Positions 1 to 64,000 of a stretch of DNA of 64,000 bases are shown piece after piece. A program made the position numbers and the translations under genes. The notes under the pieces are model-generated. The model was not told where the DNA came from, did not search any database, and saw nothing but the letters and a program-made list of their open reading frames with translations. The DNA is from an uncultured Caulobacterales bacterium (GTDB taxonomy: Bacteria; Pseudomonadota; Alphaproteobacteria; Caulobacterales; Caulobacteraceae): positions 1 through 64,000 of the forward strand of contig CAISEP010000023.1 in NCBI GenBank assembly GCA_903884425.1, written 5' to 3'. The number at the start of each line of letters is the position of its first letter. The stretch's first letter is position 1.

Positions 1-336
1 TAAGTCAATATTTTCCGACGATTTTCCGACGATATGATGACATTTCATCCGTATTCGGAGCGGATGCGGTCGGAGACAAACTGAATACGCAAGTCCGCAC
101 CGCAGGATAGCCGTGGTCGGACGAATATCCGCCGCCCGAATCGGACGACATTCCGGACTGAATGCTGAGGTCCTTCTGTGACTCCACAGTCGCGGCTGCC
201 TGCGCGCCGGGCACGAGGCGTTGCCGATGGATCACAGGTTCAAACCGTCCGCGCTCTGAACGAAGCGTCGCACGGGCGGGAATCGGCCCGATGGCCCCTT
301 GATCCGGTCCCCGCTTCGCCGCCCTAATGCACCGGG

Positions 337-1926
337 ATGCCCTCAGGAGTTCAAACAATGGTGTTAGTCTTTGCTGCCTTGGCAGCCCTCGCCGGGGCCT
401 ATCCGGTGGAGGAACGCTCTGCGGCCCAGATCGCTGCGGACCTGGCGGCGGGGCGGACCACGTCCGAGGCGGTGACCAGGGCCTATCTCGACCGGATCGC
501 GGCCATCGATGCCGCGGGGCCGTCCCTGCACAGCGTCATCGCCGTCAATCCTAAGGCCCTCGACCAGGCGCGGGCGGTGGATGCCGCCCGCAAGGCCGGC
601 CGGAAGCTGGCCCCGCTGGCCGGCGTGCCGGTGCTGCTGAAGGACAATATCGAGACGGCGGATCCGGTGGCCACCACGGCGGGGTCGCTGGCCCTGAAGG
701 ACAACATCACCGGCCGGGACGCGCCCGTGGCGGCGCGCCTGCGGGCGGCGGGGATGGTCATCCTGGGCAAGACCAACCTGTCGGAATGGGCCAATATCCG
801 CTCCAGCCACTCCATCAGCGGCTGGTCCGGGGTCGGCGGCCTGGTGAAGAACCCCTATGCCCTGGACCGCAATACCTGCGGCTCCTCCTCCGGCACGGGG
901 GCGGCCATTGCCGCCAGCCTCGCCGCCGTGGGCGTGGGGACGGAGACGGACGGGTCCATCACCTGCCCGTCGGCCCTGAACGGTCTGGTGGGTCTGAAGC
1001 CGACGGTGGGGCTGGTCTCGCGCACCCATATCGTGCCGATCAGCCACAGCCAGGACACGGCCGGACCCATGGCCCGCTCCGTCGCCGATGCGGCCCTCCT
1101 GCTGACGGTCATGGCCGGGTCGGACCCGGCGGACCCTGCCACGGCCCCGGCGGATGGGAAGCGCACGGACTATGTCGCGGCCCTGTCCGGGGCGACGCTG
1201 AAGGGCAAGCGGCTGGGCGTGCTGAAATACGCCACCGGCCTGCAGGTGGAGGAGGATGCCCTGTTCCGCCGGACCGTGGAGCAGCTGAAGACCGCCGGTG
1301 CCGAGATCGTGGAGATCACCGACTTCCATCCGGCCCCGGAGCTGGGCGAGGCCGAGGACCGGGTGCTGACCACGGAGCTGAAGGCCGACCTGAACGCCTA
1401 TCTGGCCACCACGCCCGCCGCCGTGAAGACCCGGACCCTCAGCGACGTGATCGCCTTCAACCGCACATCGTCGAGGGAGATGGGTCTGTTCGGCCAGGAC
1501 TATTTCGAGCGGGCGGACCGGACCCGGGGTCTCGATGACCCGGCCTATCTGAAGGCCCGGGCCCTGTCGCAGAAGGCCATGGGACCCGACGGGATCGATG
1601 CCCTGATCGCCCGGGACCATCTCGACGCCCTGATCGCCCCCAGCTACGGCCCGGCCTGGCGGACGGACATTGTCGGTGGCGATCACGACAATGGCGCGGT
1701 GTCGAGCCTGGCGGCGGTCTCCGGCTATCCGCACCTGACCCTGCCCATGGGGCTTGTCCGGGGCCTGCCGGTGGGCATCTCCTTCGTCGGCCCGGCCTGG
1801 AGCGAGGCCCGGCTGCTGGCCCTGGGCGCGGCCTTAGAGGCCCTGACCCAGGCCCGGCGTCCACCCACCTATGCCCCCTCGGTGGAAACCGGCCCGGACG
1901 CGGCGTTGCTGGTGCCGGTGGGGTGA
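337..1926 (+). CDS. Amidase signature family protein
   Basis: ORF 529 aa; amidase signature region LLKDNIETADPVATTAGS...GGLVKNPYALDRNTCGSSSGTGAAIAASLAAVGVGTETDGSITCPSALNGLVGLKPT. Confidence 0.92.
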   Translation: MPSGVQTMVLVFAALAALAGAYPVEERSAAQIAADLAAGRTTSEAVTRAYLDRIAAIDAAGPSLHSVIAVNPKALDQARAVDAARKAGRKLAPLAGVPVLLKDNIETADPVATTAGSLALKDNITGRDAPVAARLRAAGMVILGKTNLSEWANIRSSHSISGWSGVGGLVKNPYALDRNTCGSSSGTGAAIAASLAAVGVGTETDGSITCPSALNGLVGLKPTVGLVSRTHIVPISHSQDTAGPMARSVADAALLLTVMAGSDPADPATAPADGKRTDYVAALSGATLKGKRLGVLKYATGLQVEEDALFRRTVEQLKTAGAEIVEITDFHPAPELGEAEDRVLTTELKADLNAYLATTPAAVKTRTLSDVIAFNRTSSREMGLFGQDYFERADRTRGLDDPAYLKARALSQKAMGPDGIDALIARDHLDALIAPSYGPAWRTDIVGGDHDNGAVSSLAAVSGYPHLTLPMGLVRGLPVGISFVGPAWSEARLLALGAALEALTQARRPPTYAPSVETGPDAALLVPVG

Positions 1927-2052
1927 TCCCACCCCGGTCGTCATTCCCGGGCTTGACCCGGGAACCCGGTTCAGGACCTGGCACCTTCTCCGGACGGAGG
2001 TTCCCGCCTCAAGGGCGGGAATGACGAAAAGAAAATGGCTGTCGTTCCCGGC

Positions 2053-2811
2053 CTAACCCTGGAACCCGTCCTTGGCCGCGCGGACGAGGCCGAAGGCTTC
2101 GGCGTCGCTGGAGAAACGCCCCAGCGCTGAGGCCAGAAGCGGTGCCCGCAGGAAGGGGTTGGTGGCCTTCTCCAGGCCGATGGTGGTGGGCACGGTGGGC
2201 CGTCCCTCCGCCCGGGCGGCGAACACCGCCGCGCAACGGGCCGCCACCTGCGGGTCCCTGTCCAGGCTGAGGGCGAAGCGGGCATTGGACGCAGTATATT
2301 CGTGGGCGCAATAGACCCGGGTCGCGTCCGGCAGGGCGGCCAGCTTGCCGAGGCTGGTCCACATGTCCTGCGCCGTCCCTTCGAACAGCCGCCCGCAGCC
2401 CAGGGCGAACAGGGTGTCGCCCACGAACACCGCCCCGGCCTCCGCCGCGTAATAGCTCAGATGTCCCTGGGTATGGCCGTCGGTCTGGATCACCCGCAGC
2501 CGGGTATCGCCCAGGCGGACCTCGTCCCCGTCCCCCACCGGCCGGTCGAGGGGCGCGATGCGGGTCACCTCCGGCGGGCCGACGATCTCGGCCCCGGTGG
2601 CGTTCTTGATGGCCTGGTTGCCCCCCGCATGGTCGGGGTGCCAGTGGGTGTTCAGCACCAGGGCCAGCTTCCAGCCTAGCCGCCCCGCCTCCGACAGGAT
2701 GGCGTCGGCGTCGGGGGTGTCCACCGTGGCGGCCAGCCCCGTGGCCTGGTCCCGGATCAGGATGCCGTAATTGTCCGCCAGGCAGGGGAACAGGTGAATC
2801 TCGAGACCCAT
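2053..2811 (-). CDS. gloB: Hydroxyacylglutathione hydrolase (glyoxalase II)
   Basis: MGLEIHLFPCLADNYGILI...; metallo-beta-lactamase motif NTHWHPDHAGGN; CAHEYTASNARFA. Confidence 0.93.
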   Translation of the reverse strand: MGLEIHLFPCLADNYGILIRDQATGLAATVDTPDADAILSEAGRLGWKLALVLNTHWHPDHAGGNQAIKNATGAEIVGPPEVTRIAPLDRPVGDGDEVRLGDTRLRVIQTDGHTQGHLSYYAAEAGAVFVGDTLFALGCGRLFEGTAQDMWTSLGKLAALPDATRVYCAHEYTASNARFALSLDRDPQVAARCAAVFAARAEGRPTVPTTIGLEKATNPFLRAPLLASALGRFSSDAEAFGLVRAAKDGFQG

Positions 2812-2892
2812 GGCGGCGCGCTCCGGTTTATGCTGTCAATCCGGGGGATGGACGTTGCCATATAGGCGCTCCGGGGCGGGATTGGCGAGACC

Positions 2893-3633
2893 ATGCGACG
2901 GGACGTGCTGGAACTGCGGGCCTTCTATGCCACGCCGCTCGGCCGGGCGGTGCGGGCCATGGTCATGCGCCAGCTGGTGACGGCCTGGGGGGACGCCGCG
3001 GGCCTCGACGTGCTGGGCCTGGGCTATGCCACCCCCTTCCTCGACCCGTTCCGCGCCCGGGCCCGGCGGGTGGTGGCCGGCATGCCCGAGGGCCAGGGGG
3101 TGGAGACCTGGCCCGCCCAGGCCCCGAACCTGGCCTGTCTCACCGCCGAGGACGCCCTGCCCTTTCCCGGGGCCCTGTTCGACCGGGTGCTGGTGGTCCA
3201 CGGGCTGGAGGAGGCCCCCGCCCTCGACGTCCTGCTGGCGGAGGTGCACCGGGTGCTGGCCCCCTCCGGCCGGGTGATCCTGGCCGTGGTCAACCGCAGC
3301 GGCCTGTGGGCGGGGGCGGAGCAGACCCCCTTCGGCCACGGTCGGCCCTTCACCCGCAGCCAGCTGGAACAGGCGGTGGTGGAGGCGGAACTGTCGCCCA
3401 CGGCCTGGTCCCGGGCCCTCTATGCGCCACCCTGGCCGGTGCTGGCCCCCTATGCGGAGCTGATCGAGCAGACCGTGGCCCTGCTGGCCCCGCCGGTCTC
3501 CGGCCTGATCCTGATGGAGGCCGTGAAGCAGACCTTTGCCGTCAAGCCGCGGCGGGTGGGTCGTCGGGTGGCGGCCGTCCGGCTCCGGCCGGCGGTGGTC
3601 TCCCCGGTCATTCGTCGGGAGCCGGAGCAATAA
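2893..3633 (+). CDS. Class I SAM-dependent methyltransferase domain protein
   Basis: DVLGLGYATPFL, LPFPGALFDRVLVVHGLE, EVHRVLAPSGRVIL; divergent from gloB. Confidence 0.8.
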   Translation: MRRDVLELRAFYATPLGRAVRAMVMRQLVTAWGDAAGLDVLGLGYATPFLDPFRARARRVVAGMPEGQGVETWPAQAPNLACLTAEDALPFPGALFDRVLVVHGLEEAPALDVLLAEVHRVLAPSGRVILAVVNRSGLWAGAEQTPFGHGRPFTRSQLEQAVVEAELSPTAWSRALYAPPWPVLAPYAELIEQTVALLAPPVSGLILMEAVKQTFAVKPRRVGRRVAAVRLRPAVVSPVIRREPEQ

Positions 3634-3770
3634 GTCCCGGAAAGCATCGGTCCTGCAGCGTCCGGGCCTTGGAATGACCGGAAATCTTCGCCATACCTAG
3701 CGCGGACAGGGAATCCTGCCCGTCCGCCTGTGCACGACCGGAATTCCGGGGACGAGGAGAAGTCACTTCG

Positions 3771-4115
3771 ATGAAGCTGATCACCGCCATCATCAAGCCG
3801 AGCCGCCTCGATGCCGTCCTCGACGCCGTGACCGAAGCCGGAGCCTCCGGCGTCACGGTCACCGAGGTGCGGGGCTATGGCCGCCAGCGGGGCAAGACCG
3901 AGGTCTATCGCGGGGCGGAATACGCCGTGAAGCTGCTGCCAAAGGTCAAGCTCGAGATCGCCGTGCCCACCGACGTGGTGACCAAGGTGGTGGATGCCAT
4001 CGCCGCCTCGGCCAATACCGGCAAGATCGGCGACGGCAAGGTGTTCGTCACCGATCTGGAACAGGCGATGCGCATCCGCACCGGTGAGCGCGACGCCGCG
4101 GCGATCGCCAACTGA
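3771..4115 (+). CDS. P-II family nitrogen regulatory protein
   Basis: MKLITAIIKPSRLDAV...GYGRQRGKTEVYRGAEYAVKLLPKVKLEIAV...TGKIGDGKVFV; conserved T-loop Tyr. Confidence 0.95.
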   Translation: MKLITAIIKPSRLDAVLDAVTEAGASGVTVTEVRGYGRQRGKTEVYRGAEYAVKLLPKVKLEIAVPTDVVTKVVDAIAASANTGKIGDGKVFVTDLEQAMRIRTGERDAAAIAN

Positions 4116-4171
4116 CCCGCCTGCGCGCCCTCGGCCTTCCGGCCCTGCTGGCCGCCGCCCTCGCGGGCTGC

Positions 4172-4651
4172 GTGGCCGGACCCGTGGGCAATCCCAAGCC
4201 GCCGGAACCGGCCCGGGCGGTAGAGGTCGACCGCTATCTGGGCAAATGGTACGAGCTCGCCCGCTACGACATGGCCTTCGAGCGGGGCTGCGAGGGTGTG
4301 ACGGCGGAGTACAGCCTGCGCCCCGACGGTCTCATCAAGGTGGTGAACAGCTGCCACAAGGGGGCCCCGGACGGTCCCCTGGCCGTGGCCGAGGGCCGGG
4401 CGAAGCGGGTGGGCGATCCCCTCGGCGCCCGGCTGAAGGTCAGCTTCTTCGGTCCCTTCTATGCGGACTACTGGATCCTCGACCACGGGCCGGACTATGC
4501 CTGGTCCATCGTGGGGGAGGGGTCCGGCCGCTATCTGTGGATCCTGTCCCGGGACCCCGATCCGCCCCCGGCCGTGCGCGACGACCTGATCCGCCGGGTG
4601 AAGGCCATGGGCTATGACCTGAAGCTGCTGCGGATGACCCGGCAGAAGTAG
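4172..4651 (+). CDS. Lipocalin family lipoprotein (Blc-like); true start probably upstream of the called start
   Basis: VDRYLGKWYELARYDMAFERGC...; upstream in frame reads LTRLRALGLPALLAAALAGC, a lipobox, so translation likely begins near 4112. Confidence 0.8.
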   Translation: MAGPVGNPKPPEPARAVEVDRYLGKWYELARYDMAFERGCEGVTAEYSLRPDGLIKVVNSCHKGAPDGPLAVAEGRAKRVGDPLGARLKVSFFGPFYADYWILDHGPDYAWSIVGEGSGRYLWILSRDPDPPPAVRDDLIRRVKAMGYDLKLLRMTRQK

Positions 4652-4656
4652 GGATT

Positions 4657-4926
4657 GCGTCCTTCGAGACGGGCTTCGCCCTCCTCAGGATGACGCGCGT
4701 TGTGGAACAATCGTCTGGTGGTCAGGGCTCGACCAGCAAACCTGCGTCATGGTGAGGAGCGCGGTACGCGCGTCTCGAACCACGCACAACCGACACAGCG
4801 TCCTTCGAGACGGGCTTCGCCCTCCTCAGGATGACGCGCGTTTGGATTTTCGATCCCACACCGCGATGGAGTGCCGCACAAACTTGCGTCATCCTGAGGA
4901 GCCCCGCAGGGGCGTCTCGAAGGACG
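4657..4926. repeat. Cluster of intergenic repeat family A (GCGTCCTTCGAGACGGGCTTCGCCCTCCTCAGGATGACGCGC and inverted variants)
   Basis: Same motif recurs at about 29585-29715, 33072-33175, 39072-39208, 39343-39388, 59861-60242. Confidence 0.85.
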
Positions 4927-4946
4927 CACCGCCCCTCTTGAAATCC

Positions 4947-4961
4947 GAACAAATGCGGAAC
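4947..4961 (+). promoter_or_regulatory. Candidate alphaproteobacterial LexA/SOS box upstream of mmcB
   Basis: GAAC-AAATGCG-GAAC (GAAC-N7-GAAC). Confidence 0.75.
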
Positions 4962-4972
4962 AGTCTGGGCCG

Positions 4973-5422
4973 ATGAGCGAGATCGTCCTGACCGCCGCCC
5001 CGGCCCGGCCGGAGGTGACCAGCGCCGTCACCCGGGGGGCGGCCCGGCTGCTGCTGGCGCTGGACTGGCCGCCGCTGATGGAGGTGGGCCTGCCCAATGG
5101 CCGCCGGGCGGACCTGATGGCCGTCTCCCGCAAGGGGGAGCTGATCATCGTCGAGGTGAAGTCCGGGCCGGAGGATTTCCGCACCGACGGCAAGTGGCCC
5201 GAATACGCCCCCTGGTGCGACCGCTTCTACTTTGCCGTGGCCCCGGAATTTCCCCGCCACATCCTGCCGCCGGAACCCGGACTGATCGTGGCCGACGCCT
5301 TTGACGGGGCCGTGGTGCGGGAGGCGGCGGCCACCCCTCTGGCCCCGGCCCGGCGCCGGGCCCTGATCCTGGGCTTCGGTCGCCTGGCCGCCGTTCGGGC
5401 CGCGGGCCTTCCCCCGACCTAG
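4973..5422 (+). CDS. mmcB: MmcB family DNA repair protein
   Basis: ADLMAVSRKGELIIVEVKSGPEDFRTDGKWPEYAPWCDRFYFAVAPEFP; preceded by SOS box. Confidence 0.88.
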   Translation: MSEIVLTAAPARPEVTSAVTRGAARLLLALDWPPLMEVGLPNGRRADLMAVSRKGELIIVEVKSGPEDFRTDGKWPEYAPWCDRFYFAVAPEFPRHILPPEPGLIVADAFDGAVVREAAATPLAPARRRALILGFGRLAAVRAAGLPPT

Positions 5423-6450
5423 GCGGGCGTCATGTCCGCCGGCAGGTCCGTCACCGGCAGCAGGCGCGAGTCCGCCAGGGCCGCCGTCCGGTGTCCGATT
5501 CCCGCCAGATAGGCGGCGTCCTCGTTGAAGGCGAGGAAGGCGCCGATGCTGGACTGACGGACCACCATGACCACATCCCAGCGCTCCCCCGGCGGGCCGA
5601 TCAGCCACGGGCCTGCAGCCCCCAGCAGGACAAGCTCCCCACCGCTGGCCGTGAGAAAGGGGAGGGTGTGGTCGATGTACCGCTGCAGGGCCTCCGCTCC
5701 GGAGATCGGCTGCGGCGGGGCCAGCTCCGGGTCGGCGGAATAGTCGGCCGTTTCCCGCAGCCGGAGCAGGTTCACCATGGTCACCGGCGTGTCGAGACCC
5801 CTCCGGAACAGGGTCGCTCCCGCCTCGGGCGTCACCGTCAGGTGGGTGCCGGGCGGCGGCGCGGAGGCGGCAGGCTCTGGGTCGTGTCCGTCGAGGAGGC
5901 CGAGAACATGCCGGGCCACATCCCGCGGCCAGGCGTCCATGACCGCGGCGAGGCCCGCGGGATCGCCGGCGAACAGCCTGCGACTGGCTTCCTCGAACCC
6001 GGGCAGGTTCCCGGCCAGGGTGGCCATGGCGCGATAGGCGGCGTCCCGGGCCGCGGTGCGCCGGTCGGTGGCCGACGCCGATCGTCGCGTCTCGTCGATC
6101 AGCCGCCTCAGGGTCACCGAAGCCCCGCCCCGCTGGGTGGCCAGCCAGTCCCAGTGGCGGGGCAGCAGGGTCACCTCCCGGGCCACGACCCCCAGCTTCG
6201 GGCGTCCCGGACCCGTGCGGGACGCTTCGGCGTCGGCGGGAGCGGCCGGCGGGGCATAGCGGGCCAAGATGGCCTCCGGTTCGCCCCTCAGGTCGAGGTC
6301 CAGGGTCCGGCCGGTGGCGTCGTCCAGCACGATGACGCCGTCGGTGCCTGTGCGATGCAGGGTCAGGGCCACCTCGGCCAGGGGGCCGCTGACCAGCAGC
6401 CGCCCGTCGACAAAGGCACTGGCAGAGGGGACGGGATGGACGTGGGGCAT
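5419..6450 (-). CDS. DUF2239 family protein with C-terminal DUF1330-like region
   Basis: FDDATGR-like IVLDDATGRTLDLDLRG...GRPKLGVVAREVTLLPRHWDWLATQRGGASVTLRRLIDE; C-term MVNLLRLRE...ALQRYIDHTLPFLTASGG. Confidence 0.7.
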   Translation of the reverse strand: MPHVHPVPSASAFVDGRLLVSGPLAEVALTLHRTGTDGVIVLDDATGRTLDLDLRGEPEAILARYAPPAAPADAEASRTGPGRPKLGVVAREVTLLPRHWDWLATQRGGASVTLRRLIDETRRSASATDRRTAARDAAYRAMATLAGNLPGFEEASRRLFAGDPAGLAAVMDAWPRDVARHVLGLLDGHDPEPAASAPPPGTHLTVTPEAGATLFRRGLDTPVTMVNLLRLRETADYSADPELAPPQPISGAEALQRYIDHTLPFLTASGGELVLLGAAGPWLIGPPGERWDVVMVVRQSSIGAFLAFNEDAAYLAGIGHRTAALADSRLLPVTDLPADMTPA

Positions 6451-6554
6451 GGCGGGGCTCCTGAACGGAAGGGGGGTCTAGCCGATCCTCCGGTCACTGG
6501 CAATATTACCCGGATAAAATTGACGCGCTCTACGGGATGGGCTAGACCCCCGCC

Positions 6555-6878
6555 ATGGAACCGATCGACAAGAAGGCCGCCATCGCTGCCTACAAGGAAC
6601 AGAAGACCCTCGCGGGCATCGGCACCGTGCGCTGCACCGCAACCGGCCAGGTCTGGCTGGTGGACAGTCGCAATGTGGACAGCTTCGAGAACCGCATCCG
6701 GTTCGAGCTGCGCAGCGGCGGCCACCGGGACCGGACGCTGCAGACCGCCTGGGCGGCCCACGGGGAGGCGGCCTTCGCCTTCGAGATTCTGGAACGGCTG
6801 CCGGAGGACACCTCCCCCCTGCTCCTGCGGGGGGAACTGAAGGCCCGGCTGGAGGCGTGGCGCGCCCGCCTCGCCTGA
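6555..6878 (+). CDS. GIY-YIG nuclease family-like small protein
   Basis: AYKEQKTLAGIGTVRCTATGQVWLVDSRNVDSFENRIRFELRSGGHRDRTLQTAW. Confidence 0.6.
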   Translation: MEPIDKKAAIAAYKEQKTLAGIGTVRCTATGQVWLVDSRNVDSFENRIRFELRSGGHRDRTLQTAWAAHGEAAFAFEILERLPEDTSPLLLRGELKARLEAWRARLA

Positions 6879-6880
6879 CC

Positions 6881-7456
6881 CTATTTCGGCGCGCGCTTGG
6901 CCAGGATCCGCTGCAGGGTGCGCCGGTGCATGTTCAGCCGCCGGGCGGTCTCGGAGATGTTGTGGCCGCAGTGTTCATAGATCCGCTGGATGTGCTCCCA
7001 GCGCACCCGGTCGGCGGACATGGGGTTCTCCGGAGGGGGAGGGGCGTCCGCCTCGTCCGGGGTGGTCAGCAGGGCGCGGACCACGTCATCGGCGTCCGCG
7101 GGCTTGGGCAGGTAGTCGATGGCTCCGGCCTTCACCGCAGCGACGGCAGTGGCGATGTTGCCATAGCCGGTGAGCATCACGCAGCGGGCATCGGGGCGCT
7201 GTGCGTGAATGGCGCTGACCACGTCCAGCCCGCTGCCGTCCTCCAGCCGCAGGTCGAGGACGGCGTAGGCGGGGGCGCGAAGCCGGACCAGTTCCACCGC
7301 ATCGGCGACACTGCCGGCCTGGCGGACCGCGAAGCCGCGGGCCTCCAGCGCCCGGCCGAGCCGAATCCGCAGGGGACCGTCATCGTCGAGTACCAGCAGA
7401 GAACGGTCCGCCAGTGCGGAAACGGCAAACTCATCGTCCTGCATTCGCCCTGACAT
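6881..7456 (-). CDS. ActR/PrrA/RegA-type response regulator
   Basis: Receiver VLDLRLEDGSGLDVV...LTGYGNIATAVAAVKAGAIDYLPKPAD; C-terminal Fis-type HTH SETARRLNMHRRTLQRILAKRAPK. Confidence 0.9.
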   Translation of the reverse strand: MSGRMQDDEFAVSALADRSLLVLDDDGPLRIRLGRALEARGFAVRQAGSVADAVELVRLRAPAYAVLDLRLEDGSGLDVVSAIHAQRPDARCVMLTGYGNIATAVAAVKAGAIDYLPKPADADDVVRALLTTPDEADAPPPPENPMSADRVRWEHIQRIYEHCGHNISETARRLNMHRRTLQRILAKRAPK

Positions 7457-7701
7457 CCCTGCGCCGCGGCGGGGTAGACCCGACCCTGACAGCCTGCGAC
7501 GGCAATATCGACCCGATCACTTAAGAACTCACAAAGACGCACACCGGCTGCGCGATGAGAAGTCTGCCAACAAAGGCCGCGGATTCGCAATTGAAATGAG
7601 ATGTCTGCTGGCAACAAGTCTCTTTGAAAAAGAATGTTTCAATAAAAAATGACAACAATATGGTTTCTGACCGCTGAAATCCGGTGGGATATGGAGATCG
7701 G

Positions 7702-8304
7702 CTAACGGCGAGCCCGCAGGGCCTGGGCGATGGTGCCGTCATCCAGCCAGTCCAGCTCGCCGCCCACGGGCACGCCCCGGGCCAGGCTGGTGACCGGGAC
7801 CCCGCCGGCGGCGAGACGCTCACTCACATAATGGGCGGTGGTCAGGCCATCCACTGTGGCCGGCAGGCCGAGGATCACCTCGCGCACACCGCCCTGCGCC
7901 ACTCGGCTGACCAGGGCATCGATGCGCAGGGCGTCGGGCCCCACCCCGTCCAGGGCCGACAGCAGTCCCCCCAGCACGTGGTAGCGACCGCGATAGACCC
8001 CGCTGCGCTCCATGGCCCACAGGCTGCCCACCTCCTCCACCACCATCAGGAGGCCCGTCTCCCGCCCGGGATCGGCGCAGACCGTGCACGGGTCGCAGCT
8101 GTCCAGGGCCCCGCAGACGGAGCACGGGGCCACCCGGTCTGCGGCGGCGGCCAGGGCCTCGGCCAGGGGGCGCAGCAGCTGGTCCTTGCGCTTCAGCAGC
8201 AGCAGCGCCGCACGACGGCCGGACCGCGGGCCCAGCCCCGGCAGGCGGGACAGGAGCTGGATCAGTCGCTCGATCTCGGGCCCGGCGGATGACGCCACGG
8301 TCAC
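7702..8304 (-). CDS. recR: Recombination mediator protein RecR
   Basis: [23 protein letters not shown]...[16 protein letters not shown]; downstream of dnaX-ybaB. Confidence 0.95.
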
Positions 8305-8325
8305 TCCTCTTTCAGGGCTGGGCGG

Positions 8326-8652
8326 TTACGGCTTCAGGCCCGGAAACCCCGGCAGGTTGGCCAGGGGCCCGGCGGCGTCGCGCATCAGTTCGGCCTGCAG
8401 CATGTCCAGCCGGGCCTTGGCCTCCCCGTGGGCGGCGCGGACCAGGTCCTGCAGGGTCTCGGCGTCCCCGTCGGTCATGAGGCTGGGGGAAATGGTGACG
8501 TCCGTCAGGTCGCCGCCGCCGGACAGGGTCACGGTCACCAGGCCCGATCCGGCCTGCCCAGTGACGGAACTGGCGGCCAGCCGCTCCTGGGCCTGCTTCA
8601 GCTTGGCCTGCAGGGCACCGGCCTGCTTCATCATGGCACCGATGTCCTTCAT
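8326..8652 (-). CDS. YbaB/EbfC family nucleoid-associated protein
   Basis: MKDIGAMMKQAGALQAKLKQAQERL...; overlaps dnaX stop by 4 bp. Confidence 0.93.
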   Translation of the reverse strand: MKDIGAMMKQAGALQAKLKQAQERLAASSVTGQAGSGLVTVTLSGGGDLTDVTISPSLMTDGDAETLQDLVRAAHGEAKARLDMLQAELMRDAAGPLANLPGFPGLKP

Positions 8653-10526
8653 GGCGCGTCTCCCTCATCGTCGTCATCATCGGTCTCGAGGCCACCGCCG
8701 GAGGCCACGGGGGCGGGTGCGGGGGCGCGCTTGCGATAGGCCACGATCTCCGCCCCCGGAAAGGCCTCCAGCACCGCCTTGACGAAGGGTTCCTCCTCCA
8801 GCTGGGCGCGCTCGGCCTTTTCCTCCCGTCGTTCCCGCTCATAGGCGGTCTCGGTGCCGCCGCCGCGAATCTCCGCCATCCAGCGGTCGCCGGTCCATTC
8901 CCGCAGGCGGGAGGTGAGGCGCTGGGTCAGGGTCGGGGGCGCGCCGGGGGCGGGCTCGAAGGTGATCAGGCCGGGCTTGAAGTCCACCAGCCGGACGAAC
9001 CGCTCCACGTCGAGCTTCAGGGTGATGTCCCGCTTCTCGTCGATCAGCTGGACCACGTCCTGGAAGGTGGTGATCAGGGCCCGGGCGGTGGGCTGCGGCA
9101 CGGGGGCGAGGGAGCCGGAGCGTCCGCCGCCGGCCGAGGCCCTTGCGCCCCCGCCGCCGCCGCCCGATGGGGCACCGGACCCCCCCGCGCTCACCCCCTC
9201 GCCGGAGGCCAGGCGCTTCAGGGCCTCCTCCGGCCCGGGCAGCTCGGCGGCATAGGTGACGCGGATCAGGGCCATCTCGGCGGCGGCCATGGGGTCGGGG
9301 GCCCGGCGGATCTCGTCATGGGCCTTCAGCAGCATCTGCCACATGCGGGACAGGATGCCCGCCGAGGCCTCCGCCCCCACGGCGGCCAGACGGCCGGCCT
9401 GGTCGCTGGGCAGGGCCAGGGCCGCGGGGCCCAGGGTCTTGGCCACGGCGGCGGCATGGGTGTGCTCCAGCAGGTCGCCGATCACCACCACCGGGTCGGC
9501 ACCGAAGCCATAGAGCTGGCGGAAGCGGGTCAGGGCGCCGGCCGTGTCCCCCTTCATCACCGTCTCGAACAGGCCGATGGTGGCGGCCCGGTCGGCCAGG
9601 CCCAGCATGTCCCGGACCACGGCGGCGGGAGTGATCTGGCCCCGGTCGCTCTGCACGATGGCCTGGTCCAGCAGGGAGAGGCCGTCGCGGACAGAGCCCT
9701 CCGCCGCCCGGGCGATCAGGGCCAGCCCCTCGTCCTCCACCAGCACGCCCTCCTTGGCGCAGATGCCAGCCAGGTGGGCCTTCAGCACGTCCGGCTCCAC
9801 CCGCCGCAGGTCGAAGCGCTGGCAGCGGGACAGGATGGTCACCGGCACCTTGCGGATCTCGGTGGTGGCGAAGATGAACTTCACATGGGGCGGCGGCTCT
9901 TCCAGGGTCTTGAGCAGCGCGTTGAACGACGCCGTGGACAGCATGTGCACTTCGTCGATCACATAGACCTTGTAGCGGGCCTCCACGGGGGCATAGCGGG
10001 CCCCGTCCAGCAGCTCCCGCATCTCGTCCACCTTGGTGCGGCTGGCGGCGTCCAGCTCCAGCACGTCCATGTGCCGCCCCTCGATGATGGCGCGGCAGTG
10101 GCGGCCGTCCACCGACAGGTCGACGGAGGGGCGATGGATGGCCTCGCTCTCGAAGTTCAGGGCCCGGGCCAGCAGGCGGGCGGTGGTGGTCTTGCCCACC
10201 CCGCGCACCCCGGTGAGCATGAAGGCGTGGGCGATCCGGCCCGCAGCAAAGGCATGGGTCAGGGTGCGGACCATGGCCTCCTGGCCGATCAGGTCCTCGA
10301 ACCGCCGGGGGCGGTACTTGCGGGCCAGCACCTGATAGGCGGCCGGACTTTCTGCAGAAGGACTTTCGGCGGGTTCGGCGGGCGGCGTCTCCGCAGGCGG
10401 GCCGCCGAACATGTCGGAGGTGGCGTCGTCGCGCTCGGGGGCGGCGTCGTCCGCCGGGTCGGTCTCGTCCTGCCAGGGAGGGTGGTCGGCCATTGCCCCG
10501 CCATTGCTGCGCCGCCGCCCGGACAC
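8649..10526 (-). CDS. dnaX: DNA polymerase III subunit gamma/tau
   Basis: YQVLARKYRPRRFEDLIGQEAMVRTLTHAFAAGRIAHAFMLTGVRGVGKTTTARLLARALN. Confidence 0.95.
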   Translation of the reverse strand: MSGRRRSNGGAMADHPPWQDETDPADDAAPERDDATSDMFGGPPAETPPAEPAESPSAESPAAYQVLARKYRPRRFEDLIGQEAMVRTLTHAFAAGRIAHAFMLTGVRGVGKTTTARLLARALNFESEAIHRPSVDLSVDGRHCRAIIEGRHMDVLELDAASRTKVDEMRELLDGARYAPVEARYKVYVIDEVHMLSTASFNALLKTLEEPPPHVKFIFATTEIRKVPVTILSRCQRFDLRRVEPDVLKAHLAGICAKEGVLVEDEGLALIARAAEGSVRDGLSLLDQAIVQSDRGQITPAAVVRDMLGLADRAATIGLFETVMKGDTAGALTRFRQLYGFGADPVVVIGDLLEHTHAAAVAKTLGPAALALPSDQAGRLAAVGAEASAGILSRMWQMLLKAHDEIRRAPDPMAAAEMALIRVTYAAELPGPEEALKRLASGEGVSAGGSGAPSGGGGGGARASAGGGRSGSLAPVPQPTARALITTFQDVVQLIDEKRDITLKLDVERFVRLVDFKPGLITFEPAPGAPPTLTQRLTSRLREWTGDRWMAEIRGGGTETAYERERREEKAERAQLEEEPFVKAVLEAFPGAEIVAYRKRAPAPAPVASGGGLETDDDDDEGDAP

Positions 10527-10558
10527 CGGGAGTGGACGCTCGAAGACCGAAAGGATCA

Positions 10559-10658
10559 GGTGGAGACTGGACGCCGACCCGCAGCGGAACTCGTTACGGC
10601 TGCTTCCTTCCGGACCTGACCGGGTTGGCGAGGGCTACGCCCGGCGCCAGTCTCCGCC
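10559..10658 (-). ncRNA. ffs: Bacterial small SRP RNA (4.5S)
   Basis: Minus strand: GGCGGAGACUGGCGCC...CCGGUCAGGUCCGGAAGGAAGCAGCC...GGCGUCCAGUCUCCACC; conserved apical loop, pairing ends, upstream of dnaX. Confidence 0.9.
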
Positions 10659-10780
10659 GCCTATATCGCTTGCGCGGGCGCCGGTTGCAAGGGACCCGCC
10701 GGGCATTCGCGCGCATTCGGACGGTTGGTAAGGTGCCGCCGGTTTGCTACCACCACGGAAGTCCGAGGAAAGGCCCGCCC

Positions 10781-11707
10781 ATGTCCCTGTCCGCCATCAC
10801 CAATGTCTTCTCCGGCAATCCGCTGGACCGGCAGAGCGCCCGGCGGGGCGATGCGGCCTTCATGGCGGGGGTGCTGGCCGATCCGGCGACCCTGGTCCTG
10901 CCGGTCTGGAACGGCCAGCCCTTCGTGGAGAAGACGGCGGACGGGTTTCGCCTCGCCTATCTGGCGGAGGGCATCGGCCGGACCCTGACGGAGGTCGAGG
11001 AGACCCGCCTGTTCCTGGGCATGTGGAAGGACACCGCCGTCTTCGCCGTGGACCTGGAGGACCGCACCGACCCCTCCGCCGGGCCCTTGGCCGGGCTGGG
11101 GGAGTTCCGGGACATGCGCGCGCTGGCCATGGCCCTGGCCCCGGCGGAGGCGGCCATCGCCGCCACCGCCAAGGGGGTGTTCGAATGGCGCCGCCGCCAC
11201 CGGTTCTGCGCAGTCTGCGGTGCCCCCTCCCAGGCCGCCGAGGGCGGATGGAAGCGGGTCTGCCCGTCCTGCAAGGCGGAGCACTTCCCCCGCACCGATC
11301 CGGTGGTGATCATGCTGCCGGTGATCGGCGAGCGCTGCCTGATGGGCCGCCAGAAGGTCTGGCCCAAGGGCATGTGGTCGGCGCTGGCGGGCTTCCTCGA
11401 GCCCGGCGAGACCATCGAGGAGGCCTGCGCCCGGGAGCTGAACGAGGAGGCGGGCCTGACGGCGACGAAGGTCCACTATCACTCCAACCAGCCCTGGCCC
11501 TTCCCCAACTCCCTGATGATCGGCCTGATCGCCGAGGTCGCGGAGGGCGAGGCCGTCCCCGACGAGGCGGAGCTGGAGGCCGTGCGCTGGTTCACCCGGG
11601 ACGAGGCGAAGGCCCTGATGGCGGGGGAACTGGACGGTGCCTTCTGCCCGCCCCCCCTGGCCATCGCCCACCAGCTGCTGAAGAGCTGGGCCGCAGGAGA
11701 TTTCTGA
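10781..11707 (+). CDS. nudC: NAD(+) diphosphatase (Nudix)
   Basis: Zn site CAVCGAPSQAAEGGWKRVCPSC; Nudix box GFLEPGETIEEACARELNEEAGL; start chosen at MSLSAITNVF. Confidence 0.9.
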   Translation: MSLSAITNVFSGNPLDRQSARRGDAAFMAGVLADPATLVLPVWNGQPFVEKTADGFRLAYLAEGIGRTLTEVEETRLFLGMWKDTAVFAVDLEDRTDPSAGPLAGLGEFRDMRALAMALAPAEAAIAATAKGVFEWRRRHRFCAVCGAPSQAAEGGWKRVCPSCKAEHFPRTDPVVIMLPVIGERCLMGRQKVWPKGMWSALAGFLEPGETIEEACARELNEEAGLTATKVHYHSNQPWPFPNSLMIGLIAEVAEGEAVPDEAELEAVRWFTRDEAKALMAGELDGAFCPPPLAIAHQLLKSWAAGDF

Positions 11708-11777
11708 GGGGCCTTACCCCTTCCTTTACCGGCGGGGATTAGGGTGACGGGGTCATCCTTCGCCCGAGCGCCCCGCC

Positions 11778-12203
11778 ATGTGCCGCCCTGCCCGTCCGTC
11801 CCTGCTGTCTGCCTTGCTCCTGGCCGCGGGGCTCGTCCTGACTGTCGCGCCGGGGGTGAGCCTCGCCGGGGCCAAGCCGGCGGAGCACCGGGGCGGGTCC
11901 ATCACCTTCGTGCACCTGCCGGGCCTGACCACCAATGTCCTGCGGGCGACCGGGCGCTGGGGGGTGGTGACCCTCGAGGCCGGGCTCGACATTCCCGACG
12001 AGAAGCTGCGCCTGCGGGCCCAGCACAGCATTCCCCTGCTGCTGGACGGCTATACCCGCGCCCTGGCAGGGATCGGCCCGTCGGTGCGGCCGGGCTCCCA
12101 GCCGGACCTGGACCGGGTGTCCACCGCCCTGCAGAAGGTGACCGATCAGGTGCTGGGCAAGCCCGGGGCGGTGTTCCTGGTGGGCTCCGTCATCGTCAAC
12201 TGA
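11778..12203 (+). CDS. Hypothetical secreted protein
   Basis: 141-aa ORF with N-terminal signal-like segment [24 protein letters not shown]. Confidence 0.6.
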
Positions 12204-12498
12204 CGCCGCCGCGGGCGCGGTACGCCGCGTCCATGGCCCGGGCCAGGGTCACGTCCCGCGCCGTCACGCCCCCGGCATCGTGGGTGGTCAGGGTCACCTC
12301 CACCCGGTTGTAGACATTGAACCATTCGGGATGGTGGTCCTGCTTCTCCGCCAGGATGGCCATGCGGCTCATGAAGCCGAACGCCTCGGCGAAATCCGCG
12401 AACAGGAAGGTCCGCTGCAACGCCGGCCGGGCGGTATCCACCGTCCATCCGTCCAGACCTGCGGCGGCCTCGGCGGGGTCGAGGCGGGGTATGGCCAT
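12196..12498 (-). CDS. phhB: 4a-hydroxytetrahydrobiopterin dehydratase
   Basis: [68 protein letters not shown]. Confidence 0.92.
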
Positions 12499-12572
12499 GG
12501 GGTCCTCCTGCGGGCGGGGCCCGGATCGGGCCAAGAACGACGTATCGTCGCCACAAATTCCTCTATAGTCAT

Positions 12573-12995
12573 ATGGGTCGTGGAAAGCGGACAGTCCACG
12601 GGCGGCAGGGCCGTCCGCCGGACCCGCCAAGCTTCGGAGGCCGGACCTTGAGTCTTGATCGACGCCTGCACCTCCCGCAGGACGCCAGGTCCCTGAGATC
12701 CGTCCCGGTGGCCCTGGGCCTGGCCCTGCTGCTGACGGGATGTTCCGTGGTCGCACCCTTCAGTGCGGCCCCGCGCCTGCCGCCGGCCCCGGCGGCGGAG
12801 CCCGCGACCGGCGCCGCGGCAGCCCGGTCCGACCGTCCGGTGGCCGTGCCGATCAGCGCACCGCCCCCGGCTCCTCCGTCCGTCGATGTGAGTGACCCCC
12901 GGCGGCGGCAGTATTACGACCAGGTGCGCAAGCGCTACTACTTCTTCGACCCGGTGCAGAAGAAGTACTTCTGGAGCGACGGCACGCCGAAATAA
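12573..12995 (+). CDS. Hypothetical lipoprotein with C-terminal YY/FF-rich motif
   Basis: [12 protein letters not shown] lipobox; C-term [31 protein letters not shown]. Confidence 0.6.
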
Positions 12996-12998
12996 CGG

Positions 12999-13250
12999 TC
13001 AGTCCATCCCGTCCTCGGCGTCCGGGTTGTCCGGATCGTCCACGGGGCTGTGATCGAAGCCCAGGAGGTCACCGGGCTGGCAGTCCAGGGCCCGGCACAG
13101 GGCATCCAGGGTCGAGATGCGCACCGCCCGGGCCCGCCCGGACTTCAGGATCTGCAGGTTGGCCACGGTGATGCCCACCCGGTCCGCCAGTTCGCTGAGG
13201 GACATGCGCCGCTCATAGAGTACGCGGTCAAGTCGGACCCGGATGGTCAT
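12999..13250 (-). CDS. XRE/Cro family HTH regulator
   Basis: MSLSELADRVGITVANLQILKSGRARAVRISTLDALCRALDCQPGDLL. Confidence 0.88.
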   Translation of the reverse strand: MTIRVRLDRVLYERRMSLSELADRVGITVANLQILKSGRARAVRISTLDALCRALDCQPGDLLGFDHSPVDDPDNPDAEDGMD

Positions 13251-13280
13251 GGTGGCGGTCGGGATCCCTCGGTAGGCGGT

Positions 13281-13832
13281 CTAGATGGTGAGCTCGGAGT
13301 CCCGGCGCAGGCGCGCGCCCTCCCGGAACACCTCGGCCAATACAAACACGACCAGCACGGCGAACCAAGCGGTGGGGTTGAACCATCCGTCACTGGCCCG
13401 AAGCGCGGCGCTGTGGGAACCCACCTGGTCCAGCAGGGCGCGCACCCCATAGGCCGCCGCTTCCAGCCCGACCATGGCCGCCCCTACCCAGCGCAGGCGG
13501 GCCACATTGTCCGGATGGAACGGATCCCCCCGCACCAGGGTCTCCATGATCCGGCGGATACGGTTCAGGATCACCACCAGGCAGGCCACATAGGCCTCCA
13601 CCACCAGCAGCACGGCCACCAGGGCGAGCGTCGGCAGGGGCGACACCCAGACGTGTCCGCCCAGGCTCAGCCGCGGCACGGCGGGTCCGAAGGGCAGATA
13701 GACCAGCATGACCAGGCACAGGGGGCCGACCACCGCCACGGCGATGCAGGCGGCGGCATAGACCACGTCCACGGCGATCTTCAGGAAGCTGGAAACGGAC
13801 TCAGGGCCCAGTGCGCGCATCGATCCGGTCAC
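13281..13832 (-). CDS. DUF2975-like membrane protein
   Basis: Multiple TM segments, RIMETLVRGDPFHPDNVARLRWVGAAMVGLE; adjacent to XRE regulator as typical. Confidence 0.75.
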   Translation of the reverse strand: MTGSMRALGPESVSSFLKIAVDVVYAAACIAVAVVGPLCLVMLVYLPFGPAVPRLSLGGHVWVSPLPTLALVAVLLVVEAYVACLVVILNRIRRIMETLVRGDPFHPDNVARLRWVGAAMVGLEAAAYGVRALLDQVGSHSAALRASDGWFNPTAWFAVLVVFVLAEVFREGARLRRDSELTI

Positions 13833-13964
13833 TCCCTTCCCGCCGGACCGCCGCGAGACGGCTGGACTTGGGGCCCGTCCGGCGGCATGACCCAGTCACT
13901 GGCGTCCGACACCCCGGCGATAGGCCGCGGACCCGACGCCGTCACGTTAAACTTGGGACATGAT

Positions 13965-14573
13965 ATGCTGGTGCTGGCTCCGGGCCAACGATTGGTGGCG
14001 GCGACCCATAATCCCGGCAAGGCGCGGGAGATCGCCGCCCTGCTGGACGGACGGTTTGAAACCGTGACGGCGGGCTCGCTGGGCCTGCCCGAGCCGGACG
14101 AGACCGAGACCACCTTCATCGGCAATGCGGTGCTGAAGGCAAGGGCCGCGGCGGACGCATCCGGCCTGGTGGCCATTGCCGACGACAGCGGCCTGTCCGT
14201 GGTGGCGCTGGGCGGCCAGCCCGGCGTCCTGTCCGCCCGCTGGGCCGTGGCGGAGGAGGGGGCCCCGCGGGACTTCGCCCATGCCATGCGCCGGGTGGAG
14301 CAGGCCCTGGCGGCCAGCGGCTCCGCCGACCGGTCGGCCTTCTTCACCTGCGCCCTGGCCGTGGCCTGGCCCGACGGGCCGGTGGTGGCGGTGGAGGGGC
14401 AGGTGCACGGGAGGCTGAGCTTCCCGCTGCGGGGGGACCGGGGCTTCGGCTATGACCCGATCTTCGTGCCCCAGGGCGACTCCCGCACCTTCGCCGAGAT
14501 GGAGGCGGCGGAGAAGGACGCCATGAGCCACCGGGCCATCGCCTTCGAGAAGCTGAAGCGGGCCCTCTGGTGA
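13965..14573 (+). CDS. rdgB: RdgB/HAM1 family non-canonical purine NTP pyrophosphatase
   Basis: RLVAATHNPGKAREIAALL...ETTFIGNAVLKARAAADASGLVAIADDSGL...GDRGFGYDPIF. Confidence 0.93.
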   Translation: MLVLAPGQRLVAATHNPGKAREIAALLDGRFETVTAGSLGLPEPDETETTFIGNAVLKARAAADASGLVAIADDSGLSVVALGGQPGVLSARWAVAEEGAPRDFAHAMRRVEQALAASGSADRSAFFTCALAVAWPDGPVVAVEGQVHGRLSFPLRGDRGFGYDPIFVPQGDSRTFAEMEAAEKDAMSHRAIAFEKLKRALW

Positions 14574-15724
14574 GCACAGCCCCGCCCGCCCTGGGGGTCT
14601 ATGTCCACTGGCCCTACTGCGCGCGGATCTGTCCCTATTGCGACTTCAACGTCTATCGCCACCGGGGACGGCAGGCCGAACAGGCGGCCCTGGTCGATGC
14701 CATCGCCGCCGACCTCGTCGCCCACCGGGCACTCGCCGGCGACCACACCCTGGTGTCGATCTTCTTCGGCGGGGGCACGCCGTCCCTGATGGACCCGGCG
14801 GACGTGGCCCGGCTGATCGCCCTTTGCCGCCGTCTCTGGACGCCTGCGGAGACGGTCGAGATCAGTCTCGAGGCCAATCCCACGGATGCGGAGGCGCAGC
14901 ACTTCGCCGCCCTCGCCGACGCTGGAGTCACCCGCCTGTCGCTCGGGGTGCAGAGCCTGGAGCACGGGGCCCTGAAGCTGCTGGGCCGCAATCACGGGGC
15001 GGAGGAGGCGGCCCGCGCCGCCCGGCTGGCGCGGGGCCTGTTCCCGCAGCTGTCCCTCGACCTGATCTATGCCCTGCCGGACCAGACGCCGGGCGCGTGG
15101 GCGGCAGCCCTGGAGAAGGCGCTCACCCTCGATCCCGACCACGTCTCCCCCTATCAGCTGACCATCGAGCCGGGCACCGCCTTCGACCGGGCGGTGCGCC
15201 GGGGCACCCTGATCCCCCCCGATGATGCCCGCGGCGCGGACCTTTACGACGTGACCCAGCATATATTGTCCGTACACGGATATTCTGCCTACGAGGTCTC
15301 GAACCACGCCCGCGGACCGGCGGCCATGGCCCGTCACAATCTCGTCTACTGGCGGGGGGAGGCCTATGTGGGAGTCGGTCCCGGGGCCCATGGGCGGCTG
15401 CGGCGGGACGGGGGCTGGGTCGCCACGGAGGCCGCGCGCACCCCGACGGCCTACATCCAGGCCTTGTCAGACAAGGGCCTGGGTCACGCGCAGGTCGACA
15501 TCCTGACAGCCCAGGACCGGGCGGAGGAGCGCCTGCTGATGGGTCTGCGTATCGAAGAGGGCGTCCGCTGGGACGAGATCGCGGCCCTGGACCTGCATCC
15601 CGGATCGGAGCGGATCGCAGGGCTCGCGGCCCACGGATGGGTGAGATCCGACGCCCACGGCCTGCGGGCGACGCCCGAGGGACGCCGCCTGCTGGACGGG
15701 ATCATCCGTACACTGATCGTCTGA
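14570..15724 (+). CDS. hemW: Radical SAM family heme chaperone HemW
   Basis: GVYVHWPYCARICPYCDFNVYRHRG; SIFFGGGTPSLM; 4-bp overlap with rdgB. Confidence 0.94.
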   Translation: MSTAPPALGVYVHWPYCARICPYCDFNVYRHRGRQAEQAALVDAIAADLVAHRALAGDHTLVSIFFGGGTPSLMDPADVARLIALCRRLWTPAETVEISLEANPTDAEAQHFAALADAGVTRLSLGVQSLEHGALKLLGRNHGAEEAARAARLARGLFPQLSLDLIYALPDQTPGAWAAALEKALTLDPDHVSPYQLTIEPGTAFDRAVRRGTLIPPDDARGADLYDVTQHILSVHGYSAYEVSNHARGPAAMARHNLVYWRGEAYVGVGPGAHGRLRRDGGWVATEAARTPTAYIQALSDKGLGHAQVDILTAQDRAEERLLMGLRIEEGVRWDEIAALDLHPGSERIAGLAAHGWVRSDAHGLRATPEGRRLLDGIIRTLIV

Positions 15725-15742
15725 GTACGGCTGGGCGGCGGA

Positions 15743-16420
15743 TCAGGCCTTGGTGTCGAGTTCCGCGCCCGCGGCGTCGGTCGACCCCTGTGCATAGGGG
15801 TGGGTCGGCTCGGCGGTAGCCGCAGCGGCGGGGGCCTTGGCGCTGACCGCCACCAGGGCCGGGCGCAGGATGCGGCCGAACAGCTCGTAACCCACCTGCA
15901 TCACCGTCAGGACCGAGCCCGGGGCCACGTCGGCGGCGGGCTGTTCCATCATGGCCTGGTGCAGGTGCGGGTCGAAGCGGTCGCCCCGGGCGGGGTCCAC
16001 CCGCTTGACGCCATTGCGCTCGAAGGCGGACTGCAGGGCCTTTTCCGTCATCTCCACGCCCAGCACGAAGTTCTTCACGGTGGTGTCGGTGGAGTCCTTG
16101 GGCGAATGGGCCACGGCCCGGGCCAGGTTGTCCGATGCGTCCAGCAGGTCCCTTGCAAAGCGCTGGATGGCGAAGGCGCGGGCGTCATTGGCCTCCCGCT
16201 CCGCCCGGCGCCTGGTGTTCTCGGCGTCCGCGGCATAGCGCAGGGCCTGTTCCTTCAGGGCGGCATTCTCCGCCGCCAGGCGCTCCAGCTCTGCCGCCGG
16301 ATCAAAGGTCTCGGCGGAGTCGGAGGGGTCCCCGCCGCCGCGATCATGCTCGCGCAGCCAGTCTTCCCCCGGCTCGTGGCCGTTTTCCGTCGCGTCTTCC
16401 GTCATTGCCTCCACTCCCAT
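15743..16420 (-). CDS. grpE: Nucleotide exchange factor GrpE
   Basis: ALRYAADAENTRRRAEREANDARAFAIQRFARDLLDASDNLARA...FDPHLHQAMMEQP; next to hrcA. Confidence 0.94.
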   Translation of the reverse strand: MGVEAMTEDATENGHEPGEDWLREHDRGGGDPSDSAETFDPAAELERLAAENAALKEQALRYAADAENTRRRAEREANDARAFAIQRFARDLLDASDNLARAVAHSPKDSTDTTVKNFVLGVEMTEKALQSAFERNGVKRVDPARGDRFDPHLHQAMMEQPAADVAPGSVLTVMQVGYELFGRILRPALVAVSAKAPAAAATAEPTHPYAQGSTDAAGAELDTKA

Positions 16421-16447
16421 GCGAGGGCTGCAAGGCTCCCGGACCGG

Positions 16448-17566
16448 CTAGCCTTCCAGCATGCGCCCCAGCACCCGCGCCGTATAGTCGACCAGCGGGA
16501 TCACCCGGGCATAGTTCAGGCGGGTGGGCCCGATCACGCCGATCGCGCCCAGCACCCGCTGCCGTCCCGTCATATAGGGCGCCGCGATCAGAGCGGAACC
16601 CGACAATGAAAAAAGCCGGGTCTCGGCCCCGATAAAGATGCGCACGCCTTCCGCCTCCCGCACATGGTCGAGGAGGCTGATCAGCTGCTCCTTCTGCTCC
16701 AGGTCGTCGAACAGCTGGCGGACCCGTTCCAGGTCCTCCCGGGCCGTGGCGTCGTCGAGAAGGTTGGCCCGGCCCCGGACGATCAGGGCCCGGTTCTGGC
16801 TCTCCCCGCCGCTCCAGGCGGCCAGGCCGTCCTCCACCAGCCGGGCGGCGGCCTCGTTCAGGGCGGCGCGGGCGGCGGCCAGCTCGTCCCCCATCTCCGC
16901 CACGGCTTCGCTCAGGGTGTGGCCGCGCAGGCGCATGTTGAGGAAGTTGGACGCCTCCTGCAGGGCCGATGGGGTGACCCCCGGCGGGGTGACCATCAGC
17001 CGGTTCTCCACCGTGCCGTCGTCGAACACCATCACCGCCAGCGCCTGGTCCGGGGACAGGGCCACGAACTCCACATGCTTCACGCCCGCGTCCCGCACCG
17101 GGGTCACCACCACGCCCGCGCCGCCGGCCAGGCCGGACAGGAGCTGGCTGGCCTCGTTCAGGGCATCCTCGAAGCTCATGCCGCGACCGGCCAGGCGGCT
17201 CTCGATGTGATCCTTGTCGGTGTCGGCGATGTCCCCCACCTCCATCAGCCCGTCCACGAAAAGGCGCAGGCCCGCATGGGTGGGCAGGCGTCCGGCGCTG
17301 GTGTGCGGCGCGGCCAGCAGGCCCAGCTCCGTCAGGTCCTGCATGGTGTTGCGGATCGAGGCGGGGGAGAGGGCGACACCCCCCCGGGACACGGTGCGCG
17401 AGCCCACCGGCTCCCCCGTCTCCAGATACGTCTCCACCACCCGGCGGAAGATGTCCCGCGCCCGCTCGTCCAGCTCGGACAGACCCGGACCCGTGCCGAA
17501 ACCGGTCAGTCCGGTCAGGGACGATCCGGCGAGCAGGCTCTGGGAGGTCGGTTGGAAACGCTTCAT
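16448..17566 (-). CDS. hrcA: Heat-inducible transcriptional repressor HrcA
   Basis: [32 protein letters not shown]...[19 protein letters not shown]. Confidence 0.94.
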
Positions 17567-17679
17567 GGCTCCCCCATCATAGCGCGACCGGCGACAAGGA
17601 CCATGGACCTTGGCCCGACAAATGACGATAAGCGCGGCACATCCGACCTTTCCGCCCCATCCTCGAGGATCTGCACAGC

Positions 17680-18396
17680 ATGCGCCCATCGAACCGCGCG
17701 CCCGACGCCCTTCGCGCCGTCACCCTGGAAACCGGCGTGAACCGCTATGCGGAGGGCTCGTGCCTGGTGACCTTCGGTCATACCAAGGTCCTCGTCACCG
17801 CCAGCCTCGAGACCGGCGTACCGCCCTTCCTGAAGGGCAAGGGCCAGGGCTGGGTCACGGCGGAATACGGCATGCTGCCCCGGGCCACCCACACCCGCGG
17901 ACGGCGGGAAGCCGCCGCGGGCAAGCAGTCCGGCCGCACCCAGGAGATCCAGCGCCTGATCGGCCGCTCCCTCCGCGCCGTGGTGGACCTGAAGGCCCTG
18001 GGGGAGCGGCAGATCAGCCTCGACTGCGACGTGATCCAGGCGGACGGGGGCACCCGCACGGCCTCCATCACCGGGGCCTGGGTCGCGCTCCGGCTGGCCT
18101 GCGACTATCTGCGGGCGGAAGGGGTGATCAAGACCCAGCCGGTGCTGGACCAGGTGGCGGCCATTTCCTGCGGCGTGTTCAACGGCGTACCGGTGCTGGA
18201 CCTCGACTACGAGGAGGATTCCAATGCCGAGGCCGACGCCAACTTCGTCTTCACCGGCAAGGGGGACATTGTCGAGATCCAGGCCACCGGCGAGAAGCGC
18301 GGCTTCACCCGGGCGGAGTTCGACCAGCTCTACGCCCTGGCCGACAAGGGGATTGCCGAACTGGGCGCCCTGCAGCGGGCGGCGGTGGGCGCCTGA
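17680..18396 (+). CDS. rph: Ribonuclease PH
   Basis: [19 protein letters not shown]...[17 protein letters not shown]...[16 protein letters not shown]. Confidence 0.95.
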
Positions 18397-18446
18397 CCCG
18401 CGGCTTGGCATAATCTGACCACTCAACGAAAACAGAGGACACGCAC

Positions 18447-19232
18447 ATGGGACGCATCGCCGGGAAATCCGTGGTCATCACGGGCGCAGGCTCTGGCATC
18501 GGGCGGGCGGCGTCGCTGCTGTTCGCCGCCGAGGGGGCCCGGCTGGTCATCGCCGACAAGATGGACACGGTGCACGAGACCGCCGATCTGGTGAAGGCCG
18601 CCGGTGGCACCGCGGTGTCGGTCACCGGGGACGCAGGCGACGAGGCCTTCGTGGAGTCCCTGATCGCGCGGGCGGTGTCGGCGCATGGCGGACTGGACGG
18701 AATCTGGGCCAATGCCGGCATTTCCGGCGGCTGGACGCCGATGGAGGAACAGGACGCCGCCTTCTGGGCGGAGGTGCTGCGGGTCAATCTGATCGGTCCG
18801 TTCCTGGCCATCAAGCACGCCTCCAAGGTGATGATCCCGACGGGCAAGGGCTCCATCGTGCTGACGGCCTCGGTGGCGGGGATCCGGTCAGGTGCCGGGG
18901 GCATGCCCTATTCCGCGTCCAAGGCGGGGGTCATCAACCTCGCCACCACGGCGGCGAACGAGTTCTACGGCACGGGGCTGCGGGTGAACTGCATCTGTCC
19001 CGGCCTGATCGAGACCGGCATGACCAAGCCGATCTTCGACGGTGCGAGGGCCCGCGGCAACGAGGACAAGATCGGCCAGCTGAACCCCCTGAAGCGCGGC
19101 GGCGTGCCGTCGGAGATCGCCCATGCGGGCCTGTTCCTGATCTCCGACGACAGCTCCTATGTGAACGGCCAGGCCATCGTGGTGGATGGCGGGCTGTCCA
19201 GCTCGCATCCGGTGGTGCGGATGAGGAAGTAG
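18447..19232 (+). CDS. SDR family oxidoreductase
   Basis: VVITGAGSGIGRAASLLFA; YSASKAGVINL. Confidence 0.9.
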   Translation: MGRIAGKSVVITGAGSGIGRAASLLFAAEGARLVIADKMDTVHETADLVKAAGGTAVSVTGDAGDEAFVESLIARAVSAHGGLDGIWANAGISGGWTPMEEQDAAFWAEVLRVNLIGPFLAIKHASKVMIPTGKGSIVLTASVAGIRSGAGGMPYSASKAGVINLATTAANEFYGTGLRVNCICPGLIETGMTKPIFDGARARGNEDKIGQLNPLKRGGVPSEIAHAGLFLISDDSSYVNGQAIVVDGGLSSSHPVVRMRK

Positions 19233-19428
19233 GGTTTGCCTGATGGGGGTTCCCGGCTCTTCGGCCGGGAATGACGAACTGAAAAGATATCTGTTGTCAT
19301 TCCCGGGCTTGACCCGGGAACCTCCCTCCGGACGCCCCCCCCACTTTGACTCCCCCCCCGTTTTGGCGTACCCACCCGCGCTTTCCCCGTGACCGGCGTC
19401 CGAACCGTCGGCGGGGCAGGAGCGACAC

Positions 19429-19887
19429 ATGCCCTCACATTCCCACAAGGGCCGCCCGGGCAAGGGCGGCCGCGGCCGTGCGGAAGCCGCCGGTCCCACC
19501 CAGCGCCAACTGAAGGCCGGCGAACTGGTCCGCCACGCCCTGGCCGAGATCCTGCGGGAGGAGCCCCTGCACGACCCGGCCCTGCTGAACGCCTCCATCA
19601 CCGTGACAGAGGCCCGGGTCTCCCCCGACCTGCGCCACGCCACCGTGTTCGTGGAGCCCCTGGGCGGCCGCAACGCCGGCGAGATCGTCGAGGGGCTGAA
19701 CCGGGTGTCGAAATACATCCGCGGCGTGCTGGGCCGGACCATCGAGCTGAAATTCACCCCCGACCTTCGCTTCGTCCATGACCAGAGCTTCGATGCGGCG
19801 CTGGCCATGAACCGGCTGTTCGACAATCCAGTGGTGCAGCGGGACCTGGCCGCCCCGGATGACGACGATGCCGGGGATGACGCCTGA
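19429..19887 (+). CDS. rbfA: Ribosome-binding factor A
   Basis: [55 protein letters not shown]; followed by truB. Confidence 0.93.
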
Positions 19888-20849
19888 TGGGGCGTCGCAA
19901 GAAGGGCGACCCCGTCCATGGCTGGGTCAATCTGGTCAAGCCCCTGGAGATGACCTCCACCGACGCCGTGTCCCGGGTGCGGCGCCTGTTCAACGCCCAG
20001 AAGGCGGGGCATGCCGGCACCCTGGACCCCCTGGCCACCGGCGTCCTTCCCATTGCGCTAGGGGAGGCGACCAAGACCGTTCCCTATCTGATGGAGGCGG
20101 ACAAGACCTACCGCTTCACCATTCGCTGGGGGGAGACCACGGCCACCTTCGACCGGGAAGGGGCGGTGACCGCCTCCTCCGACGCCCGGCCGACCCGCGC
20201 GGCCATCGAGGCGGCCCTGCCCGCCTTCGTCGGCGAGATCGACCAGGTCCCCCCGGCCTATTCCGCCATCAAGGTGGACGGCCAGCGGGCCTATGACCTG
20301 GCCCGGGAAGGGGTGGAGGTGGTGCTGGAGACCCGCAAGGTGCGCGTCTTCTCCGCCGTCCTGGCCGACGTCCCCGACGCCGACCATGCGGTGATCGAGG
20401 TGCACTGCGGCAAGGGCACCTATGTCCGCGCCATCGCCCGGGACCTGGCGGAAATGCTGGGGGTCTGCGGGCATGTTTCGGTGCTGGCGCGCACCCGCGT
20501 GGGACAGTTTTCCGAATCTGACGGGATGACACTGGAAAAACTGCAGGATTTGGTGCATAGGGGCATCGGACTGGACGGCATGTTGCCGGTCGAGACCGCG
20601 CTGGACGACATCCCGGCGCTGGCCGTGACCGGAGAGGACGCCTTCTGGCTCAGCCAAGGGCGACCGATCGTTCTCGTTCCCCGCCAGGTCGAAAACTTGA
20701 AGGCGTGTCTCGTTCCCCGGACCATCGGAGGACAGGACGCGTCTCGAACTGTTTTGGCCACGCGGAACGGAAAGGCCGCCGCTCTTTGCGAACTGCGCGC
20801 GGGCCGGCTCAACCCCACCCGCGTGTTTCACCTCGAACCGGAGTCATGA
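19887..20849 (+). CDS. truB: tRNA pseudouridine(55) synthase TruB
   Basis: [53 protein letters not shown]. Confidence 0.95.
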
Positions 20850-20851
20850 CG

Positions 20852-21121
20852 ATGTCGATTACCGTTGAACGCAAGGCCGAAGTCATCGCTGCCCATGCCC
20901 GCTCTGAAGGCGACACGGGTTCGGCGGAAGTGCAGGTCGCGATCCTCTCCGAGCGGATCGCCAACCTCACGGAACACTTCAAGACCCACAAGAAGGACAA
21001 CCACTCGCGCCGCGGGCTGCTGAAGCTCGTGTCCACGCGTCGTCGTCTGCTGGACCACCTGAAGGTGACCGACCTCGGTCGCTACCAGGCCCTGATCGAA
21101 ACCCTCGGCCTGCGCCGCTAA
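20852..21121 (+). CDS. rpsO: 30S ribosomal protein S15
   Basis: [52 protein letters not shown]. Confidence 0.96.
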
Positions 21122-21398
21122 GGCACAGTCCCGAGTCTCCGTCGTTGTCTTCCCCGCCGCCCGGCAGGCGCGGTGAGGGAAGACGGCGCCGCCGATTGTC
21201 CGCGATGCGTTGCAGACATCGGCGATACTTGCCACGCGAGGGTCCGAAGCGATCCTCCACCGCCTGCCGAACGGCGCCGCCATGGGGTGTCGCCGTCGAT
21301 CTGGAGAGGATACCCGGACCCGTCCGCACTGTTCGCGCCCGCCCCTGTCCGCCCGCCTGGAATTCGCCTTGCGGGGCTAAAAAGAGAAAGAACCCAAC

Positions 21399-23531
21399 AT
21401 GTTCGATATCAAGCGCAAGAGCCTTGAATGGGGCGGCCGCAAGCTGACCCTCGAGACCGGCCGCATCGCCCGTCAGGCCGACGGCGCCGTTCTGGCCACC
21501 TATGGCGAGACCACTGTTCTCGCCACCGTCGTCGCCGCCAAGGCCCCCAAGCCCGGCCTCGACTTCTTCCCCCTCACCGTGAACTACCAGGAAAAGACCT
21601 TCGCCGCGGGCAAGATCCCCGGCGGGTTCTTCAAGCGCGAAGGCCGCCCGACGGAAAAGGAGACCCTGGTCTCCCGCCTGATCGACCGCCCGATCCGCCC
21701 CCTGTTCGTCAAGGGCTTCAAGCACGAGACCCAGGTGGTCGTGACCGTGCTGAGCCATGACCTGGAGAATGATCCGGACATCGTGGCCATGGTCGCCGCC
21801 TCCGCCGCCCTGACCCTGTCCGGCGTGCCCTTCATGGGCCCCATCGGTGCCGCCCGGGTCGGCTTCATCGACGGCCAGTACGTGCTGAACCCGACCCTGG
21901 ACCAGATGAGCGACAGCCGTCTCGACCTGGTGGTGGCCGGGACCCAGGACGCCGTGATGATGGTGGAATCGGAAATCCAGGAACTGAGCGAGAGCGAAGT
22001 GCTGGGCGCCGTGACCTTCGCCCACAAGAGCCTGCAGCCGGTGATCGATGCGATCATCGAGCTGGCGGAACATGCGGCCAAGGAGCCCTGGGACTTCCAG
22101 GCCGAGGATTTCTCGGACGTGGTCACCAAGATCAAGGCCCTGGTCGGCGAGGACATCCGCAAGGGTTACGAGCACAAGGGCAAGGCCGAGCGTCATGACG
22201 CCATCGGCGCTGCCAAGGCCAAGGCCGCCGCGGCCCTGGTGAAGACCGAAGAGAAGCCGGACGGCGTCGATTCGGCCAAGTTCAGCTCCGCCTTCAAGGA
22301 ATGCGAAGCCGACGTGCTGCGTCGCGACATCATCGAGCATGGCCGCCGGGTGGACGGACGTCCCCTCGACAAGGTCCGCCCGATCGTGTCGGAAGTCTCC
22401 GTCCTGCCGCGGACCCACGGTTCGGCCCTGTTCACCCGGGGTGAGACCCAGGCCCTGGTCGTGGCCACGCTTGGCACCGGCGAGGACGAGCAGTGGATCG
22501 ACGCGCTGGAGGGCACCTACAAGGAAAGCTTCCTCCTGCACTACAACTTCCCGCCCTATTCCGTGGGCGAGACGGGCCGCATGGGCTCGCCGGGCCGTCG
22601 CGAGATCGGTCACGGCAAGCTCGCCTGGCGCGCCATCCGGCCGATGCTGCCCACCAAGTCGGACTTCCCCTATACGCTGCGTCTGGTGTCGGAGATCACC
22701 GAGTCCAACGGCTCGTCCTCCATGGCCACGGTCTGCGGTGCCTCCCTGGCGCTGATGGATGCGGGCGTGCCCCTGAAGAAGCCGGTCTCCGGCATCGCCA
22801 TGGGCCTGATCCTGGAAAAGGACGGCTTCGCGGTCCTGTCGGACATCCTGGGGGATGAAGATCACCTGGGCGACATGGACTTCAAGGTCGCCGGTACCGC
22901 CGACGGCATCACCTCGCTGCAGATGGACATCAAGATCCCCGGCATCACCGAGGAGATCATGCACAAGGCCCTGCACCAGGCGAAGGAAGGCCGGCTGCAC
23001 ATCCTCGGCGAGATGGCCAAGGCGATCGACGGCGCCCGCACCGAGATCGGTGAGTACGCGCCCAAGATCGAGACCATCATGATCCCCACGGACAAGATCC
23101 GCGACGTGATCGGCTCGGGCGGCAAGGTGATCCGCGAGATCGTGGAAAAGACCGGCGCCAAGGTGAACATCGAGGACGACGGCTCGGTGAAGGTCTCGGC
23201 CTCCGACGGGGCCAAGATCAAGGCGGCGCTGGACTGGATCAAGTCCATCACCCAGGAGCCGGAAGTGGGCGCGGTCTATACCGGCCGGGTCGTGAAGGTC
23301 GTCGACTTCGGTGCCTTCGTGAACTTCTTCGGCGCCCGGGACGGTCTGGTGCACATCAGCCAGATCTCGAAGGAAAAGGTCGGCAAGGTCTCCGACGTCC
23401 TGACCGAAGGTCAGGAAGTGAAGGTCAAGCTGATCGGCTTCGATGATCGCGGCAAGACCAAGCTTTCGATGAAGGTCGTGGACCAGGAGACCGGCGAAGA
23501 TCTGTCCCGCAAGGAAAGCGAAGAGGCGTAA
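21399..23531 (+). CDS. pnp: Polynucleotide phosphorylase
   Basis: [54 protein letters not shown] and S1 domains at C-terminus. Confidence 0.96.
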
Positions 23532-23619
23532 GCCTTCCAGCACCTGCTGAATCGAGAGGCGTCCGGGCATCCCGGGCGCCTTTCTTTTTGGCGGGATTGC
23601 AGGCCGATACACCCGTGCG

Positions 23620-24246
23620 GTGATCGCGGTGGACGCCTGCCCGCCCCCCCGACAAGGGTTAATGACCGTGGGGGGTATGAAAATGCTGTCGAGTCTCGGG
23701 CGTACCGTGTTTGCAGTGCTGCGCTTTGCCGTCGGCGCTGGCCTGGCGCTGATCGGCGCGGGTCTGCTGCGGCACGATCCGCGGGTTCCGGCGGTCCTTG
23801 TCCATCTGGCGACCCAGCCGCCCTTCGGGGGACTGTGGTGGGCCCTGGTCTCCCTGGCCGGGGGCATCGCCCTCATGCTCCATGCCGTGCCGTCCCCGTG
23901 GCGGACAGATCGCCTCGCGGATCGCGGGGCACCGGAGGTCGCCGCGGAGCCGGAGCCGGCCGCGCCGACGCAGCGGAGCTTCGGCGGGTCCGCAACCCCG
24001 CCGCGCCGCTGGCAGCCGGAGGCGTGGGAGCCGGTCCCGACCGTCAGCTCCGAACTGCAGCCGGTCGCGGCGTCAGCGCCGTCACCCCCGACCATGTCGG
24101 CACCGTCGGAGCCCGCAGCGGTGCGGCCGGTCGCCCCGCCGCGGGCCCAGCCGACCGTCGAGGCCGGACCCGCCCCGGTCTTCCGCAGCCGACCGGAACC
24201 CCGCCGTCCCTCCCGGGCCCGGATGATCGGTCCGGTTCCATCCTGA
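23620..24246 (+). CDS. Hypothetical membrane/Pro-rich protein
   Basis: N-terminal hydrophobic segments then Pro/Ala/Arg-rich tail; no family recognised. Confidence 0.45.
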   Translation: MIAVDACPPPRQGLMTVGGMKMLSSLGRTVFAVLRFAVGAGLALIGAGLLRHDPRVPAVLVHLATQPPFGGLWWALVSLAGGIALMLHAVPSPWRTDRLADRGAPEVAAEPEPAAPTQRSFGGSATPPRRWQPEAWEPVPTVSSELQPVAASAPSPPTMSAPSEPAAVRPVAPPRAQPTVEAGPAPVFRSRPEPRRPSRARMIGPVPS

Positions 24247-24446
24247 CGACGACGTCGGCGGCATGACGCGCCCCGATCGGCGGACTGCCGCGCAAGGGCT
24301 CGGTGCCTTCCTGCCGAGGGTTGGAAAAGATCGCTGTTTCACCGCATCTTTTAAAACTGGTCGGCCGTAGCTCCGCAGGACAATCTTGGAGCCACGCCCG
24401 TCCCGAAAGACCCCCGGGCGTGCCGTCAGAAAGCTGTTGCGCGCCG

Positions 24447-25055
24447 ATGCCCAGAGCCCTTGGTCAGATTGACGTCCGCAAGTCGGAAGCCATTGTCGAG
24501 GCGGCCTTTTCCGTCCTGGCGGAGCGGGGCCTGTCCGCCCCCCTGGAGGAGGTGGCGCGGCGGGCCAATGTCTCCAAGCAGACCGTCTACAACCACTACG
24601 GCTCCAAGACCCAGCTGATCCGGACCCTGATCGAGCGGCGGCGGGACGAGATCACCGCCCCCCTGGCCGGTCCGGCGGCCCTGGAAGACCCCCTGGCGGC
24701 GCTCACGGCCTATGCCTGGGCCATGATCCGCTCCACCCTGACCGAGCCGTACGGAGAGCTGATCCGCATGGCCGTGGCCGGTGCGGACGACTCGCCGGAA
24801 CTGGTGGACATCCTCTATGACACCGGCTTCATGGGCGTGCGGCAGAAGCTGGCAAGGTATCTGGAGGCCCTGCATGCCCGCGGCGTGATCCGGGTCGACG
24901 ACCCGGTGCAGGCGGCGGAGATGTTTGCGGGCCTCGCCGTGGGCGGTCTGCAGATCCGCCGCATGATCCGCCGGGACATGGGACAGGACACGGCCAGCGC
25001 ACCCGACCGGGCCGCCACCTGTGCCCGACTGTTCCTGAAGGCCTACGCGCCTTAG
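24447..25055 (+). CDS. TetR/AcrR family transcriptional regulator
   Basis: EAIVEAAFSVLAERGLSAPLEEVARRANVSKQTVYNHYGSKTQLI. Confidence 0.9.
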   Translation: MPRALGQIDVRKSEAIVEAAFSVLAERGLSAPLEEVARRANVSKQTVYNHYGSKTQLIRTLIERRRDEITAPLAGPAALEDPLAALTAYAWAMIRSTLTEPYGELIRMAVAGADDSPELVDILYDTGFMGVRQKLARYLEALHARGVIRVDDPVQAAEMFAGLAVGGLQIRRMIRRDMGQDTASAPDRAATCARLFLKAYAP

Positions 25056-25083
25056 GCAACCCCGACGGCCACGCCTCCCGCGG

Positions 25084-25995
25084 TCAGCGCTCCGCCGTCA
25101 CCTCTGCCGGGGCCACGGAATAGCTGCGGGAGCAGTATTCGCAGGTGACGTGGATCCGTCCGTCGCTCTCCACCATGCCGAGGACCTCCTCCACGGGGAA
25201 AGACTTCAAGAGGCCGACGACCCGCTCCGGCGAGCACCGGCAGGCGGCGCGCAGGGGGAACGCGGGCAACAGCCGCACCCCGTCCTCGTGGAACAGGCGG
25301 AACAGCAGGGTCTCGGTGGGGAGGGCCGGGTCCACCAGCTCGTCCTCGGCCAGGGTGGAGAACAGGGCGTCCGCCCGGCGCCAGGCCTCCTCCGTGTCGC
25401 CGCGGGTCTCGTCGCCCGCCACGTTCTGGATCATGGCCCCGCCGGCGCGCCAGAACCGGCCCGCCTCGGTGGTCACTTCGGCCGTCGCCAGCCGCACCCG
25501 GGCGGGGGCCTGTTCGGACTGGGCGAAGTAGGTCTCCGCGCACAGGGCCAGCGTCTCGCCCTCGATGGGCACGACCCCCTGATAACGGTCCTTCATGTTG
25601 GTGGGGTCGATGGTCATGATGAACAGACCCTCCCCCAGAAGGGACCGGGCGCCGGGCCGGATGAAGCCGGAGCTGGCCTGCGCCACCCGGTCGGCATCGA
25701 ACTGGCAGTAGCCGCGCAGGCCGCCGGAGGTGTCGTAGTCCCCCACCACATAGCTCACCGGCCCGTCCCCCTGGGCCTGGACGATGAGGCGGCCCTCGAA
25801 CTTCAGGCTGGAGCCCACCAGGGCGGCCAGGCTGCAGGCCTCCGCCAGCAGGTTGGCCACCGGCTCGGGATAGTCGTGACGGGACAGGATTTCGTCGATC
25901 ACCTCGCCCAGGCGGACGATGCGGCCGCGCACGGGCTCCCCGTCCAGCTGGAAGGTCGCCACGAAGTCATCGGCGGGGGCGGCGGTGTCGGTCAC
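25084..25995 (-). CDS. hslO: Hsp33 family redox chaperone
   Basis: C-terminal CRCSPERVV...VTCEYCSRSY zinc/redox motifs. Confidence 0.92.
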   Translation of the reverse strand: MTDTAAPADDFVATFQLDGEPVRGRIVRLGEVIDEILSRHDYPEPVANLLAEACSLAALVGSSLKFEGRLIVQAQGDGPVSYVVGDYDTSGGLRGYCQFDADRVAQASSGFIRPGARSLLGEGLFIMTIDPTNMKDRYQGVVPIEGETLALCAETYFAQSEQAPARVRLATAEVTTEAGRFWRAGGAMIQNVAGDETRGDTEEAWRRADALFSTLAEDELVDPALPTETLLFRLFHEDGVRLLPAFPLRAACRCSPERVVGLLKSFPVEEVLGMVESDGRIHVTCEYCSRSYSVAPAEVTAER

Positions 25996-26077
25996 GGGGC
26001 CTCGGGGGTTGGCAGGTGAAGGCGCACAGATAGGGTCCCTGCGCGGATTTGCCAGCCCCCGATGCCGGGGGACCGGC

Positions 26078-27154
<1,077 letters not shown>

Positions 27155-27220
27155 TTAGTGTGGCGCCAGTGCTTTCTTCTCGGTAAAGCGCAGGGGCCAT
27201 ACGCCAGATCAGGTGCTGAA

Positions 27221-28279
27221 ATGTCCGCGAAAACCAATCCCGGCCGCTATTTCGAGGATTTTCATCCGGGCCTCGTCATGCCCCACGCGACGCCGCGCAC
27301 GGTGACGGAAGGCGACGTGGCCCTCACCACGGCCCTGTACGGCGGTCGCCACGCCCTGTTCTCCTCCGCCGAATTCGCAAGGGCCAGCGGTCTGCCCGCC
27401 GCGCCGCTCGACCCGCTGCTGGTGTTCCACGTGGTGTTCGGCAAGTCGGTGCCGGACATCAGCCTGAACGCCGTGGCCAATCTGGGCTATGCGGAGGGGC
27501 GCTTCCTCGCCCCGGTGACGGCCGGGGACACGCTGACGGCGACCTCCGAGGTGCTGGGGGTGAAGGAGACCTCCAACGGCAAGACCGGGGTCGTCTATGT
27601 CCGCACCACCGGTGCCAACCAGCGGGGCGAGACGGTCCTGTCCTATGTGCGCTGGGTGATGGTGCGAAAGCGCGACGCGGCCGCCCCGGCACCGGCGGAC
27701 AGCGCGCCGAAGACGGCCCCCTTCGTCCCGGCGGCGGACCTCGTCCTGCCGGAGGGGCTGGACTTCTCCCGCTACAACTTCGCCCTGGCGGGCTCTCCCC
27801 ACGCCTTCGAGGACTATGCGGTGGGGGAGCGGATCGACCATGTGGACGGCATGGTGGTGGAGGAGGCCGAGGCCCAGATGGCCACCCGCCTCTACCAGAA
27901 CACCGCCAAGGTGCACTTCAACCAGCATGAGCGGGCGAAGGACCCCACCGGCCGGCGGCTGGTCTACGGGGGCGTGGTCATCTCCACCGCCCGGGCGCTC
28001 AGCTTCAACGGGCTGGAGAATGCGGGCCTGATCCTGGGCATCAATGCCGGGCGCCATGTGAACCCCTATTTCGCCGGTGCCACCCTGTTCGCCTGGAGCG
28101 AGGTGCTGGACGCCCAGCCCCTGCCGGGCCGGAGCGATGTGGGGGCGCTGCGCCTGCGGCTGGTGGCGACCAAGGACCGGCCCTGCCACGACTTCCCGGA
28201 CAAGGACGCCGCGGGCACCTATCCGCCGGAGGTGGTGCTGGACCTGGACTACTGGGCGGCGGTGCCCCGTCGTGGGTGA
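27221..28279 (+). CDS. MaoC family dehydratase (mesaconyl-CoA hydratase-like)
   Basis: GRYFEDFHPGLVMPHATPRTVTEGDVALTTALYGGR...; second MaoC half FEDYAVGERIDHVDGMVVEEAE. Confidence 0.8.
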   Translation: MSAKTNPGRYFEDFHPGLVMPHATPRTVTEGDVALTTALYGGRHALFSSAEFARASGLPAAPLDPLLVFHVVFGKSVPDISLNAVANLGYAEGRFLAPVTAGDTLTATSEVLGVKETSNGKTGVVYVRTTGANQRGETVLSYVRWVMVRKRDAAAPAPADSAPKTAPFVPAADLVLPEGLDFSRYNFALAGSPHAFEDYAVGERIDHVDGMVVEEAEAQMATRLYQNTAKVHFNQHERAKDPTGRRLVYGGVVISTARALSFNGLENAGLILGINAGRHVNPYFAGATLFAWSEVLDAQPLPGRSDVGALRLRLVATKDRPCHDFPDKDAAGTYPPEVVLDLDYWAAVPRRG

Positions 28280-28694
28280 GTTCGCACTGGACCCGCGGAT
28301 CACCGCCTCGTCCCATGCGGTCGCCAGCCTGGCCCTCAGCGAGCTTCGGCTGCAGGACGACGGCCGCTTTCCCTGGGCGGTGCTGGTTCCCCGGGTGGCG
28401 GGGGCGGTGGAGCTGGCGGACCTCCCCTGGGCCGATCAGATCGTGCTGCTGGAAGAGATCGCCGTCGCCGGTCGGTGGGTGCGGGCCGTGGGCGCGGTGT
28501 GGGGCCTCGCCGTGGACAAGCTGAACATCGCCAATCTGGGCAATGTCACCCCCCAGCTGCACTGGCATGTGGTGGGTCGCCGGGCCGCGGACCCCTGCTG
28601 GCCCGGGCCGGTCTGGGGGCAGGGGACGGCGCAGGCCCTGTCCGAAGGGCAGATCGCCGCGGCCCGCGCCGCCTTCGCCGGGCTGCGTCCGTGA
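28272..28694 (+). CDS. HIT domain-containing protein
   Basis: GTG start overlapping previous CDS; KLNIANLGNVTPQLHWHVVGR. Confidence 0.85.
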   Translation: MGEFALDPRITASSHAVASLALSELRLQDDGRFPWAVLVPRVAGAVELADLPWADQIVLLEEIAVAGRWVRAVGAVWGLAVDKLNIANLGNVTPQLHWHVVGRRAADPCWPGPVWGQGTAQALSEGQIAAARAAFAGLRP

Positions 28695-28784
28695 TTGGGG
28701 TATCCTGATTTCGCGCTTTGCCTTTTGCCCACAAGGCACTAGGTTCCGCCGCTTCCGTTTTTCCCGTGCTGGACCGACCGCCCC

Positions 28785-29579
28785 ATGGCCACCGCCTCCA
28801 ATCTCATCCAGGTGATGATCGACGCCACCCGCAAGGCCGGGCGCAAGCTCGCCCGCGATTTCGGCGAGGTGGCGGAGCTGCAGGTCTCCAAGAAGGGCCC
28901 CGCCGACTTCGTCTCCGCCGCCGACATGAAGGCCGAGCAGGTGCTGGTGGAGGAACTCAGCCGCCTGCGTCCGGGCTACGGCTTCCTGGCCGAGGAGCGG
29001 GGCGCGGTGGAGGGCACGGACAAGTCCCACCGCTGGATCATCGATCCCCTGGACGGCACCACCAACTTCCTGCACGCCATCCCCCACTACTGCATCTCCG
29101 TCGCCCTGGAGCGGGAGGGGGAACTGGTGGCCGGCGTCATCCACAACCCCGCCACCAACGAGATCTTCTGGGCGGAAAAGGGCAAGGGCGCCTTCCTGAA
29201 CAACGAAAAGCGCCTGCGGGTGGCCGCGCGCAAGCATCTGGACGAGAGCGTGCTCGCCACGGGCATCCCATTCCTGGGCAAGCCCGGCCACGGCCAGTTC
29301 CTGAAGGAGCTGCACCAGATCACCCAGCGGGTGGCCGGGGTGCGGCGCTTCGGCTCCGCGGCGCTGGACCTCGCCTATGTGGCCGCCGGGCGCTTCGACG
29401 GCTTCTGGGAGCGGGACCTGAAGCCCTGGGACATGGCGGCGGGCGCCCTGATGATCCTCGAGGCCGGGGGCAAGGTGACCACCGCCGACGGGGAGCCCTA
29501 CCGCAGCGAGAGCACAACCATCCTTGCGGCCAATACCGACATCCACCCCCTGGTGCTGGAGCGCCTGCGCGCGGCGTGA
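28785..29579 (+). CDS. Inositol monophosphatase family protein (SuhB-like)
   Basis: YGFLAEERGAVEGTDKSHRWIIDPLDGTTNFLHAIPHYCISVALE. Confidence 0.92.
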   Translation: MATASNLIQVMIDATRKAGRKLARDFGEVAELQVSKKGPADFVSAADMKAEQVLVEELSRLRPGYGFLAEERGAVEGTDKSHRWIIDPLDGTTNFLHAIPHYCISVALEREGELVAGVIHNPATNEIFWAEKGKGAFLNNEKRLRVAARKHLDESVLATGIPFLGKPGHGQFLKELHQITQRVAGVRRFGSAALDLAYVAAGRFDGFWERDLKPWDMAAGALMILEAGGKVTTADGEPYRSESTTILAANTDIHPLVLERLRAA

Positions 29580-29725
29580 GGTTGTGCGTCCTTCGAGACG
29601 GGCTACGCCCTCCTCAGGATGACGACCGTTGGAAATGAACGTCTGCCGCTGTGGGCTCGAAGACTCAAACCGGCGTCATGGTGAGGAGCGCGGAACGCGC
29701 GTCTCGAACCACGCAAGGCCCCCCC

Positions 29726-31519
29726 TCAGTCCGCCGCCGATTTCCGCCAGACGATCTTCCCCCGGAACAGGGTAATCTCGCAGGTCATGTCCTTCAGCCT
29801 CGCAGGCGGGGCGGTGGTGGGGTCGACGGGCCAGACCGCGATGTCCGCGGACTTGCCCACCTCCAGGGTGCCGGTGCGGGTCTCCGCCCGGATCTGGCGG
29901 GCCGCCCAGGCGGTGTAGGCCAGCAGCGCCGCCCGCCCGCTCACGGCCTCGTCGGTACCGAAGGGCGTGGCCCCCCAGCGTCCGCCGACTGTCTCGCGCG
30001 CCTGGGCGGCCCACAGGCCGTAGCGCGCGGCGAAGGGCGTCACCGGGGCGTCGGAGCCGCCGGTCCAGATCACCCCCCGGGCGAGATAGGTCCGCAGCGG
30101 GTTCAGGCGAAGGCTGCGTTCGGGCCCCAGATTGGCGGCATAGATGTCCCCCAGCCACCAGGCGAAGCCGGGCTGCACCTCGGGATATCCGGAGTCATAG
30201 GTCTTCTGCAGCCAGGCCATTTCGGTGATGGCATGGTCGGTGGGGGTGTTGGCGTGGATGATCGACAGGCGCAGCCCCTTGGTCGGCGTGGCCTTCAGGG
30301 CCTCCGCATAGGAGTCCACCACCCAGTCGATGGCCCGGTCGCCGATGGCATGGGTGCCGATCCCGACGCCCGCGTCCACCAGCAGCTTCACCTGCTGGCG
30401 ATAGATGTCCGGCTCGGTCTGCGGATAGCCCCGGAAGCCCGCGGCCGTCCCGGTCCGGTCCCGGTTCCAGTCCTGGTACATCCAGGCGGTGGGGGCCGCC
30501 CCGCTGCCGTCCATGAACAGCTTCACGCCGCAGACGCCAAGGGTCGTGTCCGGCAGGTTGGCCAGTTCGCTCTCCGCCACCCGGACCCGGGCGATGGCCT
30601 CGCGCACGCTGTCGAGGGTGGTCCCCCCGGAGAACAGCACGCAGGCATTGACGTCCAGCCGCCCGGCCCGGGCCTCGGCCAGATAGGCGCTCCAGTCGTC
30701 CGGCGACAGGGCGGGGTCCTTGAAGCCGGTCATGCCCTCCCGGTGCAGGGCCTCGACCATGTGGGCGAGCGCCGCGCGCTTCTGCGCCTCCGTCGGGGGC
30801 GGGATCAGCCGCACGACAAGGTCCTGCGCCGTCTCCTTCAACACGCCGGCGGGGGTGCCGTCGGGCCGCCGCTCGATCGTTCCGGCAGGCGGGTCCCTCG
30901 TCTCCGCGGTGATCCCGGCCAGCTTCAGGGCGGCAGAATTGGCGACGCCGTAATGGCCGGTGGTGTTTTCCAGCCAGACCGGGTTGCGCGGACTGACCGC
31001 GTCCAGCTCCGCGGCGGTGGGATAGCGGCCCTCGGCCAGCTTGCCCTCGTCCCAGCCGGCGCCTTCCACCCACTCCCCCGGCCGGGCGGCGGCGGCGCGG
31101 CGCTCCACGGCGGCCAGCAGCTCCTTCAGGCTGCGGACACCGGCCAGGTCCACATGAAACAGGGCGTCCTCGCCGGTTTCCAGTACATGGGCGTGGGTGT
31201 CGATCAGGCCCGGCGTCGCCGTGCGGCCGCGCAGGTCGATGATCCGGGTCTTCCCCCCCACCAGGGGGGTGATCTGGGCGTCCGTGCCGAGGCGGAGGAT
31301 CCGTCCGTCGCGCACCGCCAGGGCCTGGACGACGTGACCGCGGGGGTCGAGGGTCTCGATCCGTCCGTTGAGCAGGACGAGGTCCGCGGTCTCCCGCGCG
31401 TGGTGAAAGACGGGGAACAGGGGCAGCGCCCCGCCTGCGCCCGCCGGTGTCGCAGCTAGCAGCAGCGCCCCCGCGCCGGCCAAACCCGCAAATCCGCCGC
31501 CGCGCCGACTCCGCACCAT
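29726..31519 (-). CDS. YtcJ-like amidohydrolase, exported
   Basis: VLLNGRIETLDPRGHVVQALAVRDGRIL...TPGLIDTHAHV...HAIGDRAIDWVVD; signal-like N-terminus. Confidence 0.9.
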   Translation of the reverse strand: MVRSRRGGGFAGLAGAGALLLAATPAGAGGALPLFPVFHHARETADLVLLNGRIETLDPRGHVVQALAVRDGRILRLGTDAQITPLVGGKTRIIDLRGRTATPGLIDTHAHVLETGEDALFHVDLAGVRSLKELLAAVERRAAAARPGEWVEGAGWDEGKLAEGRYPTAAELDAVSPRNPVWLENTTGHYGVANSAALKLAGITAETRDPPAGTIERRPDGTPAGVLKETAQDLVVRLIPPPTEAQKRAALAHMVEALHREGMTGFKDPALSPDDWSAYLAEARAGRLDVNACVLFSGGTTLDSVREAIARVRVAESELANLPDTTLGVCGVKLFMDGSGAAPTAWMYQDWNRDRTGTAAGFRGYPQTEPDIYRQQVKLLVDAGVGIGTHAIGDRAIDWVVDSYAEALKATPTKGLRLSIIHANTPTDHAITEMAWLQKTYDSGYPEVQPGFAWWLGDIYAANLGPERSLRLNPLRTYLARGVIWTGGSDAPVTPFAARYGLWAAQARETVGGRWGATPFGTDEAVSGRAALLAYTAWAARQIRAETRTGTLEVGKSADIAVWPVDPTTAPPARLKDMTCEITLFRGKIVWRKSAAD

Positions 31520-31578
31520 TCCTGCCTCCGTCTCAGACAGAGGCAGGGTTGGGCGAGGCGCGCGGCGGCGTCAAGGGA

Positions 31579-32970
31579 TCAGTAGCGGTAGTGGTCCGGC
31601 TTGAACGGACCGGTGGTCGGCACGCCGATATAGTCGGCCTGGTCCTTGCGCAGCACGGTCAGCTGGGCACCCAGCTTTTCCAGGTGCAGCATGGCGACCT
31701 TTTCATCGAGATGCTTGGGCAGGGTATAGACCTGACGGTCATAGGCCTTAGCGTTGGTCCACAGTTCGATCTGGGCGAGCGTCTGGTTGGTGAAGGACGC
31801 GCTCATCACGAAGCTGGGATGGCCGGTGGCGTTGCCCAGGTTCACCAGACGGCCTTCCGACAGGATGATCAGCTTCTTGCCGTCCGGGAATTCCACATGG
31901 TGGACCTGCGGCTTGATCTCGTCCCACTTGAAGTTGCGCAGGCCGACGATCTGGATCTCGCTGTCGAAGTGGCCGATGTTGCAGACAATGGCGTTGTTCT
32001 TCATCCGCCGCATGTCCTCGACGGTGATCACGTCCTTGTTGCCGGTGGCGGTGACGAAGATGTCGGCCTTGTCGGCCACCGCCTCCAGGGTGCGGACCTC
32101 ATAGCCTTCCATGGCCGCCTGCAGGGCGCAGATCGGGTCCACCTCCGTCACGATGACCCGGGCACCGCCCTGGCGCAGGGAGGCGGCAGAGCCCTTGCCC
32201 ACGTCGCCATAGCCGCAGACCACGGCCACCTTCCCGGCCAGCATCACGTCGGTGCCCCGGCGGATGGCGTCCACCAGGCTCTCGCGGCAGCCATAGAGGT
32301 TGTCGAACTTGGACTTGGTGACGCTGTCATTGACGTTGATGGCGGGGAAGGGCAGCTCGCCCTTCTTGGCCATTTCGTACAGGCGGTGGACGCCCGTGGT
32401 GGTCTCTTCCGACACGCCGGTGATGGCGTCGCGGATGGCCGAATAGAAGCCCGGCTTTTCCTTCAGATAGCGCTTCATCACCGAGAAGAGGGCTTCCTCC
32501 TCCTCGTTAGTGGGGTGGTCGAGGACGCTGGGGTCCTTTTCCGCCTTGGGGCCCAGCACGCAGAGCAGGGTCGCGTCGCCGCCGTCGTCCAGGATAAGGT
32601 TGGGATAGCCGCCGTCGCTCCACTCGAAGATCTTGTGGGCATAGTCCCAGTACTCCACCAGGTTCTCGCCCTTGAAGGCGAAGACCGGCGTGCCCTTGGC
32701 GGCGATGGCCGCGGCGGCGTGGTCCTGGGTGGAGAAGATGTTGCACGAGGCCCAGCGCACGTCGGCGCCCAGGGCCTGCAGGGTCTCGATCAGCACGGCG
32801 GTCTGGATGGTCATGTGCAGGGAGCCGGCGATGCGGGCCCCTTTCAGCACCTGGGCCGGGCCGTATTCGGCGCGGGTGGCCATCAGGCCCGGCATCTCCG
32901 TCTCGGCGATGTCGATTTCCTTGCGGCCCCAGTCCGCCAGGCTGATGTCCTTGATGATGTAGTCGGCCAT
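31579..32970 (-). CDS. ahcY: Adenosylhomocysteinase
   Basis: [30 protein letters not shown]...[43 protein letters not shown]. Confidence 0.96.
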
Positions 32971-33037
32971 GATGGCAAGGCTCCGGTCCCGTGAATGTGG
33001 ACCGGTTCTACCGTCAGAGCGTCAACAGGGCAATAAC

Positions 33038-33059
33038 GATATAAAGATATCTTTATATC
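33038..33059. promoter_or_regulatory. Perfect 22-bp palindrome upstream of ahcY, candidate operator
   Basis: GATATAAAGATATCTTTATATC, self reverse-complementary. Confidence 0.7.
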
Positions 33060-33192
33060 TGCATCATGCTCTGCGTCCTTCGAGACGCCCCTTCGGGGCT
33101 CCTCAGGATGACGCACATCTGTGATCTACAACCTGCGTCATGGTGAGGAGCGCGGCACGCGCGTCTCGAACCACGCAGCACGCCCCCCGCCC

Positions 33193-33708
33193 TCACGCGG
33201 CGCGGACGGCCTTCTTCACCTTGGCCACGGCGCGCATGCGCTTCAGGCGGGACAGGTGGTCGATGAACAGCACGCCTTCCAGGTGGTCCATCTCGTGCTG
33301 GATGCAGACGGCATAGAGCCCCTCCGCCCATTCCTCCACCGTCTCGCCGTGATAGTTCAGGTAACGGATGCGCACCCGGGCCGGGCGTTCCACCGCGTCA
33401 TAGATGTCGGGGACGGAGAGGCAGCCCTCCTCGTATTCGAACAGCTCCTCGGAGGCCTCGAGGATTTCCGGATTGACGAAGTGCCGGGGCTGGGGGTCCT
33501 CGCCCTCGCGGGCCAGGTCCATGACGATCACCCGCTGGGGCACGCCGATCTGGATGGCGGCCAGGCCGATGCCCGGGGCGTCGTACATGGTCTCCAGCAT
33601 GTCATCCATCAGGGCGCGCAGGGCATCGTCCACCTGCGCGACGGGGGCGGATTTCTGCTTCAGCACCGACTGGTGGTCGGCGACGGTGAGGATGTCTCGG
33701 ATGGCCAT
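33193..33708 (-). CDS. def: Peptide deformylase
   Basis: [22 protein letters not shown]...[22 protein letters not shown]...[18 protein letters not shown]. Confidence 0.95.
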
Positions 33709-33880
33709 GGGGTCGAGGTAGGATCAAGTCCCGGAAAGGTCAAGGATATCGGGGGGTGGCGGGCGTTCTGAACGAGGTTCCCGCCTCAAGGGCGGGAATG
33801 ACAGCTGAAAATATAATACTCGTCATTCCCGGGCGAAGACCCGGGAACCTCGGTCAGGATGAAGCGCCACCTCCGTCCGC

Positions 33881-34183
33881 TCACCCGTCCGTGTCCTCAC
33901 ACCCCTCCACCAGGATCAGCTTGCTGTCGGTGGTGCGGTGGCGAAGGGCGAACAGGGGCTGGGCGTCGGGGTCGGCGAGGAAGGCGCGGGCGTGGTCGGC
34001 GGACGGGAACTCGAGCACCACCACGCGCTCCGGCGTCCAGTCGCCCTCCATCACCGTCGGCACTACGCCGCGGACGATGTAGCGGCCGCCATGCGCGGCG
34101 ATGAAGGCCGGGATCCCGTCCGCATAGGGCAGGAAGCCGGGCAGGTCGGTAATGGAGAAGTCCAGGATCAGGTAGGCGGTCAT
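33881..34183 (-). CDS. DUF1330 domain-containing protein
   Basis: AFIAAHGGRYIVRGVVPTVMEGDWTPERVVVLEFPSADHARAFLADPD. Confidence 0.88.
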   Translation of the reverse strand: MTAYLILDFSITDLPGFLPYADGIPAFIAAHGGRYIVRGVVPTVMEGDWTPERVVVLEFPSADHARAFLADPDAQPLFALRHRTTDSKLILVEGCEDTDG

Positions 34184-34311
34184 CGGAGGCTCCGGGGTGG
34201 TCCTGAACGGGGTTCCCGGCTCAAGGCCGGGAATGGACGACTGATTTTGCTTCTTATCTCCACGTCATTCCCGGGCGAAGCCCAGGGAACCTCCCTCCGG
34301 ATGAGCCCCCC

Positions 34312-35595
34312 TCACTCGGCGGCCGCGTCGCGGCCCTCCGGCGGTGCCAGCTTGGACAGGGGGCGCAGGGCCCCGTCCAGGGTCTCCAGCGTCGGCAGGC
34401 TCTTGCCCTCATGGTCCACGGACAGGGCCTCGAACCGCTTGGCCTGGGTCAGGACATTGCTTTCCAGGGAGCCGACGAAGTCATTGTACTTGGCCACCGC
34501 CCGGCGCAAGCCGTCGCCCAGGCCCTGGACGTGCCCCCCCATCACCGACAGGCGCTTGTAGAGCTCGCGCCCCAGCTCGGCAATCTGGTCGGCGTTGCGG
34601 GACTGGTCCTCCGCCCGCCAGCCATAGGCCACGGCCTTGCACAGGGCGAACAGGGTGGTGGGCGTGACCAGAATCACCCGCTTGTCCATGGCCTCGGCCA
34701 TCAGTTCCGGCGAGCGTTCCAGGGCCGCGGCCAGGAAGCCGTCTCCGGGCACGAACATGGCCACGAAGTCCGGCGAGCCCTCGTCCTTGAACTGATCCCA
34801 GTAGGCCTTGGCCGCGAGACCGGTGATGTGCTGCTTGATGCTGGCGGAATGGCGGACCATGCAGGCCTCCCGGGCCGCGTCGTCTGTGGCGTCCATCGCC
34901 TCCATGAAGGCGGTGGTGGAGCACTTGGCATCGATCACGAACACCCCGCCCCCGGGCAGGCGCACCTTCACGTCCGGGCGGCGGCGGCCCTCCTCCGTCT
35001 CGATGCTGAACTGCTCGAGGAAGTCGAAGCGGGCCGTCAGCCCGGCCATTTCGAGGACATTGCGCAGCGCCTGCTCCCCCCAGCGGCCCTGCACCCCGGC
35101 CCCCCGGCGGAGCGCCTGGGACAGCTTGCGCGCCTCGGCCTGGGTGTCGGTGGAGGCCTGCATCAGGGCGGTGATCTGGGCGCGCAGGCCGCCCGTATCC
35201 TCCGCCCGGCTCTTCTCGATCAGCTGGACCTGTTCCTCGAACTTCTTCAGCGTGTCCGCCACGGGCTTGAGCTGCTTCTCCAGCTCCGACTGGGCCAGCT
35301 GGGCCCGGGCCGTGGCCTGCTCGTCCGCGCGCTTGATCAGTTCGTCCTGGGCCTTGGTCAGGGTTTCCGCCGACAGGGCGCGGAAGGCCTGGCCCATGCT
35401 GGCGCTCACATCCTCGAGGCTGCGGGCCCGGGCCTCCGCCTCGGCGATGCGCAGGCCGGACCGGGCCAGCTCCTGCGCCAGGCCGTCGGCGCGGGCCCGC
35501 TCCCGCCGGGCCTCCCCCAGGAAGTACCAGGTGGCCCCACCCAGGGCGACTGTGGCCAGGCCCAGCAGCAGGGCGATCACGGAGGAAATGTTCAT
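34312..35595 (-). CDS. rmuC: DNA recombination protein RmuC
   Basis: GRWGEQALRNVLEMAGLTARFDFLEQFSIETEEGRRRPDVKVRLPGGGVFVIDAKC. Confidence 0.92.
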   Translation of the reverse strand: MNISSVIALLLGLATVALGGATWYFLGEARRERARADGLAQELARSGLRIAEAEARARSLEDVSASMGQAFRALSAETLTKAQDELIKRADEQATARAQLAQSELEKQLKPVADTLKKFEEQVQLIEKSRAEDTGGLRAQITALMQASTDTQAEARKLSQALRRGAGVQGRWGEQALRNVLEMAGLTARFDFLEQFSIETEEGRRRPDVKVRLPGGGVFVIDAKCSTTAFMEAMDATDDAAREACMVRHSASIKQHITGLAAKAYWDQFKDEGSPDFVAMFVPGDGFLAAALERSPELMAEAMDKRVILVTPTTLFALCKAVAYGWRAEDQSRNADQIAELGRELYKRLSVMGGHVQGLGDGLRRAVAKYNDFVGSLESNVLTQAKRFEALSVDHEGKSLPTLETLDGALRPLSKLAPPEGRDAAAE

Positions 35596-36020
35596 GCCTT
35601 GTTCCATAGCCCGGCCAGGGCCGGGACGAAAGAGGCCGTGCGCGGATTTCGCCGGGGGAGGGACAGGATGCCGCAGATCAGGGGCATCACCTGTCCCTGA
35701 AAAGGAACCGCGCCCGCCGCCGTCCGGTTCGTGGGTCCGACTGAACGAACCTGGAACCGACAGCGACGGGCGCGAGGGACTTTGGACCTCCATCCAAGGA
35801 TGCCACCCTGCGCCACGAGTGGAAAAAATGCCAATCAACAGGCTGTGAAGGGCGATCTGCCGGATCGGCGGGCCAACCGGACGAAATCGTCCCTGTACGG
35901 AATCCCCGCGTGGAAAATTGTCCCGCGAAGATTTGCCGCTCGAAAAATTGTAAGCCGGTGCCCGACGTGCTAGGCGCAGCCCATTCCCCGAACCGCCCAG
36001 CCCGCCGGACCCCCTCGCCG

Positions 36021-37625
36021 ATGACAGCCCCCGCCTTTCCGCCCGCGCCCGATCTCGTCAAGCCGAAACGCGCCCTTCTGTCCGTGTCGGACAAGACCGG
36101 TCTGGTCGAGGCCGCCCGGGCCCTGGCGGCCGCGGGGGTGGAACTGGTCTCCACCGGGGGCACCAAGGCCGCCATCGCCGCCGGCGGCCTGCCGGTGAAG
36201 GACGTGTCGGAGATCACCGGCTTTCCGGAGATGATGGACGGCCGGGTGAAGACCCTGCACCCGGTGGTGCATGGCGGCCTGCTGGGCGTACGCAATGCCG
36301 ACAGCCATGCCGCCGCCATGGCCGAGCACGGCATCGGGCCGATCGACATCCTCTACTGCAATCTCTACCCCTTCGAGGCGACGGTGGCCGCGGGGGCGGA
36401 CTTCGAGACCTCCGTGGAGAATATCGACATCGGCGGTCCGGCCATGATCCGCTCGTCGGCCAAGAACCACGGCTTCGTCGCCGTCTGCGTCGATCCGGAG
36501 GGCATGGCCGAGGTGGTGGCCGCCCTCGCCGCCGACGGGGGCACGACGCTCGCCCTGCGCAAGCGCCTGGCCGCCCGGGCCTATGCCCGCACCGCCGCCT
36601 ATGATGCCGCCATCTCCGCCTGGTTCGCGGGCCAGCTCTCCGACACTTATCCCGAGCGCAAGACCCTCGCCGGGACCCTGGCCCAGACCATGCGCTACGG
36701 GGAGAACCCGCACCAGACGGCGGCCTTCTACCGCACCTCCGACCCCCGTCCCGGCGTCGCCCGCGCCCGGCAGCTGCAGGGCAAGGAACTCAGCTACAAC
36801 AACATCGCCGATACTGACGCGGCCTATGAGCTGGTGGCGGAATTCGCCGATCGGCCTGCCGTGGCCATCATCAAGCACGCCAATCCCTGCGGCGTGGCCG
36901 TGGGCGCGACCCTGTCGGAGGCCTATGCCCGGGCCCTGCAGTGCGACCCGGTCTCGGCCTTCGGCGGCGTCATCGCCGTCAGCCAGAAGCTGGATGTGGA
37001 GACCGCCCGCCAGATCACCGAGCTCTTTACCGAGGTGGTCATCGCCCCGGACGCGGACGAGGACGCCATCGCGCTCTTCGCCGCGCGGCGGAACCTGCGC
37101 CTGCTGCTGGCAGGGTCGCTGCCCGACCCCCTGGCCGGGGGCGAGGTGTTCCGCTCCGTCGCCGGGGGCTTCCTGGTCCAGTCGCGGGACACGGCCCGCA
37201 TCGGCCCCGCCGACCTGAAGATCGTGACGAAGCGCCAGCCCACGCCCACCGAGATCGCCGACATGCTGTTCGCCTTCACCGTGGCCAAGCACGTGAAGTC
37301 CAACGCCATCGTCTATGCCCGCAACGGCCAGACGGCGGGCATCGGCGCCGGGCAGATGAACCGTCGCGACTCCGCCCGCATCGCCGCCCTGCGCGCCGCC
37401 GAGGCGGCCGAGGCCGCGGGCCTGCCCCAGTCCCTGGCCGAGGGTTCGGCCTGCGCGTCGGAGGCCTTCTTCCCCTTCGCCGACGGCCTGCTCCAGGCGG
37501 TGGAGGCGGGGGCCACCGCCGTGATCCAGCCCGGCGGCTCGATCCGCGACGCCGATGTCATCGCCGCCGCGGACGAGGCGGGGATCACCATGGCCTTCAC
37601 CGGCGTCCGCGTCTTCCGTCACTAG
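36021..37625 (+). CDS. purH: Bifunctional AICAR formyltransferase/IMP cyclohydrolase
   Basis: [37 protein letters not shown]...[13 protein letters not shown]...ANPCGVAVG. Confidence 0.96.
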
Positions 37626-37634
37626 GACCCGCGC

Positions 37635-39062
37635 ATGAGCGACACGCCTCCGGACCTGAAGATCACGCCGCGCTCGGGCGAGCGGGGCAAGACCGTGGGC
37701 ATGGTCAGCCTGGGCTGCCCCAAGGCCCTGGTGGATTCGGAGCGGATCCTCACCCGTCTGCGCGGCGACGGCTACCAGACGGTGGGCGACTATGCGGAGG
37801 CCGACGCCGTCATCGTCAATACCTGCGCCTTCCTCGACAGCGCCCGGGAGGAGAGCCTGGAGGCCATTGCCGAGGCCCGGGCGTCCGGCCGCCCGGTGAT
37901 CGTCACCGGCTGCATGGGGGGCGAGGAGCAGCTGATCCGCGACCGCTTCCCGGACCTGGCCGCCATCACCGGTGCCCAGGCCTATGACGCCGTGGTCTCC
38001 GCCGTTCACCGGGCCGCACCCCAGCCCTTCGCCGACCTGGTCCCCACGCCCCCCGCCGGGCTGAAGCTGACCCCGTCGCACTATGCCTATCTGAAGATTT
38101 CCGAGGGTTGCGACCATCGCTGCAGCTTCTGCATCATCCCGTCCCTGCGCGGCGATCTCGCCTCCCGCCCGGTGGCCGAGGTGCTGGCCGAGGCCGAGGC
38201 CCTGGTCAACCGCGGGGTGAAGGAGCTGCTGGTGGTGGCCCAGGACACCTCCGCCTACGGCCTCGACATCCGCTACCAGCCCGGTGAATGGCGGGGCCGG
38301 GAGTGGCGCGCCAATCTCGAGGATCTCGCCCGCGGACTGGGGGAGCTGGGGGTCTGGACCCGGCTCCACTACATCTATCCCTATCCGCATGTGGACGCGG
38401 TGATCCCGCTGATGGCGGAGGGGAAGATCCTTCCCTATCTCGACATTCCCTTCCAGCACGCCAGCCCCTCCGTGCTGAAGGCCATGAAGCGCCCCGCCAA
38501 CGAGGCCCGCACCCTGGAGCGGCTGGCCGCCTGGCGGGCGATTGCGCCGAAGCTCGTGATCCGCTCCACCTTCGTGGTCGGTTTCCCCGGCGAGACCGAG
38601 GCCGACTTCCAGCACCTGCTGGACTGGCTGGAGGAGGCGCAGCTCGACCGCGTGGGCTGCTTCGCCTACGAGAACGTGGCGGGTGCCGCCGCCAACCACC
38701 TGCCCGACCACGTGCCGGAGGAGGTGAAGCAGGACCGCCGCGCCCGGTTCATGGCCGCCGCCGAGCGGATCAGCCGGGCGAAGCTGAAGAAGAAGCTCGG
38801 CCATGTGATCGACGTGCTGGTGGACACGGTGCGCCCCGACGGGGTGGCCCTGGCCCGCAGCGCGGCGGATGCGCCGGAGATCGACGGCTGCGTCTATGTC
38901 CGCGACGCCGCCCACCTGAAGGTGGGGGAGTTCGCCCGGGTCCGGGTGGAGCGCACCGACGCCTTCGACCTGCAGGCCGTCCCCGTGACCCCGCACGGCC
39001 GCCCGGGCTTCCGCTCCACCGTCCGGCCGGGCGCCCGGATGCACCGGGTGATCGGGCGGTAG
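37635..39062 (+). CDS. rimO: 30S ribosomal protein S12 methylthiotransferase RimO
   Basis: [22 protein letters not shown]; radical [22 protein letters not shown]. Confidence 0.95.
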
Positions 39063-39392
39063 GGGGGGCCTTGCGTCCTTCGAGACGGCCCGTGCCGGGC
39101 CTCCTCAGGATGACGCAGGGGTGGGGTAATCGCGCCCACGTTCGGTTGTCGCCCATGCACCTACGCGCGTCATCCTGAGGAGGGCCGAAGGCCCGTCTCG
39201 AAGGACGCCGACCGCTCGATCCTGAATACGGTTCCCGGGTCTTCGCCCGGGAATGACAAAATTATCTCTTCAAGCCGTCATTCCCGGCCTTGAGCCGGGA
39301 ACCCCCGTCCGGCTTGCACCCCTGCCCAAACCTCCCACCCTCCGTCATCCTGAGGAGGGCCGAAGGCCCGTCTCGAAGGACGCACACTCCCC

Positions 39393-39920
39393 ATGACCGA
39401 CCGCTTCATCCTGATCTCCGGCTGCTCCGGCGGCGGCAAGTCCACCCTGCTGGCAGAACTCAAGCGCCGCGGCCACGCGGTGGTGGAGGAGCCCGGCCGC
39501 CGAATCATCGCCGCCGCCAGGGTCTCGGGGGAGGACGTGCTCCCCTGGGCGAACCCGCAAGCCTTCCTGCGCCGGGCCATCGAGACGGCCCTGGCAGACC
39601 GCGCCGCTGTCGCCGCCCTGCCGGGGCCGGTGTTCTTCGACCGGGGCCTGATCGACGCCGCCTCCGGCCTGCAGGCCCTCACCGGCGAGCCTGTCCTTCG
39701 CCCCCTGGCCGACGCCCATCCGAGCCACCGCCGGGTCTTCTTCGCGCCCCCCTGGCCAGAGATCCACGAGACCGACCCCGACCGCCCCCACGGCCTCGCC
39801 GCCGCCATCGCCGAGCACGACCGCCTCGCCCGGGACTATGTCGCCCTGGGCTACGAGCTGGTGGAGTTGCCGAAGATGGACCTGGCGGCGCGGGCGGATT
39901 TTGTGCTCGGGGCGATGTAA
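39393..39920 (+). CDS. AAA family ATPase (P-loop), chromosomal gene immediately left of the element
   Basis: FILISGCSGGGKSTLLAELKRRGHAVVEEPGRRII. Confidence 0.85.
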   Translation: MTDRFILISGCSGGGKSTLLAELKRRGHAVVEEPGRRIIAAARVSGEDVLPWANPQAFLRRAIETALADRAAVAALPGPVFFDRGLIDAASGLQALTGEPVLRPLADAHPSHRRVFFAPPWPEIHETDPDRPHGLAAAIAEHDRLARDYVALGYELVELPKMDLAARADFVLGAM

Positions 39921-39930
39921 CTCAGACCGT

Positions 39931-39945
39931 GGCTTCAAGAAACAA
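39931..39945. repeat. Left copy of 15-bp direct repeat (target site duplication)
   Basis: GGCTTCAAGAAACAA, identical to 55761-55775. Confidence 0.9.
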
Positions 39946-39986
39946 GGGGTAGAGCGAAGGGCTAGACATAGCCAGAATCCGACCAC
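39946..39986 (+). repeat. Left terminal inverted repeat
   Basis: GGGGTAGAGCGAAGGGCTAGACATAGCCAGAATCCGACCAC; 31/41 identical to reverse complement of 55720-55760. Confidence 0.88.
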
Positions 39987-40007
39987 ACCTCTGGAGTGTG
40001 TCGACAT

Positions 40008-40556
40008 CTATCTCCGAGCTGGTGGTCTCCCACGGCGGGGTGCGCCATCGTCGGCCGTCTTGGATGTCAACAAAGCTACAAGGTCCTCCCGTTTGATCAG
40101 GATCCTTGACCCAACCCGATAGGATGGAAGTTGTCTGTCGGAGACCATGCGGTAAATGGTACCTTTGCTGAGGCCAACGAGATCCGCCGCCCCTTTGATC
40201 GTTACAGCCAAGGCGTTCGCAGTGGCGGTTGGCGTCGATCTAATCGCAATTGCCTGGAATATCTTATCCAGTAACGCCGCCTCGAAACCCGCAAGCTCGT
40301 AGGGCGGTCGCTCAGGCTCAACCAGGCGGCCCATTGGGAACTTTGCAATCATCCGGTCGAGGTCGTTTCGACGCCACCGGATGACCGAAAGCCCGAGTTC
40401 TACCGGCCTGACGTCGCTGGCGTTGGCAAGGTGTTGAAAGCTGTCCTCATCCAACGAAAGGTATCTGCATGCCAAAGACGTTGTCATGAGAAGTGGCCAG
40501 TTCGGCAATGGCTCGTCGAAGATCTGCCGCGTTGCGGGCGAGGGCTGTTTTGTCAT
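40008..40556 (-). CDS. Excisionase/MerR-type HTH DNA-binding protein
   Basis: VTIKGAADLVGLSKGTIYRMVSDRQLPSYRVGSRILIKREDLVALL; transcribed toward left TIR. Confidence 0.8.
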   Translation of the reverse strand: MTKQPSPATRQIFDEPLPNWPLLMTTSLACRYLSLDEDSFQHLANASDVRPVELGLSVIRWRRNDLDRMIAKFPMGRLVEPERPPYELAGFEAALLDKIFQAIAIRSTPTATANALAVTIKGAADLVGLSKGTIYRMVSDRQLPSYRVGSRILIKREDLVALLTSKTADDGAPRRGRPPARR

Positions 40557-41155
40557 TTAGGGTGCTCGGATGGTCCGGGATGTCGGGTAAGGCTAAGCGC
40601 TGAGCTAGCCGTTCGGGGATCACACATCCGCGATCGACACATGCCTGTGAGGCCGCTTGAGAAGCGTCGCCGTGAATAGGAGCGGCGGCGAGGTCTGGAA
40701 GGCAAGCACCTTGAATTTTTCCAGCTCCAAATGGATCGGCATGACGAAGCCGTCCGCATTGAGAATTTTGTGGCGTCCTACCCTCCGGAAGGCCGCTCCG
40801 ACGAAAAGGTCGCAGCTCTGTTGGATTGGGCCGCCAATCGCGCCCGCAAGCTTCGGGCTGAATTCTCTCCGATCCGGCTTCGCGAAAAGCTCGATCGAAA
40901 CGACCTGATGAATGACGAGGCTGAGGTCGCATCTTGGCGACCGGTTGAGTAAAATTGCTAAGGTCAAAAAAGTCCCAGCTTTACGGGTGTGCGTCAGCAG
41001 CCACTCGTTTTTGTTTGTACGCCGCCAGTGGCGCGATGAAGGCGAATATCGTCGCCAACATTCGGTGTGATAACTGCAGCTCGGTCGGTTATCGGGCTCT
41101 TTCCCCAAATTAATGCAAATGATTGCAGCTCAAAATGAAACCAAAATTAACCTGA

Positions 41156-41515
41156 ATGTTATCAAAAGTTGTAGACATGGTAAGAAAGTTCGTTCAGCCT
41201 CGCTGTGTCAATCTGCGAAAGGTGGCTCCAGTGTCCAACAACCGCAATCGAATCAAGTCCCTCGCATCGGCTCTGGCCGCTCTCGCCGTTCCTCTCGCCC
41301 TTGGCGGTGCTGGTGGCGCGATCGCAGCCCCGAGCTCGGTAGCTTCAAGCCAGGCGACTTCTCCTGAGAAGCCGGCTGCGGCGGACCTGCTCAGCTTTGT
41401 CGTCACCGATCAGTCGAGCGCCCAGTCGCTGTCAGATCAACATGCTTCTCATGCTTCGCACGCATCTCATGCGTCGCATGCCTCTCACGCATCGCACGCG
41501 TCGAGCGCTTTTTAG
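41156..41515 (+). CDS. hxsA: His-Xaa-Ser repeat RiPP precursor HxsA
   Basis: C-terminal QHASHASHASHASHASHASHASSAF (seven HAS units), followed by hxsD/B/C; start codon uncertain (GTG at MSNNRNR possible). Confidence 0.92.
   Translation: MLSKVVDMVRKFVQPRCVNLRKVAPVSNNRNRIKSLASALAALAVPLALGGAGGAIAAPSSVASSQATSPEKPAAADLLSFVVTDQSSAQSLSDQHASHASHASHASHASHASHASSAF
41441..41503 (+). repeat. 7 x 9-bp coding repeat encoding (His-Ala-Ser)7
   Basis: CATGCTTCT CATGCTTCG CACGCATCT CATGCGTCG CATGCCTCT CACGCATCG CACGCGTCG. Confidence 0.97.
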
Positions 41516-41520
41516 TCGAC

Positions 41521-41820
41521 ATGATCGATACAGTGCTGACCTTCTCCCGCAGCACGCAGTCTCTGACTGCGTTGCGGGAAGCCTCTTATCGTCTCATCGG
41601 TGTTGCATCGACGAAGATCGACGCGACAGACGAGAACTATGTCTGCTCCCTAAGCTCGGATCCAAAACAGAAGATCTCGGATTCAGAGCTCTCTGCTCGC
41701 TTCCTGGATTTGGTGACGGACGAGAACCTTCGAGAGCAAATCGAACAGAAGACACAGCCGTTGCGTGACGTGATTGTCGCTTTGGCCTTTGGAGCCATGG
41801 CTCAGGGTCAAAATACCTAA
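41521..41820 (+). CDS. hxsD: His-Xaa-Ser system protein HxsD
   Basis: 99-aa protein between hxsA and hxsB; size and position fit HxsD. Confidence 0.8.
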   Translation: MIDTVLTFSRSTQSLTALREASYRLIGVASTKIDATDENYVCSLSSDPKQKISDSELSARFLDLVTDENLREQIEQKTQPLRDVIVALAFGAMAQGQNT

Positions 41821-41838
41821 CTCTCTGGTCAGGAACCA

Positions 41839-43290
41839 ATGGCGAGATTTCAGGCGGTTGAGGCATTCCACCGACTAGCCGACGAGACCGTTCTGCTACC
41901 GATGAGTTTTGAGCGCATCGAAGGCGGTCGAGCCGTCATTTCAAATTTTGTCGGCGACTTTCTTACGGTCACAGATGAGGAGCTTCGACGGATCGTCGAG
42001 CTAGATGTTGCGCCAGGCGACGGGCTCTATGAGCGCGCATATGAGAAGCTCCTGATATCGGGTCGTTCTCAAATCTCACGGCTCCAGCTGATAGCGGCGC
42101 GTTACCGAACACGCATGGCTTTTGCGAATGCCGGGACCGGCCTTCATCTCTTTGTCGTCACCCTTCGATGCGAACACTCTTGTCCATACTGCCAAGTGTC
42201 ACGCCGCAGTGCCGATAAGAACCTCTTCGATATGGATGAGGTCACAGCTCAAAAAGCTCTCGATATGGCTTTTTCATCTCCCTCCCCTCAAATCAAAATT
42301 GAGTTTCAGGGCGGCGAGCCATTGTTAAATTTCGAATTAATAAAGAAAATAGTATTCTGGGGAGAAGAAAGATCGGCTGAATTGGGCAAGCCAGTCACCT
42401 TTGTTATTACAACAAACCTAGCGTTGCTGAACGATGAGGTGTTGCAATTTTCGAAAGAGCATCAAATACTTATATCAACATCGCTCGATGGACCTAAAGA
42501 TTTGCATAACAAGAACCGACCGCGCCCGGGCGGGAATAGTTATGAGCTTGCAGTTGCCGGAATAGATCGAATTCGCGAATTCCTCGGCCCTGACAAGGTT
42601 GGGGCCTTGATGACGACTACGCAGTCAAGCCTTGATAGAGCTAAAGACATTATCGATGAGTACGTAGATCGTGATTTGGGCGGAATTTTTCTCAGGCCGC
42701 TATCTCCATATGGTTTTGCAATTAAAACAAAGCAATTCGCTCGATACAAAACCGACGAGTGGTTTGAATTTTACAAAACGGGTTTAAATTATATTTTTGA
42801 AATAAATAAAGCTGGCAAACATTTTCCAGAGTTCTACGCAACCAATATACTCCGTCGCATGTTTAGCGATAGACCGACTGGATATGTCGATTTGCGAAGC
42901 CCCGCCGGTATCGGGCTGGGAGCCCTCGTGTATAACTATGACGGCCGAGTATTTGCTTCCGACGAGGGGCGAATGCTGGCTGAGATGGGTGATCGAACGT
43001 TCGACTTGGGTGACGTATTTACGAGCTCATATGAGGATATCATCCTCTCAGACAAACTCGTGGATCTTGTCGCGAATTCGCTGACCCAATGCGCGCCGCA
43101 GTGTCGGACATGTGCGTTCGAACCGCATTGCGGCGCTGATCCTGTTTATCACCACGCTACACAGGGCGACGAAGTGGGGATCAAGCCACTCTCCGAGTTC
43201 TGCCGCCGGCAGAAGAACATGATGGCACTGCTTCTGGATATTTTAGACAATTCTCCGGACGAGGCAGCTATCTTGCGGAGCTGGATCTGA
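41839..43290 (+). CDS. hxsB: His-Xaa-Ser system radical SAM maturase HxsB
   Basis: Radical SAM VTLRCEHSCPYCQVSRR; SPASM-like CAPQCRTCAFEPHCGADPVYHH...FCRRQ. Confidence 0.9.
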   Translation: MARFQAVEAFHRLADETVLLPMSFERIEGGRAVISNFVGDFLTVTDEELRRIVELDVAPGDGLYERAYEKLLISGRSQISRLQLIAARYRTRMAFANAGTGLHLFVVTLRCEHSCPYCQVSRRSADKNLFDMDEVTAQKALDMAFSSPSPQIKIEFQGGEPLLNFELIKKIVFWGEERSAELGKPVTFVITTNLALLNDEVLQFSKEHQILISTSLDGPKDLHNKNRPRPGGNSYELAVAGIDRIREFLGPDKVGALMTTTQSSLDRAKDIIDEYVDRDLGGIFLRPLSPYGFAIKTKQFARYKTDEWFEFYKTGLNYIFEINKAGKHFPEFYATNILRRMFSDRPTGYVDLRSPAGIGLGALVYNYDGRVFASDEGRMLAEMGDRTFDLGDVFTSSYEDIILSDKLVDLVANSLTQCAPQCRTCAFEPHCGADPVYHHATQGDEVGIKPLSEFCRRQKNMMALLLDILDNSPDEAAILRSWI

Positions 43291-44489
43291 TGAAGCCTTT
43301 GGTCCTCTCCGGTAGAGCCGCAAACACTTCGCCAGGACTCGAACAATTGGGGCGACGCCTCATTCGAGTGCGCGAGTTTTCCTATGATGGGTTAGGCGAA
43401 CTTTCGCCCTTCGATGCACCGCTCGTGGCGCAGCAGGATCAAATCGACTGGGGCTCAAACTTCGGGTCGGATCTGATCGTGTTGCGAGCTGCTGTCGACC
43501 AAACGGAGGAGATTCGGAAGCCCTTCGTCCGCCTTAATCGCGACTTCGACTATCTCGCAAATGGCGATCTCATCTCCGTTGACGGCCGGACCGGTCGGCT
43601 GCGGACGATCTATCGCCGGGCTTCGCGCTACAATTTTTTCCTGATCACGGAGCGGTGCAATCATCTTTGCTTGATGTGCTCCCAACCGCCAAAGGACGTG
43701 AATGACGACTGGATCCTAGAGGAGGTCTGTGAAGCCCTGCCTTTGATTGATCCTTCAACGCCGACGTTGGGGTTTACGGGTGGTGAACCGCTGACAAATC
43801 GAGATCGCTTCATCGAGATGTTGCGGATCGCCAAGGATGCGCTGCCAAGTACGGGACTGCACGTCCTAACAAACGGGAGAGCGTTTGCGGATCCGCAAGT
43901 CGCTAAGGCTTGGGCCGACGTAGCGCATCCAAACCTCACCGCAGGTATTCCGGTTTATTCCGCGGTTGATTACCTCCACGACCACGTCGTTCAGTCCAAG
44001 GGGGCGTTCGATGAGACGCTGCTCGGCATTTTGCGATTGAAGAATTTGGGCCAGCGCATCGAAATTAGGGTTGTTCTTCATGCCCTAACCGCGCCGCGCC
44101 TTGTCGAGACATGTGAATGGATTGCGCGCAATCTGCCATTTGTCGACCATGTTGCGCTCATGGGTTTGGAGAATACCGGTTACGCCATCGCCAATGACAG
44201 CCAGCTTTGGATTGATCCAATGGACTACCAGGCTAGCCTGACCGCTGGTGTTCTCGCGCTTCGGGCTGCACGCGTCCGGACTTCGATCTACAACCTACCG
44301 CTCTGCCTAATCGATGAGAGCGTTCGATCACACGCGGTTCAGTCCATATCAGACTGGAAGAACGCATATGTCGAAGAGTGTGGCAGCTGCGACGAGCGCC
44401 CAAGGTGCGCCGGATTCTTTTCGAGCGGTCGACCGAAGTTCAGCCGCGGGATCCGACCGATCGTTGGTGAGCCTCAAATCGCAGTGTGA
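43290..44489 (+). CDS. hxsC: His-Xaa-Ser system radical SAM maturase HxsC
   Basis: Radical SAM LITERCNHLCLMCSQPP; GFTGGEPL; C-terminal CGSCDERPRCAGFFSSG; overlaps hxsB by 1 bp. Confidence 0.9.
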   Translation: MKPLVLSGRAANTSPGLEQLGRRLIRVREFSYDGLGELSPFDAPLVAQQDQIDWGSNFGSDLIVLRAAVDQTEEIRKPFVRLNRDFDYLANGDLISVDGRTGRLRTIYRRASRYNFFLITERCNHLCLMCSQPPKDVNDDWILEEVCEALPLIDPSTPTLGFTGGEPLTNRDRFIEMLRIAKDALPSTGLHVLTNGRAFADPQVAKAWADVAHPNLTAGIPVYSAVDYLHDHVVQSKGAFDETLLGILRLKNLGQRIEIRVVLHALTAPRLVETCEWIARNLPFVDHVALMGLENTGYAIANDSQLWIDPMDYQASLTAGVLALRAARVRTSIYNLPLCLIDESVRSHAVQSISDWKNAYVEECGSCDERPRCAGFFSSGRPKFSRGIRPIVGEPQIAV

Positions 44490-44536
44490 GGCTGGGCCTC
44501 TTCGATGTTGTGTCGCCATTGGCGAGAGGGGGAGCA

Positions 44537-45115
44537 ATGAAGGTTCGAAAGGCAATTTTGGCAGCAATGCTTCCGCTCGTCGCCAGCTTCGGCTGTAGTC
44601 CAGCGCCGAAACAGGCGGCAAGTCCGGTGGTAGCCGTGAGCGCACCGGCTTTGCAGTTCAATGAAGATGAATTCCGAAGGCTGGCGGCCCGGGTTGACAC
44701 GCTGGAGCGCGATGCGAATTTTCAAAAATTCATGCGCAACTCGGATGAGATGGCCTCGCTAAAGCCCGACGAAAAGACGTGGCAGCAAGTGAAGACGAGT
44801 ATTGGCTACGTAGTCGTAAGTTTGGACAACGTTTCTGAATATGCAAACGGGAGTGAGATCGTTCTCCAGTTTGGAAACCCTCTCTCCGCCACGATCTCGC
44901 AGCTTTCCGCGACTGTTGAGTGGGGCCGCGTCGATGAGAAAGGCAACCCGGTTGGAGAGGCTCAGACTAAGGACGTCACGTTTACGGATGTGCTGCCGGC
45001 CGCCAGTTGGCACAAATTCAAGGTAACTTTAGCCAGCATACCGCCAAAAGAGCTTGGCTACGTGAACGTTAAGAACGTCCAATTCAGGTCGATTAGCTTG
45101 CGAAATACGTACTGA
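44537..45115 (+). CDS. DUF3251-like lipoprotein, last gene of hxs cluster
   Basis: MKVRKAILAAMLPLVASFGCSPAP lipobox; upstream AGGGGGAG SD-like; ORF track start 44486 less likely. Confidence 0.65.
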   Translation: MKVRKAILAAMLPLVASFGCSPAPKQAASPVVAVSAPALQFNEDEFRRLAARVDTLERDANFQKFMRNSDEMASLKPDEKTWQQVKTSIGYVVVSLDNVSEYANGSEIVLQFGNPLSATISQLSATVEWGRVDEKGNPVGEAQTKDVTFTDVLPAASWHKFKVTLASIPPKELGYVNVKNVQFRSISLRNTY

Positions 45116-45211
45116 TTTTTGGCCAACTCGCCATGTCGCTCCCATAAGGCATATTAGACGCAAATCGTCCCGTAGCGACCTGCAGTAACGCGATCACCTG
45201 CAGCTAGAACT

Positions 45212-46111
45212 TCATCCTCGAAAGATTTGTCGCTGAAAGCGTATCGCGTCAATCGACGGCCAATCGGACTTTAGCTTCGGCAGGCGAGCGCGACGACCTG
45301 CAAGTTTCGAATAGGATGTCTCTGCCAGAACGGGGCTGACAAGCGTTGTGTAGTCGTCGGCAAACGCGATAAGGCCCGCATCAAAAAGCGCGTGAAGGTC
45401 TTTGCGCAGCAACAAGCCGTTCTGGACGTGATGGCTGGCCTCGGACACGTACGGCTGAATATGCGCTGCATCGAGAACTTCGGAGCAGGCTACGCCTGAA
45501 ATGGCACACCGGCGCTCATAGGCATGCATCACGGTCGACCTGAACCGCGCCTGATCCGGTCGAAGATAGACCGTGCCAGCCTGTCCACTACTCCGCGCAC
45601 CAGGGACGAGTTGGAAGTTATCCGGCGATCGAACATCGTAGCCGGGAATTTCAATCTCCCCACGGTAGGATTTGTATTTCACGATGTTGACGGCGAAGTC
45701 GACGCCAAGCTCGTCTGCCGTCAACTGTTGCCCGGGGCCAAACAGGGTCACGTCCGAAAGGAGGATGCACCCAATCGGATCGTTCGATGCCCGCGGGCGG
45801 ACGGACCTTGCCGCCGCAAAGCTGTCAACCCGCTGCCGGAGCTCCTCCGGGCTCGCAACGCCGTTCCCGAGGCCGAATAGCTCCCAGGCCTTTTCGACGG
45901 TATGTTCCTCATAGCCAGCTATCAGACCGAACCCGCCAATTTTCCGGATCGGGGATTTGAGCATGAACAGCCACCGGGCCCCGGGTTCGAGGGCCGCGGG
46001 ACGCCAAAGAGTCGGCGTCCAGAAATTTGCCGTAGCAGGCGTTCCATGCAGGGTCAGGAACTCGTGCCACCGCGGATCCGTCACCCCGATATAATACATA
46101 AGTGATTCCAC
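45212..46111 (-). CDS. HNH endonuclease (restriction-type)
   Basis: RRCAISGVACSEVLDAAHIQPYVSEASHHVQNGLLLRKDLHALFDAGLIAF. Confidence 0.85.
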   Translation of the reverse strand: MESLMYYIGVTDPRWHEFLTLHGTPATANFWTPTLWRPAALEPGARWLFMLKSPIRKIGGFGLIAGYEEHTVEKAWELFGLGNGVASPEELRQRVDSFAAARSVRPRASNDPIGCILLSDVTLFGPGQQLTADELGVDFAVNIVKYKSYRGEIEIPGYDVRSPDNFQLVPGARSSGQAGTVYLRPDQARFRSTVMHAYERRCAISGVACSEVLDAAHIQPYVSEASHHVQNGLLLRKDLHALFDAGLIAFADDYTTLVSPVLAETSYSKLAGRRARLPKLKSDWPSIDAIRFQRQIFRG

Positions 46112-46147
46112 CTCAGATCGAACTGTCAGTTCAAATTACATCTGAGG
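46111..46147. promoter_or_regulatory. Nested inverted repeat upstream of HNH gene
   Basis: CCTCAGATCGAACTGTCAGTTCAAATTACATCTGAGG: outer 8-bp arms, inner GAACTG-T-CAGTTC. Confidence 0.5.
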
Positions 46148-46260
46148 CAGAAATTGTCTCAATGGTCTTGCGAACGAACCCCTCCGATATGCCTGACTAT
46201 CACCGGCCGGGCGGGTTCATCGAAATAGCTAGTGCAGCAATCCGCTTCGCGTGCATCCCG

Positions 46261-46719
46261 TCAGAACGGCGACAATGCCAAGTCGGGGCGGCCAAATCCT
46301 ATCCCTCGGGAGTCTGACATCAGATCTGCGAGAATGTTTTCGCGAAGGATGAGCGGCCGGATCCTGAAGATCGATATGGGCTCATAGCAGCGCTCTTCGG
46401 CCTCATATCGGTCGCCCTCCGGGTGATCATTCCATCCGGCAGCGACCGGCTCCAGGCGATAGTTCGCGCGCAGGCGGTCTCGTTCAAAGACGAGGATAGT
46501 CGGTGTGCCAGAGCAAGACCCGCGTGGCAGGCAGGCGAAATGGAATGCGATCGCTGGGTTGCGTGTGAAGGAAATGACCGGGTCTCCGACCTCGGCGGGA
46601 ACAAGCGCTCCCCGCCGCAATATCTGGTCGGCATACCTTGTCCCGTGGAACAGGGGATTTCTGACCAACTTCTGAAGCGCCGTTCGCGCTACGTTCGGTA
46701 GCCGTGACGGGAGGGTCAT
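46261..46719 (-). CDS. Uncharacterised protein, possible ADP-ribosyltransferase-like fold
   Basis: NPLFHGTRYADQILRRGALVPAEVGDPVISFTRNPAIAFHFA...EAEERCYEPI; overlaps polB stop by 4 bp. Confidence 0.5.
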   Translation of the reverse strand: MTLPSRLPNVARTALQKLVRNPLFHGTRYADQILRRGALVPAEVGDPVISFTRNPAIAFHFACLPRGSCSGTPTILVFERDRLRANYRLEPVAAGWNDHPEGDRYEAEERCYEPISIFRIRPLILRENILADLMSDSRGIGFGRPDLALSPF

Positions 46720-49700
46720 GGCTCAGACCCTCGTCCTTTCAATCGCAACCGGGTCAGACGCTTACTCAGGTTGGAGGGGTCGCAGTTCAAAACTTTTGCT
46801 GCCGGCCGAAGGCCTCCAGCGCACCTGATTGCGTCTTCAAGCGCGAGCCTCTGCTGGGATTTGAGGTACGTTTGACTGCGGGAGCGGTCATCGAGCGCCA
46901 CGAGGCTGCGTCTGATCTCTGACGGTCGCTTCGTTACCCGGCCGACCCACCCCCGTTCGATGTTCGCCAGCGTTGCACGGCTGATCCCTGTTTCCCGGAA
47001 AACGGCCGACTTTCCATGCGTTCGGATTGCCCTCCGCAGAGAGCCATAGACGGCGGAGTATTCCTCGGCATCGGGACCATAGGTTACCTGAAGTTCGGTA
47101 GCCCCAAGCCCCAGGACATATTCCTCCTCCCATCGGTCGGCCTCTTTTCCAATCAGTACGGCCCCTTGTGCGCGGACATGACAGCGTTCGGTCGGTCCGG
47201 TGTCGTAGGCGCGCCCGTTCAGAAACTTCGCCTCCGGTCGGAAGGGGTAGGCCTTGAGCGCTTCCTCATATGTCTCGAGGCTGTCAAGATCGATCGGGAG
47301 ACCGGTGACCCGGTCAAACGCCTTGGCAATCGCGGTCGACAGGTCCTTTTCGAACGGGGCTACCGGATAAATTTTGCCAGGGCGGCCTGGTCCTCGCGCA
47401 AGCGTATCAGGCCCGTCATCCGGGTGCTGTACTCGCCTGCTCGCATGCAGGATGTACAGGAACCCGAACGGCTTCAGCTGTTCAGCATAAGGCTTGCCCA
47501 TATTCCATTTGGCAAACCACCCGAGGAGCTCCGGGCTGCTGGCGGTGTAGCGACTGACTGTCGGGGCCTTCATGGCCGGGTGATAGTCAAACCGGACCTG
47601 ATTGGGATGTCCGGCCAAAACCGCACTCAGGATGGCAAACCAGACATCGTAGTGCCATCGCAACAGCTTTTCCCGGCCGCCGATGACGCCCGTGAGCGGC
47701 GCCGGAAAGTGTGGCGGTGCATCCTCGTCCGGGTAGGGCGAGAGCAAATGGCCCAACCCATGCGCAGAAGCCTTCCGGATCACTGGAACGCCGGCCTCGT
47801 CGATGTTGAAGAGCGCATAACGCTTCGATGAGATGGCGTAGCAGTAGAGTGGAACGAGCCGCGTGGGGGCGCCGGGCGCATAGTTGATCTTCTCGATTTT
47901 GAGGATTGAGTCCTCGAAGCCGTAAGGGTTCAAAGGTTTGAACCACTCCACGACGGAAAGGGCGCGGGCCTCAAACGTCGCGTCGTCCATGTCAGAGGGT
48001 TTGGCGAGGGCCAGGCTGTCCGTGTCGCAAAACGCCCAGTCGAGACCGGCGTCGAGAGCCTTGCGCTCCGCCAAGGCCAACATGAGCCGCGCGGCGCCGG
48101 TGATCAGGGTGGCGATCAGCGGGTTGAACCACGGCCCCGGCGTTTCGACCTTCTTTGTCGTCCGTTCAAATGAGCGGCCGTCAGCACACCAGACACGAAC
48201 CCTCTGTCCGCGTCTGGCGGCGTTGACGTTCATTTGGACAAAAATGCCGTAGCTGGTCGCATTGGCGAGGATCTTCAGGGCGTTCCGGAGTTCCTCAATA
48301 ACGGCTTGCTCCTCGGGTGATTTACCGGCCTTGCTCGCGTCTTCCAGTTGGCGGGTACGGATCAGCTCCCGGAAGAAGTCCTGATTGTAGGGGTCTATGG
48401 TGTGGCGACCCACCAGCCGGATTGGCTTCAGCCCAGCCTGTGGCGGACCCGGGCTGAACAGAATGGCTTCCTCGACTGGCGGGGTCTTCCCGGTGAGAAA
48501 TTTGGCGACGAGACAGTCTGCTAATGTGAACCACTGGCTTGCATTCCCATGGAGAAAGTTCAGCCCAATCGTTGCGTGAACCTGTCCCGGGTATTCCCCC
48601 CGGATAGGGACAAGTTCTCCGCCAGGAGTGAGCCTTACCAGCGCTGTGAGGTGACGCCAGATGTCGCGATCGCGGAATGTCTCCGGCGTAGCAGCTTCGA
48701 GGAAAGCGCGTATCTCGTCGGTTGCCACGACGGCTGTGAAGCCCTCTCCGATGATGAATTTCCAGAGGTTCTGAAGAACACAAACCGTCGGGTACATGGA
48801 CGTGAAGTCAGTCTGGATGACTCGCACCACCTCGCGGCGGCGGTGAACTTCTGTCCTGCCGCCGTAGTAGCTGGATATGACCCGGCTCGTCATTCCGCCG
48901 TCAGGACCGCCCGGCTGGACCTCCCGCCACGGCCTGATGTTCATGGTCGATAGCGCCGACTTGCCGATACTCGCCTCGCTGATCAGGTCGTAGATCGGCA
49001 TGTCGAGCTGATAGACCGCGTATCGGTCACACAGGATCCGGTAGCATTCCCAGGTCGCTTTCACGTCGTCGCGGGCATAGTCGATATAGGCGTCGTCCAG
49101 CTCGTAACCATGGCTGTCGCTTTGGCGCTTCTGTGTTGCCGTCCCAAGCGCGCGTGTAAGCGATTCCAGACTGTGTGAGCGGGAGAGCAGAGCCGCCGCG
49201 ATCGTCTTGACGTCGCAAAAGTGGCCGCGGTGAACCGGTGTGTTTTCTCCGCGCCGCCGATGCGATCGCGACGTGGACTTACCCCCAGGGGCCGACCACT
49301 CGCAGAGATAGGCGCGCGGGTTCAGCGACTTAATCTGCAGCCGCGGCATCCGCGTGCTCGGACTGAATGCGAGGCTGAACCCGTCCTGCATCTTCGGCCG
49401 CCAGGTCGTGGCGCGCGCGTTACTGCCCGCAAGCGCGGCGCGCGCGAAATCGAAGGCGCCATTGAACGTTACGATCGTTGCGCCGAGCTCATAGGCCCGC
49501 TTGAGCATCACCTCGATCTGAAAGTCCGCGAGATCCATCGGCGGTAGGAGGCCGCGCGTGGCGCAGTACCGTTCGGCGCACGCGATTTCAGCAGGCGCCA
49601 ACGCGTCCCGGTCGATGACGAGGCGCTCCTCATCAAGCTTATTGCCCCTGAACAGCCGGTAGAATGCCAACCTGAGCCGCTGAGTTGGGTCGGTTGTGGT

Positions 49701-49895
49701 TTCGCAGTCCCAGACAAGGGTCCAGATGGACGGGCCGACGCGTTTCGCGCGCGGCTTCTTCTTTCGACGATCAGCGCCAGGCGCGCCCTTATTGCCGTCT
49801 CCATAGTTTTGGTCATCGATCGCCTCCGCGTAAGCGCGGATTGAGATCGGTAAAAGGAACGGCGATTGCGCCGTTCCTTCTCCCTGATGGCTCAT
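46716..49895 (-). CDS. polB: Family-B DNA polymerase with 3'-5' exonuclease and C-terminal HTH-like extension
   Basis: Exo I VWDCETTTD; Exo II FNGAFDFA; Exo III DYARDDVKATWE; motif A TDFTSMYPT; motif B LANATSYGIF; motif C FCDTDSLAL. Confidence 0.92.
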   Translation of the reverse strand: MSHQGEGTAQSPFLLPISIRAYAEAIDDQNYGDGNKGAPGADRRKKKPRAKRVGPSIWTLVWDCETTTDPTQRLRLAFYRLFRGNKLDEERLVIDRDALAPAEIACAERYCATRGLLPPMDLADFQIEVMLKRAYELGATIVTFNGAFDFARAALAGSNARATTWRPKMQDGFSLAFSPSTRMPRLQIKSLNPRAYLCEWSAPGGKSTSRSHRRRGENTPVHRGHFCDVKTIAAALLSRSHSLESLTRALGTATQKRQSDSHGYELDDAYIDYARDDVKATWECYRILCDRYAVYQLDMPIYDLISEASIGKSALSTMNIRPWREVQPGGPDGGMTSRVISSYYGGRTEVHRRREVVRVIQTDFTSMYPTVCVLQNLWKFIIGEGFTAVVATDEIRAFLEAATPETFRDRDIWRHLTALVRLTPGGELVPIRGEYPGQVHATIGLNFLHGNASQWFTLADCLVAKFLTGKTPPVEEAILFSPGPPQAGLKPIRLVGRHTIDPYNQDFFRELIRTRQLEDASKAGKSPEEQAVIEELRNALKILANATSYGIFVQMNVNAARRGQRVRVWCADGRSFERTTKKVETPGPWFNPLIATLITGAARLMLALAERKALDAGLDWAFCDTDSLALAKPSDMDDATFEARALSVVEWFKPLNPYGFEDSILKIEKINYAPGAPTRLVPLYCYAISSKRYALFNIDEAGVPVIRKASAHGLGHLLSPYPDEDAPPHFPAPLTGVIGGREKLLRWHYDVWFAILSAVLAGHPNQVRFDYHPAMKAPTVSRYTASSPELLGWFAKWNMGKPYAEQLKPFGFLYILHASRRVQHPDDGPDTLARGPGRPGKIYPVAPFEKDLSTAIAKAFDRVTGLPIDLDSLETYEEALKAYPFRPEAKFLNGRAYDTGPTERCHVRAQGAVLIGKEADRWEEEYVLGLGATELQVTYGPDAEEYSAVYGSLRRAIRTHGKSAVFRETGISRATLANIERGWVGRVTKRPSEIRRSLVALDDRSRSQTYLKSQQRLALEDAIRCAGGLRPAAKVLNCDPSNLSKRLTRLRLKGRGSEP

Positions 49896-50458
49896 TTGTC
49901 CGAGCCCCCTGCAGATCCGCTGTGCAAGGTCGGGTGAGCTCTGGCTAGCCAGGCTTCCAGCTGATCCATTCCAACGGCGCGCGCGCGGCGCCGGGTCCGG
50001 ATGTCCGTTGGCGAGCCCCCGACTTCGGCGCCGGCTTCACCGTCGCCGCTGGAAGGGTCGTTACCCCCATTACCATTGGCGATGGGTGGAGGGTCGATAT
50101 CGCCGATCAAACACTGAATGGTCTCGAAGTTGGCCTGGATCTGCATCTCCGCGACCTCGTTTTGACCGTAGAGGCGATTGATCAGTGCGACGCGGTTGGC
50201 CGGCAGGTTCGGCGGGAGAGGAATACGGTCTTTCACGGTGTCTCCAATCTTGTCGTGGCAGTCGCCACAGATGAAAAGGATGTCAGGGGGAAGTAGAGCT
50301 TCGTAAGCCCGGCCGGAGATGTGATGGCGCTCGTACCGGATGCGCCAATCGCCTTTTCCGCAGATCCGGCAGTAGGGATCATTGGTTCGCAGGCTTCGGT
50401 ATCTCCGAAATCTGCGAGCCTCTCTTCTAAGTTCTCGGTCATGCATTTTAATTCTCAC
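49892..50458 (-). CDS. HNH endonuclease-domain protein
   Basis: DPYCRICGKGDWRIRYERHHISGRAYEALLPPDILFICGDCHDKIGD; 4-bp overlaps with both neighbours. Confidence 0.85.
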   Translation of the reverse strand: MRIKMHDRELRREARRFRRYRSLRTNDPYCRICGKGDWRIRYERHHISGRAYEALLPPDILFICGDCHDKIGDTVKDRIPLPPNLPANRVALINRLYGQNEVAEMQIQANFETIQCLIGDIDPPPIANGNGGNDPSSGDGEAGAEVGGSPTDIRTRRRARAVGMDQLEAWLARAHPTLHSGSAGGSDK

Positions 50459-51048
50459 TGTTCGATCCTGTAGAACCGCTCAAAACTGTAGTCCTGAGCG
50501 AGAACTGCGGCGTAGAGGTGGTTGAGGTCGGTCGAGAACGGATGAAACTTCCCCGTCACGTCGCGGACTCCTCGTCCTTCCCAACGCCTGACGAACTCTT
50601 CGAAGCGGCTTTGATCGTCGAGAGCCAAACCGGCTTCATGAAAGTGAAGCCCCGCTTCGTGCGCCGGCTCGAAGCCACGAACCCTGATCGTCACCGGATG
50701 GTATTGGCCGGCTTCGACGATCGTGATTTCGCGGATGCGCTGATCCTGGAAGCGCCAGGTCTGGCCTTCCCGGTAAGCGCCTGCGACGGACTGGATGTAT
50801 CGGGTAAACCGCTCCCGGCTTACGCCGGCTTCCTTGGCTACTGCCGATGCCGATCCACCAAATCTGCGGAGGCGTCTCAGCGCTTCTTCGAGGCGTCCGT
50901 CATAGGCGGGCTTCGGCGGGCCGCGGGCCGATGCGTAGCCCTCGCCGGAACGCGGGTGGCCTCGGGCCTGTGAGCGAGATAGCCCGCGGGTGGTCGCTCG
51001 CTCTATTCGTCGAGCATATTCCGCTTTGAAATCTCGGGGCTTACGCAT
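50455..51048 (-). CDS. HTH domain protein, first gene of polB operon
   Basis: GGSASAVAKEAGVSRERFTRYIQSVAGAYREG; N-term FKAEYARRIERATTRGLSRSQARGHPR. Confidence 0.65.
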   Translation of the reverse strand: MRKPRDFKAEYARRIERATTRGLSRSQARGHPRSGEGYASARGPPKPAYDGRLEEALRRLRRFGGSASAVAKEAGVSRERFTRYIQSVAGAYREGQTWRFQDQRIREITIVEAGQYHPVTIRVRGFEPAHEAGLHFHEAGLALDDQSRFEEFVRRWEGRGVRDVTGKFHPFSTDLNHLYAAVLAQDYSFERFYRIEQ

Positions 51049-51115
51049 TTTTGATGCCGCTGACTAAGATTGACCCCTAAGATCAAAGCGGCATCGTTTG
51101 AGAAATTAAAGGAGC

Positions 51116-51829
51116 TCAATTGGAAGCCCATCGCCGTGGAAATCGTATGTTTTGACTTTCCAGTTCTTTCCAGGCTCTATTTTTGTAATTGGCCCAGGTT
51201 CTTCTGTCTACTGGCGGGACATTATGAGTGGCGCTCAGCTTCTTTTTACTAATCAAAACGTTGAGCTCGGCAATGATATCAGAATGAAATGTACCGTCCC
51301 ATTCTGGATTATCTTTGACGTAATCAACTAAGACGGTCACGCCAGCGTCAACGAAGCCCGTACTGCCACCGCGACCTTTTGGTCTGTCGCGCATACGATC
51401 TTCAGGCGCTCCCGGCGGATTGCTTGTCGGTTGGGCCACCCCTTCGGACGAAACGTTCAACGAATGCTGTCCAAAATAGGCTACTATGTCGGTGAGCGTT
51501 TGGTTCGGGGCGTTGAGAGTACCTTTGTGCAGGTCAATGTATGGCCTATGGCAGAGGGCGGGTCGAACCCTCTCTAAGGTTTCGACCCCGTCACTTCCCT
51601 TTGATTTGCCGACAGCAACAACAGAGCCGTTTTGTAATCTTTTAAGGACCTCAAATTCAAGATTTTCTATTTCTTCAAAGTCTCCATTTTCTGGTCGATA
51701 TATCAAATTGGTCCAATATTCTCTTTCTTCGGCCGGCGTAATTTCGAGAATCGCGAGAGAAAGAGGAACTCCATCGCGAAAAATCCGCTCCAATTCATAC
51801 CGCAAGGCTGTTTTCCGGCTCATCGGCAT
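51116..51829 (-). CDS. Uncharacterised 237-aa protein, divergent from cas1
   Basis: Long ORF with lower-GC coding pattern; no family recognised. Confidence 0.6.
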   Translation of the reverse strand: MPMSRKTALRYELERIFRDGVPLSLAILEITPAEEREYWTNLIYRPENGDFEEIENLEFEVLKRLQNGSVVAVGKSKGSDGVETLERVRPALCHRPYIDLHKGTLNAPNQTLTDIVAYFGQHSLNVSSEGVAQPTSNPPGAPEDRMRDRPKGRGGSTGFVDAGVTVLVDYVKDNPEWDGTFHSDIIAELNVLISKKKLSATHNVPPVDRRTWANYKNRAWKELESQNIRFPRRWASN

Positions 51830-51922
51830 TGTCCGAATTTCACGCGCTGAACGGGGACGATTTTTCGGGTCAAGTCGCCGATTTTGTGGGATATTTCTGT
51901 AAATATTCTGAGCGGTATTGCA

Positions 51923-53008
51923 ATGACAGTATCAGCCTCGATCGCTGCGCCGAACCATCTCGATTGGGCGGAACGAAACGACTACTGGCAATCTACCGCT
52001 ACATCAAAAAGTCAGCGGTCTCGATCGGCCCGAGAAACCAAACCCCTCATTCTAACCGGGCATGGTGTTTCGATCGCGCTAGATCGCGGAACTCTGTTGA
52101 TCCGAAATGGCCTCACTCATTTTCCGCAGGAGCGCGAGATTTTCCGCCTCTTCAAGGGTGATCTCGAATTGCCGTCACGCATAATCATGCTGGATGGATC
52201 CGGGCGACTTACCTTCGATGTCATCAGCTGGCTCTCGGACCAGGCGGTGCCGCTTGTCCAGATTGACTATACCGGTCGCGTCATTAGCGTCATCGGCGGT
52301 TCTGGCTTTGCGTCGGACCCGGAAAAGGTTCGCTGGCAAATTGAGACCCGAAATGATCCCGAGCGCCGGCTTGCGTTCTGCTGCAATCTGATCGCGGAAA
52401 AGCTCAAATCTAGCGTCCGCACGCTGAACGATGTCGTGCCTGACAGCTCCGCTAGAGCTATTGCGATTGCTCGGGCTGAGGGCTGCATCAATCTGCTCCG
52501 AAACGGACGATTAAAGTCGGTCGAAGACGTTCGAATGGTAGAGGCTCAAGCGGCGGCGTCGTATTTTCGGGCGTGGAAGTCGATATCGCTAAAATGGCGA
52601 TCGCTATGGAAACACCCAATTCCGGATAATTGGCTAACGATCGGATCCAGGGGCACCTTGAGTCGGGCGAAGCTTGCGACAAACAGAAACGCGCGCCACC
52701 CCGTAAACGCGATGCTGAACTACGCCTATGGTGTTCTGTACAGTAAGGGGCACATTGACGCCTTGGTCCGTGGCTTCGATCCGAGACGAGGAATTATGCA
52801 TCACGACAGAGATGACGGCGATGCATTGGCAATGGTTTTTGATTTGGTAGAGCCAAGCAGGCCAACGGTAGACGCCGCCGTCCTAAAATTCATCCAAATA
52901 GAACCGCTAAGGCCCGCCGACTTTGTCGTTAATTCATCGGGTGTCTGTCGCCTTGTGCCCGGCCTAGCTCGGGCGATCGCTGCTGTCGCTACGAACGCGT
53001 GCGATTAG
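51923..53008 (+). CDS. cas1: Cas1 family integrase (candidate casposase)
   Basis: RIIMLDGSGRLTFDVISWLSDQAVPLVQIDYTGRVISVIGGSGFASDPEKVRWQ; catalytic VEAQAAASYFRAW (E), GIMHHD (H), VFDLVEPSRPTVD (D); RNARHPVNAMLNYAYGVL. Confidence 0.92.
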   Translation: MTVSASIAAPNHLDWAERNDYWQSTATSKSQRSRSARETKPLILTGHGVSIALDRGTLLIRNGLTHFPQEREIFRLFKGDLELPSRIIMLDGSGRLTFDVISWLSDQAVPLVQIDYTGRVISVIGGSGFASDPEKVRWQIETRNDPERRLAFCCNLIAEKLKSSVRTLNDVVPDSSARAIAIARAEGCINLLRNGRLKSVEDVRMVEAQAAASYFRAWKSISLKWRSLWKHPIPDNWLTIGSRGTLSRAKLATNRNARHPVNAMLNYAYGVLYSKGHIDALVRGFDPRRGIMHHDRDDGDALAMVFDLVEPSRPTVDAAVLKFIQIEPLRPADFVVNSSGVCRLVPGLARAIAAVATNACD

Positions 53009-53153
53009 AGCGGGTTAGGGAATCGAAAGCCAACTCGGGGTGGTCATAATGATGAGTCTCGGTAACTTGGCTACGGGCAATTATTTTCGGAGTTGGCGCG
53101 CCGCAGCGCGCACCGTATTAGTCTGACAAAGACCTCAACTTACGAGCTGCGCG

Positions 53154-55619
53154 ATGGCAGAAATCCGGAAATTTGTCAGAGTATTTCTGGCCTCCCCTAG
53201 TGATTTAGTTGAGGAAAGACGAGCCGCAAAGATCGTTGTCGACGAAGTAAACGACACACTAGCTGATTATACTGGTTATAGCGTTGAGCTCGTTGGCTGG
53301 GAGCTAACTGTTTCACAGTTCGGTCGACCGCAAGAGTTAATAAATAGAGACCTCGATCGCTGTGAATTATTTGTTGGTATGATGTGGAAGCGATGGGGGA
53401 CGAAACCTGACCTTGATGGGCCATACACATCAGGGTTTGAGGAGGAATTCCGCCGCTCCATAGACCGTCGGGCGAAGACCGGTGTCCCTGAGATCAGCAT
53501 GTTCTTTAAAGCGATCGACGTCGAAGCTGTGCGTGACCCAGGAGAAGAGCTTAAGCGTGTGTTAAAATTTCGGAAGGACCTCACAGATTCGAGAATATTA
53601 TTATACAGTGAATTTACCAATCTAGATGAATTTCGAAGCCTTCTGCGCAAATCCATTTCATCATATATAATAAATCTTAAACGGCGTGAAGACGGTGCGG
53701 CTCTCGAAGACACGAGATCAGTTTCAAGCATAGAAGAAGTCGACCGCGGTGACCGCGCGAGCGAAGACGAAAATGCTCAAATGGCCGCGAATTCGGCGGA
53801 ATTTGTTCGGAACTTTCTGGCTCGAGCGACACGATCGGGCGGCTTGGATACGCTCGACGCGGCGGACATCTCTCGATTTCGCCTGATAGCGTGCACCTTC
53901 CGTGGCAGCGGAAATGATGACCAAGTTATCGGTACTCACGATGCAAATATAATATACCGCGCACGTCCATTTCCCGAATTTAGCAAAAATGAACTTTGGG
54001 GTTTGCTCATATCCGGAATTGAACACTACAATTCGGAAAATACGCCCATCTGGAGGTGGTATGCATCGGTGGCGGACAGAATATGGATGCCGCTAACACT
54101 CCAGTCATTGGCAGGGTCGCATACAGCGCGGCGTATCGGTGCAATTCAAGCGATGATCGATATCGGGGAATTGTTGCCGAGAGAAGATCCAATGCGACGA
54201 GAGATTATCGAAGCCTGGTTAGACGATGAGGCACCCTCGCAAGTCAAAAAGCAAGCACTCAGCTATCTGGCCGAATTTGGTGATATCAGTGACGTAAGAC
54301 ATGTTGAAAATGAACTATCAAAAAATAATGTCGAAACAAATTCGACGGCTGCGGTCGCAGCAATTAGAATTTATCTAAGGCAAAGTCGACCGGTAGCGTT
54401 TGAAAACATTATCAGGCTCTCACCGGAGCGAATTCAGCGAGATGTAGTTAGAGAGTTATTTTCTGAGTTGAGTGGCATATCTAACGAAACGCTGATCTTA
54501 GCCATTTCCTGTCGGGATCCTGGACTTCGCATAGCGGCAGTTAATGCTCTCATCGAAAGAGACGCGCTGTCATCTGACATCGCGAGAGAGCTGCTAGATG
54601 ACGATAGCTACGATATTCGGCTCGCGGCGATGAAACTACTCGTACGGACTGGAGAATCCTTTTCGGCCGCGGAGCGCAATTCTCTGCTGGTGCAGAGTGC
54701 AAGGCAAAGCGCTCTAGGTGGATTAGCAGGCCTCGCCGCGGATCTGGGTCCGAATCGCGAGAAGCTGGAAGCATTTAATCGTTGGGAATTGTCACGTTTA
54801 ACCGATCAAGAGCTTGAGGCAAAAGAGGGTATTCTAGATCGAGATCCACATTTTGAGCTTTTGGACCGAAGGTTTCAACAACGAGGCGACGAGCTGCGTG
54901 AGGCTGTTGCCGACCGGTACGGCGCTAAATTCAACCGTGAAATTAATGCTCTCCGGGCGAGGCACGGGGCTGAAGTTGAACTCGTCGGAAAGATTGAAAA
55001 GCTACGCGACAGGTTATGCAAATCCCACACGCGCCAGGGATTAGATATCATCGCGAAGAAACGTCAAAAAATCGATTTGGGTCTGATGCGCCAATTAGTG
55101 CGGGAAGAGTATATACTATACTCTTCAGAAATAGTACAATTTCTCGAAAATTTTGGTGATTGGTCCGATGTGCCCAGTATTATTGAATTAGTCGAAAGAG
55201 GCTCTTCATTCGATCGTCCTTATCTATCTAACTCGTCGGATCAAACATTTAGCATCGCTGCGTCCGCAATTAGACGACTGTCGAAAGGAAAGATGCCTGA
55301 TTTGGTGAATATAACTATGCCGCCGCGCCTCCTATCTCACGTATTGGCGCAGATGACGACTGGCGAATTTAAACAAATCAGTGATGATGAGATAACTAGT
55401 ATTTTTAGAAATGACAATCAGGATGTACGAAAGGCCGCCGCCTTGAGATGTGTAGTTGTTTTCAGTCGGAGTAAAATTGTCAAAATACTGGAACAATATA
55501 CAGATTCGGATAAACGACAATATTATAATATAATTCATTGGCTGGATCTTGGCGCTTCAATTCCTAGAGACCGAGCGATCGCAGCAGCTAAACGAATATT
55601 GGCTAGAGAGTGGGCGTGA
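53154..55619 (+). CDS. DUF4062 domain protein with C-terminal HEAT-like repeats
   Basis: RVFLASPSDLVEERRAAKIVVDEVNDTL...ELINRDLDRCELFVGMMWKRWGTKP...SGFEEEFRRS; alpha-helical repeat-like remainder. Confidence 0.75.
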   Translation: MAEIRKFVRVFLASPSDLVEERRAAKIVVDEVNDTLADYTGYSVELVGWELTVSQFGRPQELINRDLDRCELFVGMMWKRWGTKPDLDGPYTSGFEEEFRRSIDRRAKTGVPEISMFFKAIDVEAVRDPGEELKRVLKFRKDLTDSRILLYSEFTNLDEFRSLLRKSISSYIINLKRREDGAALEDTRSVSSIEEVDRGDRASEDENAQMAANSAEFVRNFLARATRSGGLDTLDAADISRFRLIACTFRGSGNDDQVIGTHDANIIYRARPFPEFSKNELWGLLISGIEHYNSENTPIWRWYASVADRIWMPLTLQSLAGSHTARRIGAIQAMIDIGELLPREDPMRREIIEAWLDDEAPSQVKKQALSYLAEFGDISDVRHVENELSKNNVETNSTAAVAAIRIYLRQSRPVAFENIIRLSPERIQRDVVRELFSELSGISNETLILAISCRDPGLRIAAVNALIERDALSSDIARELLDDDSYDIRLAAMKLLVRTGESFSAAERNSLLVQSARQSALGGLAGLAADLGPNREKLEAFNRWELSRLTDQELEAKEGILDRDPHFELLDRRFQQRGDELREAVADRYGAKFNREINALRARHGAEVELVGKIEKLRDRLCKSHTRQGLDIIAKKRQKIDLGLMRQLVREEYILYSSEIVQFLENFGDWSDVPSIIELVERGSSFDRPYLSNSSDQTFSIAASAIRRLSKGKMPDLVNITMPPRLLSHVLAQMTTGEFKQISDDEITSIFRNDNQDVRKAAALRCVVVFSRSKIVKILEQYTDSDKRQYYNIIHWLDLGASIPRDRAIAAAKRILAREWA

Positions 55620-55719
55620 TTACCAATTGAAATATATTGACATCTACATCAATAATCAACATTTCGAATGGGTTAACTTTTCAAGCAACGCCTAATATTT
55701 TCACGGGGCAGCCGCTAAC

Positions 55720-55760
55720 GTGGTGCGCTCCTGGCTAGGGCGCTCCCTTCGCTATACCCC
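55720..55760 (-). repeat. Right terminal inverted repeat
   Basis: Reverse complement GGGGTATAGCGAAGGGAGCGCCCTAGCCAGGAGCGCACCAC. Confidence 0.88.
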
Positions 55761-55775
55761 GGCTTCAAGAAACAA
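55761..55775. repeat. Right copy of 15-bp direct repeat (target site duplication)
   Basis: GGCTTCAAGAAACAA. Confidence 0.9.
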
Positions 55776-55777
55776 AA

Positions 55778-55792
55778 GAACATATTGCGAAC
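55778..55792 (+). promoter_or_regulatory. LexA/SOS box of recA
   Basis: GAAC-ATATTGC-GAAC (GAAC-N7-GAAC). Confidence 0.85.
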
Positions 55793-55834
55793 GGAGAACA
55801 AACCATGCACAGTGCGCCCATGCCGTCCGGGACG

Positions 55835-55873
55835 ATATGACCCGCTGGGCGGCCATATGACCCGCTGGGCGGG
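55835..55873 (+). repeat. Tandem 20-bp repeat in recA 5' leader
   Basis: ATATGACCCGCTGGGCGGCC ATATGACCCGCTGGGCGGG. Confidence 0.85.
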
Positions 55874-55905
55874 ATGAGAATCGTGGCAGAAGGATCGCAG
55901 GTTCC

Positions 55906-56988
55906 ATGACACAGGCGGCTTTGAAACTCGTGGCGAAGGTAGATACCGACAAGCAGAAGGCTCTTGAGGCGGCCCTGTCCCAGCTGGACCGGGCCTTCGG
56001 CAAGGGCGCGGTGATGAAGCTGGGTGCCAAGGGCAAGGTCGTGGAGATCGAGAGCGTGTCCACCGGCTCCCTGGGTCTCGACCTGGCGCTCGGCATCGGC
56101 GGCCTGCCGAGGGGCCGGGTGATCGAGATCTACGGCCCGGAAAGCTCCGGCAAGACCACGCTCGCCCTGCACGTGGTGGCGGAGGTGCAGAAGACCGGTG
56201 GCACGGCGGCCTTCGTCGACGCCGAACATGCCCTCGACCCCTCCTACGCCCAGCGGCTGGGGGTGAACCTCGACGATCTGCTGGTGTCGCAGCCGGACAA
56301 TGGCGAACAGGCGCTGGAGATCACCGACACCCTGGTCCGCTCCAACGCCGTGGACATCATCGTGGTGGACTCCGTGGCCGCCCTGACCCCCCGCGCGGAA
56401 ATCGAGGGCGACATGGGGGACAGCCTGCCCGGACTGCAGGCCCGGCTGATGAGCCAGGCCCTGCGCAAGCTCACCGGCTCCATCTCCAAGTCCAAGTGCA
56501 TCGTCATCTTCATCAACCAGATCCGGATGAAGATCGGCGTCATGTACGGCAATCCGGAAACCACCACCGGGGGCAACGCCCTGAAGTTCTACGCCTCCGT
56601 CCGCCTCGACATCCGCCGCACCGGCTCCATCAAGAACCGGGACGAGATCGTCGGCAACAACGTCAAGGTTAAGGTGGTCAAGAACAAGGTCGCCCCGCCC
56701 TTCCGGGAGGTGGAGTTCGACATCATGTACGGGGAGGGCATCTCCAAGCTGGGGGAGATCATCGACCTGGGCGTGAAGGCGGGCCTGGTGGAGAAGTCCG
56801 GCTCCTGGTTCTCCTACAACAGCCAGCGCATCGGCCAGGGCCGCGAGAATGTGCGGGAGTTCCTGAAGCAGAACCCGGACATCGCCGCGGACATCGAGGC
56901 GGCTGTGCGCAAGAACTCGGTGAAGATCGCCGACAAGCTGCTGGCGGACCCCGAGCCCGACGCCGACACCGACGTCGAACCGGACTGA
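55906..56988 (+). CDS. recA: Recombinase RecA
   Basis: [15 protein letters not shown]...[24 protein letters not shown]. Confidence 0.97.
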
Positions 56989-57200
56989 TCGATGCCTCCG
57001 CGCCTCCGGGACGGCCTGCCGGCCGGGACCGGGGGCTGCGCAGGGGGAGGCGGTGCGGGCGCAAGGTGCGCGCTGATCCGCAGGGTACGGCGAGGCGATG
57101 TGAAATTTGCCGGGGTCCGGGCGTGAAACCGTGGTTTGCAAAGCTGCGGATTTCTATATGACGGCGGCGTGATCCCCTTAAGCCATGCCTGGGAGCGGCC

Positions 57201-59849
57201 ATGCCGAGCCTGAACGAAATCCGGTCCACCTTCCTCGACTACTTTGCCGGACGCGGTCATACCGTCGTGCCGTCCGCGCCCCTGGTGCCGCAGAACGATC
57301 CGACGCTTCTGTTCGTGAACGCCGGCATGGTCCCGTTCAAGAACATCTTCACCGGGGCCGAGACCCGCCCCTATGTCCGGGCCGCGAGCTCGCAGAAATG
57401 CGTCCGGGCCGGTGGCAAGCACAACGACCTGGACAATGTGGGCTACACGGCCCGGCACCACACCTTCTTCGAGATGCTGGGGAACTTCTCCTTCGGCGAC
57501 TATTTCAAGGAGCAGGCCATCGACAACGCCTGGACCCTTGTGAACAAGGAGTTCGGCCTGCCGAAGGACAAGCTCCTGGTCACGGTCTATGCCGATGACG
57601 ACGAGGCCTTCAGCCTGTGGAAGAAGATCGCCGACTTCTCCGACGACCGGATCATCCGCATCGGCACCACGGACAATTTCTGGTCCATGGGGGACACCGG
57701 TCCCTGCGGTCCGTGCTCGGAGATCTTCTACGATCACGGGGCGGACATTCCCGGCGGACCGCCCGGCTCCCCCGACGAGGACGGCGACCGGTTCATCGAG
57801 ATCTGGAACCTGGTCTTCATGCAGTACGAGCAGGTCGCCCCCGGGGAACGGGTCTCCCTGCCCAAGCCGTCCATCGACACCGGCATGGGGCTGGAGCGGA
57901 TCGCCGCCGTGCTGCAGGGCGTGCACAACAATTACGACGTGGACCTGTTCCGTACCCTGATCGCCGCGTCGGAAGCCGCCACCGGCACCCGGGCGGCAGG
58001 CGAGGCGCTGCCTTCCCACCGGGTGATCGCCGACCATCTGCGCGCCTCGGCCTTCCTGGTGGCCGACGGTGTGTCCCCGTCCAATGAGGGCCGCGGCTAT
58101 GTGCTGCGCCGGATCATGCGCCGGGCCATGCGCCATGCGCACCTGCTGGGCGCGGCCGATCCGCTGCTGTGGCGCCTGACGCCCACCCTGGTGAGCGAGA
58201 TGGGCGGGGCCTATCCGGAACTCGTCCGGGCGGAGGCCCTGATCACCGAGACCCTGCGCCAGGAGGAGGAACGCTTCCGCCGCACCCTGGGCCGCGGGCT
58301 CGCCCTGCTGGACGAGGCCACTGCGGGCCTTGCGGCCGGGGACATGCTGGAGGGCGAGGTCGCCTTCAAGCTCTACGACACCTACGGCTTCCCCCTGGAC
58401 CTGACCCAGGACGCCCTGCGCGCCAAGGGGCTGAACGTCAATCTGGACGGCTACGAGCAGGCCATGGCGCGGCAGCGGGCCATGGCCCGGGACGCCTGGC
58501 AGGGCTCCGGCGACCGGGGCGGCGGCGCGGCCTGGTTTGCGGTCCGCGACCGGCTGGGGCCGACGGAATTCGTGGGCTACGAGACGACTTCCGCCACGGG
58601 TGAGGTGCTGGCCCTGGTGACCGACACCGGCGAGATCGATGCGGCGGGAGAGGGCGTCGTGGTGGACGTCCTGTTCGACCGCACCCCATTCTATGCCGAG
58701 AGCGGGGGCCAGGCCTCAGACGTGGGCGAGGTTCACTGGACCGGCGGCTCGGCGGAGCTGGTGTCGGTGGCCAAGGAAGCGGGCGACCTGCACGTGCACC
58801 GGCTGAAGATCCTCTCCGGCCAGTTGCAGATGTCCGACCAGGTGACCCTGGATGTGGATGCCGACCGCCGCACCCGGACCCGGGCCAACCACTCCGCCGC
58901 CCATCTGGTGCACGAGGCGCTGAAGCGGGTGCTGGGCCCGCACGTGGCGCAGAAGGGCCAGCTGGTGGACGCCGACCGGATGCGCTTCGACTTCAGTCAC
59001 GGGGGCCCCCTGACGGCGGACGAACTGGACCGGGTCGAGGCCGAGGTGAACGCCGTTATCCGCCAGAACGTGGTCACCCGCACCGAGGAAATGACCCCCG
59101 ACGCTGCCATTGCCGCAGGTGCCGTGGCCCTGTTCGGCGAGAAGTACGGCGACACCGTCCGGGTCCTGACCCTGGGCCGCGCCCTGGAGGGCGAAGGGGC
59201 CTATTCCGTCGAGCTGTGCGGCGGCACCCATGTGGCCCGCACCGGTGACATCGCCCTGTTCCGCATCGTCGCCGAGCAGGGCATCGCCGCCGGCATCCGC
59301 CGGGTGGAGGCCCTGACCGGGGAGGCCGCCCGCCGCCTGATGCTGGACCAGATCGCCGTGGCCCGGGGCCTGGCGGAGCAGTTCAAGACCCCGATCCCGG
59401 AGCTTCCCGCCCGGATCGACCAGCTGGTGGCCGACCGCAAGCGCCTGGAAAAGGACCTCGAGGACGCCAAGCGCAAGCTGGCACTGGGCGGTGGTGGCGG
59501 GCCCGTGGCGGCGCCGGAGGAGATCGGCGGCGTCACCCTGGTGGCCCGGGTACTGCAGGGCCTGGACGGCAAGGGTCTGCGTCCGGTGGTCGAGGACCTG
59601 CGCAAGGTCCACCCCTCCGCCGTGATCGCCATCGTCGGCGTCAGCGAGGAGGGCAAGGCCGCCATCGCCGTGGCGGTGACCGCCGACCTCCTCGCCAAGG
59701 TCAGCGCCGCGGACCTGGTCAAGGTCGCGGTCCCGGCCATGGGCGGCCAGGGCGGCGGCGGCAAGCCGGACTTCGCCCAGGGCGGCGCGCCGGATGGATC
59801 TCTGGCGGACGCCGGCCTGGCGGCCATCCGGGCGGCCCTGGCTGGCTGA
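57201..59849 (+). CDS. alaS: Alanyl-tRNA synthetase
   Basis: [52 protein letters not shown]. Confidence 0.97.
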
Positions 59850-60589
59850 GGGGGCGTTCGTCCTTCGAGACGGGCTTCGCCCTCCTCAGGATGACGCGCG
59901 GTTGTTCCGCACGCGGACCGGGATGTGGGGTCGAAAGCCCCACCCCTCGTCATGGTGAGGAGGCCCGGGACGGGCCGTCTCGAACCACGGGCAACCGGAC
60001 CTGCGTCCTTCGTGACGGGCTTCGCCATCCTCAGGATGACGCGCGTTTGTTCCGCACGCGGACCGGGATGTGGGCTCGAAAACTCCAACCTGCGTCCTTC
60101 GTGACGGGCTTCGCCCTCCTCAGGATGACGAAGGTTTGGGATCAACAACTCTCGTCATGGTGAGGAGGCCCGGCAGGGCCGTCTCGAACCACGCGCGATC
60201 GGTCCTGTGTCCTTCGTGACGGGGTTCACCTTCCTCAGTATGACGCGGGTCTGTGCACTGAGCGAAGGAGGCGAAGGGTCTCGAACCGGGAGGAACGGGA
60301 CAGAGGCTCCCGCCTCGAGGGCGGGAATGACGAGCGATATTCGATAAGTTTGAAGGTCGTCATTCCCGGGCAGTGACCCGGGAACCGTGCGCCGGATGAC
60401 GCGCCTCCTGCCGCCGGTCCCCGTACAAATCCCCCGCACCGGCACCGCAGCCCTTGACCTGTCCGGCGGTGGGGATTAACGCCTGACACTTGAGCGGCGG
60501 ACGAGGTATGAGCCTCGCCCGCCGTTTTGCTGCGCCCTCGGTCCGCCGATCCGCGCCGCCCTGCCCGCCCCGCCAGAGGAGACCGCCCC

Positions 60590-61753
60590 ATGACCGACAC
60601 CCTGCTGCCCGGCTGCACCGGTGTGCTGGTTCTGGCGGATGGAACCGTCTTCCAGGGCCTGGGCACGGGCCTTGCGGGCACCGCCGTGGGCGAGGTCTGC
60701 TTCAACACGGCCATGACCGGCTATCAGGAAATCCTGACGGACCCGTCCTACATGGGCCAGATCGTCACCTTCACCTTCCCCCATGTGGGCAATGTCGGGG
60801 TCAACCTCGAGGACACCGAGCAGTTCGGCGACGGAGCGGTGACCGCGGCTCGGGGGGCGGTGTTCCGCGACGCTCCGACCGCCCAGGCCAACTGGCGCGC
60901 GCAGGGGGACCTGTCCGACTGGCTGGCCCGCCGCGGGGTGGTCGGCCTGTCCGGCATCGACACCCGGGCCCTCACCCGCCGAATCCGCGAGCAGGGCATG
61001 CCCCATGCGGTGATTGCCCATGACCCCCGCGGGATCTTCGACCTGCCGGCCCTGCAGGCGCAGGCGGCGGCGTGGAGCGGGCTTGTGGGCCTGGATCTGG
61101 CCAAGGACGCCACCTGCCGCCAGAGCTTCACCTTCGACGAGGGCCTGTGGTCCTGGCCGGAGGGCTATGCCCGCCCCGCCGCGGAGCTCCGGTTCCACGT
61201 GGTCGTGGTGGACTATGGGGTGAAGCGCAACATCCTGCGCAGCCTGGTCTCCATCGGCGCGCGGCTGACCGTCGTGCCCGCCGCCACCACGGCGGACGAG
61301 GTGCTGGCCCTGAAGCCGGACGGGGTGCTCCTGTCCAACGGACCGGGTGACCCGGCGGCCACGGGGGTCTATGCGGCCCCGCAGATCAAGGCCCTGGTGG
61401 CATCCGGCGTGCCGGTGTTCGGCATCTGCCTCGGCCACCAGATGCTGGCCCTGGCGCTGGGCGCGAAGACCACCAAGATGGAGCAGGGCCACCATGGCGC
61501 CAACCATCCGGTGAAGGACCTGCAGACCGGCAAGGTGGAGATCGTCTCCATGAACCACGGCTTCACCGTGGACCGGGACAGCCTTCCCGAGGACGTGATC
61601 GAGACCCACGTCTCCCTGTTCGACGGCACCAATGCGGGCATTGCCCTGAAGGATCGGCCGGTGTTCGGGGTGCAGCACCACCCGGAGGCCAGTCCGGGTC
61701 CCACGGACAGCCTCTATCTGTTCGACCGGTTCGCGGCCCTGATGGCGGGCTGA
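60590..61753 (+). CDS. carA: Carbamoyl-phosphate synthase small subunit
   Basis: [35 protein letters not shown]; GATase [18 protein letters not shown]. Confidence 0.96.
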
Positions 61754-61805
61754 GGCCCGGCCGCCGCCGCCCGCTGTTTCGCCCGGTCAGGTCCGGATCG
61801 CTCCC

Positions 61806-63428
61806 ATGCGCGACTTCGCCCATCTGCTGGACCGCCTGTCCCTGACGGCATCGCGCAATGCCAAGCTGGTCCTCGTGCGGGACTATCTGGCCGTCACGCC
61901 GGATCCGGAGCGGGGCTATGCCCTGGCCGCCATGACCGGGGACCTCGTCTTCCGCGCCGCCAAGCCCGCCATGATCCGCGAGGCCGTCGCCCAGCGGGTC
62001 GACGCCCGGCTGTTCGCCCTGTCCTATGACTTCGTCGGCGATCTGGCGGAGACCGCCGCCCTGGTCTGGCCCGCCCGCCCCGGGGCCAATGCCCCGCCGA
62101 CCCTGGCCAGTGTGGTGGAGGAGCTGGAGGGGGCCGACCGCAAGACTGCCGCCGCCCGGATGGAGACCTGGCTGGACGCCCTGGACGCCGACGGGCGCTG
62201 GGCGCTGCTGAAGCTGATCACCGGCGGGCTGCGGGTGGGGCTGTCGGTGCGCCTGGCCCGGCAGGCGGTGCTGATGCTGGCCGTTCCCGAGGCCGGACCC
62301 GTGGTCCTCGGCGATCTGGAGGAGCTGTGGCACGGCCTCGCCCCTCCCTACACGGACCTGTTCGCCTGGCTGGAGGGCCGCGGCCCCCGCCCGGCGCCGG
62401 ACCCCGCGGGCCGCTTCCGTCCCGCCATGCTGGCCCACGCCCTCGACGAGGAGACCGAGCTCGAGGCGATCACGCCCGACCTGTTCGCCGCGGAGTGGAA
62501 GTGGGACGGGGTGCGGGTCCAGGCGGTGCGGGAACAGGGACAGGCGCGGCTCTATACCCGCACGGGAGAGGACATCTCCGCGGCCTTTCCCGACCTGATG
62601 GGGGCGCTGGCCTTCGACGGGGTGATCGACGGGGAGTTGGTGGTGCGCCGGGGGGAGGTGCTGGGCAGCTTTTCCGACCTGCAGCAGCGGCTGAACCGCA
62701 AGACCGCCACGGCGGCGCTGATGGCCGCCCACCCGGCGGCGATCCGGGCCTATGACCTGCTGGCCGAGGGGGGCGACGACCTGCGCCCCCTGACGTTCCG
62801 CGAGCGCCGGGCCCGGCTGGAGGCCTTCGTGGCCGCACACACCGGCACCCGCCTCGACCTGTCGCCCCTGCAGCCCTTCGACGACCCGGCGCATCTGGCG
62901 GCGCTCCGCGCGGACCCGCCGGAGGGGGACGCCCGGCTGGCGGAGGGGCTGATGCTGAAGCGCTGGGATAGCCCCTATCTGGCCGGGCGACCCAAGGGCC
63001 CGTGGTTCAAGTGGAAGCGGGCCCCGTTCCTGGTGGATGCGGTGATGCTCTATGCCCAGCGGGGGCATGGCCGACGCTCCGGCCTCTATTCGGACTTCAC
63101 CTTCGGGGTCTGGCGGGAGGGGGCGCTGACCCCCGTGGGCAAGGCCTATTCCGGCTTCACCGATGCGGAGCTGAAGCTGCTGGACCGCTATGTGCGGGAG
63201 AACACGGTGGAGACCTTCGGCCCCGTGCGCCGGGTGCGGGCGGAGCCGGATCACGGGGTGGTGCTGGAGATCGCCTTCGAGGGGCTGCAGCGGTCGCCGC
63301 GGCACCGGTCGGGGCTGGCCATGCGCTTTCCCCGCATCCACCGCCTGCGCCCGGACAAGCCGCCGAGGGAGGCGGACGACATCGCGGTGCTGGAGCGATT
63401 GTTGTCCGGCGGGGGCCTGCCGGGCTAG
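61806..63428 (+). CDS. ATP-dependent DNA ligase (cisplatin damage response type)
   Basis: EWKWDGVRVQAVREQGQARLYTRTGEDISAAFPDL; LMLKRWDSPYLAGRPKGPWFKWKR. Confidence 0.88.
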   Translation: MRDFAHLLDRLSLTASRNAKLVLVRDYLAVTPDPERGYALAAMTGDLVFRAAKPAMIREAVAQRVDARLFALSYDFVGDLAETAALVWPARPGANAPPTLASVVEELEGADRKTAAARMETWLDALDADGRWALLKLITGGLRVGLSVRLARQAVLMLAVPEAGPVVLGDLEELWHGLAPPYTDLFAWLEGRGPRPAPDPAGRFRPAMLAHALDEETELEAITPDLFAAEWKWDGVRVQAVREQGQARLYTRTGEDISAAFPDLMGALAFDGVIDGELVVRRGEVLGSFSDLQQRLNRKTATAALMAAHPAAIRAYDLLAEGGDDLRPLTFRERRARLEAFVAAHTGTRLDLSPLQPFDDPAHLAALRADPPEGDARLAEGLMLKRWDSPYLAGRPKGPWFKWKRAPFLVDAVMLYAQRGHGRRSGLYSDFTFGVWREGALTPVGKAYSGFTDAELKLLDRYVRENTVETFGPVRRVRAEPDHGVVLEIAFEGLQRSPRHRSGLAMRFPRIHRLRPDKPPREADDIAVLERLLSGGGLPG

Positions 63429-63438
63429 GGTCCCGGTC

Positions 63439-63957
63439 ATGACACCTGAATTCACCCTGCGCCGCCTCACCCCCGACGACGCGGAAGCTTTCCGCGAGAT
63501 CCGGCTGGAGGGGCTGACCCTGACCCCCCAGGCCTTCACCGCCGCCCTGTCGCAGGAAGAGGCCCGGCCCCTGGAGGATTTCCGCCAGCGGATGGAGACG
63601 AACCATGTCCTGGGCGCCTTCGATGGCGACGGCCGACTGCAGGGGGTGATGGGCCTGACGATCTCCGACAGCCCCCGCACCGGCCATGTCGGCGGCGTCT
63701 GGGGGGTCTATCTGCGGGAGGCGGCCCGGGGCACGGGCCTGGCCCGGCGGATGCTGGAAACCCTGGTGGAGGCGGCCCGGGGGCGGGTGGAGGCGCTGGA
63801 CCTGGGGGTGGGCGTCTACAACACCGCTGCCCGGCGGCTCTATGAGTCCGTGGGCTTCGTGGAAATGGCCCGCCTGCCCCGGGTGGTGCGGGTGGAGGAC
63901 GTCTATTACGACGAGATGCTCATGCGCCTGACCTTCCCCGCCGCGCAGACGCCTTGA
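63439..63957 (+). CDS. GNAT family N-acetyltransferase
   Basis: GVYLREAARGTGLARRMLETLVEAA...LGVGVYNTAARRLYESVGF. Confidence 0.88.
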   Translation: MTPEFTLRRLTPDDAEAFREIRLEGLTLTPQAFTAALSQEEARPLEDFRQRMETNHVLGAFDGDGRLQGVMGLTISDSPRTGHVGGVWGVYLREAARGTGLARRMLETLVEAARGRVEALDLGVGVYNTAARRLYESVGFVEMARLPRVVRVEDVYYDEMLMRLTFPAAQTP

Positions 63958-64000
63958 CCGCGGGCGCCCCGCGGCCCTATGCCCTGCCACCGATCAGAGG

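Follow-up and report, generated by a model that had tools for sequence, protein, structure and literature searches.

A casposon at the recA SOS operator of an alphaproteobacterium and a casposase clade that may use this operator as its leader

The window analysed here, a 64,000-nucleotide stretch of a contig from an uncultured Caulobacterales bacterium, contains a 15.8-kb casposon inserted directly in front of recA. We consider it probable (roughly 0.8) that this is a site-specific recA-promoter casposon, belonging to a group whose casposase clade uses the recA SOS operator as an asymmetric 'leader'. This reading is built on the position and orientation of the insertion, its recurrence in other genomes, the conserved operators of uninserted relatives and the association of the site with a single casposase clade. 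Cas1 would recognize the operator directly, and recA would continue to be regulated normally.

The element occupies positions 39946..55760 (15,815 bp) between two perfect 15-bp direct repeats, GGCTTCAAGAAACAA, which represent the target-site duplication (TSD) and lie at 39931..39945 and, on the recA side, at 55761..55775 (15/15 match). Terminal inverted repeats (TIRs) begin exactly inside the direct repeats, with GGGGTAGAGCGAAGGG... opening the left one (39946..39986, plus strand) and GGGGTATAGCGAAGGG... the right one (55720..55760, read on the minus strand), and are 76% identical over 41 nt. The start of the left TIR is conserved in relatives, nearly all of which share the terminus GGGGTATAG and the same architecture. 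GC content is 0.42-0.64 inside the element versus about 0.70 outside. The casposase gene, cas1 (51884..53008, plus strand; PF01867, 5.1e-32), is transcribed toward recA. On the minus strand lie genes for a family B DNA polymerase (PolB) of 1059 aa (46716..49895), an HNH-type nuclease (49892..50458) and an HTH-like protein (50455..51048). PolB matches PF03175 weakly, below the cut-off, and is assigned by homology over its length to PolBs of sister casposons (38-48% identical). The HNH-type protein has no Pfam match but a visible CxxC-HH-CxxCH motif, and its gene is conserved beside polB in most relatives. Further genes include, at the end far from recA, one for an HTH_17/excisionase-type DNA-binding protein (40008..40556, minus strand; PF12728, 6.2e-17; TIGR01764, 1e-15) and two cargo segments on the plus strand. 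The first, at 41156..44489, encodes a His-Xaa-Ser peptide cluster (HxsA-like, HxsD, HxsB and HxsC) with matches to TIGR03976, TIGR03978 (3e-179) and TIGR03977 (1.1e-113) and a weak HxsA match; including a lipoprotein-like gene, this radical-SAM peptide cargo extends over 41156-45115. The second, at the recA end (53154..55619), encodes a DUF4062 and HEAT protein (PF13271, 6.5e-7) whose N-terminus matches the PADLOC candidate defence family PDC-S60 (3.7e-30). No other Cas protein was found among the element ORFs scanned, and no tyrosine or serine recombinase or DDE transposase among the element proteins scanned against Pfam and NCBIfam. By its TIRs with flanking 14-15 bp TSDs, its PolB gene and its stand-alone Cas1 with intact proposed catalytic residues, the element is a casposon, and Cas1-catalysed integration is predicted. 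Membership in family 3 is likely, given that the HNH gene is present and that the casposase groups with Henriciella elements, in the same wider Cas1 clade, in a tree built without reference family-3 sequences.

On the recA side, a LexA box, GAACATATTGCGAAC (55778..55792, plus strand), begins 2 bp after the right TSD and is followed by GAACAAA (55796..55802, plus strand); we propose these two as the parts of the casposase leader. The intact recA gene (55906..56988, plus strand; 360 aa; TIGR02012, E 1.8e-174, 579.6 bits) has no second full copy in the genome. The other flank carries a P-loop ATPase gene (39393..39920, plus strand) whose end is separated from the left TSD by 10 bp. The earlier note had read these positions correctly throughout, placing the repeat end at 55775, the box start at 55778 and the left junction 10 bp past the ATPase stop codon. 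It had also called the box a LexA site, which the comparison with relatives bears out. The motif alone is weak evidence for an operator, since the 3.58-Mb genome holds 68 copies of GAACN7GAAC. However, AGAACATNTTG[CG][CG]AAC..GAAC[AG]AA is found upstream of recA in 13/13 uninserted genomes of the same family, and the casposon-free genome of the same genus, G528, is identical to the window at 29/29 bases across the box and GAACAAA. DNA beyond the junction, on the far side from recA, is not conserved. For these reasons, this GAAC/GTTC-N7 direct repeat, of the form expected of an SOS operator and conserved across relatives, is taken as the recA LexA operator, with LexA binding predicted from its conservation. 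The comparison of filled and empty sites is one-sided, being restricted to the recA side, because in none of the 13 relatives does a close counterpart of the ATPase gene lie next to recA (the best same-genus match to the ATPase, only 46% identical, is located on another contig) and, in G528, the sequence in front of the operator bears no relation to the left flank of the window.

As the earlier note pointed out, the sequence in front of the TSD now consists entirely of element DNA, and the upstream (UP-type) sequence of the recA promoter is lost on insertion. Nevertheless, the insertion leaves intact, on the recA side, both the operator and a proposed core promoter whose -35 overlaps the box and whose -10-like sequence lies downstream of GAACAAA. 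This placement of the core promoter is based on conservation; a scan with the sigma-70 consensus returned no promoter at the operator, as is not unexpected for alphaproteobacterial promoters. Since the operator, GAACAAA and the -10-like sequence remain beside recA, normal SOS control would be expected, and control of recA is probably kept after each of the insertions described below. Altered recA expression is thus not indicated.

Relatives of the element were gathered by a PolB alignment search over GTDB genomes and a Cas1 alignment search over selected genomes (397 of the host order, 398 of the order of a Beijerinckiaceae match, and further families), and their termini were mapped by TSD plus TIR. 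A search of the order centred on the Brevundimonas genome recovered the same elements as one centred on the window, which places the host of the window in the order of Brevundimonas (Caulobacterales) and probably in the Caulobacteraceae. Profile scans of viral contigs added no relatives with the PolB alignment and one with the Cas1 alignment; one casposon fragment is filed as a viral contig (IMGVR_UViG_3300012268_000167). Both ends could be mapped in 27 alphaproteobacterial casposons, of which 21 lie in hairpins, one upstream of comM/yifB and five in the recA promoter. The recA-site elements are those of the window, a Brevundimonas MAG (L122), a Beijerinckiaceae MAG (L073) and genomes G1143 (L208) and G1534 (L247/L219), at least two of the five cases thus coming from MAGs. 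Read on the recA strand from the junction, the five sequences are aagaacatattgcgaacggagaacaaa, aagaacatattggcaaccagaacaaa, cagaactttacattgggaacaaa, aagaacttgttgttaagaacaaa and aagaacttgctcttgagaacaaa; the stretches that directly follow the duplicated repeat are AAGAACATATTGCGAACGGAGAACAAA in the window, AAGAACATATTGGCAACCAGAACAAA in L122, CAGAACTTTACATTGGGAACAAA in L073, AAGAACTTGTTGTTAAGAACAAA in L208 and AAGAACTTGCTCTTGAGAACAAA in G1534. All conform to [A/C]AGAAC-N10..14-GAACAAA followed by recA, with the junction always 2 bp before the GAAC half-site and the Cas1-proximal end always facing the operator. In L122, the TSD and TIR share five letters, so that the boundary can shift; a 15-bp repeat was used. 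Five of 27 elements landing within 150 bp upstream of recA has a binomial chance of 1e-17, before allowing for shared ancestry, and, together with the base-exact junctions, this rules out chance placement. The cargo of L208 (2233-6886) includes two PAS/HWE-type histidine-kinase-like ORFs and an ABC-transporter-like ORF, as judged by eye from the translation. On the Brevundimonas MAG contig (G779:C8; L164, L166), a full recA adjoins the casposon, and a truncated second copy of recA lies at the end of the contig, perhaps as the product of a chimeric assembly.

The same site and orientation, and casposases that form one clade, could also be the legacy of a single ancestral recA insertion inherited vertically, recurrence then being common descent. 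This is very improbable: the hosts belong to different orders, the element is absent from nearly all sampled relatives, including G528, and the TSDs and cargo differ while the flanking sequence varies. The other recA-site casposases are only about 45-53% identical to that of the window.

A sixth element, in G358 (approximately C1:1692692-1706870), lies upstream of the YifB/ComM gene (TIGR00368) beside the box GTTCTTTATTTGTTC, making a second SOS-type promoter a casposon target. Its junction, followed by GTTAACACGCAGAAACGAACAAA with a boundary uncertain by 1-2 bp, resembles the recA motif, including GAACAAA, and its Cas1-proximal end likewise faces the box. In the literature examined, no source was found for LexA regulation of comM in Caulobacter. 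Since comM is otherwise unrelated to recA, the presence of LexA-type boxes at all six sites might mean that the target is LexA-bound DNA, with the casposase or a partner protein of the element docking on LexA. The register of the box makes this unlikely. In the Caulobacteraceae-like hosts (the window and L122), the box with its N7 spacing is entirely external to the repeat and starts 2 bp from it (one mismatch is present in L122), whereas in L073, L208 and G1534 the box, which is GAACAAAAAAAGAAC in most uninserted relatives, straddles the TSD edge and is regenerated on the recA side by the duplication. The offset to a single GAAC is constant all the same, which favours a reading of sequence by the casposase over docking on LexA. 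Moreover, target selection in vitro in Aciduliprofundum boonei requires no protein other than the casposase (PMC6614799).

The remaining 21 elements have GC-rich, mostly palindromic TSDs, such as CCCGCGAAGGCGGG and CCCCAGTTTTCACTGGGG, in intergenic repeats or terminator-like hairpins. A GC-rich palindromic hairpin as TSD (L072, L076-L078, L081-L085, L087, L088, L171-L174, L178-L180, L184-L186) seems to be what the wider clade normally targets. The duplicated unit at these sites resembles a CRISPR repeat. In L171 (2966-12213), the flanks begin with further casposon-terminus sequence, TATAGTTATCTCC, which suggests tandem or nested casposons sharing a repeat, and L186 (4038-5996) is a 1.9-kb remnant with TIR, a 20-bp TSD and only a broken cas1, that is, a decayed mini-casposon. 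The rule that the TSD is a GC-rich palindrome does not extend to the recA group, where no significant palindrome was detected in the TSDs (p = 0.10 for the window, p >= 0.7 for the others). An exact LexA box is found near the junction in 5/6 SOS-site versus 0/21 hairpin-site elements (p = 7e-5), and no LexA-type box occurs within 150 bp of any of the latter. That relatives sit in operator-free intergenic hairpins means that the wider clade is not operator-specific, and one could suppose that all these elements merely require an accessible promoter or intergenic region, hairpins and recA promoters being equally permissive. We regard this as hardly credible in view of a base-exact offset and fixed orientation at one gene among thousands, and of the lack of LexA boxes near hairpin-site elements.

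In the Cas1 tree, the recA-site casposases form one clade (88/76 with L219 included), within which the window and L122 are joined at 100/97; the four labelled recA-site sequences group together in 91% of bootstrap trees. The proposed catalytic residues E220, H306, D320 and E323 are kept in 5/5 members. The target of L219 was unknown when the tree was made, because its sequence stretch began after the junction. As it fell inside the recA clade, placement at recA was predicted from the tree; recA was then found on the same contig, and 3 kb more sequence gave the fifth junction, with the TSD TTTTTGTTCTCGTT, although this is a single prediction. The G358 casposase lies outside the recA clade. The recA operator is therefore the target of one casposase clade only, the wider clade mostly using GC-rich hairpins. 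The proposal that the recA regulatory region is a distinct safe site holds for five casposons from different genera and two orders, but is confined to this clade. Specificity could instead be conferred by an accessory HTH protein rather than by Cas1: the HTH-like protein encoded beside polB (in the window a weak YdaS match, below cut-off) has homologues 26-44% identical in nearly all sister casposons, and TnsD-like targeting by HTH proteins has been proposed for casposons (PMC4046053). We find this rather unlikely, as target type follows the Cas1 tree and the A. boonei and N. koreensis casposases recognize their targets in vitro without an HTH protein (PMC6614799). Within Cas1, a search for residues fixed throughout the recA clade yet uncommon outside it gave none.

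Targets reported for casposons comprise tRNA 3' ends, the 3' end of aEF-2 and intergenic loci not further specified (PMC4046053, PMC9939771). Full-text literature searches, which covered few subscription papers, returned no casposon target at recA or LexA. Family 3 casposons as published, such as HenMar-C1 of Henriciella marina (PMC4046053), resemble the window element in having cas1, polB and HNH genes with no added Cas1 domain, TIRs and TSDs, and alphaproteobacterial hosts, and differ from it in that the window target is the recA operator. With the archaeal casposons of A. boonei and Methanosarcina mazei it shares a 14-15 bp TSD, an asymmetric target, an upstream leader and an intact target gene, although in their case the 3' end of a tRNA, rather than a regulated promoter, serves as leader (PMC6614799, PMC9939771). 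Target recognition by the A. boonei casposase depends on the first two TSD bases together with a leader motif situated 9-15 bp from the TSD (PMC6614799), and the M. mazei enzyme likewise requires an upstream motif (PMC9939771). In the mechanism that we favour, the recA operator would take a place equivalent to these motifs. The Cas1-proximal element end would be joined 2 bp before the GAAC half-site of [A/C]AGAAC-N10..14-GAACAAA and the adjacent 14-15 bp duplicated. The leader would remain next to recA together with one copy of the repeat, and the insertion would thus spare the LexA operator and the core promoter. Functional constraint would keep such a site present in every host, and occupying it would be harmless, much as for attTn7 or the tRNA 3' ends used by archaeal casposons. 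CRISPR Cas1-Cas2 spacer integration at the leader-repeat junction is likewise leader-anchored and duplicating and relies on a homologous Cas1, but no Cas2 was seen in the window element, and a 15.8-kb element is inserted rather than a spacer. Tn7, at its attTn7 site downstream of glmS, also uses a conserved safe site by an essential or important gene in a specific orientation; unlike the window element, it does so with DDE/TnsABCD machinery and targets a gene 3' end rather than a promoter operator.

Coupling of excision or integration to DNA damage, as suggested in the earlier note, finds no support so far, and neither does SOS control carried by the element itself. Internal GAAC/GTTC-N7 repeats number 1, 1, 1, 1 and 2 in the five elements, barely above the 0.36-0.62 expected from mononucleotide shuffles; none of these was linked to a cas1 promoter, and the window element has no convincing SOS box. 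Damage might still gate integration or excision, even with no SOS box in the element, if the casposase reads the LexA operator and competes for it with LexA, an idea that we put forward only tentatively. In healthy cells, LexA would shield the site, which SOS induction would expose through LexA cleavage and opening of the recA promoter. Damage-stimulated casposon movement has a precedent in M. mazei, where mitomycin C raised casposon excision in one strain (PMC10359463).

A casposase clade with a conserved, protein-bound regulatory operator as its leader would constitute a new class of casposon target. CRISPR adaptation has been proposed to descend from casposons, and the choice of a leader-flanked target by Cas1 is central to that proposal. 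The recA operator offers a ready-made in vitro substrate for the casposase, and the sister clades that target hairpins amount to a natural experiment in the change of casposase specificity. The docking site of these casposons would thereby be linked to the master switch of DNA repair.
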